From NCBI GenBank assembly GCA_035235625.1, contig CP141143.1:4260501-4324500 (forward strand): a DNA stretch of 64,000 bases. Reading direction: 5' to 3'. The notes below the pieces were generated by a model, which saw only the letters and a program-made list of their open reading frames with translations, had not been told where the DNA came from and searched no databases. This DNA is from Saururus chinensis (Eukaryota > Streptophyta > Magnoliopsida > Piperales > Saururaceae). The position numbers and the translations under genes are program-made. Below, piece by piece: positions 1-64,000 of this stretch (positions are counted from its first letter, which is position 1; each line of letters opens with the position of its first letter).

Positions 1-111
1 ATCAGCACTTCACTAAGCTGAAATGAGCAAATTCAACTCAAACTATAGGTAAGTCTTTCGCAACCAATCAGCAGCCCATACTAAGCAGTCACAAAAAGTT
101 AAATGCCTCTT
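1..111. other. 3' flank / probable 3' UTR of the HPAT gene
   Basis: This short stretch lies just beyond the stop codon of the minus-strand HPAT gene (stop at 112-114). It is presumably the 3' UTR. I see no clear polyadenylation signal and no other feature. Confidence 0.4.
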
Positions 112-3100
112 CTAAGCACCCCAGTTGGGAATATTGGCTGTTGCTTCATTGACCATCTTCACTAGAGTTACCTGAATCATGTGTTAGGAGATTAAGTGGA
201 CAGTCTCCGAAATAGAGTTTCCTAATTAAGCAGTCAAAACAATATCAATATTTGTAAAGCCTAAGTTCTATCAAGACTATTAAGGTCATTCAATTTATGC
301 CAACAAGGCTGAGGCTGAAATGTATTGAGTTTGACATGATCAAAGTATCCCATAAACCAGGGTTTAAAGAAGCAACTTTCCTTTTAATACAAGTTGGCAA
401 TGGCAACATAACTCTTAGGCAAACATAGACCTGAAAAAGTACAAGACTATTACATTGGGTATAGATTTGTTTTCCATTCTCTCTATCAAACAGTAAGTGA
501 TGTATTCTTCTGTTTAATCTTTCATCAAAATCAAGATATATACTAAAGCCTCATTAAATAGTACTCTGTTAGTCCCAAATTCCAATTGTTCATTGAAGTA
601 CACTGTCAAACACACCTGTTTGTAATTGAAGCACCAACATTAATAAAAATTGAATATATCAGCTAATGAAGAAAACAATGAAAACAATTGGGAACAATAA
701 CTGGGAACCATCTTTCTGCCGCATCAGGATTAGAAGTATGTTATAGCCACAACCACTTGAAGAGCTCAACCTCCCTCTACTCTGAAGTGGATTGAATGGC
801 AGGATTTATCAAGAAACAAGCCAAAATGACTAGAGATACTTTGCCATCTTGTTTTGTTTTTACAACTATAATCAAGCTCCACAACCCCACAAATATGTTG
901 GCACTCTCGACCAAAATGTCTGTAACAATCAAACATCAAGATTTTTCTTGCAACCATTTTCATTTTTGGCAATACTATGGCTACCCACACACAGAGAGAT
1001 GAGAAAGAATCTAGCATTACATAAAAAGTAAAATCTTACCACGCTTTCCGGAACCCCTGCTGGGGGCAATGGAAGGTTCCTCGGTGGGGGGCTGCTATCA
1101 AATGATCTTTTATCAAACCTCCATTTTCCAATTTTTCCATAAGTTAATTTACCCTAATTAAAATACCATATGTAAGTGGCGACAATAATGGGCACATGGA
1201 GTAGCAGGCCTAAAAAGGAATTCAAAAGTACCTTCATATCATAGTCACAACCATATGTGTAATGAATTATGAGTTTGTTGCCAACTTCTTGATCCCAAGG
1301 AGGCTTTCATTTGAAAGCATAGACAACATGCAAAATTAGATTTGATAATTAAAATGAGCTCTTGGCTTTGATAAGTGGTACCAAATTTAGTTATTTTCCA
1401 CGAAAGGAATTAGAACCTACCATGGTAACTACTTTTACCATCCCATTTTAGTAGTCACATTTTTAAAAAGTGTAAATTTTATGGCAGTTGAGAAGGCACC
1501 TTAGATCACAAAAAGTCAAAATTCTAATTAATTAGGCACCTTTTCAGGGCACAAAAAGACAATTTTTCCCATAGCTTTTCTGACTTATTCCCACGTTCCT
1601 AGCCTCCTACTAAAGGAAGAAACTTATTAGAAGCTTTCTAATTGGTACGAGAATGAGAACAGAGACCATTAATATGGGATGGGGGGAGCATAAACCCACC
1701 AGGTGAAGAATTCTGTTATAGACAAGATAGGGGGAAATTGTGAACTTCGATCCACATAAACCAAATTTTAAATGATTCTCCACAACCACATAAACATCAA
1801 TGGTCATATTCGATTATGTTAGCTAGCTTCAATTCTAATAATCATAATCATAATCAAGTAGCGCCTTTTCACAATTTGAGATTGGCAAGATTGGATCTTA
1901 TGCCTCCATTCTATCCTATCTTGTGCCAACTCTTTCATAAGAGATAACACAATCATATGCTTTATTAATAAGTCCATCCAAGTTCTAATGTAGGTCTCTC
2001 TCTCTCCCACTTATGACATCATTTACATGGGCATCTTCCCACCTTCTTACTAGGGTATCCCTGTACTAACGCAATCTACACTCCTATAACTTCTCCCATA
2101 TAGGTGGATATATAGAATAACTAGGAGAGATAGGATTAGCATCCTTATTTTATTATTTATCGATATGATTTTTTTCTAAGTTCCAACATTCTACTCCATA
2201 AAGTATTGGTGGCTTAATATAGTTCGTTCTATAGATCTTACCTTTATAGCAGCTTAATATAGTTGTCCAATAGAACTTACCTTTAAGCCTCTTCGAAACA
2301 CACTTATCACACAAATACTGCCAACAATCCCCTCCATTTTACCCAATTAGCCAACCTGTTATCCTATGTACCATGTCACTATCAATATCTCCCTGTTATG
2401 GATAACGGAGCCCAAATGTCAAAATTGCTTACATCTTAGCCCTTCTAGCTCATCTATTTCAACTAAGGTTCTACCTTTCTTAAAGTTAAATTCCATACCA
2501 TCTATCTTAGTCCTACTTATTTTAAAACCTTTTGATTCTAGAGCATCCCTCCACAATTCTAATTAGGCATTTAACCCTATTATAGTCTTGTCAATTAAAA
2601 CTACATCATCCGCAAAAAAACATGTACCAAGGTAACCTATCTTGTATATGTGAAGTTAGCTCATCTATAAGTAAAGAAAAATGATAAGGTTTTTATATAT
2701 GATGTGGTTTTAGTTGACAAAACTATAGCAAGGTTAAATGTCAAACTAGAATTGTCGAGAGAAGCTAAAATATTAAAAGGTTTTAAAATAAATAGTACTA
2801 AGAGCATAAAGAAGGATTGTCTATGGTATGATGCATCATTGGAGTTGTATGTCAATTGAAAGTTGTAGTCAAGGTAACTCGACAGCTGGAGATATGAAAT
2901 TATTTGGGAGAAAATGACAACGCGATAAGAAGGGAACTTTATTACCTGGATCATGAAGTCCTTGTACAAGATGTTGCTCACACCATGGAGAGCAGATGAA
3001 ACAGCATAAGCATACCTACCCAAAAGAGATAAACAAGCAATGCTCTAGTAAATTTATAAAAAGATCAGTCAAGCAAAAGAAACATAGCAGAAAACCACCA

Positions 3101-5228
3101 TTAGGAAACATTACAACATGCATGACATAAAGACCTAGAATCCAAACAATAGTAAATTCCAACATTCAATAATGGTGGTTGTGTAAAATCTATGTCAGAT
3201 GACTAGAATTTTTGGATTCACATGAGTGTCACCCGGAGCTCATCATAGAAGCCTTGACTACAGGTCCTAGTAGTTTATAAAAATGGAAAACATATGAAAT
3301 TGGAGCAGCTACAAATAAATTTATATCATGTAGCCACCATAAAGAAATTTAGAGTAATTAATTATGGATTTTTGCAACTGATTAAAGAATTTTATACATG
3401 TATAGAATTTCACAACAGCCAAAACGAGGACAATATCTCTCAGCACCTAAAATGAATGAGAATATTGGTCCTTACATTTCAAGTACCCAACCGAATGTCT
3501 TATCTGTTTTAGGGTCCTTTTTCATAGCCAAAGACACATTCATCCATGTAGGAGCGATTTTCTCAAGAGAAGCCTGCAACAAACTCTCAAAATATTTCAG
3601 GTTGTATGATGAGGGAAATTATTCTTTCAAAATATGATGCTTCACAATTGTACCTTGCTAATGATGACAGGAGAATTCCCTATGGGATCAATATTGGTGA
3701 TGGGTCCCTTCTCTTCAGGGAAGTATTTTCGCAATGCTGATTCATATTTTTGGGGTTCAATATAGAAAAATGGAAAAGCAGCACCGAAACCATCCTTTGA
3801 TAAGTTTGGTATGGGCTTAACAATGATATGATCTGGTTCGGCCATCAGTATATAACTGTCCACAAATTTGTTAATCAATGTCCCATTTGAGTAGTTAAAT
3901 CAGAAGCAAGTTTCTAATATTTAAACCAGATAGAAACTTTGACTGTCATACTCTTCCTTAATATTTGCCTTTTGAACCCACTGCACAAATGCCCACGGTC
4001 TATTGAGTACTATATAGCCCTGATACAGCAAAATAAAGGCCATCAAAACACAGAGTGAGAGGACACTGGATTGACAATCTCACAGAAATTCCACAATGAG
4101 TTATCAATCAGATTATATTCGTCTGAGACAATTAAATTTCACTGTCATATAATCTATAAAGAGGACAAGAATGAGTTGTCGATTTACTTTGAACTACAAA
4201 TTACTATAAGCCATGGAAATTTTAGATATACAAAATCAACAATTGGTGAAAATCTCTTCATTTTGAACCGCCACTCAATGGCTCAAGCCTCCTACTTCAA
4301 AAACTACAAGAATACCATGTCTATTTTCAATCATATACCAACCGTAACCAATAAAAAAACCCAAGAAAGTGAAATCAGCCTAGTGCACTAGTGAACCTAT
4401 TAATTTAAAATTTTTACTACTGTGTCTAGCAATCTCCTTTGGAACGTCCATCAATGCAGCTATTATTTGCACCTAAATGTGGCCATTCTTCTAAACAAAA
4501 AGCAAAATTTTGTGTAGAATTCAAGCTTCTCCCTTATGTTAAAATCCTGCAAGTCAAATGTGGAAAAAGATAAGCCGTATTAGTTTCCCCATAATTTTTA
4601 ATCAGCACGTCAAACCAATTATGTTCTCATCCACATGCTCTTGTAGAAACTAGCAATGGTGCTTTAATAGCTATTCTACATTCATTTCGACCACAACAAA
4701 TTAAGAAGATGACAAATTTTCAGCTTAGTAGTCCCCGCATTAGTTAAATTGAAAAATAACTAACTATAATCTGAATAAAGGGAAAAAAAAGAAGAGAGCA
4801 ATGACAATTGCCTGGTCAATTCCAGGAGGCAGAGGGTCGGCAACGAAAGTGGGGATCTCATCCATAAGCTGATCAGGCTTGCCAGAGTGCAAAATTCTGG
4901 TAAACCCACCCATCTCCGAATCGGGTTCCTTCTGGAACTTCTTAAACCAATAATACATGATTCTGCACTGCCAAGTATTGTACACCGAGTCGGATGCCGT
5001 AACGGCGGTGTGGAACAACCTCTTCTGCTGTTTGAACTTACCCGCATTGTCCACGGGCATTTTCACTATGGGGTCAAACGACAAAATCCGAGAAGACGAA
5101 GAAGGAGGACTTTGGGAGCCAGGGAATTGGGGGCTAAGGGGAGCATTGGACGAGACGATCACATTGTATGTGATCAAGGCTACAGAGAGCGTGATCATAA
5201 ACGTGTAGAAGAGGCTTTGGCAACCCAT
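112..5228 (-). CDS. HPAT: Hydroxyproline O-arabinosyltransferase (HPAT family), 8 exons
   Basis: The enzyme adds the first arabinose to hydroxyproline of secreted peptides and extensins in the Golgi; this role comes from the HPAT/RDN1 family. The coding exons I joined, in transcript order, are 4812-5228, 3952-4019, 3654-3855, 3476-3573, 2946-3015, 1232-1303, 1040-1153 and 112-171. They total 1101 nt, or 366 aa plus stop, a normal length for the family. The protein starts MGCQSLFY and has one hydrophobic segment at about residues 7-25, as expected for a type II Golgi signal anchor. Family signatures follow: RLFHTAVTA, YNTWQCRIMYYWFK, SEMGGFTRILHSG, LNRPWAFVQW, the acidic EPDH motif at about residue 168, PEEKGPITNIDPIGNSPV and YAYAVSSALHGVSNI, and it ends NIPNWGA. 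Every junction keeps frame with GT-AG, except intron 1, whose donor reads CAG then GCAATT. Intron 5 carries LINE fragments. The family assignment is strong; the subgroup (HPAT1/2/3) is not decided. Confidence 0.95.
1819..2640 (-). mobile_element. Degenerate LINE (non-LTR retrotransposon) reverse-transcriptase 3' fragment
   Basis: Read on the minus strand, this part of HPAT intron 5 holds broken pieces of a plant LINE ORF2 C-terminus. From high to low coordinate there is an RT core with the ADD box (ADDVVLIDK, at about 2590-2620), then LESKGFKISRTK-like residues, a LYGVECW-like motif, and a VDCVSTG piece near 2070. Last comes an open stretch at 1819-2010 reading RTWMDLL...DRIEWRHKI, which matches the conserved tail of plant LINE ORF2 proteins. 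Frameshifts and stops lie between the pieces, so the copy is dead. The motif order is correct, which points to one truncated insertion rather than chance. The exact ends were not determined. Confidence 0.75.
2695..2800 (+). mobile_element. Second LINE RT fragment, opposite orientation
   Basis: On the plus strand this piece reads DVVLVDKTIARLN...LKGFKI, the same RT region as the minus-strand fragment at about 2522-2620. The two segments match along roughly 100 bp as an inverted repeat with a spacer of about 75 bp. The host intron RNA could fold here. Confidence 0.65.
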
Positions 5229-6126
5229 CTCTCTCCCTCTCCCTCCGCGCCACCCAGCCTTGCCGGTCGGATATTAGTGACGGTAAGAGGAAAGAAAGTC
5301 GTCGTTTTGACCTCCGAGCTTCCAATCTAATCCTCTGTTCTCCACTTCCATACAGAAGGAATGCTGTTGAAAGAAGTCCTCCACAGTAGTTGAGGTCGTC
5401 TGTTGCGAGGTGAGCGGTTGGATTCGGCCGGGTGGCGGCTGGAAATTGGAACCAACTCAGAGGAGGAGTTAAAGGGGCCACCCCCCGCGCGATGTGGCCA
5501 GCATCTACGGCAAAGAGCACATGTAAGTGCTCATAGTTAAATGAGAAACCTCGTGACAACAAATCGTGGACATTTGTTGTGAACATGAATAATTTTATTT
5601 TAAATTTACTATAAAAAATAGCAATTAGGCAACTTGAAGCTTGAAATCAAATAAAAAAAAACTCACTCTTTTTTTAAGTTCTTGGTGGTGTTTATGAATT
5701 TATTTTTAAAAAATAAAAATTTCAAAATAAAAAAAATAGTCAACTCCATAGTTAGTTTATAGTCCTACTGATTTTAAAGGAGTGAAAAAGAGGTAAATGA
5801 GGAAAGAATTGGAGAAGAATAAAAAAAGAAAGAGGAGGAAGACAAAGAAGGGGGTAGACAAAGGTATAGGGAAGTCGAAGGCAGATAAAAGTTTGTGTTG
5901 AAGTTGAGGTTCCTATGGACCTTCTGGCATGAGCGTAAGCTCCTTTTTTTTACACATTCTCTAAGATTAAATATTTTTTATTTTTAATTATTTTATTTAT
6001 GGGTGATTTGTAAAATTTTAAAGAATTTAACCATTTAGCCTTACGAGTTAAATATAACTTGAATTTAGGGATGTGACTAATATAGTTAGAAACTCAATAA
6101 AAAAAACTTTGAAATGCCACAAAAAA
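5229..6126. other. 5' flank of the HPAT gene; AT-rich intergenic DNA
   Basis: The first 250 bp upstream of the HPAT start are GC-richer and probably hold the 5' UTR and core promoter of that minus-strand gene. I could not name a convincing TATA box. From about 5590 the sequence becomes very AT-rich. Open frames on both strands here overlap the HPAT first exon and show no family resemblance. Confidence 0.4.
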
Positions 6127-6565
6127 TGCACAAGGGAAAATTATTTAAAAAATATTAAAAAAATAATTACCAAAATTACGGAGAGAAGAAAATAATTCCT
6201 AAAATGGTGTCGATTTTGGTCATGTAGGCGTAAGCTATGCGCTAGCACATGCGTGACTTTTTTTTCAAATTTTATCCTTGTTAAGGACGAAATCAATATT
6301 GTATTAATTTTAAAAATGATAAAATTAGTATTATAAAAGGACCAAATTAGTACAATACTAATTTAGTCCTTTGAAATCAGTACAATACTGATTTTGTCAT
6401 TTAAAAGTATAGAATTTATTTTTTAAAAGGACAAAACTTTTAAAAAATAAAAAAAACTCACTTACCTACTTGGCCAAAATAGTGATCATTTTGGGAATTA
6501 TTTTCCTCCCTTCTCGATTTTGATATTTTTTTAATATTTTTTAAATAAATTTTATAATGCACAAA
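6127..6565. mobile_element. Foldback / MITE-like element with ~110-bp terminal inverted repeats
   Basis: The left arm (about 6127-6235) and the right arm (about 6465-6565) are inverted copies. Both contain the run TTTAAAAAATATTAAAAAAA, then AAAATAATTCC, then a TTTTGG...GTAGG block. The interior continues the pairing with complementary AATACTAATTTAGTCCTTT-type blocks around a centre near 6352, so nearly the whole 440 bp is palindromic. Its inner motifs (the 'cgtgactttttttt' and 'atttcgtcctttt' type) recur in the inverted repeats of the larger element at 25.2-27.4 kb, so I read it as a short non-autonomous relative. It has no coding capacity. Confidence 0.65.
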
Positions 6566-9483
6566 TCGAAGCTTAAATGAATAAGATATAGCTGGTTGAA
6601 GTTGTACTAAATATACCATACCGATTACACCATTTAGGCATAAAATTAAGTCTTTTACTTAGCCTTTTAGGCCTATTTAAAGTGAGTTACGAAAATATTA
6701 GTTTAATGGCTAATTTGGGTGGCCTAATATTGGTTTCGTAGCCAAAACCCTAGTGGGATAAGGAACCTTAATCCCCACCATACATAAATATGTCACAAGA
6801 ACATTAATTAAAGAGTTTTAGAGTTAATTAGATAATTTTAAAGTTTTTTTAGATTTAACTAAAAATTTATGGTGCCTTAGTCTCCCTCAAGGTAAGTAAT
6901 TTGATTATTTTCTCTTTAATCCTTTAATAATACTTATGGGGAAGTAAAAATTATTCATGCTTAATTATAATTCTTGTCTTCTTATTTCAAAACCCCCAAA
7001 ATCATTGTAGTTCATAAACCTTAAATCAAAATAAAACTCTAATTTTGTTAAATAAGGGACCATTTGATTTAGGACAAATTGAGGAGTTTCTTTGTCATAG
7101 AAGGAAGGGGTTTTTATTTGATGGGACATTACTTACAATAATACTATGTTTGTGGGTGAAATCATATTCTTGAATATTAAATACGACTCATTTTTAGTTT
7201 TTATTTTAGATTCATAATTATATTTCAGATACTTTTACTTTAAGTTTTGATATCAATTTTTACCTAAGAGTAAATTATCATGTATAAATCGTATTCTTAA
7301 ATTTTTATTATACTGAGAATAATATATATTTATCATATTTTTAAAATATGTATTGTATAGTAAAACAGTTCTATGTTTTTGTGTTTAGAAATGTGTTTAG
7401 GGATGAAAATGTATGATTTTGGGTACTTTTTCTGATGAGTTGATATACGTGTTATAGGCATATCATAAAAACTTTCAAGTCATTTAGAGTACGATAAGTC
7501 TATGACATAATCACAAATTTGTAGGTTTGCACAATCTCATTAATTAATTAATAAAAAATAATTTTCATATGTATTTTAATATGATATTTATTTATATTGT
7601 AATTCAAACTATGATGTAGGTTTTTGCAAATTTTCACGTTGATTAGAATTTATTTACTATTTTTCTAAAATGTACGAGTTATATGTTGCGATTATACTAA
7701 AATATTTACTTAAGCTAGAATAAAATAAATAAAATATTATATTGTTGATTGTGTTAGTTTAGTACTTTCAGTATATTTAACTTTATTAAGGATATGCATG
7801 CATATATCTAAGGTTAATTTAGCAAATCTATATCTAAGGTTAATTTATCTAAGGTTAATTTAGTAAATATTATCTTATCTACTAAATTATGTCTTATACA
7901 AGATAGCATGATTAATTAGGGTTGTACATGTAACCATGTTTATAATTCATTGCATCATAAAAATATTTTATAAATTATAAATTAATTATAGTTAGTCAAG
8001 GTTTCTATGGTTACCGAATTAGTCAAATTGGTTTTATGTCCGAAAAGGCGGGGTTTTACGTCCAATGGGTGAAATTTTAAATTCGAATGGACAAGTTTAT
8101 TCCTCCCTTGGGCAGAAATAATTGAGACTATTTATTTATTGAGATTTCTAGAATTTGCTCCAAGCTGGTCATAGTCGTTGTGCACCGGCGTTACTAGGGA
8201 TTTATGGTATTTTTTTGTATTTAGGATGTTGGGTGATTTGCAACATTCGACATGTAACATTTTAATTTGTTGCATTGTTTTATTATCTTATAATGAATTT
8301 TGATTGATTGTAATGCAAGACTCTTGTGATGGAAATACTAAGATTTATTTGCACAGGTGTTCATGTAAATATTTTGCTTTAAATGAACTCCTATGTTATT
8401 GTGTAAATACAAGTGTTTTTAAAGCCTTACTAAGTTTATATTAACTATTTCCTGCTTTTAGAAATTCTTTGAGATTCCCTATGTAATAGTATTACATAGG
8501 TGCTTAGGACAACTTATTTTGTGAACAAAATAATAATTGAAGAATAACTAAGCGAGAAATTACGATTTATTAAGGTATAATTAGTATGAAATAAATGAAG
8601 AGATATTAAAAAACTATATTATTTGTAGTGTTTCATTTCTAATTGGTAGATTATTTTCTTTAATTTGTCGCATATGTTTATGTCATTGCACTGTAAATAT
8701 AATAAGTAAATATTTAATCATAGTTATAATAAAAGTAATTAAAATTTCTTTTTACATTATTCTCTAAGTTATTTTTTAGCAAAACGATAACTCAATTATG
8801 TGATTATGATCTAATCCAAGACTAAGTTAGGAATTGTAAAGTCCTCTAGCCGGTTTTAGGTCAAGAGGGCGTGACACATTTAAGGTACATGCACTTGGGA
8901 GCATAGAAGTTTGTATTTGTATCTATGACTACTAATACAAGTATATACTAATGATATATTAGGTACGTGTCAAAACATGCATAGAACCTTTAGCATAAAT
9001 AAAATATTGTTGACATTGAAAATGTTATTAAAACACTTCTCCCAAAAGCATAATAAATGAAAAAAGTTGAAGTAAACATTGAGCCATAACATTAAGAAGA
9101 AGCACATGTTGATAGGTAACCAATGTTATCAATAAACCCAATTTTCTTTTAAAAAAATGTTAAGCTTCTAAATTGTTTTTACAAGCTAAACCTTGGGCGG
9201 TGCACTAGGCTCATCATAATCATTTATTAAAAATATGAGCCCTACAAATTATCATTACATAGAAGCCTATAATGTGCAAGTGAATACATAGGCATGTAAC
9301 ATTATATCTAGCAAAAAAAATCTAAATTGTATTGGACCACACTTGATTTCACGTATTCTTTGATGTGGCCAAAAAAATTATATACTTAATTTTTAATTTA
9401 AAATAAATGAGAATAAACCAATTTAACAAGAATATTATCACCCTTAAAATAAAAGAATAGTTGGTTAGTTCAACCTTAAATAG
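6566..9483. other. AT-rich intergenic DNA, no gene seen
   Basis: No supportable open frame on either strand. Two small items stand out. A short tandem repeat of ATCTAAGGTTAATTTA lies near 7806-7866. At about 8868-8878 the sequence GAGGGCGTGACA resembles the 3' terminus of Gypsy-type LTRs and matches the inverted end of the solo LTR at 32329. The 1 kb before it may therefore be LTR-derived, but I could not find a matching start or target duplication. Confidence 0.4.
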
Positions 9484-10137
9484 GGCTGTCAAAGGGATCA
9501 GGTTGCTCCAAACCAAACCCAATCGACCTTGATCTTGCCCCTAACTTTAAAAATTGATCTTGCCCCTAACTTTAAAAATTAAAAAGGGTTAAATATGCAA
9601 AACCTTACTTGGGTCTAAGTTATGTAGGTAATAAAAAATTACTTCAATGATCATATTTCATTCATATTTTCAACTTGAATATATTTTATATAAATTTACT
9701 TTAGATTATGAGACATTAACAACCCCAAGCACCAAAAATACCTAAAATGGGTATAGATCCTTAATGACTTTGAGAAAGCCTATTTGTATATGAAAGAAAA
9801 TTTTTGGTATACACTCTTAAGAGGAATATGAATATGACATATTAGTATTTATATTTGATAGTTGGAGGAAGATCGCTAGATCATCAGAAAATAAATTCTC
9901 ACAAATAGGGGTGGCCTTAGAAAATGGGAAAATTGAATTCTCACAAAAAAAGGTGGCTTTAAAAAATGGGAAAATTACATGTTAAATAAGCGGGTTAAGT
10001 GGGCAATTACCATGTTCAACCCTCATATTAATAGGGTCCATTTTTTAGATCTTAGCCCTCACCCTAACCCTTATAAGGTCATGTCAAGTCGGGTTTTACT
10101 AGTTATATGGGTCAAGTCAAAAGTTTTGATAGCCTTA
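9484..10137. mobile_element. hAT-like MITE (degenerate)
   Basis: The left end TAGGGCTGTCAAA and the right end TTTTGATAGCCTTA are near inverse complements and follow the TAGGG(C/G)TGTCAA form common in plant hAT-type MITEs. GGGTCAAGTC/GGGTT-type subterminal motifs occur at both sides. No convincing 8-bp target duplication was found. Inside are a 26-bp tandem repeat (GATCTTGCCCCTAACTTT, twice, 9530-9580) and a 41-bp tandem duplication (9893-9976). Confidence 0.5.
9893..9976. repeat. Two tandem copies of a ~41-bp unit
   Basis: Two adjacent copies both begin AATTCTCACAAA and end AAAATGGGAAAATT, with a few substitutions between them. They lie within the hAT-like MITE. Confidence 0.8.
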
Positions 10138-10907
10138 GTCAATACAGGTACATATTGGCCAAAGTGCACCTATATCAACCAATACAACCTTCCATACTTT
10201 ATAGAGTTTACTTCACAAAATAGTTATATCTATCAATTGCTCTAAATACTAGAGCTTTCACTACCAAAAAAGCACCACCTATATCATCCCTAGCTACGAA
10301 TTTTGCAAGCAATAATTATTTAACAACTGGCAAAATATACCAATTTAATAAAAGTAACATTTTCACCATTGTGGCCTATAATGCTGGTCCCAAGCTAGCA
10401 TAAAGGAGGGTTATGCTAGGTTGACAACCGATTATAAGAAACTGGTCAATCCCCATGGATCTTACCAATTAATAAACTAAAAATAATATTAATGACAGCA
10501 AAACAGATAAAGATATATTTTTTGCAAAAGAAACAAAAAAAATATAACATCACAAGCCTTGTGTACTATTTAAAACTACTCAATAATTCTCAAGTAAATA
10601 ACATGAAATGGTTAAACCCCTTGCAAAACTCGGGATGGAACCACGCAAGAAGGGAATATCAGCTCGAGGGAGCAAGTGGACTACTATACAGAGACCAAGA
10701 AACCACAATTTTCAATTTTGAGAGCAACTTTCAACTAGCCATCTCACAGAAGGAAAGCGATTAGACCAACTAGCATATCCTGCATAGAGATAAAGAGGAA
10801 TATCTAAATTGAGAAGCCAAATAATTTTATAAACACATGGTTCCACGTGGATGATTAAAAACTGATATGTAGTACACATTCACATAATGAGATACATCCC
10901 AATATCT
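10138..10907. other. Intergenic DNA, no gene seen
   Basis: An open frame at 10492-10764 (plus) is lysine/asparagine-rich at its start and resembles no family I know. I treat it as chance. Nothing else is supported here. Confidence 0.35.
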
Positions 10908-11226
10908 ACTCCCTCTGTCTCACATAAATAACTCCATTTGGTTTTTCAAAATGAAAGGACAGGAGGGAATACTACTTACTCGTTAATAAATTACACTTGT
11001 AAAAAAGTCAAATCAGCAGGTCAACGAACTCTTTAAGTGTACCCACCAAGGACTTCAGTAAAGGAAGACCAATCAATTAGTTTATTTGAAAACCCAAATG
11101 GAGCAATTAATGTGGGACGGAGTACTACACAAGTTAATAAATTGCACTTGTAAACAAACTCAAATCAACTGGTCAACGAACTCTTCAAGTGCATCCACCA
11201 AGGACTTCAGTTGTGGAAGACCAATG
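10908..11226. mobile_element. Stowaway-type MITE ends with a tandem duplication of MITE plus flank
   Basis: At 10908 the sequence TACTCCCTCTGTCTCACA matches the Stowaway terminal repeat (CTCCCTCCGTCCC with TA target). The opposite end, GTGGGACGGAGTA, is at about 11108-11120. Between and after them a block of about 105 bp occurs twice (about 10970-11075 and 11121-11224). Each copy carries GTTAATAAATT, GGTCAACGAACTCTT and CACCAAGGACTTCAGT and is preceded by a MITE right end. This suggests that a MITE together with its flank was tandemly duplicated and then trimmed. Confidence 0.6.
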
Positions 11227-11690
11227 AGGATTGCGGGTATATTTTATTACACAGCAGAGCACCAAATGTTAGCTGCAGATAGGTTTTGTTGAAAGTGGCA
11301 CAGTGGGGATTAAGAGATTGCCTTGGAAGACACCTATGATATTTGGCAGCATCCCCTTCCCTCGCATCTATCCAGTGAAATATACTCATTAATATGGAGA
11401 GGCAAAACGCTGAAAAATTCAAAAGGCTTGATATAAGGAGGTCTGCACTTCAGCACATCCATATAGTGCCTAAGCTGCTGGTTCCTGATTTCCTTGGCAC
11501 TGTTTCAACCTGGAATTTATGTGAACCCAGATTCGACCTTTGCACTTAAGTTCATATGGAACACGATTTGCATTTCCACACAAACTAGTTTAGAAAAACA
11601 TTTCACTTTAAGAGCTAGAAATTGATTTATGGTACTCAATAGTATAATTTTGCTTATAAAAACCAATTTTCCAGAAACAAAAAACAAAAA

Positions 11691-14600
11691 CTAGTAGTTA
11701 AAACAACCTGACGTCACTATCTGGTAAAGATCCACCTCTGTAGTAGAACAGTCATGCACCTCCTTTATTGAAGATGAAACATTTATATTAGCAGTGTAAA
11801 CAAAATTTTCACCACAAATTATTAACAGTTATGCTGCCATCAGAACAATACCTGGCCATAGGTACCCAAGCTTCTGGCAATGAGCATGGACAGATTATTT
11901 AATATGCTCAGTTTGAAGTTAGGATAATCTAGAAGAGTCTTTTCCGAAGTCAAGCCAAAGATTAAAGTACATATGCTTGCAGCCATCATGATAACTAAAA
12001 AATCATTGCTGCTTACTGCAATAAAAGTCAAGAATTTTCAGACAGCTCATGTCAAAGAGACATTCTATAAACGAGAAGATGCATAAAATATTCAAAAAAG
12101 CTCTGATCGACAATAGCATCGACCAAACTAAAATTTTCCAGAAGATCATCATCCTCATGTCATCACCTTACCCAAGATATTATAAAAAGCTGCAGAAATA
12201 TATTGTCGTTTGGCCCTGTCAGAAGCATTTCAACTCACAAGAAATTTTCTTTGATAGTCGTGGCATCTCCAACATTTCTTATGTCACAATTAACTAAATT
12301 CAGGGGGCCAAAAAATACCTGTCCAGTCAGACAATGCTACCAAAAGTGGAACAAACTCCGCAATGCCCAGTTGCTCTTGAAGTTCCTCTCTCTACAGGAC
12401 ACCATGAGAAAGCTTGAACAAATCAACAAAATAAAATTCAATGTTTGATTAGAATACTCCGTATCACTATTTACCTTCAAAAGAATGTTAATAATGACAT
12501 CGCAAGCCAAGAATATTGGACCATTATCCTCAGTCATCTGACTTTCTTGGCGTATCAGTTTCTCAAGGCATTCTACCACCTATAATTCATATGAAGTTAC
12601 AGAAGACGAATTACAAAGAAAGATAAAGGAGGCATGCGCACAACTTTCTCTTTGATGTCAAAAAAATCTACTGGCTCTCCCGGTCAACCAAGTGAGCCCC
12701 TAAGCCAAATCAATCTGGTTATAAACCAAGCCCCAAGTACACAATCATCCTCAACTCTGAGACCTTTTTGTCACGCAACAAAATGCTAAAATCCTTTACC
12801 TACAAAGGTTCCATTACCAAATAGAATATCAAGCTCATCACCATTCATAATATATCGTCATACAAAATTATTAAGCATCAGTGAATTGTCCTTTTCCATG
12901 GTTTTAGATATCAAGAAGCAAATCGCAAGCCAAAAGCAAACCTCATTTGTGATAATGCAAAGAGGTAATCAATTCTATTCATCCTCTTCTCTCGACTTCC
13001 TTTGTTGAACCTTTTGACACTCAATTACTCAATGAAAAACTTTCCTCACTTCTCTTGTCAAAAGTCTCCTTTGCACATGTGCATTCTATGATAACACAAA
13101 TTCCTTTGCTTATAGAACTCCTCACCAAGGTAAAAAATAATAAGCAATTGAACAGAATGATGGACCAATGTTTCTTCACCAAACTACACTATTCTATGCG
13201 TACTTCAATATTCTCATAAATCCCGACCAGTTTTCACGCACATATTGTAAGCTTCATCTCTACAGCATGGCCCTACACCTGCCTTCATCATTACCTAGTT
13301 TCATGTAATAATCATTATGCAAACATCCATCTATGTTACATTCTAATATATTGAAATTACACAAGAAAGAAAACAAAAACTAAGAGGGGAATGCACTTAA
13401 AATGAAGGACAAGTCATGAAGAAACATACAACTTTATGTCCTCCAAATGAAGTCAATTCTTTGCATCCTTCAATCTTCATGGTTCTTTGGCACAACATTG
13501 GTAGTAAAAAACATACAGAGTAGAAAGAACTGCCATTGAAAACAATTAACTAATCAAATATTATCATCAGTACTCCTTAAAATAAGAAGTCAGTAGGGAG
13601 AGTTCAACAACCTTTGTTCATCTTCACCTTCAACTGAAAGAATATACTCCAAAAGTTGGCTGACCTTCTCCTTGCATGCAGAAGGAGCTTCTGCAAGATA
13701 GCTGGGGCAAACATATGAAAGGCCTTATCAACTGACTAGACCAGTACCCTGCTAAGGTGATAAATTTTCAATGTAACTAAAACATCTATGAAGGAACATG
13801 ACCATAAATACACCCTTTTCACAGTCCCAAGTATGGCCTCATCACCTGACAAGACAAGTACCCTTCTAAGGAAGGTGGTATAATTTCCAATGTAGCTAAA
13901 AAAATCTATGAAGAAGCACGACCACAAGCACCTTTTTGAGAGTCACAAGGCAAGATTCAAAAAGGCCTTCCAATAATCATTTTCATACGTAAAAAGCAAA
14001 ATATAAAATCAAACACTTCTTTTTTTCGAAGCAAACAAGCACAAGGATGTACAATAGACCTTCCAATTATACGCACTGATGCAAGAAGATCATCTCCTTT
14101 TCTTTGTCCATGATCCTATAGAAAGATGATCAATGAGTTTAGACAAAGCAAAAAGTATGGTCTACAGATTCTTAATGATTTCAAATAGAGTCTCGTTAAT
14201 GTGTGCCCGGAGCACCTCCTCCGCACAATCGCAATCGTGCAAACAGGGTAGTAGGGGACAGAAAACCCATCTGCCCCCTTGAGCTGCCAGATCATGATCC
14301 GGCGGCTCCCAAGCATCTGGACGCACATGCACCCGGGCGCCTATTAACTATTCGCTTTCAAATATACCTTTGCATCTTGTAGATAGTCCAAAACTAACCC
14401 AATTGTCTCATTAAGCCCAGAAATGACCTTCATCGAAGCATTCTCGTTAATTGGACTATCTGAAAATGAGCATATATATATATCTATTTTTAATCCACGT
14501 AGAAAGGTGCATATCTCAAGTTTCAAGTACACATGGCAATAAGGGAATTTCTATTAATATTGTAACAAAATTATCTACGTTAAAAATCTTTTTTGTCCAT

Positions 14601-14710
14601 TAAAAAATATACAGCAACATTATGAATAAACTTCTTGCTATAGAACACAAAATACATGTAATTGCATGACAAAAGAGCGACAAATGTCAGCCATAGAAAT
14701 GTTAAGGAAC

Positions 14711-14772
<62 letters not shown>

Positions 14773-17700
14773 AGGGAGAGAGAGAGATCCAGCCCCTTCA
14801 ATATGGAATCAAAACCATAATGATAATAGTAGCCTGAAATATATCACTATAACTAGTAAAGATCAGATACCTTTACGTCCATATAAGTTAGCAATTAGCT
14901 TAACGATCTTCTCAATCAATGAATAGGATATGGCTAAGTTTCGTTGCTTCAAAGGAATGGTTTCTGAAATGGCCGAAGAGTTCTTAGAAGCTTCATATTT
15001 CATGTAGGCGAGCTCAATAAGAAGTACCGCTACTTCAACTCTAGAAGATTCCAAAACTAGAAACAGACACCTGAATATAACAAAGAAAACAGATGTAAAC
15101 ATTTAACCTAAATGCCATGACAGGGACAATGACTACCTAACCAGGAAATTAAAAAGAAAAACTGAACAAATTGCCTGTCAGCGGGGATTGGATCTTGACA
15201 ACCAGGAATTTTAGTTGGTTCAACCAGCCAGCCTTCCCCAAATATAGACATCATGGACTCTGCTAAAATAAGGGCATGAAGTTTTTCCGTAGAAACTGCA
15301 AATTTCAGATAATGTGGAAGAATAAGGGACATGAATCATTGATATGTTTCACACTAAGGAAAAGTTAAAGGTGGGTTCCAGCACGTGTAACTAATTGACA
15401 GTGGAACGATCTCACATTAAATGAGTTGGAGAACACCTCAAACAAAATCAGTAATTTGCAGCGCCATTATTGTCTTGTCAAAAGCAGAAAGGCCACCTCT
15501 TGAGGCAACTCAATGGAGGGTCACCTAAACATCTGTCCTACCATATTTAAAGGACTGCAAGCTAAATCAAGAGTGGTGGGATATGACCCGATAGCTAACC
15601 AATCAGAATATTATTGTAACAGGCTTTAGCAGATCAGAATCTTGTCTGAGTACTGTAACAGTCTTTTGCAGAACAAATAGAACCCAAAACAAAGAAAATC
15701 AGCTCAGAGAGGTAAACAGAACTCAATGGCACACAAATTATTACAGAAAATCTTAAGATGGTCACGGCCAAGGAGGCGCTAAAGAAGTAAGACATCTTAA
15801 TGAGTCAAAGGCCTGGGCATTAGAAGGAAAAATAATAGGTAATTGGCACAGAACTAGCTAAATTCACTCAAATAAAGGAACATGCTCATAGTAATCAATA
15901 TTGGGTGGCATTAACTGACACCGTTTTCTACCTTTGTAAATTATGACTGAATGTATTGCCCTTAATAAACGGGAAAGAGTTTTTTCCACAGACATTAATT
16001 AACTTCTGCAAGAAATCAGAACTGTGAAGTAAAATTTATGTTAATGAGCCAAAACATTTGGGATAAGATATTGATTAAGATAAATTAACTGGCCCGGTCT
16101 GTTTATATTTATTTGAGCACTTAATGCTTCAGAATGCAGTTTGTTGTCTAATTCAAAACATATGACATACCAACATGATTCTGTAACACTGCTATGATGC
16201 CAACACGTATCTGAGTTGCCCAAGTGACACCTGGTAGAGACCTCAGAGCATTATGCAGGGTAACCTGAAGATAGAACGATATATTAGAATATGTACTTCA
16301 AAAAAAATTATCACTTGGCGGCTGTTACACCTCATATATTGAACCCGGGTCAGTTGAAATAACATAAAAATTCATACAAATTTAATCAAATGGCAATTTG
16401 CATGGAGAAAATATTGTAATTCCATGCACAGTGGAAAATAGAAGAAAAAAAAAAGACAACTAAATGTTTGCCTTACAACAAATGTCAGACAACTGTCAGT
16501 ACATTAATGAACTTGTAGCATCCCCATGGGATAATTGTTTTTGTTTTTTTTATAAAGATGCAATAATTGTAATCATAAACACACTTCAAAGGGTACTGAC
16601 TTTGAATAAAAATCAGGGAATTAAATATATATACATATCCGGGAATTATAAAAAATTACCAGTCATGTATCCAAAGGACTATATGCTTATTCTATTTCAT
16701 TATTCAAGTATGGCATAAGCCATTTACACAGTTACCACTTTACTTCAGCAGTATTTGTTAAAATTTTCGAAAAATAAAGTCAAATTCACATCAACATTCA
16801 AACTGACAGGACACCTTCACACTTTCCGTGATTAACAGTGAAAAAACAAACATGGGGAGATTATTACAATTTTCCCCCCTTAAGATCACTTTCAAAACGT
16901 GCTGAGCAATGACTGAGCAGAAAAAACGTGCTGACTAAAGAATATAAAATTCTTCAAGCATTAGTTGTACTAATTGTATCAGATATAATTGTCTTCTATG
17001 AGTAATACTGCCACTAAAACTGTTCCAGCAAACAGAGAAAGTAGGGTATACATTCCAAATCAAGCATAAACTCAGTTAATGTTGATGATAAATCGCAATG
17101 CTTATTACTATATTTCTAACACATACAATTACTCGGGTGATTTATAAAAATCTTGTAGGTATAATCTATATATTGCATGTTGTACTTCCCTATAATTCAC
17201 GAATTGCAAGCTCAGTAACATGATAATAATGCTAAGATTGTGAAAGTAATAAGTACTTGGCTCTAAAACCAGGAGGCTCAGTTGGAGCTAGTCTTCTTTA
17301 TATTTTCAAGCAAGAACCATTAAAACTACAATATACACAACCCAAGGTCAGTAACAGCAGTAACTTTGTGATTCGGACATGAAAGTGGGCCTTAGATAAT
17401 ATATATAGTCACATAAGATTTGATTTGTTTATTTATTTAGGATTTTTGTATAATTTATGATATTAGTTTTTATTTAGAAAATACTTCTACTTAAGTTTGA
17501 CTTTATTTTCCTATATTTAGAAGTCCAACACATGGTGATTTTGTTTCCTATTAGAGACCCATTGTAAAGCCTATTTAAGAGTTAGCTTATGATTTGAGTT
17601 TCTGAAGAATTTCTTCTCAGTGGATCAGTGGATTCCTACGCCCTTGCCGGTAACTCCGTAAATCCCTCCGTCAGGTGGATTCCAGCAGAACCCTTGGTGG

Positions 17701-20700
17701 ACTCCATGGTTATCCGTCCCCACTACATCTTTCTTTCTCTCGTCTTCTCTACCCTTCCTACACCCTAAAGTTCTATGCTTCTCAGCTAGGACACACTGTC
17801 CTACATCACTTTGCCATCACTTAATATTTATACATATACAGTAAGTTTATGACCAGTCTCAAGCTTACAAAGTCACCAAAATCAGCAAAATATGCAAGTT
17901 ACAATTCAAAACTCATACTTCTCATTTACCGAGTATAAGAACAAGCATGCTGAAAATGCAGAAATACTACAATGCAGGAAAGACGAAAAACAAAAAAGTT
18001 TAAACTCACATACAGAAAAGTCTGACGAGAGGAGGAGAGAGAGTACGTGCAGTGCGTCAAATTTGAGAGCATTGTGCAAAACAGCAAACTCTCTCGCTAT
18101 CATAACCACCTGAAGTGAAAATGGATAATTGAGAAATTCACAAGTGCCGGTGAAAATTTAACACATTAAAATGATCAATTATACGAATAGAACAATAAAA
18201 CTGTGTAGAAGGACATATTTTAAATAAATAAAAATGCCTCCTTTTTAGGCTACCTGTTCTTTGAGTAGTCATACGGTATAAGCAAAGACTTGCAAGTGTA
18301 GAATTCCCATTTAAACAATCATACATTTTATTTGTTCACTCAAATAGTAGAAAACCAAGAGAGAAGTGTACTTACGGCAAAAGCCTGATTCAAAATTGAT
18401 TAATTTTTAATAGCCTATTTAAAACTTTCCTCCCTCGTACTATCCAGATCTGCCACATAAATATGAAATTCCCCCCTAGGTTCAATTTCATACTAAAGTA
18501 TCTCACATAAATGTTCAATGTCATGCAACATAACTTTTTCTTAATCATTTGATTTAAAATAAATAATCCTAATAATATTGCTGTCACTCTTATTTATAGG
18601 TAGTGATCATACCTTTTTTTACCAAAAGGTAGAGACAAGTGACTGAAAGTATAATCAGTCACAGCATGGAAAGTGAAAACTTCTCAGAAGCCAAAAACCT
18701 TACCGTCCCTAATACCTTAAGAAATGTATTGGTGCAGCTAACTTCTACAATGAAGGCGACTCTACTTTAATACACTTTGTAACACCCTGGGTCTTTAAAC
18801 ATTGCTTTAAACGCAGTGAAAAAGTTTTATAAAGTGCTGGCAGTATTTTAAACATTTTAACAAAAGATCTGTTCAAGGAAAACCTGAGATGCCATACTGA
18901 CTGACACACACATTTCAAAAAACGCATTACATCTACAGAAATAAATATCAGGATCTACTATTGTGCACAAGATACCACATCAGGAATATCATAGTGTAGA
19001 AAGTAAGAGCATTACACGTGCTTTAAATTAGTCAAAATTGGCACATTGCATTAGATGCCTAACTTCCAACTATGCATAGAATAAAACATGGTAATCATAA
19101 TTACATTGCGTGTGTAAACCATCCACTCACATACAACCCACCCCTAAAGACCCACTGCCATCGCTGCTGGTACCAGCAAGGCCTTCGGGGTGGCAAGCGC
19201 ATAACACACTACTCAGTAGGGAAAATTAGAAACATAATGCACAAATGCATTGTAAGATAGGATTAGCTATACTTAACATTCCAAATATGTATGAGATGCA
19301 TGAGACAATGTTTCAAACATAAGAGAAAATAGTTTACAGCCTCTTGCAAACACCACTTCAACTATGGATGGAGCTCATTTTCATATTCATCCAGAAAATC
19401 CCTTTCAGATCTCTCCAAAAGCCATTCAAAAGGAAAACTATATAACAATTTCAAGTCACATGTAACTTCATTCCCGGAAGTCACTTATAACCTGAAAGTT
19501 CACTGACAACATTCCCAGACACGAACTCCAATTTTGTACAGAAAGATGGCCGAATATTTAAGCAGCTGAACTTACCCTTCACACATTGACTCACTGTAAG
19601 CAATTCCATAGCATGGCCAGCAGAGAATTTTTCTTTGTCAACCAACAGAGGTCAGCTCGTCAACCACAAAGGGAGTCTTAAAAATTCCACTTGTAGGGGT
19701 TCCATCTCGGGATTTGCACCACCCATGACCAAACAAACAAGCTCCAAACATAGTGACAAAATTGGCATTTGGGTTCCTTTCTGTGGGGGTTAATTTTGGT
19801 TTTGTTTCGCATTACTTCAGGAAAATTTTGGGAAAGTTTCAGAGAGTAAGAAGAGGAAGGAGAAGACAACCCAAAAAATAACCTGCCCTAACTGTCAAAA
19901 CTCAAAAATAATCTGCTCAAACCGTAAAAAGCCTAAAAATAACTTATCTGAACAATAAAGAACCAAAAAATAACCTAAGAATAATGTTAAAAAAAGCCAC
20001 CTGAAAGTAAATTTCTCAAAATTTTGGCAAAATTTCCAAAATTCCAAAAATTCAGTGAAATGGCCTAATTTTCAAAATACATTTCATTTCAGTGGAGGAC
20101 CATTTTGCCGAAATTAACAAAATTTTGCGAACATTGTCACTATGGTTCCAAACACTTATAACAAGAAAATAAGATAGTAACTTGCACATAAACGGAGGAA
20201 AAGGTTCATCCCATTCATTAATAGTTTTACAAAACAAGCAGATGATACACACTTTGCATGGAAGTTTTACGTAAAAGTCAAGAAAGATACCTTGCAAATA
20301 ACATGATCATCATAAATGATGCCTAATCATAGTTATATGGGTTCCACCATTGCCACTTCCTGTTTGGGTAAGATAGTAACTTGCACATAAACGGAGGAAA
20401 AGGTTCATCCCATTCATTAATAATTTTACAAAACAAGCAGATGATACACATTTTGCATGGAAGTTTTACATAAATGTCTAGAAAGATACCTTGCAAATAA
20501 CAAGAAAATAAGATAGTAACTTGCACATAAACGGAGGAAAAGGTTCATCCCATTCATTAATAATTTTACAAAACAAGCAGATGATACACATTTTGCATGG
20601 AAGTTTTACATAAATGTCTAGAAAGATACCTTGCAAATAACATGATCATCATAAGTGATGCCTAATCATAGTTATATGGGTTCCACCATTGCCACTTCCT

Positions 20701-23700
20701 GTTTGGGTAAGATAATGATGAGCAAGACAATGATGATTATACTGGCAACTTATCATTTTAATTGTTTGTAAAAGAATTAACCAATAATGTGTGTTCGGCT
20801 TCTCTCTCTGGCTAGCTGCACCAATGAGTTCCTCAACGTGTCCAGGGATCAACGGGTGCTCAACTCCCAAAAGCAATCAGATTTACTTAAAACATACACC
20901 TCATGAAATTTGCCAAAAATTTCTACACACATGCACAGATACAAGAGATATCGCACACTTTAAAAAACACTTCTGCTAGTGTCACTCATTCAACATAAAT
21001 AAAACTTATTGATTTCTCCTTCTTCACATATTTTTTCATCAAATTTCATATGAGTGCAGCTTGCGTTGTTGATGTAAGCATCTAAGTGGTGCTAGTGTGA
21101 AGCTAGAATTTCAGCAAAAAAGAAGTGTAACATTGATCAACTAACATCCAGCTTTAGCTAAAACTGGCTTCACAACTAATTCCTATATAAGGGGGTTAGA
21201 GTGAGGGTAGAAGTTCAGTCAAAAGTTGGGAGAGTCGGCATAGGCCAAGTGCTGTCTTGATTCACCTAAACTGGCTTGGTGACAAATTCTTATCAACAAA
21301 ATACATGTAATAAACATAAAGCTACCCCTACCATGCATGCCAACTCTGACGGATGTCCAATAAGTATAACATTTAGGGGCACCTTGCTTAGAATTAGTTG
21401 CAGCAATTTCATTGCATACTCGAACAAAGGAGAACCTTCACACAAACAATCACAAACAGTTACGTCAGTAGCAATTCCTATGTTCAAAACGAACAAGAAT
21501 AACCTTTACAAAACCTTATCCGAGGATATATATCAACTTTAATATATGACATGTAGGTCCATTGACAAACTACTAATAGTACAGAATATAATCCCGGCTC
21601 CTCATTTGAATACCTTCAACCCCATATCATTAGGCTGTCAATTAAACTTTCCCTTCATCAAAACTGTTCAGGAACAGCCTAACAATGTATATCAAGCCTA
21701 TATTAACTTCCATGAAATTAAAAGTAATTTATTCTTTCTAATTAGCATACAGCATCAACCAACTTTATCACCTCCTACGGGAGTACCGCAACATGATGGC
21801 CTGGAAAGACAATTTGAGGCTCCCCTAAAACATAAATGAGTGCAGTTACTACTAAATTACACCAGGAAAGCTTGGGACCTCAATCTAGCAAGATCATATT
21901 AATAATTTTCAATCTTTTATATTCTTAAATAAATAAGACTCAATGTAATTTCTTGCACTAACTATTTTTTTTTATCCACCTTCATTATGAGACTGAATTT
22001 TGAGATAATAGCAGGTTGTCAATATTGCACTTAAGTCTTCTTACTAAACAACTTATGGATCCCATACATGAAAATCTCAGAACCTCATAACAATTTACAG
22101 TTAATGTTGTAAAATATTTCCTTAAAGGCTGATGTCCATATGCCTAAAATTATATATCTACGAGATTGCAGAAATGTAATAAATCAGATGAAGATGAAAT
22201 AAGCAAAATGCAGATGAAACAAACATATATTGCAAATACCATCATGGTAGGAAGAAATGTCAGCAGCAATAATTTTCAACCCTTGTCCGTCATAGAATGA
22301 AGTGAGTCCATCATCACTCGCTGTTGCTACCAAATAAAGAAATTCATAGCATTCTTCAGCAACAGATGGCAGTGAACTGCATCAGTAGTCATGCAAGTCA
22401 AAAAAAAAACATACACTGAAATAATCAATAAAAATCTATTCAAGCTTGAAGCTGAAAGTACACCTACTAATTTTAAATTAACACACCTAATATCACTAAC
22501 ATAAAGATATGGAAATAAGCAAATCTACAAGTATAACCCATGTGCAGCATCCAAAGGGCAAAGAGAATCACACAACTAGTGTGAAATATTGGGAAAGATG
22601 AATGATTTCAATTGATAACACCAAAACTGAAAATTGAAACAAACAGAACACGCTGCAAAGAGTTTCACCATCATAATCTTTCAACTACGTAATATCCTAC
22701 AATGTATCTTCACCTTCTCTCTACATTTAAACTGAGATTATCATGGCACTTTCCAGACAACCACCAGAAGGAAAGAAACATGAGAAAATTGATGAGTCAA
22801 ACAGTCTTAAACTCCAAAAAAAATGACATCTTAGTAGTATTTGTTATTCAAAGTCTCAAACCCATCCTAGCATATTTGGTTCCAAAAAAAAAAGCAATTC
22901 AATCAGTTAGATGCCTATATCAGAAAAGCATCACCATTCATTTAGAGGTATTTATTATATCATTTTTAGCTTAAATAATACCTCTTACCATAAACATTAA
23001 AATGTAACTGAATCTGAACATATCACCTTCACATAATTCACTAGGCTTTTAAAAAAGAATAAAGCTAGCCTCCACAGCTACGCAGGCTAGAGGTCTGCAC
23101 GTGAGGATCACCAGTGCCTTTCCCAGCGCCAACGATGGGAAAAGAGGCTGGGCGGGGCAACTCAACCCCAGCCTCTGAATGCCATCCTTCCGCCGGTCAG
23201 GCCATGAAGGGGGATGGGGGATAGAGGAAGAGGCCTAACGCCCCCCCCCCCCCCTCCTGCACACCCACCTGACCTTTGCAGCTACACAAGTTAGGCGGCC
23301 TCTTTAAATAAGGTAAATAGAGATACTATAGTACTTCTACCTGTGGTTCCTGAGTGATAAAATGTAACAAGTGAAGTGCCGCACATCCATAAAACAAGGC
23401 AGAAACAAAGATGTTCACAAGCATATCAACAACATAAAGATAAGTAGATTACCAAGACTAATACTTACAGTTTCCAATGACACAAGGAAAAATACAATGC
23501 AAAAGGAAAAAAAACAAAACAATCTCTTCCCTCCCTCCCCCTCCCCACCCCCACAACAATACACGCACACATGTAGCCACACTTGATCAAGTACACAAAG
23601 TACATACAAGACATTCAGTAACACTTTTGAGCATTTTCTCACCCCAAATATGTTCAGGTGAGAAATGCGCACTAACCACATTTGGCAGAGGGTTTGCTAA

Positions 23701-24778
23701 AATTAATATCACTTAACCTCTTCATAAAACTCACCACAAATAAAAAAGGGGGTCAGCCTAATTTATTTTGAGAACAATCATCAGGAAAGTTGGCGATCAC
23801 CCCTCCTCCACTCAGGTTGCCTTGGAGCCTTCCCACTTATATTCCTTCTTTCCATCCTCCTCCATACTCTCACACCCACTCTCATTCTGTATCCAGAAAA
23901 GTATTTCTTCTTTTTCTTCTTCTTTTTTTTTTTATTTGCTTGTCACTTGATAGCTGAGATCACCAAGCTATGGTCTAATACAACAGAGCGGGGCCGATAT
24001 CTCCAGCCCCATGGAGTTAGATCGAGGGTAGGCAAAGATCACCAATGATCCCGCCAAGGGCTGGCATATTTCCATCAAAATATTAGTTTTCATTTCATAT
24101 TAAAATTTTCACAACTATTTTGGTTCTACCAAATTGGTCCAGATCAAGAATGTTGCAAAATCAAAAAGTTTTCTGGCAATTCAAATGAATAAAATTTTAG
24201 GACAAAAATGCCTCCAAATATATTTTGCTAGCAAACACCCGGTTACCTTTTTGACAAAGCTTCCAACACAATAGGAACCTTTGACACCATATCCTTCGAT
24301 GATGCAATCTCAGGAACACGGCAGAATCCAGAAAGAACTGTCACTGCAATGCGCAAATAGTCCTCACGCTCGTCCTTTCCCTTATCACCGACAGACCCGC
24401 TGCCCATCCCTATCAGAAGACAGTGACAAAGGTTCAACCTCGAACGAAAAACTTGTACATACTATATTAATCACTAATTCACGTAATTTACAAGTTGAGA
24501 CAGGTGTACCCGTCTTAAGAAGCCGGTCGAGAAAGCGGACTCCAACGGCATGATAAACCTTCAGGATAGAACCGCTGTCGTTCTTCTCACACAATTTGGT
24601 GGCCAATAGCAGGCCAGCGAGTTGCTGCTCGTCTCTCTTGCCCTTTAGGAGCTCCAAACATTGCTCTAAACCTGGAGGAGCTGGTTCCTGCAATCACTGA
24701 AATAGATTAACACGCAGAGAGTGGCCAAGTTTGATCACTTATTGTGTTCATGCAAAGCGATAGAAAAATACTCACCAT
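11691..24778 (-). CDS. Neurochondrin family protein, at least 17 exons
   Basis: This is a plant homologue of neurochondrin, an all-helical protein of uncertain biochemical role. The exons, in transcript order, are 24776-24778, 24510-24687, 24247-24409, 22240-22376, 21332-21435, 18014-18109, 16171-16264, 15175-15295, 14871-15070, 14368-14459, 14060-14115, 13612-13701, 13430-13529, 12475-12579, 12319-12391, 11852-12015 and 11708-11762, giving about 610 aa. Recognisable blocks are LEQCLELLKGKRDEQQLAG, GFCRVPEIASS, EYAMKLLQLILSKVP, FAVLHNALKFDALH, EKLHALILAESM, VLESSRVEVAVLL, KVISGLNETIG, FLLPMLCQ and LIARSLG. Exon 1 carries only the ATG, followed by GTGAGT and an 88-bp intron. The exon 15175-15295 ends at a GC donor (ACAG then GCAATT). 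The C-terminus is unresolved: read-through of the last exon stops at 11691 after TSGCFNY, or the GT at 11707 splices to an unseen exon. Introns are large and full of repeats. Confidence 0.9.
14711..14788. repeat. (GA)n microsatellite
   Basis: About 78 bp of nearly pure GA/GGGA repeat, lying in the neurochondrin intron between the exons at 14871-15070 and 14368-14459. Confidence 0.95.
17369..17808 (+). mobile_element. Solo LTR (440 bp), probably Copia type, target duplication CTTTG
   Basis: The element starts TGATTCGG and ends CTACATCA, giving TG...CA ends. It is flanked on both sides by CTTTG (17364-17368 and 17809-17813), the 5-bp target duplication expected of an LTR retrotransposon. A TATA-like CTATTTAAGA sits at 17571 and is followed by a GC-richer leader-like part, so the LTR reads on the plus strand, antisense to the neurochondrin gene whose intron it occupies. 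There is no internal retrotransposon body, so it arose by LTR-LTR recombination. The short length suggests Copia, but this is not proven. Confidence 0.8.
20160..20712. repeat. Tandem repeat, three copies of a ~140-200 bp unit
   Basis: Three successive copies contain TAAGATAGTAACTTGCACAT, CCCATTCATTAATA and CATGGAAGTTTTAC. They begin near 20171, 20369 and 20511. The first and third also carry a tail of about 57 bp (TGATGCCTAATCATAG to CCTGTTTGGG) that the middle copy lacks, so the array has one deletion. It lies in the large neurochondrin intron between the exons at 21332-21435 and 18014-18109. Confidence 0.9.
23241..23254. repeat. Poly-C run in a GC-rich intron island
   Basis: Fourteen consecutive C residues inside a GC-rich island (about 23095-23270) that contrasts with the AT-rich neurochondrin intron around it. 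The island may be part of an unrecognised insertion. Confidence 0.7.
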
Positions 24779-25160
24779 GATTGACAAGACGAGCAATATA
24801 TATAGTAGGGTTCACAGATGACACCAATTACTTAGGCCGGAACTTTTGTCGGAGTGCTCTAGCTCGAAACCCTGAAGCAGATAGTAGCTTATTTCTATTG
24901 CCAGAAAAAGATGGTAGCTTCTTTCTCCCGAACTTGAAAAATGTAAAATAACAAGCATGCGCAGCTTCGATGGTTGCCGGTGCTGCTGGTGTGGACTCGT
25001 TTTTTCGGGTACATACAGACGCGGACTCTTCGTCGAACTCAGACCAGCACGAGGGAGGCAAGGAGGTCTGGAGGAGGGAAGAAAGAGAACCCTTCGTTCA
25101 TAGACTCGAAGGCTCCAGTTGGTGGTCCGAGGTGGGAACCACGAGGCACCTCCGTTAAAA
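24779..25160. promoter_or_regulatory. 5' flank and probable 5' UTR of the neurochondrin gene
   Basis: The GC-richer stretch immediately upstream of the ATG at 24778 should hold the 5' UTR and core promoter of this minus-strand gene. The open frames seen here on both strands overlap one another and resemble no family. The region is cut off at about 25160 by the AT-rich arm of a transposable element. No TATA box was identified. Confidence 0.4.
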
Positions 25161-25164
25161 AATT

Positions 25165-27450
25165 ACACTAAAAATTAATAGCCCTATTTAATAAATAAAT
25201 ATTATTTTAAATTAATATTTTTATTTTATTAAATTTAATTAGTTGAGTGTCTGAAAAATATTATTATAAGTTTATTTTTTATTTTATAATTAATTTTTAC
25301 TATTAAATAAAAATTATTAATTTTTTAAATATAATTATTAATATATGATAGAAGAAATAATTTTAAAAAAAATATTTAAATAATAATTAAAAAAATTAAT
25401 TGCTATTTTAGACCATATTTTTTAAAGTAGTGTTCCTTTTTGTCCTACTAACGCTAGCCAAACAGTCGGCCCCTGCGTGACTTTTTTTTATTTTTTTAGT
25501 TAATTTTATCCTTTAAAAAGATAAAATTAGGTTTAAATTAATTTTGTCATTCTAAAAGATGAAATCGGGTCAAGTCTTAAAACTTGACCCAATTTCGTCC
25601 TTCAAAACTATAAAATTATGTAATACTGATTTCGTCCTTTTAAATGATGAAATTAAATTACTTTTTTTAAAATCTATTTTAAACTAATTTTAACACATGT
25701 CTATGTTTATTCATTCCATACATACCAAATATAACATTAAAGTATTAACATCATCGAATAAAAATAAACATAAAATAAAAATATTTATCAAATATATTAC
25801 ATCACAAGTCAAAAAAATATTTAATTTAAAATAAATATACAACAAAGTTAATATCACAATCTCCTACGTCCTCGACCTCGGCCTCGACGGTGCTATACGA
25901 GCTCCTCCTCATGATCTAGCTTTAGCTCGGGATGTGGCTCTATCTTTGGCTCCTCACGTACCTTTACAGCTTGGGAAGAGTATCTCGACAATGCCAATGC
26001 CCCCTCTGGGGGCACAAGAGATGTAGTTGAAATCCTAGCAAAAGATCTCACGAAAGGGATTGCAGTTATAGATGCAGAAGTCGCGGTCGATGCCGGTGGC
26101 AAAGCAGTTGTGCTCTTAGTTAAAGGAGAGGTAGATGAAGGTGGGAAGGGAAGCTGCCTAGGTTTGGGTTGGTAGGATTGGGGCCTGGGCTAGAGAGAGG
26201 CGAGGGGGAGGTAGACATGAAGAGGCAGGGTCAACTAGAACATTAAAAGCGTGGTGTAAAAAATCGAGGGTGAGTTAGAGCATTAAAAGCTTGGTGCAAA
26301 TTGCTACACTATAACAGTTAAAAAAAACTAAGGAAGTTGATTTAGTCGTTTAAAACGACGAAATCATAGAATATGTACTAAGTTTAATGTTTGTTGCATT
26401 GGAGGGTTATGACACGACCTCAATCAAATGACTGGAAAAAATTATTGCGATGCAATCATTGAAAGTCAAAATAAACAATGCAAAAGATAGTGCAATCATT
26501 GAAAGTCAAAATTAAAAATACAAAATTGTAGGGAAGCTCGTGAGATGCATTGTAAGGAAAGAATTTGTTTTTAAAAAGCTGATAAAGTGGGACACCTATT
26601 TATACTATATGGAGTTATGAAAATAATGGAATTCATAATATACACTAATATGGAAGTCCCATAATTGTGCTTTAAGTGCTTGTCTTGGCCATATAGAAGT
26701 CTTTGCTGATAAAATGATGCAGTAAGGAGAGAATCATTGTTGCAGATGTATTTGCCTGAGGCAAGATTATTGGCTCTCACTTGCGGAGTTGCCTTTACTA
26801 TGAGCCCTTTAGACCAGCTATGATGATATGATCAACTTTTATGCAAGGAGTTAGATAAGTTGGATTAATGTGAATCTTTAGGACCAGCTAAATTAACATG
26901 AATCTTGGTGTATGGATCCTCGTAATGTAAAGCAATGATCAAGATTAAATTATGAATTGAAGAATGTAGAGTTGGTGAGGTGCACATATTGCCACACATA
27001 GCGTTAGTTGTTGTGAATGATGTCAAAGAGTGTGACAATTTCATCCTTTAAAAGGATGAAATCAATATTACGTGATTTCGTCCTTTTAAAGCACAAAATT
27101 GGGTCAAGTCTTTTAAAACTTGACCTAATTTCGTTATTTAGAAAGACGAAATCAAGTAAAAAAAAGCCACGCAAGCGCAACGGCTTGGTTGGCGCTTGCG
27201 TGGCAAAAAGGAACACCACTTTGAGAAATATTTTCCAAAGTGGTCCAAAACAGTAATTATTTTTTTTAATTATTATTTAAATTTTTTTCCTAATTTTTAT
27301 TAAATAATAAAAGTTACATTTAAAATAAAGAAAAATAAGCTTATAGTATTTTATTTTAAGTAATTATTTACTTAAATTGAATAAAATAAAATTATTAATA
27401 TTAAATTTTTTTGTCAAATAGAATTATTAATATTAAGATAAACAAAATAA
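25165..27450. mobile_element. 2.3-kb element with long (~450-500 bp) terminal inverted repeats, MULE-like
   Basis: The left arm (about 25165-25680) and the right arm (about 27015-27450) are inverted copies along most of their length. Shared blocks, reading inward, are AAATAATAATTAAAAAAA, AAAGT(A/G)GTGTTCCTTTTTG, a CGTGACTTTTTTTT-type run, GGGTCAAGTCTTAAAACTT with its complement, and ATTTCGTCCTTTT with its complement. The middle (about 25690-27000) is unique and carries no complete transposase. Long inverted repeats around a non-transposase interior fit a non-autonomous Mutator-like (Pack-MULE-type) element, but no 9-bp target duplication was confirmed, so the superfamily is an inference. The foldback at 6127-6565 shares its motifs. 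Confidence 0.65.
25861..26120 (-). pseudogene. Possible captured coding fragment inside the long-TIR element
   Basis: On the minus strand an open stretch of about 69 codons (26102 to 25893) is Pro/Ala/Ser-rich, turns acidic at its end (ELKLDHEEELV, stop), and is followed out of frame by an Arg-Gly-rich RRGRGRGRRR stretch near 25861-25890. Base composition here is much richer in GC than in the rest of the element. Such acidic and RG-rich tails occur in some plant transposon-linked proteins, but I do not recognise the family. It may be a host gene fragment or a transposase tail. Confidence 0.3.
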
Positions 27451-27841
27451 TATTAAACCGCTAAGATTCATGAGATGTGTGATATTGAATAGTGAATTAT
27501 CCCCATACTTGTTTAGCTTTAGGCTTTATGACCGAGACTTGGTCACGAAAAAAAGGATGCTACTATATTACTATATAAGTGGTGACTACTGAGTGAGATA
27601 CTTCCCATCAGGATCTATTCCACCCTCAACATGTCTTACTTGTCATACATTATGATCATAGTCATTAATTATAGTAGAAATCTCATTTGGATGCAAAATT
27701 TCAAGAAAATGAAAATTTTATTACATTTGGCTATGCAAAATTTATGAATTTCCTTTGTCATTCTGTCTATTTAGATGATTATGTGGTGTAGCTACATTTG
27801 TTGACCTTTTTAGTGGATTTCACCTACCACGTACTCACAAT

Positions 27842-29343
27842 TGTTGACATAAAAAAAAATCAAAATTAAATCAAAACTCAAATGCAAAGATCTCAGAGCT
27901 TGACTAGCTCCAGATAACTCTAAATTTTCAAAATGGACAAAGTCTCGAATTCGGATAAAGTCCAAACAAAGAAAAAATAATAATTTCAAAATCCAAAGGC
28001 CAAGATTTCGGAGCTTGACTAGCTCTGAGTGAGACTAAATTTTTTAATAGACAAAGTCTAAAAAAAAAAGTAAGGAAGCAAAATCTAATCCTACACACGT
28101 AGGAATAGACTAAGGCTTTTAACAAAAAAAAAGTGAAGAGGCAAGATCTAAATCCTACACACGTAGGAATGAACTAAGGCTTCCAACAAAAATTTTATTG
28201 TGAGAGAACATTATGGGGGCCTCTTTACATTTAAAGTTAAATGGCTGAGGGAGGCTTTGTAAGCCTCACATGGCCACGTAATAAAAATTTGCAAAGGACT
28301 ATGTAGGACCTCATAAGTCTCACAACAAAATAGTCATAAAACATAAATAAATGAAAAATGCTAGGTAAGACTCGTGGGTCCTATGCTATTATTTTGTTAA
28401 AAAAAAGACTTATTTAGTCATGAAAGACCAAAATAACTGAAAAAAAAAGGGTTAAATTCCAAAAGAACCCAAAGTTCAAAGAAAAAAAAGGGGGTTGTGT
28501 GGAAAATTTCATGGACCCCACATAAAGAATGGGAAGATTCAATCAAAGCCTTGATGCTCGTAATCCCCTACTATAAAAAAAAGGATGATGAAATAAATAA
28601 ATAACAAATATAATAAATAATAAAAAAAAAGAAAGTGGAGATGACCAAGTCAAAGGTATAATGCCCGGTCTTCTCTCACACTTCCCACTTCCTCCACTAA
28701 TCAAGTGGTTCTCACCAACACTCCCACTAACCCATTTTCCATTTTCCATATCCCACTAATCCACTATCCACTTTTCACAAACTACCTTTCCAACTCACCA
28801 CACTACTTGCTTAACCGTGCAACTCTCATCCTATAAATACCCCTTCATTTCCATAAGAAGGGGCTTTTGGCTTTCAAGTCTACAGAACCTCCAAAGAGAA
28901 ATCTAGAAGTCCATCACACACCAAATTCCTAAAAAGCCTTGACCATCAAAAAGTCGAAGAAGATCGAGGAATTAGAAGACAAGCAGAATCAACCAAAAAG
29001 GAAGAAGAATTTGTGCAAGGGGAGCTCTCATCTTCAAGAAGAATTTTCCTTGTTTTCTTCTTTTCTTTTCTTTTTTTTTAACTTGAAAGTTGTAGCCACT
29101 TCTCCTGGCAATTCTCTTTTCTTATTTTAATAAAATTCTTGTTTCTTTCATTCTTGCCAACTAATCGAAAGGTTTTAAAAATTAATTAATCACTACTACT
29201 CACTTCAAAGTGTAAAGAGTAGTCTTGATTAATCAAGAGAAGGTCATCCCACATAAAAAAAAGGTTCTTCTCTACCCCTTGCAAGGAAGGATCATCCGAT
29301 CCATTCCCTTGTCTTGTGCATAGAGAACTACCGAAATCCACCA
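27842..29343 (+). mobile_element. Solo LTR (1502 bp), target duplication ACAAT
   Basis: The element begins TGTTGACAT and ends ATCCACCA. ACAAT flanks it on both sides (27837-27841 and 29344-29348), a clean 5-bp target duplication. A TATA box (CTATAAATACCCC) sits at 28831 and is followed by a plausible transcribed leader, so the LTR reads on the plus strand. The 5' third holds degenerate tandem blocks (GAGCTTGACTAGCTC twice; CCTACACACGTAGGAAT twice). No gag-pol body lies beside it, so it is a solo LTR. The superfamily is not assigned, though the length suggests Gypsy. Confidence 0.85.
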
Positions 29344-29348
29344 ACAAT

Positions 29349-31526
29349 AATATTTTTTCATTTCATTTTATTTATTTTATTTTATTAGGACATTTAACCA
29401 AATGTAATTTTTTTATGGGAAACATGGTCAAAGCCCCAAACAAAAAACTAACAGCAACTAAAAGGTGATCAAACATCAAGCACAAAAACGAATCCACCAT
29501 TGTGGAAAAGAAACTAAAATGTAATTTTGATTATGCTCAATTTTATTATATATAATTTGGGTGAATTTACATTATGATTATGCTCAATTTGTTATCAAAC
29601 TGCCCCACAAATAAGTAGCTCGTGAAGATTCAACGTCATGTAAGGTATTTATGTTGCTTCTTGAAATTATGAGGCTCTCGCTGTCGTGGTTGTGGAAACA
29701 TGCTTTTGTCACTTAAAAGCTGACCCCTAGGCTATTTGCACTTGCTCATGCCATGTGGCCCCCTAATAGGGGACTAATTTTAGGCTTAGTCTTTCATGGC
29801 ACATATATGGTACACACTTCATGCACAAGTTGTCTTTTTACGTGAAGAGTGTGCACTACTGTGTGTGTGGTAGATTTCTCGTGATGGATCGCTTGGAAAT
29901 CTTCACAAACAAAGACATTGGTAAACATTTATCAACTTATCATGTCTCAATACAAATTAAGGAAAATAATATCCCAATTCCACATTTTATATACTAAAAG
30001 CTTACTCTAGTCTCTTATTGGACTGAAAAAAGTAAATTTTTGTGTTATTGTCACGTGTGGCTCACCTTCTCTATCTAGTCAAAGTTGGAGTAAGAATATC
30101 AAAATTTATTTATTAATTTAGACCCTTGCGTACAATGTAGGTCCTATCTATATGTGATGTGGTTGCCTTGTGGTAGTGGGTATGACCTTGCATATGAGGC
30201 TAGAGTTTGTGGGAGGGAAGCATTTTTAACGCTTCTTACTAACAATGAGCCCAGTGTAAGCTATGTATGGAGCCTTTCATCTATGAAATCGATGGCGCAC
30301 ACACTAATCCCTCTCAATTATGTCCTTCTCACTAGCTATTTTGCTCCCTCCACCTCACTGTTGGCCACTATTAGTGGCAAGGCGTTCAATTAAATCTACA
30401 TTTAATGTCTTGACAATACTTGGATTAGTTGTATATATTGGTTAAAATTTGCTAAAAATGGTGTCTGCTATGAAACATCAACTAATACTTGCAGTAGTCT
30501 AATAGATGGCTAAACCTAGTAGATAATGGGCGAAAACTAGTTGTAGAAGGCAGATAAGGATGCAGTGTGTGGTTCTAAGGTGCATACAAATACAACTTTC
30601 TTTACTGAGTTATTTGCCTTTTATAGAAATGTTGTTGATGGGCTAAACAAGATGTCTCCTCTTTAGGTTACAACAAGCCTTTTGAGAATATACAACCAAC
30701 AAAGTTTGAATAATTCTCTCTAAACTCTCTTTGTTACTATAAAAAAATTGTTGAAATTTATCTTTGGAAATCACAAAAAAAATCCTTTTCAAAAGCATGA
30801 ACTAAAAAAAGAGGGACGATAACACACAAGGGCAATGTAAATGAAATTGCAATATACAAAATATTTGGGCTTAAGACTATTTATAATCCCCAAAAGTGCA
30901 CACTAATGGTTGTGTCTCTACATGAGGAGCCTCATCACATCCTCAGGGAAACATGAAAATAAATCTTTTTTACATAAATCTCAATGGAGACAATCCTTAA
31001 CAAACGGTTGTGGATGAAAATCATCAAGCATTTATTAGTTTAAAAATATTAATAAACACCCCACCGCCTTTGTCACCTCATTGTCGTTGTTGTTACCCCC
31101 ACCCGACACCAGTGTAGCCAATGCCACCTCTCTTACCACCATCATCCGACGACCATTGCCACTTTCTCAATTACACAATCAACATAGTATAAACATACTT
31201 TAGCACCACATAAGACTATATACATATTGTAGCCAACACATAATATAAACTCACGCACAATATTTATTTATTGTAGCCCATACAAAGTACACATTTTGGA
31301 GAAAGTTTGTTTGAGCTAGGGGCTTACATTGCCTAGGCATCATAAGCCATCGGATTGAGATCTGACGACAAAGGGTTTCACAACCCGAATTCTTTTCTCA
31401 ATTCATTTTTGAATTAAAAATTAGCAAAAATAAAATTTTCTTCTTATAAAAACTCATTTGTCAAATATATTAATTTAAGGTGTGGCTCACTCATTTTCGA
31501 ATATATGAATAATCAAATCATGGCGT

Positions 31527-31585
<59 letters not shown>

Positions 31586-32323
31586 ACATGATAAAATCAC
31601 AATAAAATATCACGGGGTTTTGCCCAAGTACATACCAAATTGCACAATACACACAACTATAAGTGATTGACACTCTCATGCCTATGTTTAAAAATTACAC
31701 ACAAACTAAAGTTTAATATTAATATTAAAAAATCTTACATTTAACTAAGAGTTTCGCGTCCTCTCTTAGCACAAAAATCCCCCACCCAATTATTATTTTG
31801 AAGAACTTACATTAAAATGGATGCTAAGTATACAAATATACCGAGTGAGATGTGTAAACAAAAACTATAAAACCTTCAAAATTTATTTCACAACATCATT
31901 AAAAAAAAGAGTATAATAAGCAACATGGATTCCATTACAAGGAATATTATACTTCAAATCATCAAAGCATAATAAATAATCATGCTTAATCATTCTTCCA
32001 AATATCACATGATTCTCACTCAAAAGTTTCCAACTGCTTAAGTACAAGTCAAAAGGTCCTTATGACATAGTAGCTACTTTTAAGAGTATAGTCTCACATT
32101 ATTAGACTATGAACTACATACATTCGAACCTCAAGTATCCTCTAAAGTCTACACACTCCATCTATGATATGAAGCTAAGGCTCATAGGGGCTAATAGACC
32201 CAAGTGGTTGAAGTTCCTACTTCCAAGATCATCAAAACCTTTTGTATTGTGTTGCACATGACCGTTATATTTTAATGTTTAAGTCCATTCGAACATGACC
32301 CCTAGGTCTACATAACTCTCATC
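29349..32323. other. Intergenic DNA between two solo LTRs, no gene seen
   Basis: No protein family was recognised. An open frame at 30154-30393 has no resemblance I can name. The region contains a (TA)n run and a short motif near 31347 (CATCGGATTGAGATCTGACG) that resembles the arms of the inverted repeat at 37760-37864. It is probably decayed transposon sequence. Confidence 0.4.
31530..31583. repeat. (TA)n microsatellite
   Basis: About 54 bp of uninterrupted alternating T and A. Confidence 0.97.
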
Positions 32324-32328
32324 TATAT

Positions 32329-35300
32329 TGTCACGCCCTGGCGATGCCCGACCCTAGCCAAACCCGGTCCAAGGGCCGGTCAAGCGCGCTGGGCGACAAA
32401 GGGAAATTGAGAAACAATTTAGCGGAAGACTTAACCCTAACCACGGGCGATTTAATAAAATTACAGAGTACGCATAATCCTTTGACCAAGAGTAAATAAG
32501 AAGAAAAGAAAGAGAGTTGTTTATCACAAAGTAAACAACAAATCTCAAACCCACATGTTTAGTTAACTAAAGCCCACACTAGCTCAAAATAAGTCTTAAG
32601 CAAACACAACTGCAAAATGTGACATAAATCCAAAACAATAAAAAACCTTACACAAAGGTTCTAAACATAAGACATAAAACCAAAGGAAAATAAGTCACAC
32701 AACGATCTCCACGATCACATCCAAGTCATCTCCGACCTTTCCTCAAAGAGGAGATCCTGTCCGTCTGCGTGTCACACCACGTAGCCCCAAAATAAAACAC
32801 AAGAAAGAGGGGTGAGTTTAACAAACTCAGCAATGGTTTTTAATATCACTATCAACATCAAAAATACGATAGCATAGCAATATGATCATTCAGATCAAAA
32901 ATTTACATGGTGCATCATTTTTTGATCACGCATACACATCACCTAAAACTGTATCATAGTGCATAATCCACATAATTTCTTTCTCATCATAACACCCTGC
33001 ATGAAATGTATCTCTAACATACATATTCCATCATGCATCATACCATAATCAACCTGCATGAATGTATCTCTAACATACATATTCCATCATGCATCATATC
33101 ATAATCAACCTGCATGAATGTATCTCTAACATACACATTCCATTATGCATCATATCATAATCAACCTGCATGGATGTATCTCTAACATACACATTCCATT
33201 ATGCATCATATCATAACAACCTTCATCAAGGAGTAATCACAATTTGGTGTCACACAGACGGGACATAGACAAGGCCACAAAGGCGTGTCATTGTCTAAAA
33301 TTCTACACAAGAATTCAAGAAAGATTAGGGTTGTCAATCCCTAAAGTTGCTCGCCCTGGACGATCCTAGCCAAGGATGTCTCATTCTCACACATAGAATC
33401 TAGAGCAGGGGTGTTCACCCAGGGACATCTCATGCGGAGGGGAGAGCCCGAATTTCCACACAGGGAACCCTAAAACACGTGGTAGCGGGTGCACACAACA
33501 TACCACACTACATCCTCAGGGTTCAGATGACACTCATAATAACATTCTCACAATCCGCAAGACAAGTACATAACTCGTCCCCACATAATTCCATTCAACT
33601 AGACTCAACCCGGGGAGTGCACTCGTTCCACACAGGAACTCAAATCAAAACATGTCCCTTCGGACCAATCAACTTACAATTAATCCACAACCGATCAATC
33701 TGACACACAATTTCACCACATTGCATCCAATCGGTCAAATTCGATTAACCTCGATGAAGCCTCAATTGGAAATCTATTTTCATGAGCATGCAGCATGATA
33801 CATATGTAGGCAAGGCATACATGAATCCTAATCCATGATAAGTGCTCTCATCAGCCCCTAATGCATCATTTATAATCACAATATTAAGCTTCAAACATCA
33901 TCATTTAACCCCCACATGTGTGTGTAACTAGTAGAAGTACTTCACTCAATGCATTTCAACATGCTTAAAATTAACTCACTACCACACTACACATGTGAAT
34001 TAACATCTAATCATACATTTCAGCGGAAATCATAGGAGAAGAATCGTTGAAATCATAACTCAAATAAAAACTCAACCACAAAGGCTAAACATATATAAGA
34101 TCATTCATTTCATCCTTGAATCATGACATTCACCAACATCCACACATCAACTAACCACATTCTATCATGACAAATCAGTCCATTAATAGGTTGTAGTCCT
34201 ACTGAAAATATGCTTAACCACATGGAATCAACCATTCACAATTTCAAGATGACAATTCCAACATTATGCCACAAACTATAAGTCATTCCACAAACCTCTA
34301 AGCATATATATCTCAACTCCATAACCTCAATAACATGCCTTTCCAGTAGCATAATATAGCTTAAAACACTCCACATTCATATGAAATTGGCAAGCTAAAG
34401 TGGAATCATCGAAATAAACATCATGCATTAGAACAAAATTCTACTATGTAGCCGTTCGAACACCCTGCAGGCCGTTTGATCGGCTAAATGGGAAAAATTC
34501 AAATTCATAGTTTGGCCGTTCGAACGCCCATTAGGTCGTTCAATTGGTTGAACTGAAAATCTGTCGATCCGACAATGTTGCTGTTTGAACGCCCAAAAGG
34601 GCCGTTCGAATGCCAACAAGGCAGAACTGATCATCTTCTTCCTTTCGCGATTTCAAATCTAGACACCATTGATAACACTTTAAATCAACATCTAACACCC
34701 TAATTATTATCAAAAGTCCTTCATAACTGTCAGAATATTAAACCATATCATAATAAGGTAAAACCCTATAAAATCGGGATTAAAGATTACCATTTTCTAA
34801 TCATGCCATTAACACACCAAATTAAGTAACTCCATTCAAAATAAGCCAAAAATCAAGAGTTTTACCATGGATAAACTAAAATTTTGAAAGGATCATTACC
34901 TTATCCCTTGATTAAGCTCGGATTTGATGGTCACCCTTCTTGAAAACCTTACAAAAACATAGAGTTTGAATTAAACTCCATTAAAAATCGATTTACCAAA
35001 GAAATCTCTAATTAAAACTTAGATCTAGGGCTTGTTGAACATAAAAATCAGATTTTGAAAGCTAGGGTTTGTAGTAAAATACAAATCAGTAGTTTTTGAT
35101 GTCCAAAAACGAATTAAAACAAAGGAGAAATGGTAGATTAGAAGAGATTTAGAAGAGATTAAGAAGAAAGCTAGGGTTTAGTGCTTAATTAGAGTAGGCT
35201 TACCTTAAACACCTTCTAATCCGGGCCTAATTGGGGATTAGGCCTAACCTCTCCTCCTTAGCCTATTCCCAAAAATGGAAATGGCTCAGGTTTGGTTTTT

Positions 35301-35726
35301 TATAGTAAGGGTTAAGGTATGTATGGGTAAGTTATGGGGTGTAAATAGGAAAAGTAAGCTAAAAATGTGTATTTTACAAATTTGAGTACTAATTAAGTCT
35401 AAGAAAATTCTGAAAATTTTTGTATAACCTTAAGTAGATATCTGGGTTCATTTAACCCAAAAACCAAAATTTCGACGGTGGGGTCCACAGGGGTCCAGCC
35501 AAAACCCTAATTTTTGAAAAAATAGTAAAAATTTTAAAAAATCCTAAAAATTTACATTTGTATTAAAATCACTTAAAACCACTAATATTAAAGTTGATTT
35601 TGGTTAAAACCATCATAATCACTACTTATTCACGAAATCACCGAATAAATCAGAAAACGTGTTAACCTTAGGATAACCGATAATTAAAGAAAACCAAAAA
35701 TCAGTTTAGAGATGAGGGTATTTACA
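32329..35726 (-). mobile_element. Large solo LTR (3398 bp), target duplication TATAT, Gypsy type
   Basis: The element begins TGTCACGCCCTGG and ends GGGTATTTACA. TATAT precedes it (32324-32328) and follows it (35727-35731). On the minus strand the LTR therefore reads TGTAAATACCC...GGGCGTGACA, an end type known from plant Gypsy elements. A TATA box on the minus strand (TTACTATAAAAAACC, about 35296-35308) supports that direction. Internal features are a minisatellite of four 56-57 bp units and repeated CGTTCGAACGCCC-like words at 34450-34620. An LTR of this length fits the Del/Tekay chromoviruses, which is an inference. No internal domain flanks it, so it is solo. Confidence 0.85.
32996..33221. 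repeat. Minisatellite, four copies of a 56-57 bp unit
   Basis: Copies start at 32996, 33053, 33109 and 33165. Each runs CCTGCATGAATGTATCTCTA, then ACATACATATTCCATCATGC, then ATCATATCATAATCAA, with few changes; the last is truncated. It lies within the large solo LTR, so it was probably present in the retrotransposon. Confidence 0.95.
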
Positions 35727-36002
35727 TATATAGAGTCAAAAGTCTTGGACCTATTTCATACCAAACTCTTTCCATTTAGATGGCTAAAGACTCACTTCCT
35801 TCAACCTCTTATGCCAAAATACATCAGTCTTGTGGATACGATACATTATAAAGATATTCACACACCTAAGAACAATGCGTTATGAGGTGTGAAGTGGAAG
35901 AGAAGGGATGTCATAATTGGGGTTTTCAATAAGATGACCTTTTTATTTTTTATTTTTTATTTTTTTTATAAATAATAATAATAATAGGTGTTGAGCTTTT
36001 TA

Positions 36003-36121
36003 TCATCTTGGCGTCGAGCTATTTTTAGGACCTCCCCTATAGTATCGTCACCACAGTAGAGTTTAACCACCAAGTTCGGGATGGATTGGTGTAGTTCCTC
36101 TACGCCTAGGACACTAGAATA
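36003..36121 (-). rRNA. rrn5: Plastid-derived 5S rRNA gene copy (nuclear, presumably not functional)
   Basis: On the minus strand it begins TATTCTAGTGTCCTAGGCG and contains the highly conserved CCATCCCGAACTTGG and TGGTGACGATACT segments, ending in GCTCGACGCCA. Compared with the usual plastid gene it has a four-base deletion just before the AAAAATAG stretch and a few transitions. It is a passenger of the NUPT and lacks a plastid transcription context. Confidence 0.9.
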
Positions 36122-36349
36122 CCGAACCATGAACAAAGAAAGGCATGAGAGAAAAGCATATTGGCTAGTAATTGTGAGGCCCCAATTCTTAACTAAAAGG
36201 GACACCAAACAAAGGCCTCTGCCCTTCCATTCCTTGGATAGATGGAGAGGGAGGGCAAATCTTTTGATTTTTTCACATTGTCAAATAGTTAAAAAATGAA
36301 AATAGATGGCGAGTGCCTAACCAAATTGATCAGGTTATGTAGGAACAAG

Positions 36350-36453
36350 GTTCAAATCTCTCGGTCTATTAGGATGCCTCAACAGCATACATCACTGCAC
36401 TTCCACTTGACACCTATTGTAATGATAAACGGCTCGTCTCACCGTGACCTTTC
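36350..36453 (-). rRNA. rrn4.5: Plastid-derived 4.5S rRNA gene copy (nuclear, presumably not functional)
   Basis: On the minus strand it begins GAAAGGTCACGGTGAGACG and includes GCCGTTTATCATTAC, GGTGTCAAGTGGAAGTGCAG and TGAGGCATCC, ending near TTGAAC, a length of about 104 nt that matches the plastid 4.5S rRNA. G-to-A changes are visible against the usual sequence. The NUPT break coincides closely with the 5' end of this gene. Confidence 0.88.
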
Positions 36454-36539
36454 ACCTATTATATAATTCATCACATATAATTGCAATTAATGCATCAAAT
36501 AGTATGTCATTATTTCTCATAATAATAGCCTAATATTCA

Positions 36540-37460
36540 TAGTAATTCATTGATGTGTCAGCCAAGTCACCAATGATAATCGGTAACACATCGACGAGTT
36601 GAACCCTTGCCGACAATGGAATAAATAAGAGAATCATCCTCATCGACGTCTTCATCAATGTCTACATCATCGCCGATAATCCATCAGTAAGACACCGATG
36701 TCCCATAGGTTCACTGGTATTGTTCAATCTTCTTCTTCTTACATCGATAGCATCATTGACATGTCGACATATACGTTGATGGACGGGAAAAATGTAGAAT
36801 CATATATCATCATAAAAATAACTTTATGAAATCAAATATAATCATGTAATCAACTTTAATTTAATCCTTAACTATCACATAGAGAGATTAAAGAGATACT
36901 CATCAACATAACATAAAATATACATTCATGAATCATAAATACCATGAACAACATAGCATATCATTAATGGTTAAATCTAAATTTAAGACATATACTACTC
37001 TATCCTCATTCATCAACATTAATTTTTTATTTTTACAATTTTAGGTTAGCAATCCGATTTCTGATTAAACAATGAAGAGATCTCTACAAATCTAGCTTCA
37101 TTCTCCCAAACTTTGACTTGCCCTATCCCAATATTCTACCCCAAAGTAAAAGAGTTTGCTAGAGTTGGGTTAATAATTCATCAAAGGTATATTATATGGA
37201 TGTCTAAAAATCGAATCAAAGTGCTTAACCAACTCTAAAAACCATTTGAAATTGTTTTAATTGCAATTTTGTAACCGTTGGTAGATTGGTTCTAGCATTA
37301 TCGATGTGTCGAACCATGCAGACAAAGAAAAAATAGCTTCATCGGTGAGTATATCAACATATTAAACCTCACTGATAAAGGAATTATTATCTTATTAGTA
37401 GGTTCATTAACACGTCGAACATCGCCGATAAAGTTTCACTATGTTCATCAACATGTTAGT
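36540..37460. repeat. Diverged transposon sequence with repeated ATCAACRTGTCGA / CGCCGATAA words
   Basis: Short words of the type CATCGCCGATAA, ACATGTCGAC, ATGTGTCGAAC and CACCGATG recur in both orientations over about 0.9 kb. A similar patchwork occurs at 56640-57010. Dense short subterminal repeats of this kind are typical of CACTA-type ends, so I infer a decayed CACTA-like element. No terminal repeats or transposase were identified. Confidence 0.35.
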
Positions 37461-37759
37461 GCTTTACTAACAAAACTTTAATATGCAAAATAAATAATAA
37501 TTTTATATCTTATTTACTTATTAACATTATTACTTTATTGAGTAAATTTATTCTATAATATTATAATTTTAAAAAATTAAAATTATTTTTAAAAATTACG
37601 GATGCCACAAAGGGATAGATAAACTCAAAAATCGACGATGCATGGGCTCACATGGACGCATTGAGCTGGTTCATCCAAATAGGGCTCATATATAATATAT
37701 ATTTTATTGTAGATATTTGTAAGTCCAATAGTAGCCCCACATATTTTATTATGGAAAAA

Positions 37760-37864
37760 GTTTTATGGGTCATCGGATTTACATCTGACGGCCTATAATA
37801 CTAGGGGCAATTAAACCCCTTAATATCATGTGCCGTCAGATGTAAATCCGATAACCCATAAAAC
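37760..37864. repeat. Near-perfect 33-bp inverted repeat (hairpin)
   Basis: The arms at 37760-37792 and 37832-37864 are reverse complements with one mismatch (GTTTTATGGGTCATCGGATT onward). The 39-nt loop itself contains a smaller GGGG...CCCC pairing. It would fold into a strong hairpin on either strand. It could be a tiny MITE. The right arm borders the tandem duplication that follows. Confidence 0.9.
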
Positions 37865-38361
37865 TTGGGCTCATGCATACTCACATGAGTGAGCCGAGGC
37901 TCATATAAACACCACACCAGTCGGCACTACGGCCATGGCAACGAGATCAAGATCTATGTTTGTTAGCTCAAATTAATGATCTAGAATGGGACAACAATAC
38001 ACAGCCCCGTTCGGCTTAGCTTTTTTCTACATTGAAGCTGTAGAATCTTACACCAACCAAGGAGAAACATAATACATTTAAAACTCGGAAGGAAGATTAT
38101 ATACCTTCTATTGGATATAAATCCCATGATTCATAGAGCTTGGGCTCATGCAGATTCATGTGAGTGAGCCGAGGCTCATATAAACACCACCCCGTCAGCG
38201 CTATGGTCTAGAATGGGGCTTTGATGATTTGCTTCAGTTTGTCTTTCTCTACAATACACGACCCCGTCCGGCTTAGCTTTTTTCTAAATTGAAGCTACAG
38301 AATCTTACACCAACCAAGGAGAAAGAGAATACATTTAAAACTCGGAAGATTATACCTTCCA
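37840..38361. repeat. Tandem duplication (~275-bp unit, two copies)
   Basis: Copy 1 (from about 37864) and copy 2 (from about 38139) share CTTGGGCTCATGCA, GAGTGAGCCGAGGCTCATAT (running into AAACACCAC), CGGCTTAGCTTTTTTCTA, AATCTTACACCAACCAAGGA and AATACATTTAAAACTCGGAA. Copy 2 has a different middle of about 35 bp. Both keep a CTCATATAAACACC word that resembles a TATA box reading on the plus strand. The duplication ends about 130 bp before the stop codon of the next minus-strand gene. Confidence 0.85.
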
Positions 38362-38492
38362 TGAACTATATAGTAAGGCGCCACAATTAAGACAGACTTT
38401 GATACTACAATTTTCACCACGAGATAAAAGTGAATAAAGTTTCTATTAGATTCAACAATTTGAGAGCAGCCACGGAGAATCCATCTAAGCCA

Positions 38493-41071
38493 TCATAGAC
38501 GAACACTCCAGAAAGGATTCTGATTCTGGTCGTGGAGTAATGCTGATTCAGGTCTATCAATAAAGGGATTTTTCTCAAAGGATTTGTTGACATTACTGCT
38601 GCCACCACAGTAGAAATCTTCCAGTGCGTGTAGCTCCCTCTTTCCCGAGTGTTGTTGATCGGAGAAGAGATTCGGGTGATAATTTTCGCTCTCATCGCCA
38701 TCAAAAGCTACCCATGGTGCTGAATGATTGCGTTGCCTCTCTTTTGCGGCATTGCGCAAAGTCTCCATCTCCCCGACGTGATCTTTGAACTCTTTCCTCA
38801 CCACGTCTATGACTACATCCCCATACCTGTCACACCATGACCTAAAACCATATGCGCAAAAGATTTGTTAGCTGTGAAGTTCTACAGCACGCCAATAACA
38901 CAGCATGTAATGTATAGTTTTGTAGAGTCGATACTTTGGGAAGAAGCGTTTAAGATCAGCTTTGTCCACTGGAAGCCTAGTCGATATTGCGTCAATTTGT
39001 TCATTCCTGCGAATGAGAAGAAACGACGGAAAAAATGAATAATAAGTCTGAATTTCGAGAAAAAATATGATTGCAATTTCAGCAGTATTGGGAATATTTA
39101 CGAGAAGCTAAGAGTAGGATTTGCTGTAGACAGTTCTGTCTGAATTCGCGAAAGCTCCCTCTTTATATTTTCCCCCAACACCTTAAAAAAAAATCAACAA
39201 AGCAAGAGCTAGTTCCTCCAGTCACCATTTTCATTAAAAAATCCAAAATAGCATTGAGCTTTAGTAGATGAGTTTGCAATCAAACCTTGTCTATGAAGAA
39301 ATCTGATGAAGATCCATCAGCATGTATCTTCCTCTTAATCAGTTTGGTGTTGGGTCCCTCCCCAATTGGACTTGCCACGAGCGCACATGGGGTTGAGGAC
39401 ATGTCATCTGATCTCTCTCCAGCAGGCAGGTATGGCACAGTGAATTCATCCTCTGAAGTGCTTTTCTTCCATTTCTTGAAGCCCCATTGCTTTCTCCCTG
39501 ACTTCTCCACTTTTTCCTCAAGGTCAGGCGTAGTATCACCACCAAACAGAGAACGAAAAGTATTCTTCTTTCCCTTATCTGCCACATTTTCTTTTTCGGA
39601 CTTGTTAGGATCTGGAGGTGAGCTCTCAGCCATAAGAATAGGTGACTGGTTTTGCCGCACAGAGTTTTGCTTGAATGTTGCAAACATGTTTGTGGAATGA
39701 TCAAAAGTTTGATTAGGATCACGATTCAATGACTCCTTCGCATTGGCACTTTCCGCCACCTTCTTTGCCTCCTTGCCTTTTGCCGAACTGTAGGTCGAGG
39801 CAGTGCTAATCACAGAGACAGCTCCCTTTATTTGTTTCAACGGAGATCTGTGCTTTGGCTTGTACGTTGACAGAACTGAATCCTTACTGACAAAGCAGTG
39901 TTCATCTTTGATATCAATAACCGACCATTCTTCTTCTTCACCATTTTTGGTTGTCGAACCAGCGGCGATCACATCTCGGCATTTAATTTCAGCACCTTGA
40001 ACGGCTAGCCTCTGCAGCAGGGGCCTTTTCGATGAGTGATATTCATCATCTGAAATGCACTTAGCGTAGTACAGCTCCTGCACGACATAAGTGAGAAGAA
40101 AATTTTCATATTAGGGCAGATACCACTTTTTTCTAGCTCTTTTCTACGTTGAAAGTAAGGATCAGAAATCTACAAAATTCCCCTAGTGCCTACATATCCT
40201 CCATACTGATCAATATGACCAAAAAGAAGAGCAAGGCCCAATTTTTTTATTAAATTTGCTTTTCGGAATCCATTGCATAAATGACATTCCCAAACACACC
40301 CCATTCAACATTATCACTTACCTATGCTTTATTTCAGCCATTTGACTATTGTATAATCAAAATGATGCTACAAAATCCAACATAAAAACAAAAGGAAAAA
40401 AGTTTCAGGTTACGAAATATAAACAGATGCATTTCTTCTACAAACAATCAGTATTTGAAGCAAATTTACAAGGAAATTAAGTAAATAATGGCATTGACAC
40501 TCATGTAATTGACTAATGTTTCGGACGTCTACAAGGCAATCATTTTTTTTTTGTATTTTGGAAATTTGGGTAACACGGCAGGAAATCTGGATTTCAGACC
40601 ACGTATAGTAATACTCTGTCCCACATTAATAGCTCCATTTGATTTTTAAAAATGAACTAAAAAATGGAGCTATTAATGTGGGACGGGGGGGGGGGGGGGG
40701 GTGTAATATAAAAATTATTTCGAAACAAATAAAATTACCTGCAAAAACTGCAATTTGTCCCGGATGATCACTGCAGGCTCATGGTCGACAGGAGAGGCAA
40801 CCAAGGTTTCGAGGAGGTGGACACGAAAAGCTGAGACATCAGCGTCCTGCAATATCCCTTCATCACGGAGACCCATAAGGTTGACGATTTGGCGAAACGA
40901 CTCCTGCTGCCATTTGAGGTTATCCGATTGCTGCTTCGCGAGGGTCTGCTCCGCAGCAGCAATGGCAGTCAGGCGCTTCTTTCTGAGGGAAGAGGGAAGG
41001 ATCGCCTTGCACAAAGAGGTGATGGTGTCCTGAAAGGAAGAGTAGTATGCAGGGCTGTATGTGTACACCAT
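38493..41071 (-). CDS. Conserved plant protein of unknown function (At1g16520/At1g56080-like), 5 exons
   Basis: The exons, in transcript order, are 40739-41071, 39286-40077, 39102-39181, 38935-39006 and 38493-38841; they total 1626 nt, or 541 aa, and all junctions are GT-AG and in frame. The start is MVYTYSPAYYSSFQDTI. Conserved blocks are AAEQTLAKQQSDNLKWQQES, YYAKCISDDEYHSSKRPLLQ, EEEEWSVIDIKD, KQWGFKKWKKS, CALVASPIGEGPNTK, SSSDFFIDKVLGENIKREL, TRLPVDKADLKRFFP and SWCDRYGDVVIDVVRKEF. I recognise this as a plant-specific family found also in Arabidopsis. Some databases name its members as ROP-interactor-like, which I would not rely on. The N-terminal 110 residues look helical, the middle is charged and probably disordered, and no catalytic motif is visible. 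Intron 1 carries a Stowaway MITE. Confidence 0.9.
40612..40701. mobile_element. Small Stowaway-type MITE ending in a poly-G run
   Basis: The arms CTCTGTCCCACATTAATAGC (from 40614) and GCTATTAATGTGGGACGGGG are inverted complements around a short AT-rich centre. The left end has the TA typical of Stowaway insertions. The right end, where GGGACGGAG-TA would be expected, has become a run of 17 G (40685-40701). It lies in intron 1 of the gene at 38493-41071 and belongs to the same family as the element at 10908. Confidence 0.8.
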
Positions 41072-43891
41072 ATCTGCGCACTGCAGCTCTGGGATCTATC
41101 TTCTGATGCTTGATCGAACTAATCTGTGAATGGATTAGAAGATGGGGCAGAAATGCTGAAGTGAAAAGGAAGAAGATAGTGAGAAATGTTGATGGCCTGC
41201 GATGTGAATGTCGAGGTGGTGTGAGCTTTTCGCTCAGTATATCGTGTGATTGGGTAGGCGACCGTTGAAGTTTTTTAAAAAATTGGGAATTTTAGGCTCC
41301 AACGGTAACTTTGAAGTAGCCGTTGTGTCCGTATTTGTATTCTGTGTGGCGTTTATAGAGCTAGAGCTATTGCGTCCACCTACCAATATGACGATAGAGG
41401 CCCATTGCTTACCAGCCCACATTTCACTTAAACGACAATGGACAAAGAAGACAAAGCCCATTCCAGACTGCCGAGGAGATCCGTGCCAGGACAGCCCAGC
41501 ATGACATTAAGCACAAGCCCGCGAAGCCTGGTCCCGTGGTCGAAGATCCAAGACTAACCTGTTTTGCCACTTGCAATGGGCTTGGGAGCCAGCCACAAAA
41601 ATCCGGCCTGGCAATGGTCATGAATGCAAAACCTTTTTGTTTGGCACTCACAGCGGAATTTGGGAGTCGAAAAATAAAGCGTAGCTGCTGGCACTTGGAA
41701 TTTAGGGACGTATATGAGTTCAATTCAGAGTCCCCGATCCCTTCTCGAAAGACCCCAATTGAAAACATGTAAAGCTTTTTTGTCTGTAAAATCTTTCAGT
41801 CACATGTCAGCCTCCCAATCAAGTCAGCTCGATCGTCATCCCCATGCCCAGTTGCCCCGCCCCAGGGTTTATAGTTCCTAGGAATCATACGCTTTGTTAA
41901 TCTGCGCAAAAATCCGGGTTCCCAATTGCCCCCATTAGCTCATAAAAATAAAATAAAAATAACCACACGCGACCCTCGGGCCGAGACTCCATTTCTACTG
42001 ATCAGGAGTTACTATTGCACGTGACTGACTGCAAATGAGATATGACTTACGTAATTTCGTGAATAAAACCGGTTTAACTGCAGCTTTGCTTCTTCTCTGG
42101 TGGAGAGCGAAAATACTCTGAACCGTCTGCGTGGGCTGGTCTGGCTCTTCAGTTGTCTTATATGCGAATAAATGAACTAAAAAAGTTACAAGTACAGATG
42201 GATCCTCAGGAACGGGTGGATGATTCTCTCTCCGAGCTAAGCTCCAATCGTTTCAGCTTTATTCTCTTTACGTCATTGCAGCTGCCCGTAGGCCCGTACC
42301 CATGAAATCATTATTCCACTAGTCCCATCCACCTGAAGGTGTACAATAATACCCACGCATATACAAGCAATGAAACGTACAGTAACAAATCAGCACTGAT
42401 CCGCATCCGCGATTTATGCAGAAGGTTGGCGTCTGAATGTCTGATTACTATTTTTACTGTAAGGACGGGCTAATGAATAAAAGCTACAGTTCGGAATATT
42501 GCAGAAAGAAAAAAGGAAGGCTAGACTGGGAAGGGGGGTTTATAAGCAACAAAGATAGGTGCCGAGTAGGTATACAGTGCACATGAATCTTTCCGTTTCT
42601 GGAAACGAAGCGGACGTTTCTTAATTCGAGTCGTCTTCTCAGCCTGGATTTACTTTCGTCTGCTAGTTTTTGGATTTCCATTTTCTTTTTTTTTTAAATG
42701 GATCGCTTTAATCTCTTACGGATGAAAAACGCTGCTTGAAGAGTAGAATTTGCCCCAGCTACCTCTGTTTGTGTGCAGTGTCTCTTGGTCACGTACAGCT
42801 GCCGGTTGGACGATTAGACGGTGTGTGGGTGTCTTATAGCGAAAATCAAAGCTAAGCTAAAATTTGCGTGCAATACTTAGCAACTAATACACGCAAATCA
42901 ATCACGCCAAATCTTTGATACGTTACAGTTATGTACCATGAGAATTGAGGCATGCTTCGTAAACGGGAATCCTCGTTTCACCGCAAACTACAGTTGGAAC
43001 AACCGACCAAGAGGCGAACTAGCTACTTGGTTTAGCGAAAAAATACGACAATGAAGGAGGCTACTTGCTGAAGTAGAACAAAAGGACGTGAATAGCGACA
43101 ACGTTATCGTTCTCTAGCTAGGATCGTATCACCGCACCCTTTCCACGGGCTGAAGGCTAGGCCTGATTTGTTTTCATCATAAAGACGACATCAATGTAGA
43201 AGAGAAAGGTCTATGTTTTTCGTGGTGAAGAGAATTGAAAGCCACAAGTGCTACTGAGAGAGAGAAAGATGGACCCCAAACAAGTAGGTTGAGGTCGTCT
43301 TCTAGAATAAATCGCCAATTCTGTGACGTAAACAAAGTAGAGATACAACCCTCGCCTTTTTCGGAGGTTGTTTCCGATAAGGAAACTGATAACATCTGAC
43401 ACAGAGTGATCTTAATGAGTTACAACAATCTGGTACTCAAAAATCAAGTACGCGTGCAACAAGAATATCAGTGAAAATACAGTATATTGGATTCTTATAA
43501 AATTTTGTCTAAACAAACTTTTCATGGGCACAAGTTTTTTGCAATTTTTTCTATGGATTATATAGAACGATTATTTTATTAATACTTCAAAGTAATCAAC
43601 TGGCTACTTGGAGTTAAAGGTCACGGAAGATGGTTCTTCAGCCTAAGAAGTTCTTGATAATTTTCCTTTGAACGTGCTCTTAATTAAGACATCTAAATAC
43701 ATGCAAAACCCAAAAAGTCTCAGTCCTTGCACATGAAATCTGAACTATATATAAAACACATCTTCAGAAAGCATAGTTGAGCTGAGACTGCTAGGGGTCT
43801 GAGCGTGCCAAAAACACAAAATAAACAAAACAAAAACAAGAGTTATAGCCGACTAAACCCACATCTTAGCCTGGCATGCACAATCCAAACC
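41072..43891. other. Intergenic DNA: 5' flank of the 541-aa gene and 3' flank of the ERF gene
   Basis: The first few hundred bases upstream of 41071 are likely 5' UTR and promoter of that gene. Several short open frames occur (41424-41768, 42484-42681, 43177-43395), but none resembles a family and they overlap on opposite strands. The base composition is more balanced than in the repeat-rich parts. I saw no transposon here. Confidence 0.4.
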
Positions 43892-44596
43892 CTAATCTGG
43901 CCCCGCCTTCACTTGTCTAGTGTTCTCCTTCGCCCCAACCTCCGATATCGAGAAGAGGTGAGCCAAAGAAGTGACGGTGGAGCAGCTCCGGCCACCCTTC
44001 ACCAAAGAAGCAGCCTTGGGCTTGCTCCCCGCCGTTGTTAATGGTCTCTTCTTGTCCGCCGATATCGAAGGGGAAACACATCCGCCTGAAGAAGGGGAGG
44101 AAGGCGGAGAGGGGGGCACCGGCACGGGGATGTAAGGCGAGGATGCGAAGTTAGTCCGCGCCTTTGAGCCCCGCATCCGCCTAGCCGCTGCGTCGTAGGC
44201 CCGTGCCGCCTCCTCAGCCGTGTCGAAGGTGCCCAGCCAGTGTCGGCATCGCCCGATGCGGTCGCGAATCTCCGCAGACCAGCGTCCCCAGGGTCTCTTG
44301 CGGACGCCCCGGAACGTCCTTTGCACCGGCTCCGACGCGGTCGCCGGCTGCTGCTTCATGTCGCGCTGCTGCAGCTGTTGTTCTGGGGCGGACGTGAAAA
44401 CCGAGTCTGGGTGGTCAGGTTGGGGGTCACCGAAGAGGACGCGGCGGCCGACGACCGCGGCGATGCCCTCGAGGAGAGGCTCGTCCGAGACGGAGAGGAG
44501 GCGAAAGGTATCGGGGGGAGGAGGATGTAGCAGGTGGAGGAAAGGGGAAGGTGAGTGAGATTCCATGAAAGAGACAGGAGTGCTGCCTTCCGACAT
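43892..44596 (-). CDS. ERF (AP2/ERF) transcription factor, intronless
   Basis: This encodes a 234-aa nuclear DNA-binding protein with a single AP2/ERF domain at about residues 94-150. The domain starts [13 protein letters not shown], has the ERF-type SAEIRD segment, continues [20 protein letters not shown] and ends [14 protein letters not shown]. The [18 protein letters not shown] form is not that of DREB proteins; it resembles a small ERF subgroup that includes Arabidopsis ERF087, though I hold that placement loosely. The flanks are Pro/Ser-rich and probably disordered; a KKRPL stretch after the domain could help nuclear import. No EAR repression motif is visible at the C-terminus. The start at 44596 is the first ATG; a second is at codon 11. 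The gene is much more GC-rich than its surroundings, as is usual for intronless ERF genes in monocots. Confidence 0.93.
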
Positions 44597-45129
44597 GCAC
44601 GAGGGAGCGAGGAGAAAATGACGGGAGAGTCGAGTGGAAGTAATTTGAACTACTCCTGAGAATGGCCTGTGTCTGTGTGGCTGCAGGGAAGAACCATTTG
44701 TGTCTTTCTGACCAATATATCTACCGTGTATGGATTGAATAAGAAGGCAGAAGGTAACGAAAACAGAGGCAAACGAGGGGGAAATAAATGAGGCAGTGAT
44801 GATGTCGAGACTCGCGAGATATGGCTGTCAACTTCGATACGACCGTATCCCTCCTCCGTCCTTTTCCATCGATACGGTGGGACTTGACGCAGACCGATAC
44901 TCTTTTATTTCCCAAGCGATGAAGCCACTTCGTATAACAAATGATGTGACCAGTGGGGCTATATTAGAGGGCATGGTGGGGGAGGAAGGAGGAGTGGTCT
45001 CGACGGGCGGGCTGTGGCTCGGTCCCCGCGTCAGTCTGTCGTCAAAGGACTTGCTTCTTTGACCGCATGAAGTTTTTAGTGCAACGTGAAAATAGCAATA
45101 GACAAGATTTACGGCTTATGCACTCTTTT

Positions 45130-45228
45130 GGCCATGCTTATGGTCACGGGTGATGTCTTACTTAGCCTCACTTTCGCTTCAACAAAAGAGTTCATGGCCA
45201 TGCTTATGGTCACGGGTGATGTCTTACG
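45130..45228. repeat. Two direct copies of a 32-bp sequence, 35 bp apart
   Basis: GGCCATGCTTATGGTCACGG followed by GTGATGTCTTAC occurs at 45130-45161 and again at 45197-45228 with no difference that I can see. Exact identity suggests a recent duplication. Confidence 0.9.
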
Positions 45229-45712
45229 ATTAAGCTGCACTATCTTTCTTATGCGAATGTGTGTAGAAATTTGACGATTTTGTATCTACCTCTCAAAAGA
45301 GAAAAAGAGAGAGGGAAATTTGGTCTTTCACTTTTGGCTGGTGGTGTGAAATCTGTCCTACATTAATGGCTGGAGTTCATGATGAACTGACGCCTGCTCT
45401 CCGTCACACCACCAAGTCGGCTGACTATATATGACTACTATTTTTCCATAAGAAACTCGGGGACGATAATTGGATTATTACAACGCCCAAGTTCCCACGA
45501 AAGGTATGTTGGTTTCTGTAAGTGGCACAGATCATAATGCTCTCCAGCACACACAGCCCTCCGAAGTTACAAAGCTTGAGCTGAAGTAGCCCTGTGAGCT
45601 ATTTTTCGTATTATTCATTACGTTTATTGCCAAAAAATAAAATAAGATAATTATTTACTTGTCTACTAAATGCATTCGGAATGACGTAAGAATGCATTCA
45701 CGATAATTATTC

Positions 45713-45774
45713 GACTGTAAAACTGAAAATTCGTTCCATGAATGACTGTAAAACTGAAAATTCGTTCCATGAAT
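45713..45774. repeat. Perfect tandem duplication of a 31-bp unit
   Basis: GACTGTAAAACTGAAAATTC followed by GTTCCATGAAT occurs twice head to tail with no mismatch. Confidence 0.95.
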
Positions 45775-46822
45775 ATAGCAACGAGGGCGACGGTCGGAAG
45801 CAGGAAGCCAAGCTCCTTTCTGAGTGAAAGAAACGAAGCGCACCAGACAACGTGTACATCAGTTGTTAACTACGACGCCTTTGTACCTTCAAGATGATTA
45901 TTCAATCTTGAAAGAGGAGATTTTCGTATGAAATCTAGCTGATATCAATCAACTTGAAAAGCATCAAGGTCAGACGTCAGAGCTCTATTATCTGTCAAGA
46001 AAAATGTTGTACGATACTAAGTGGCAAAGAGAGCCTTTCATTGTCATTAAAAAAAAGACCCTTTTATTTAAACCGAGAGAGAGAGAGAGAGAGACTTACA
46101 TTTCTGTGAAGGTTTTAAATCCTTCGACGTCATATGTATTAGTACTTGTTTTTGGGATAAGTATTGGTTCAAGTTAACACTCAGTTATTTGAGTTCAATC
46201 ATTTCAATTTAGAACGTGGCTATGATAAACTCGTCAGTACCTTATTTTTCATTTACTATTCGGTACCATTTCTTAAGGTACCGAAGAATTTTATTGATTC
46301 GAAATAACTGCGTTCTTTAATTTTAAAGTTGTTGATAATATAAGCCATCATGCTTTTCTTTCGGAAGTTGCTTCTATCTAATAATATCTTTCCAGCTGGA
46401 CTGTTTTCTTATTTCTAAATCTTACCACCTTTTAACTTCTTTGTGTAAGACTATTCTCATATAATCATGCTTGAGTATTACTGTGTTAGCTAGTATGGTT
46501 CAAAACCTATTGCGTTCAGGTAAGTCCTCTGTAGTCTATTGTAAAAAAAAAAACAGTTTAAGTCCTCGGTAGTTATTCCCAAACCTCACGGTAACTTTTG
46601 TTAAACACAAGGCCCGTTCTATCCTCATTTTCTCGGATTAAATAAAGGTCATTCATATCCGTCTGGTGGCGTATCTTTTAGTTATTTACTTGTGTCGCTT
46701 AGCGGGGAATGAGCAAACAATCGAATGTCGGAGGACAGCAGAACCCAATGCATCGAATCGCTCCCTCTGTCGTGTTGAGATTCGCATGGAACACCAATTA
46801 AGGTTCCTAAGGGAGGGGAAAA

Positions 46823-46937
46823 GAGCCATGCTTGCATGCGATTTTGTTATTTAAACCCTGCCCCCTGACCACTTTTCTATTTGACTGCTTCCTTTGAACT
46901 TATGTTGGACCACACCAGTAGACTCCGGGCTCTGTGC
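46823..46937. repeat. Dispersed repeat, second copy at 47830-47909
   Basis: Both copies carry GAGCCATGCT, then TTTGAA(C/T)TTATGTTG, ACCACACCAGTAGAC and GGGCT...GTGC in the same order and orientation. One copy lies beyond the kinase stop codon, the other in the last kinase intron. The element is unknown to me. Confidence 0.75.
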
Positions 46938-47037
46938 TTTGGCATTTTGGTGAAAAAGCAGCAAATTCTTACAAGAACAGAAGAAAGGGATCAAGCATCG
47001 TCTGATCATCGTACTGATCCACTTAAAACCTCCAAAA

Positions 47038-47110
47038 GATCACTCACTTTTCCATATTTCGCCGTAAACCTTTAAAACATCACTCACTTTTCCATATTTC
47101 GCTGTAAACC
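47038..47110. repeat. Two near-perfect copies of a ~41-bp unit
   Basis: ATCACTCACTTTTCCATATT followed by TCGC(C/T)GTAAACC occurs twice, separated by about 9 bp. Confidence 0.9.
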
Positions 47111-47486
47111 ATAACTTTAGTAAAGAAATGAGTCCCGGCGCATGTTCTGTTCATCAATCGACTTACTTGAGGATAGCCCAACCGGATACATGGCCCATTA
47201 CACTTGACAGTTCAGTTCGCACCTCCGGCCTAGAGAAATGTAAAGAGCTAAAAGTACGTAAATGGCTACCCGTTCGTCCTTACTGTAGAAGTCTCTAAGA
47301 TTCGACAGAGGTAAGCAATGCTACAAGACAGCCTAGCAACCACTTAGGATGATTTTCATTTTTTTCTTCCTTTACATCAGGGCTGCCTCATCGTGGCATT
47401 TGTATGTAGCGTAAGCATCATCATACAAGGTCCATGTTAAGGTACTCCCGGACGCCTATAGCCCTCTCTATCAGAGGCCTTTCGCC

Positions 47487-50400
47487 TCATTTTTGTGTGT
47501 TGGGCTTGTCCTTCGGTGGAAGGGAAGTCGACATGGCCCGCAACTTGCTTGCTATCTCAGTGAAGCCCGGCCTCTCTGACATTTCGGATGACCAGCACTG
47601 CTCCATCATGGATCTCCATTCAGGGTCACATAATTCGGGTACGGGTGGGCGAAGTGTATTGTTGACAATACCACCTATCAATAGGAAGCATTGCACACAA
47701 AATATTAGTCTCCGTAATGCAAATTTGGAGTCATTACCCCATAGGATGAACAAATGCCATAAAACAATCAGAAAAAAGCATAATTCATGTATATTACAGC
47801 TACGAACTCAATTGGATACCAACGAGGATGAGCCATGCTAGCATGTCCATTTTTCTAGTTAATTACTTTGAATTTATGTTGAACCACACCAGTAGACACT
47901 GGGCTGTGCACGTATCTTATGATCAAAATCATGTTCCAAATACGCAATTCTAATTGTAGACCATCCAAAAGCAAAAAGTAATGAAAACCCTTTGTTTCTT
48001 CAGCATTTTGCATCTTCTTCCTTTTCCGCTACCTACTATAATTAGCTTTACGGCTCATAGATGCAATTTCTATTATACATGGCAGAGGAATAGCTGCACC
48101 AGATTACCAACACAACTTTTGACACACGAAGATTTAGTACAAAGATTTCCTTTCCTTTGCCACATGTAATTGATAAATAATTGTCATGATATACTTCATA
48201 ATTTTCCATTATATGGAAAATATCACGTTTGCTTTTTCTTTTTTATCGTGATGTCCACTCTTATCACAATGAACAATGCTAGTACCGAAGCAAATTAAGC
48301 TGTGCATCATGATATAGATCTAGGGAGTCATGCTTTCAAATTTCACAACTATATGATATTTCACTTGGCAGTGGGTTCAATTTAATCCTCATTTTGATTC
48401 AGTTTAGATCTAGGGCATGCTTCATAATGGCTACCTAGTCTGTTCCGCGAACAGCTCTCCTAAAACCAACCACAAAAACTTCAGGATCTGCACCATACCT
48501 ATAATGGCTCCATAGTGTAAATCTGCATATGGCTCCTCTCCAGTGAGAAGTTCCCACATCACAATCCCAAATGAGAAAACATCAACCTGACATGAAAGCC
48601 AAACATAATAAGAAGTATAAAGAAGTTATTATAAATCAAATTATATATTTATCAAATTAAATTATAGAGAAGTTATTATAAATTATAATACATATCCATT
48701 AAATAAAGAGAAAGAAAAGAACCTTCTCCGAGACCAGACTGCTACTTCCATTGAGGAGCTCCGGCGCCATCCAAGGCAATGTTCCTCGAACGCCACCAGA
48801 GATTAGGGTTTGGCATTTAACTTTTGATAGGCCTAAGTCGCCCACCTGATATATTTATAAGAGTAAATTAATCGAAATTGCAAATTCATGGCACAGATAG
48901 GGAAACAAGTCCCAAACTAGAACACTCTATAAACTTCAGACAACACCTTAAAAGAAAGAAATGGGAACAGATATTTCAAATAAATGGCAAATGATGCAGC
49001 TTTTAAACAAATAGAAATAACTGTCAAGATAAAGGAAAAGAGAGATGAAAATATCATGCCCAAAAGAACAAAAGTTACATTACTGATCATCACCATCATC
49101 AATCACCTTATTGCATTTAATCCTTGGAAGTATAATGTTGAGATTAATGGCATGGTGCCAATATGTTGAGGTTTCCTAATAACACACCAGAATACCAATC
49201 ATGCTAACACAATAACATGTTCCACCACTTTCAATAAATGAAAGGTACATGAGTTTTGCTTTTTTATCATAGTCTCTTATGGACCATTACACATTCAACG
49301 ACAGCATCTTCAAGACTATTTTCACAAAGTCAAGGCATCCTCAGCATTCTTATTCTCCTATTGTCAACTCTCACTTTTTCTACTTTTAAACATGGCCTAG
49401 TCACTCCATTTTCATCAGTACCACATCTATCTTCCCAATTCTCTTTTCCTCCTCTACTCTTATACATCATAATTCATACTACCTCTTTCTTACACCAATA
49501 GTGAGCCTCTTTCTTAAATTGTTCTGTTGTTGGCTTTCTTATTTAGATGAACTGACAATGAACAACGCCATTTCTTCGCTACTTCAATTGTTCTTGTTAT
49601 CATTATTGACTGGACTAAAGCCTAAAAAAATTTCATTCTTATTCTCTACAACATAAAATTAAGCAATTACCTCCTCCTCCTCATGCCTCAAGCAGAGAAT
49701 TGATAACGGCTGTGTTACCCTCTCCTGACATGTCCAAGTCAACTCTACACACTTCATTTGGTTCACTAGTTATTTAGTTTTCTTCCTATTTTACTTTTTG
49801 CTCAGTTATTTAATCATTTCCTATTAATTCCCCTTTTTCTTTCTCAAAAGTTTCATTTTTCTTTATTTTTTCCAAATATTGGGAAGGGGGTGCCTGCTGA
49901 AGGGGAAGGAACTGCTGTAAAAAGATACAGTTGTCTGTAAGAGAAAAACACTTATCAACTCAACAAGAAAGAGGCGTAAGCAATTCTGTCAGACATGTAA
50001 CCTAGATTATATGCCTCAATTCTTTTAAAATCATTTTAATCTCCATAATACATGTTAATGATAAAAAATGGATGCAAGAACTTCATCCTATTAATAGTAT
50101 TGGAACAAAAGGCTTACCTTGCATATAGGGCGGTGTGGATCCCTTAGATTAACTAGCAAGTTATCGCTTTTCAAGTCAAAATGAACTATATTCTTTCCGT
50201 GCAGGTATTCCATGCCAAACGCCACGTCCATTGCAATCAACAGCCGTTTACGCCTATCCAGTATCCTGATAAAATCACCAAGAAGTTGTTTAACTATCCT
50301 TCAAATCAAATGTCTGGTGAAGGAATCATTTGAACATAAGAAAGGAGTACCTGTCATTTCTTTGTAAAGCATGTCTAAGTGAGCCATTAACCATGTATTC

Positions 50401-53400
50401 TGTAACTGTTGCCACTGACCCACCAGGCCCATCCAAAACAACACCGTAGAAAGCAACAACATTTGGATGGTGCAAGTCTGCAAGCTTACATGCCTCGTTC
50501 CAGAAGTCAGATCTCTTTTGTATGCAAAAACAGTAACAACAAAGAATTTTTAATCAAACAAAATTTGCAACCATCAGACAGGAAAGAAATTACTTAGATA
50601 ACCAAGAAATACTGACCAAACGTTCCTGTTCTGATGGCTTTCCAGCAAAGCATCTATCATTTATCCGTTTGATGGCAACATCTGTACCCCTCCATTTTCC
50701 ATGATAGACGGTCCCAAATGTGCCAGAACCAAGTTCCCGCAACTCTTCAAGATCACTATTTTTTATTATCTGTCAAAAACTGTGTTGTAAATGGCCCACC
50801 AAGTATGATGCATTTCAACACTGCGAGCTATTTTCTCACATACATACAACAGCAAGGTACCTGTAACCGATTGATGTCTTCAGTGATGTGTAAACCACTG
50901 ATTGCCTTATCCAAGTATTTTGACTTTAGGTCCTAAATCAGGAGTTAAAGCTTCATTCATAAATCCAGTTTAGTTAAATAAATTCAAGTAAAGACTGCCA
51001 ATATCTCAAGGGGTACCTGATTCTGTCCTTCTGCGTTATTCTGGGGAGGATCTCTCTCTCGAATGGATTGATCATCAGGCTGACTCGCACCATAAGTTGG
51101 AGGGAGGGGACCAGACGGCACAGATGATTGAAGCACAGATGCCGCTACACCCTCAGCAACCGCTTTTAAATCTTGCTTGATTTGCTCCTCCACAGAGCCT
51201 TTAACGAAAATTATAAAGAAAAATGTCCTTTTATTGTAAACACCAAAAAAGTAAAAGCATATCTAGTAACAAACTAGAGTGAATGACAAGAAAAAAATGA
51301 TTAATGACACTTGTCAGCTCATCCCTATGCTCTCAGACACTAAATCCAGCCTCCAGTCCAGGTATCACAGCATACAAAAATTGGTTCTCTAAAGAATTTC
51401 AAGAACCATATAATTGAGGCCTCTTATGTCAAGATCCAGTGATATGAAAACTTCTCTGATTTAAATTAAATACTTACTGCTTTCAAGGATTCCCTAGTCG
51501 TGAAATAGAGGGTTTCCTCCAGTCAGGCCGCTGGAGAACACAAATACCAAAGTGTCTAGTGACGCATAATAAAGAAAATACATCTATGGCTGCTGAGATG
51601 GAGCACCTTGCATCATAGGTAGATTTTTATTTTCTTTTGATAAGAAGATTGCACTTGACACTTCTTAAAATATTTCAATGTCAAAATACAGAAGAAAAAT
51701 GAAGGTTACGAGGTTCAAACCTTTGGCGAACTGAGTGGGATCCGATTGCATTTCCTGATTTAAACATTCTGCTAAGTCTAGGACCATTCCTTCCTCCACA
51801 CCCGTTCTGTTGCCCATCAGAATCTCACCACTATTATCAAACTGAGATTCACTGCCTGAATTTCTAGTTACATATACATCCTTGCCAGCTACTTTGTTAG
51901 GCCTTAGAGGCAGAAACTGAGCTTGTTGGGCCTGTTGGATCAAATTCCAAGGATCTTGGCTGCTGAAAAGGGTGTTTGATAAAGCTGGATTCCAGTTATC
52001 TCCGACAACTCCAGTTGAAGTGGTTGAGACCGATGTTGGAGAAGTAACAATTGGAAAAGAAGGTGCATCATTGACGATTCTCATAGGGATCTTCTCGACA
52101 TTTAAAGTTGAATCAATTCCGGAGACTAATGGTTTCCCCTGCCACACTTCACCAGATATCGTGGGAACAAAATCAATTCTCGAATGAACAGAAGTTTCAG
52201 GGTTCACTGATGGAGGTAATACTTGTTTGGGTTCCAGATTTTGATAATTATGCAAATTTGTGGGAACTTCCTCGGTAGTGGGCAAAAGTTCAACAGGCTT
52301 AACATATGTTACATCTGGGACTACTCCGCCAGGTTGCTTGATAAAAGTACTTGCATTGCCAACTGGAATAGGAAATGGGTCTGCTATTCGGGTTCCACTA
52401 TTAATCATAGCTGGTAAGCTTTCGGGATTCATGTACCTGGAAGCATTCGTGTCAGGACGGAAATTTGATCTATACTGCTCCATAACTTCCGAAGGATTCA
52501 CATGTAAAGCCTCCATTTTTGCATCAAGTGGTTTAATATGATCATACAAAGAGCAAGAGTCGGAGATGCCTTCTTTCGGAGACAGACCAGCATGCTTTCC
52601 TGGATACTCTACAGCGTGATCAAGGACAAAGCCTGCCTTCTGCTGCAAAGGAACGGTCCCTACCGGTGGAATCTCTTCATAATGGGAACGAGGGATGTTA
52701 TTCCCCACAAACGCACCATAAGAAGTCTGCCCCTCTGCGGAAATAGTATTCACTGCACCCAGCGGCTGAGATAACACTGTCCTTCCCATCTGAGGATGCG
52801 CGGCCACCTCATGAACACTGGAATCAGTATGCGCCACCAACCTGGGCTGGGGAGTAGCTCCCTGATAACCCAACTTATTCGTGCCTTCACCTAGCTGATC
52901 CATACCGTCATCTGACATCCTCCCAGTAACTACTACTCTAAATGGGTTATGGGACACGGTGCTCTCCTCCGAATTGTGAGTCTGAAAAAACTGATTCGGT
53001 TCAGAGATGGTCTTAGCAATCCCATTTGCAGCTTCCTGCAGTATAGTGTCGGAATGGGCATGCGGCAACACCTTTTGGCACATGTAGCATTCTTCTCGCT
53101 TAACTAACTGCTCAGGTTGTGGTGGTGGCGGCGGCGGCACTGGTGGCCACACGCAACGCTCCACAGTGGATCCATGTACAGAAGCAGGCGGTTGGATTTG
53201 GGGCTGAAAGAACTGATCGGCAGGGATTTGAACAACCCTGGCCGCACCAAGTGTGGCACTATCATCAACATAATGAGTATCGGCCCGATGCACAAAACGC
53301 TGGCCGCCATTGACATTCAATCCACCTCTGGGAGACGACGGGCCAGGCACCATGTGTGCCGCGGTTGATACTTGAGGATACGGAGATGGAATCCCGACAA

Positions 53401-54622
53401 CGTTTTCCCTGTAGATGGGTCCAGCAAACCCCACCTGCTGAGGGTTAGCGTATACGATCCTGGAAGAACTGTGCGAGTAATCCACCTGGTGCGGATCCAA
53501 GTAGGCCTGAATGTAGGTAGTCCGCTCTGGGTCACCCGGTCGCAGAGGCTTGGGCGTGGGCGCTGTCATGATCGGCGGTAGATTGACCGGCATGATCCCA
53601 AAATTGGGACCGGGATTCAAGTACACAAACCTTGAGCTTTCATGTGGCAAAACAACGCTGGCGGGGGCGGGGGCGCCGACGAGCGGAACGCCGGGCAACT
53701 CACCCTCCATATGCCCAGCGCTCGCCCCACTGTCTGCAACATCGCCGCCGCCGATGCTAGCCTGCCCATCAGAATGCGTCGACGAAACACTCGTCGCGCT
53801 CTCCTTCCTTCTGAATGGCACCACATTGGAGCCCTCCAGAATGCCATTGACAGCCTCCACATACCTCTGGCTAGTGTCGGCCAAATCGCCAAACTGCGGA
53901 ATCCCCGCAGCAGCTGGGGAATCGAGCTCCGAACAAGAGAACACAAACACGCGGAGCTTCGCCGACCCCTCTGGCGAACTCTCGGCCAGCTTCTCGTACT
54001 CGTCCATCATGTTCTCGAGGTCCTCCCCGCAGGAAACCGAGACTAGGGCATCGAGGTCCTCGTCGGGGAGCTGGTACTTGATGATCACGGTCGGCCCGTA
54101 GATGTCAGCCATCTTCTGCATGAACTCCGAGAATGCAACGTCCCGGCGGACGCTGATGATCCGCGTCTGCCCGCCCACGTACCGGAGGGCGCCGTCGCTC
54201 GGGCGGGGAAGGATCTTCCCGCCAAACCCGCAGAGGAGCTTCACCTTTCTAGCCGGAGGCAGCTGGTCACGCTCATCAGCACGGGCGGCGCCACCCTCCC
54301 CACCGGGGTGCTCTGGCGGCGGCCGCTGGGTGAAATTGAGGGCGTCCGGGGCGGGGGCCATCGCGGCGAGGTTGAGTGAAGGGGGAGGTGGCGCGAGGCG
54401 TGAGGCCCACAAGGACGCGGGAACGGGAACCGGGTTCACGAAGGCCAAGCTCGCGTAAGCGGGTTCGGCGGAGGGAGCTGCGACAGGAGGAGGGAAGAAA
54501 AGGGGCGGTCTGGAGGGGGGGCTGAGAGCGTGGGCGGCGACACGGGGGTCCTCGGCAACCGTGCGATTGAGGTTGATGGGGCGGAGATCCTTGGGGATCA
54601 AGTTTTGGTCGATCGCCATCAT
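47487..54622 (-). CDS. PB1-domain Raf-like protein kinase (MAPKKK-type), 9 exons
   Basis: A cytosolic serine/threonine kinase of the plant Raf-like group with an N-terminal PB1 domain. The closest in memory is the Arabidopsis B4 group, which phosphorylates SnRK2 kinases in osmotic stress; that role is inferred. The exons, in transcript order, are 51721-54622, 51017-51198, 50861-50932, 50617-50769, 50351-50514, 50118-50265, 48723-48845, 48499-48586 and 47487-47674, about 1339 aa, all GT-AG and in frame. The PB1 domain is at about residues 126-227 ([19 protein letters not shown]). A long Pro/Ser/Gly-rich middle follows. The kinase domain covers about 1058-1325, with the loop [13 protein letters not shown], Lys1086 in VAIKRI, catalytic HFDLKSDN (Asp1188, no Arg before Asp), DLG instead of DFG at 1210, and [11 protein letters not shown]. 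The HFD and DLG variants are normal for this group. The first exon is strongly GC-rich at its 5' end. The start is the first of two adjacent ATGs. Confidence 0.95.
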
Positions 54623-55200
54623 CCCAAATTATGAAATGATCTCCAACTCTCTCTGTTTCACTTTTCGTCAATCTAATATCTAAAATTAATTAAGAGAAAG
54701 CAAAAGCGGGGGGAAAAGGCAATAATAAAGGTTAGCTAGGGTTTATGGAATTGGCGCGGACCAGAGGGAGGAGAGAGAGTCACTTCCCTTCTTCTCGCCT
54801 GCGGGCACCACCGCCTCGTTGGGAGGGGGAAGCACAAACCCCCGAGCAGAGAAGAGCAACGAAGGAAGCTCGCACGCTTATCGTCTTTCTCCTGTTTTTC
54901 ATCATTTATTTTTGCTCGGGAGCGAGGAACAATCGAAATCGCAGTCCCCAACTCCACCGGGATTTGCAGGAGCCCGAGCCGGGCGAAGATGAGCTCCGGA
55001 TTTGCTGTAGCGAGTGCTGCGGCGTTTTAAGCTGTAGCGCTACTTCGCGCTACCGTTGCCCATCTATGTTACAAGGTAGACGGATTATATTGGAAGGCAA
55101 CTCACGGTTTTCGTACCCTTATTATAAGGGTAAATTAGTAAATTTATTTACAATTTTTTCTTTTATCTTCCATGGCACCTCCTCACAAAATAAAAAATAA
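54623..55200. promoter_or_regulatory. 5' UTR and promoter side of the Raf-kinase gene
   Basis: The 450 bp upstream of the kinase ATG remain GC-rich (to about 55070) and contain GAGA-type purine runs on the plus strand, equal to CT-rich runs in the transcript sense, as often seen in plant 5' leaders. Open frames on the plus strand here (54745-55200) show no family resemblance and are not called. Confidence 0.45.
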
Positions 55201-58200
55201 AAAATTACTACATACATAGCTCAAAAAGAAGGAATTGAATTTGTCAATCTAGCAATAGCGTGCTTGATAGGATCTCTTTTTTCTTGTATCTATTTGGGTT
55301 TCGGGTTGTGGGGTCAGGTCTTATAAGTTGTATCAAAATTCTAAAAAATTTAAATTAAGTTTTTTTAATTATTAAAAAATAATTTTAAAAATATTTTATT
55401 AATTTTTACACAGAGAAAGCACAGTAAATATATTAAGAGTACAATGCAAAAATTACTACTAGTCCTCATTTTTTTTGTCACACGTCAAATTTTAAAATTT
55501 AATTTTAACAAAATATTATAGTGAAAAAATAACATTAATGTTGATAAATCAAAACTTTCGCAAATATGTTTCAACTGTGAGCTGCTTGTTCTTCAAATTA
55601 ACTTGCAATTTTTAAATCAGAGTACATATTATTTGTCATCAAATTATGTTATTAAAAAATAGGTTTTGCCTGTGTAGATTTCAAAAACTATAATACATAC
55701 TAATATATATATAAATTGACAGTTACATACCTACAATCATACATGATACCCTAAATGTCAACATAAATATAAAATAAATTTTAACATGCTATGTGGCATA
55801 GAATAAATGTTCTCACCACATACACCTAACCTTCCAAAAGCTTACTCTTTCTTTGAATTTGTGTTACAAAGATGTTAAGTATATTGCACACCCATTGAGA
55901 TGGCTAAATAATAACTATAACAATTTATCAAAACAATAATAATTAATAATCACCTCTCAAGTTTAACCTTAATTATAAAGTAAAAAGATTCACCAAGTAT
56001 GTGGCAACATCAAAGAGATCTTCATAACTCCTTAAAGTTTAAATTACTCTATGAAATAACTTTAGACTTTTATTGAAGACTATAAATCGCTACGCTAAAA
56101 AGTTAAGACCTATAAGGGCACATTGATCCAAGTAGTCAAAATTCCCAATATTCATGATTATCACTTTTTAGAGGAAAGTCTTTTTTTGATTGACCTCCTC
56201 CTTAATCTGCAAGAGGTCAAATTCAGGTCGATATCTCATTTGTTATGTTGAATACATGTTTATTGTAAAGTTATAAGTCATTCCAACTAACTCTCATGCC
56301 GTGGAGATAAGATGTACAAACAATAAAGTTTCAAGCCAAGGGGATTCGGAAACCCATGATCTTTAACCTAACTATAAATGTCTTATACGTGGCTAAAAGG
56401 ACCTATTTTTGGAGCCCAAATTGGCACTAAGTCCATATTGATGCAAGTGTCATACTTAATAGTTTTAGGTCTCTACTCTTTGGTATTCTCAAACCTAATG
56501 TTTATTTCCCTTATGCACATATATTTTTTATCGTGTGTTTCGATATTTACTTATATTAATTATATAAGTAGATTACACTAATATACATCTCATTAGTAGT
56601 AAAAACATTGATAAAAAATTTCACATTAAAAATGTAATTAACAAAAGTGTTATCGGTCATCCCATCTACACATAAGTGTTAATGGCCATTGATACCACCA
56701 TCAACGTGTCAATCCCCCTCTAATAGTAAGTAGACTAAAGAGAGTCAGATTTGTTGACACCATCACCAACATGTTGGTTTCATTGCCGATACCCAATTCA
56801 ATACAAACACATCCTTGTGTGTCAATGTCAATAACTTTTCATCTTCGTTTACCATCAACATGTCGATCAATGCATATGTGATAAAATAAAAAAATAATTT
56901 TATTTGTTATTGTGCTTAATTCACTCCCATTTTTAAAGCATTCAAACATATCATTTGTATCATCTTCCTCTAACCACCGATATGTTAATAAACGTGTCAG
57001 TGATCATAACAAAAGAATAAAAATTTATATTTTAGTGCTTAATTCACTACCTTTTTGGAAAACATTCAAACATAACTTTTGTATGCATGAAACTTCGATT
57101 TCAAGTGCATTTGGAACCCACATGATAAATAATTACATAAATCTAGACATAATTCATCATTTTCCATTATAAACATAACACCAACTCATATGATATTTTT
57201 TTCTATGCATGATCGTGATTCAAATACTAATAGTAACTTATACTTCCTAAAACTTTATTTTTATGAAACTAAAGAGTACAAGTGATTCAAGATTAGCAAT
57301 TCAACTTTTTTCCTCTGAAGGCTTAAATGTTGGGGTTTTTTTAATTCAAACTTTTTCCCCTTGTTGTCTCGTTTTTAATGCACCCTAGGTCTCCCTTTCT
57401 GACAAGTCAGTTTTTTAGGAGATGAGGGTCTTGTGAAGTCCAAAGGTAATTATAAGAGGGAGATATAAATGAATCTAGTTCGCAATCGTTTATTTCAGTT
57501 AGTTTCTTTTATACCAATTGGCACAACTTTCTCTCACATTGAAGCATTGTTGACCCTACCAATAAATATAATAATATTTTTACCAACTAATTGTTGTTTG
57601 TCAATGGTTAAATTATCACTCATCGATGCATTGGTGAAGGCGTTAATAACTTAATTAAAAGTAATTTAAATTTTTTTATATGCAAAAATTCTTATAAATT
57701 TATGGGCATCACATCCTCCCTCTTTATTCACACGTAAACAATAGCAATAACTCAATTAAAACAAGGGCAGTGGTATCTACAAATTGGGGACTAGTGGCCT
57801 ACCTCAAACACCTTGTCACACTACCTGGTCTATGCTAATTAAATATTGATGACCCTTTTCATACATCAAAATAGCCTATGTATTAAAATATTTTTTTATA
57901 TATTAAAATATTATAATCTTACTTACATCATGGAGATAAGTGTTTTTTTTCTTCATTGTCATGGTTATTAAAGTTATTTGTACTCTACATTGTAGTAAAA
58001 TGAAGACAAAATAACATGATTTGAAAGCCATTTGTAATTTTTTTTTAAATCTCTGGCAGAACCACTTGTAGCTGCAATGTGAATTTGTAGATAAATCATA
58101 AATATTTATATTTTGGTTTAGAACCAATAAAAGCCATAGAAAATGAGAAAGAATACTTGCACTTTGCATGATGACAGTTTGCTCTACCCTTATTACCCTC

Positions 58201-59409
58201 GGAGAAACGACAGAAGGTTAACGTTTGGCTCCGTTAGGGAGAGAACGTGGCAACTTAATTCCGTCTCCTCTACAGAGCTAATGCTGTAGCAAAGGTTGCA
58301 GCAAATCCAAAGACGGACAGAGGCAGGAGGTGAGGGATCGACACCGGTGCATGTCCACGAGGGAAGGAGGCACGTGGAGAGCCGCCATCTGCATGCAGAT
58401 TGACTCTGACGTCGAATGGTTTGATGAATTTTTTATTTTCTTTGGATAATAGATCGAATGGTTTGATGAGTTACCAAAAGCCAAAGGTTTTTTGCTTTCT
58501 GTTTTTGGCAACATAACCGGCAAGTTACTAGGAGTGGATTTTTCTTTATTGTTTCTTAATTGGTTTTGCTTATTAGTTGGTGGGCGAGTGAAGTTTGAAC
58601 GAATCACTTTATTTTTGTATTACGAAGCACAAATCACAATTGATGTCGTTATCTGGTTGAGAATTAAGATCACCCTGCCGCGGAAAACTGCGGCTGATGT
58701 GATGCTTCCCTTGAGGGGAAAAACATTTAATGGACATTGGCTGTCCTTGTGATTCTCCAGCGCAGTCCGAACTAGTTTAGTCCGGTTGGGATGTCCATTT
58801 CACGCTTGAGAGTGTTTGGGCACCGCGTAGCCGAGAAAAATCATGACTGAGGTGGGCCCTCGACTAACTTATGAGAGAATAAATTGGGACAACCATCAAA
58901 TATGCTGACGTTTCCATCTAGGACCCGGGTTATAGTACAACAGTGCCATGAGCTTAACAGAACTAGTTACCGTATGGACAGCAAATATGTATGTTGACTT
59001 TTTGTGAATTAGAAAAGTTTTTTAGAATAACATCACATGAAGGGAGCCGAGTGTAAGAAATGTATAGGAAATATTTGATTTCAAGATGGATGGTGCATAC
59101 AGTAATATATATATTAGTATAAGTATTATTTACACTAATATACATTAGTGTATGTGCCGTTGATCTCAAAAATAAATATTTTTTAAATATTTTTTACGCT
59201 CAGCTCACGTTGAAGAGGGAGCATAAAAATAAAATATAAATTACATGAAATATTAAAGGAAAGAATGGGCGATGAATTGACTACGCAGTGGCACATTTCT
59301 TATTCAATGAGAAGCGAATACAACTCTCCACCTACAATGGCAATTGGAGGCCCAAAAGGGTTCTAGTAATGAGACAAACTAATTTATTAAAGAAGGGTCT
59401 TGCAACTTA
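55201..59409. other. Intergenic DNA, no gene seen
   Basis: Mostly AT-rich. It contains a CACTA-like word patchwork (56640-57010), a small tandem duplication (56909-57088) and a GC-richer island (58200-58950) with short open frames on both strands that I cannot match to any family. The island could be a decayed gene or promoter. A 17-bp repeat ATCGAATGGTTTGATGA-type word occurs twice near 58413 and 58451. Confidence 0.4.
56909..57088. repeat. Two diverged copies of a ~50-bp segment, 129 bp apart
   Basis: Both copies read TGCTTAATTCACT, then CATTCAAACATA, then TTTGTAT, and even keep the same open frame (NSLPF...KHN). They look like duplicated transposon sequence rather than a gene. Confidence 0.7.
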
Positions 59410-60692
59410 ATATAAATTAAATATGGCTTGACTCGAAGCAGCTCAGCTCGAACTTACTCGAATTTAAATATATTTCAGCTGAGCATTGAGTATACATTGG
59501 CTCAACTTGACTTGACTTGAATAAATCTCGAACTTGGCTCAAATTTGACTTGTTCTTTATTTGAATTCGAATTCGAATTCAAACTCAAATGAAGGTTATA
59601 AAGATATATTATAATATGCATAAAAATATATTAACCTATTTAAAAATATGCATAACAATTATCAATCCCAAAATACATATACAACAAAATTATATTTTAT
59701 ATATTGTAATATATATAATGTCTATGTAATAGGTGTGTACATATGTTTATATAGAGAGAGATTGATAAGTAAAATTTTTAAAGATACATAATACATATAT
59801 GTTCACATGTGATATATGCTGAAAATTTACTATAGACTATACTACATATCAAACAATATGTTAGTCATTAGACAAAAATGTATCGGTGAAATTATTTACC
59901 ATATCTACATGTCAAACAAATTATGGTATATTTTTTAAAATTTTATATAAAGACTAATGCTAGAATCCTTAAAAATTAAAAATTTACGACAATTTCCTAG
60001 AAGTTTAGCATTGACTAGTAGAGTCTCTTTTTATTTTATAAGATAAAGATAAATTATATTTATTTAGGATGAGTCAAACACAACAAGACTCCAAATTTTT
60101 GTTGTTGACACAATATAATTTATTGATAACCATTATTCGAATGATGAGATGTAAACATACCCAAGACATCTCGCTTTATACTAAGACCAAAATTTAGAGT
60201 AATAACCTATCTCGAATGTCTTAAAAATGGACAACATTAATTATACAATTAGCTATTGTATTTTCAACCTGCTAAATAAGTAATAACATTTTGATATTAT
60301 ATATTCTGGAGAGTTGGGAGCAACTAAGGCTCGAGTACAGCCTAGTTGAGGCTTTGAGCACATATTAATTTTTATTTGTCACTTTTATATAATTTTAAAG
60401 TGATCAACTCATACTATATGATTGATTTGTTTATTGAATGCTAATTTGAAATTTTGAATTCAAAATTAGATTTATTTTATATATTGATCAAGCTCAATTC
60501 GAGTTGGGATTGACATTATAATAGGATGAGTTCGAGCTCATGTTTTTTGTTTGACTTGAGTTTAAGGTAGTAAACTCAAGCTCATTCAAGCCTCGAGTTG
60601 AGTTTAAGCTAGTATTTCAACTTCAAGTTTGAGCTATATAAGGCAAAAACTCGACTCGAACTCAACTCGGCTTATTTGCACCCCCACTAGTA
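59410..60692. mobile_element. hAT-like non-autonomous element with CGAGTTGAG/CTCAACTCG words
   Basis: The right end reads CTCGGCTTATTTGCACCCCC, the inverse of the GGGGTGCAAATAAGCCGAG end common in plant hAT MITEs. Both subterminal regions (59430-59580 and 60480-60680) are packed with words such as GACTCGAA, CTCGAACT, GAGCTCAT and CAAGCTC in opposite orientations. The left terminus near 59410 has decayed. No transposase is visible. Confidence 0.55.
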
Positions 60693-60752
60693 CCCCTCCC
60701 TCCACGAATAGCTAGTGAACTTTCATCAACTAATTATATCTCCTTGTCCAAT

Positions 60753-63700
60753 TGTAAGGTCCCTGATTTTTCTACGATTTTTTGGGATTTTTCTGCCATT
60801 TTTTTGGTCATCTTTGGCAGGAAAATGTGACGTTTCAGCGTATGTGTATTTGTGTATTTTCCCCATATTTATACCCGTAGAGTCGGGTGTGGGGCTTAGT
60901 CACGGGCCTTACTGCGCGCTTACGGTGCGAATTTTGGAGGTTCGACGCGTAACCAGTGGGTTAACGCGCGTTGGAGATACGTTTGGAAAAAGAAAAATAA
61001 AAAAAATAAAAAGGAAAAAAATATGGATCGGGTCGGGATCGCCCGATCCAGAACCTCCTGGGCAATGAACAGTGCACCACCACCCCCCCTTTCAGTTGGT
61101 CCCTCGTGCCCGGCCGCCGCTGGCCGCCGATGGGCCAGTGGGCCGCCGCACCGGCTCTGTCCCGGCCGTGCGACGGCAAGGGAGCCGCCGTCCCGGCCCC
61201 ACGGTCACTCCGCCGCTCTGTTCCACCTCTTTCCCCGGTTAGACTCTCCCCTCTCTGTTTCAGTTGTGCTGTCGCCGCCGTGAGCCGGCACGGGCCGGTC
61301 GGCAGCCCACGGCTCCGCCATGGGCCGGCGACGGCGGGAGGACACTCCCCCCGGCCCCGGACGGCCTCTGCTCTGCCGTCCCACTCTATTTCCCCATCTG
61401 CCCTATTTTTCCGCCGGCGAATTGTTTGGACGAAATTGGGGGCCGCCGGCGGCAAGCCACGGCCGGCTGTGCTTTGTCCGGCCCCTCCTTGCTCCGGTGA
61501 CGGCGGGAGGCCACTTCTCCCGGCCCGGTGGGCCTTTGCACCGCCGCCCCATCCTCTTTTCCCCTCTCTACACTGTTCCGCCGACACACTGTTTTGGGCA
61601 AATAGTGGCCGCCGGCGGTGATTTGTGGCTGATTCGACCTTCCTCCAGCCTCGCCTTGCTCCGGCGAAGGCAGTGGACTACACCTCCATGCCCGGTTCCA
61701 TCCCCTCTGCCGTCCTCTACTCCACCCAGTCCGATTTGTGCCGTACTGGGGGTGGATTCTCCTGTGAGTTGGCACCGCCATTGTTGGCGGGTGAGGGTGA
61801 CTTGACCACCGTGGGCTCCGCCCCGGCCTGGCGATGGCCCAGGGACGGCCCCACCCACCTGGACCGATTCAGCCTCCGACCCCATGGCCGCTCCGCCCTT
61901 ATGGGTTTTCCCCGGTCGTCCCCTAGTTTTGGTCTATGTCCGTTTTGTATGTTGTGATTGATGTTATCAGTAGGACGCCGGATTTGATTTGGTGGACCTT
62001 AGTTCGGCTCCGCCCCAGCCCGGTGATGCCAATGGGCCACCCCTTTGGGCCTTGTTCAGCCTTGCAGCCCGTAGCTACAGCTAGTTCCGCCTTACCGGCA
62101 TGTGTGCCGTTGACCCCTCTTGCCCATTTTACGCCGTCGGTACAGAACGGCCTCGGGCAAGAATTTGTATGACTTACCGTGACCGAAGGTGGATGAGTTC
62201 ACCTGCACAGGCCTTGGCTAGTGACAGCCTCATGGCCTTTGCTCGACCCTGAACCCTTCCCTTGCCCTATATCGTGCGAGATGCACAGCCGCCCGCACCA
62301 TGGGTATTGGTTGTGGGTGGCGATCGGCGATGTCGCCGCTTAGATTTGGCCACTGCTAGGGCCTTAGCCCTGTTGGCTTTTGTGGGCCTTGAGTCGCCTC
62401 ATTTCAGCCATCTCCCCCGCCCTTTTGGGTCGCGTGTGCATGTGGCCACGCGTGTACTTCTGGGTTTAGGCGCCGCATTTGTGCCGCTTGACCATCGGTT
62501 GGCTTTGCCACCGAGTGGAGTTGACCACAGAGCTGTCTTCCACCTCTCCTTTGATTCTCAAGCGTTGCCCCACGCTCTCCGCCCTTATGTGGGCCTTTAT
62601 TGACCGGAATCGTTGCAGTTGGGTGCTGTCCACGGCCGATTTTGATGTCTTTGTGACCGGCTGAGCACGTTTTAGCCACCGGCCGATCTTTAGAGTGTAC
62701 ACTCTTGACATCTGATCGCACCACCACTTATGCTGGCACGATATTTCTCCTGGCTGCCCTAGTGTGCCGCCGTGGATCGCGGGTTTTACCGCATTGAGTT
62801 CTGACACTCTGTTTGGCCGTGATAGTTCCGGCGCATCCTAAAATCCTCTTAACAACAGCTCTCTCAGCCAGGCAACGGTTTGGACCGCCAACTCCGACGC
62901 CGCCACCGTCGTGTGCTTGCCACAGTCGTGTGCTCGCCATCGAACATCATGATTATGAGGTAGGGGAGCTTTGAACTCGTAAATTCATGAAGCATGCTTT
63001 GAATGAGTAGTAGCATGCTAGGATTGTATGATTCCATGCTTGGATGTTAAGTAATGATCTGATTGCATGATGTGCATGTAAGCATGATTGTATGGTATGA
63101 TTGATATGCATGAGATGTATGCATGTTTGATGGATGTGGACTATGTATGCGCTAGCGATGGCTAGCAAATATGTCAGTATGCTATGTATGGATTATGCAT
63201 GTGCTAGTGATGGCTAGCGTCCATGTTTGATGTATGTATGAATGTGTGTGCATGTGCTAGTGATGGCTAACATACATGTTTGTAAGTTACGTATGTATGA
63301 CTATGTGTATGTTATACGTATGTGTGAGACATACGTATGTATGATGACTATTGCTTATGATATGGTTATGTGTAAGTGTATGTGGGCAGAAGTATGTGCG
63401 ATGGACAGTAAGAGGTGGCAGAGGTTTTGTCTGAATCTGGATACGGTTGTGTAAGTGTATGACAGAGGACAAAAGATAAGAGTATGACGGGCAAGGATTA
63501 GAATGGATCAGTTTGGGGTGGATTGTATGTTGGGCGATTGTTAGACAGTAAGAGTGTTCATAATTGTACAAGCATAACGTACAGATTATGAAGTGAAAAG
63601 TAAGTATAATAATAAGTGAGATATAAGTTAGAGGGCGACAACTGGGTTGGCTATGAGGAGCGTTATTTGAGGATGTCCGTGTAAGAGGATTTGGCCATAA

Positions 63701-64000
63701 GATGGATGGCGAAGTATGTAAGACTGTAAGGGTTTGGTGTACGATGAGTTTTGTCCATGATATGGACGGGTAAGTGAAGTCTGCTGCCCTGACGAATTTG
63801 GGTTTCGATTGGGCTCAGCTTCGGTTTGATCAGTCGAGGACTGTGAGTTTGTGTGGCATAATTGTACCGCATAATGTACTTAATTCAAACTTGAATTATA
63901 AGCACAGCTAATGATAGCGTTGTGAGTTTGAGACCTGAGGGTTCGACGGATTAAGTTCCGTGTTTGAGTTGGCCGCTAATGAGTCGGCCGAGCATTTATC
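60753..64000 (+). mobile_element. Start of a large Gypsy-type LTR, cut by the window edge
   Basis: TGTAAGGTCCCTGATTTTTC at 60753 resembles the TGTAA-type start of large plant Gypsy LTRs. It is followed by an abrupt rise in GC (60900-62950), with degenerate tandem blocks built on GCCGGCG, TGACGGCGGGAGG-CAC and CCGGCCC. From 62950 the sequence turns into TGCATG/GTATG-rich short repeats, then an ordinary stretch to the window end. The order, a long leader followed by ATGCATG repeats, parallels the solo LTR at 32329-35726 read on its own strand. No gag-pol is inside the window, so I cannot tell a solo LTR from a full element. The overlapping open frames on both strands here are GC-driven artefacts. 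Confidence 0.55.
63140..63275. repeat. Three degenerate copies of a ~55-60 bp unit
   Basis: The core TGTGCTAGTGATGGCTA (first copy TGCGCTAGCGATGGCTA) followed by GC or AC and a TATG-rich spacer recurs near 63147, 63199 and 63252. It lies in the putative large LTR. Confidence 0.8.

Follow-up and report, generated by a model that had tools for sequence, protein, structure and literature searches.

A decayed fragment of the plastid 4.5S-5S rRNA region in nuclear-type DNA of Saururus chinensis

The window analysed here, a stretch of 64,000 nucleotides (64 kb) of the Saururus chinensis contig CP141143.1 (positions 4,260,501 to 4,324,500), carries on its minus strand, at 36004-36451, a block of about 450 bases in which copies of a 4.5S rRNA gene, a spacer and a 5S rRNA gene follow one another in plastid order. 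The two gene copies lie on the same strand about 230 bases apart, which is the arrangement of the plastid inverted repeat. The features of the block, its possible extension and the coding matches found elsewhere in the window are the following, in window coordinates:

36350..36451, minus strand: decayed copy of the plastid 4.5S rRNA gene (rrn4.5); evidence from Rfam RF02541, primer IRB24R and a provisional hand-written reference
36123..36349, minus strand: rrn4.5-rrn5 spacer of plastid origin; evidence from a provisional tobacco-like reference alone, weak on detail
36004..36121, minus strand: decayed copy of the plastid 5S rRNA gene (rrn5); evidence from Rfam RF00001, three rrn5 primers and a provisional hand-written reference
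35938..36003, minus strand: AT-rich DNA of low complexity (13% GC) in which the rrn5-trnR spacer possibly begins, with an uncertain left border
4767-5273, minus strand: coding match to the first part of HPAT (Pfam, stop-to-stop frame)
43895-44827, minus strand: coding match to AP2 (Pfam, stop-to-stop frame)
51668-54628, minus strand: coding match to PB1 (Pfam, stop-to-stop frame)

Within the entire 64 kb, the sole Rfam match to attain its gathering score was that of RF00001 (5S rRNA) at 36006-36118 on the minus strand, with 43.3 bits against a gathering score of 38. In land-plant plastids, the 3′ end of the large subunit (LSU) rRNA constitutes a separate gene, which codes for the 4.5S rRNA. 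A permissive-threshold Rfam run over 35700-36700 gave a match to RF02541, the bacterial LSU rRNA 3′ end, at 36361-36452 on the minus strand; its score of 24.3 bits lies below the gathering score of 50, and its E-value of 3.2e-05 applies to this search of 1001 bases.

Published plastid primers provided independent anchors (excerpts of PMC1318494, PMC9366256 and PMC4583483). Twenty-one primers located in and around the rRNA operon were chosen, and each was tested on the whole window. All four that fall within the block found their sites: the 4.5S primer IRB24R at 36389-36414 (26/26, no mismatch) and three rrn5 primers at 36055-36077 (23/23, no mismatch), 36097-36121 (24/25, one mismatch) and 36039-36061 (21/23, two mismatches), while the best of 60 shuffled versions of each had 5 to 7 mismatches. 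As two of the rrn5 primers share 7 bases, the four represent 90 distinct sites. The other 17 primers (16S, trnA, 23S, trnR, trnN and spacers) had 7 to 10 mismatches at best in the window, and each fared worse than the best of 60 shuffles of its own letters, a null result obtained with sparse probes from other species, which might overlook further short stretches of plastid DNA. Since four primers match and 17 do not, the window has this piece and gives no sign of the probed plastid neighbours. The preliminary description of this DNA had proposed a plastid origin and a 4.5S-5S order for the block, and both are borne out by the Rfam matches, which lie on one strand, and by the four in-block primers.

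The stretch between the two gene copies (36123-36349) aligned locally with a provisional tobacco-like spacer with a score of 281, where 200 shuffles reached no more than 26, and differed from this reference by 23 substitutions over 219 aligned sites. A tandem repeat search listed no repeat in the rrn4.5-rrn5 spacer at 36122-36349. Excerpts of two studies report repeats in this spacer in Artemisia (PMC3583863) and in buckwheat (PMC5529468).

All three primer mismatches are of the C-to-T or G-to-A type, i.e., 3 of the 90 distinct sites have changed, each from C:G to T:A. Both gene copies were also compared with a provisional angiosperm 4.5S and 5S reference, written out by hand when the window and the primers were already known, and it may lean towards both. 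That it contains the four primers exactly is therefore not an independent confirmation, and the differences may in truth be more numerous. Relative to it, the 4.5S copy bears 5 substitutions in 102 sites, and the 5S copy 5 substitutions in 118 sites together with a 4-nt deletion. Nine of these ten substitutions are C-to-T or G-to-A and the tenth is A-to-T, with no reverse transition. In plants, maintenance methylation acts in the CG and CHG contexts. By context, and with the same provisional reference, the nine changes comprise three CG, five CHG and one CHH, so that CG and CHG account for 8/9 (P 0.004, with 46 such sites among 109), and changes fall on G or C sites in 9/10 cases (P 0.010). 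The bias is weaker in the spacer, where 12 of the 23 differences from the provisional reference are C-to-T or G-to-A and four are the reverse, which may be partly because the spacer used for comparison belongs to another species. Judged by the provisional reference and by a small number of primer sites, the decay appears biased towards C-to-T and G-to-A, in agreement with the excess previously proposed for the block.

These changes bear on two alternative explanations. If plastid reads had been wrongly joined into a nuclear contig, intact plastid sequence would be expected; yet the primer sites carry the C:G to T:A changes described above and the 5S copy is four bases short of the provisional reference, and such an assembly chimera is very improbable. 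Slightly less probable again is the expression of the copy as a functional RNA: the 5S copy still scores above the Rfam gathering threshold, but has accumulated five substitutions and the 4-nt deletion as measured against the provisional reference.

The surroundings of the block were examined with Pfam in 8 selected reading frames out of the 29 listed for the window. PB1, AP2 and HPAT are nuclear gene families in plants. Three frames matched them, as expected of a plant nuclear chromosome, and five of the eight tested frames had no match at an E-value of 0.01. The nuclear setting claimed for the block is upheld by these coding matches. Although plastid pieces are often present in plant mitochondrial genomes, the coding matches of the window (PB1, AP2 and HPAT) are of the plant nuclear type, and plastid-derived DNA within a mitochondrial genome (MTPT) is the least probable of the explanations considered.

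Several repeats were also observed in the window. A strong palindrome at 37758-37866, made of two 50-nt arms that are 88% complementary and separated by 9 nt, possibly represents a small MITE or a hairpin element; its right arm is overlapped at 37839-38362 by two adjoining copies, each about 250-270 bp long, with 75% similarity. A 140-bp unit forms a tandem array at 20158-20714, with copies 96-100% alike, and a long diverged inverted repeat with arms of about 400 bp and 65% identity at 25257-27402 is possibly a transposon remnant.

The block combines plastid-type gene order and sequence with nuclear-type surroundings. It is almost certainly a NUPT, a piece of plastid inverted-repeat DNA that was inserted into a nuclear chromosome, where it is undergoing decay. 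Its plastid origin is indicated by the Rfam matches and by 4/4 tested published primers within the block, and its location in nuclear DNA by the PB1, AP2 and HPAT coding matches and by the absence of 17/17 primers from outside the block. The C-to-T and G-to-A bias, a typical but not obligatory trait of NUPTs, is found in the primers (3/3) and, relative to the provisional reference, in the rRNA copies (9/10) and the spacer (12/23). As a NUPT, it is an ordinary one, of a general kind that is common and well described.

The borders of the insert are less evenly defined. The preliminary description had the block extend from 35938 to 36453, with a break at the 5′ end of the 4.5S gene. That break, on the right, was recovered within a few bases, and the extent is well supported for 36004-36451, whereas 35938-36003 is without independent plastid support. 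The latter segment has 13% GC, is of low complexity and includes (TTTTTAT)n at 35940-35965; no independent plastid match was obtained for it, and a literature search with the left-flank letters found no match. According to excerpts of the respective papers, the rrn5-trnR spacer contains T17 and T20 runs in jujube (PMC4583483), and that of Artemisia has an A/T run of 11 (PMC3583863). In a search for a plastid counterpart of the block, distant DNA comparison with plasmids and phages gave no match, and exact patterns found none in viral contigs and genome contigs. To the right, at 36450-36900, the best hits of primers for the end of the 23S gene had 13 and 11 mismatches; to the left, those of trnR primers had 11 and 10 mismatches at 35300-35950, and that of a jujube rrn5-trnR spacer primer, possibly not conserved in this species, had 9 mismatches at 35600-36000. 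As the flanking plastid neighbours were not found where expected, these results suggest that both ends of the insert lie near the block.

An 8-base direct match, TGACCTTT, occurs at 35935-35942 and at 36445-36452, that is, at both edges of the block taken as 35938-36453, and its right copy overlaps the 5′ end of the 4.5S copy; the remaining matches between the borders are AT-rich. In a post hoc test with 20000 border pairs drawn at random at a spacing of 515 bases, 181 shared an 8-mer within 15 bases. Under looser bounds such sharing is common, as 47 of 377 other 330-base pieces have an 8-mer in common with the zone around the right border.

Comparison of the block with the window further revealed, at 35885-35911, a 4.5S-like piece in the opposite orientation (23/27 bases, 85%; E 0.008), located 26 bp to the left of 35938-36453. 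When 528 further pieces of the window were scored against the 4.5S copy, all had lower values, and none of 200 shuffled controls attained 23/27. This stretch may be genuine plastid DNA, may belong to the plastid spacer itself or may be a product of chance. A composite insertion, to which it could point, is rather unlikely; the NUPT would then be a mosaic whose plastid pieces came together prior to insertion or in its course, or would extend well into the rrn5-trnR spacer.

For the NUPT as such, the source fragment would have begun at about the 5′ end of rrn4.5, included rrn5 and perhaps reached into the rrn5-trnR spacer. It was most likely joined in as filler DNA during the end-joining repair of a double-strand break. 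Insertion by end joining, with 1-7 bp of microhomology or with blunt ends, is described for NUPTs in excerpts of PMC7037861. TGACCTTT could represent a microhomology used in the insertion, a post hoc reading that is suggestive at most and that we do not claim. The inserted copy would then probably have been cytosine-methylated, and C:G pairs would have been lost since by deamination. The copy is probably without function.

As far as excerpts of PMC6376042 and PMC7037861 describe NUPTs, the block shares with them plastid order and sequence, a nuclear setting and an excess of C-to-T and G-to-A changes, and no difference was seen in the features tested; the first of these sources reports the same bias for NUPTs in 17 species (PMC6376042). 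Nuclear copies of plastid rRNA genes are also known from moringa, in which the plastid is the source of 302 of the 324 prokaryotic-type rRNA genes in the nucleus according to excerpts of PMC11110229, whereas here there is one decayed copy within this 64-kb window.

Beyond annotation, the significance of this block is slight. Because Rfam scores the decayed copy above the gathering threshold, caution is required so that no working 5S rRNA gene is annotated here. Once the plastome of the same species is aligned, the block could become one data point on the decay of NUPTs.
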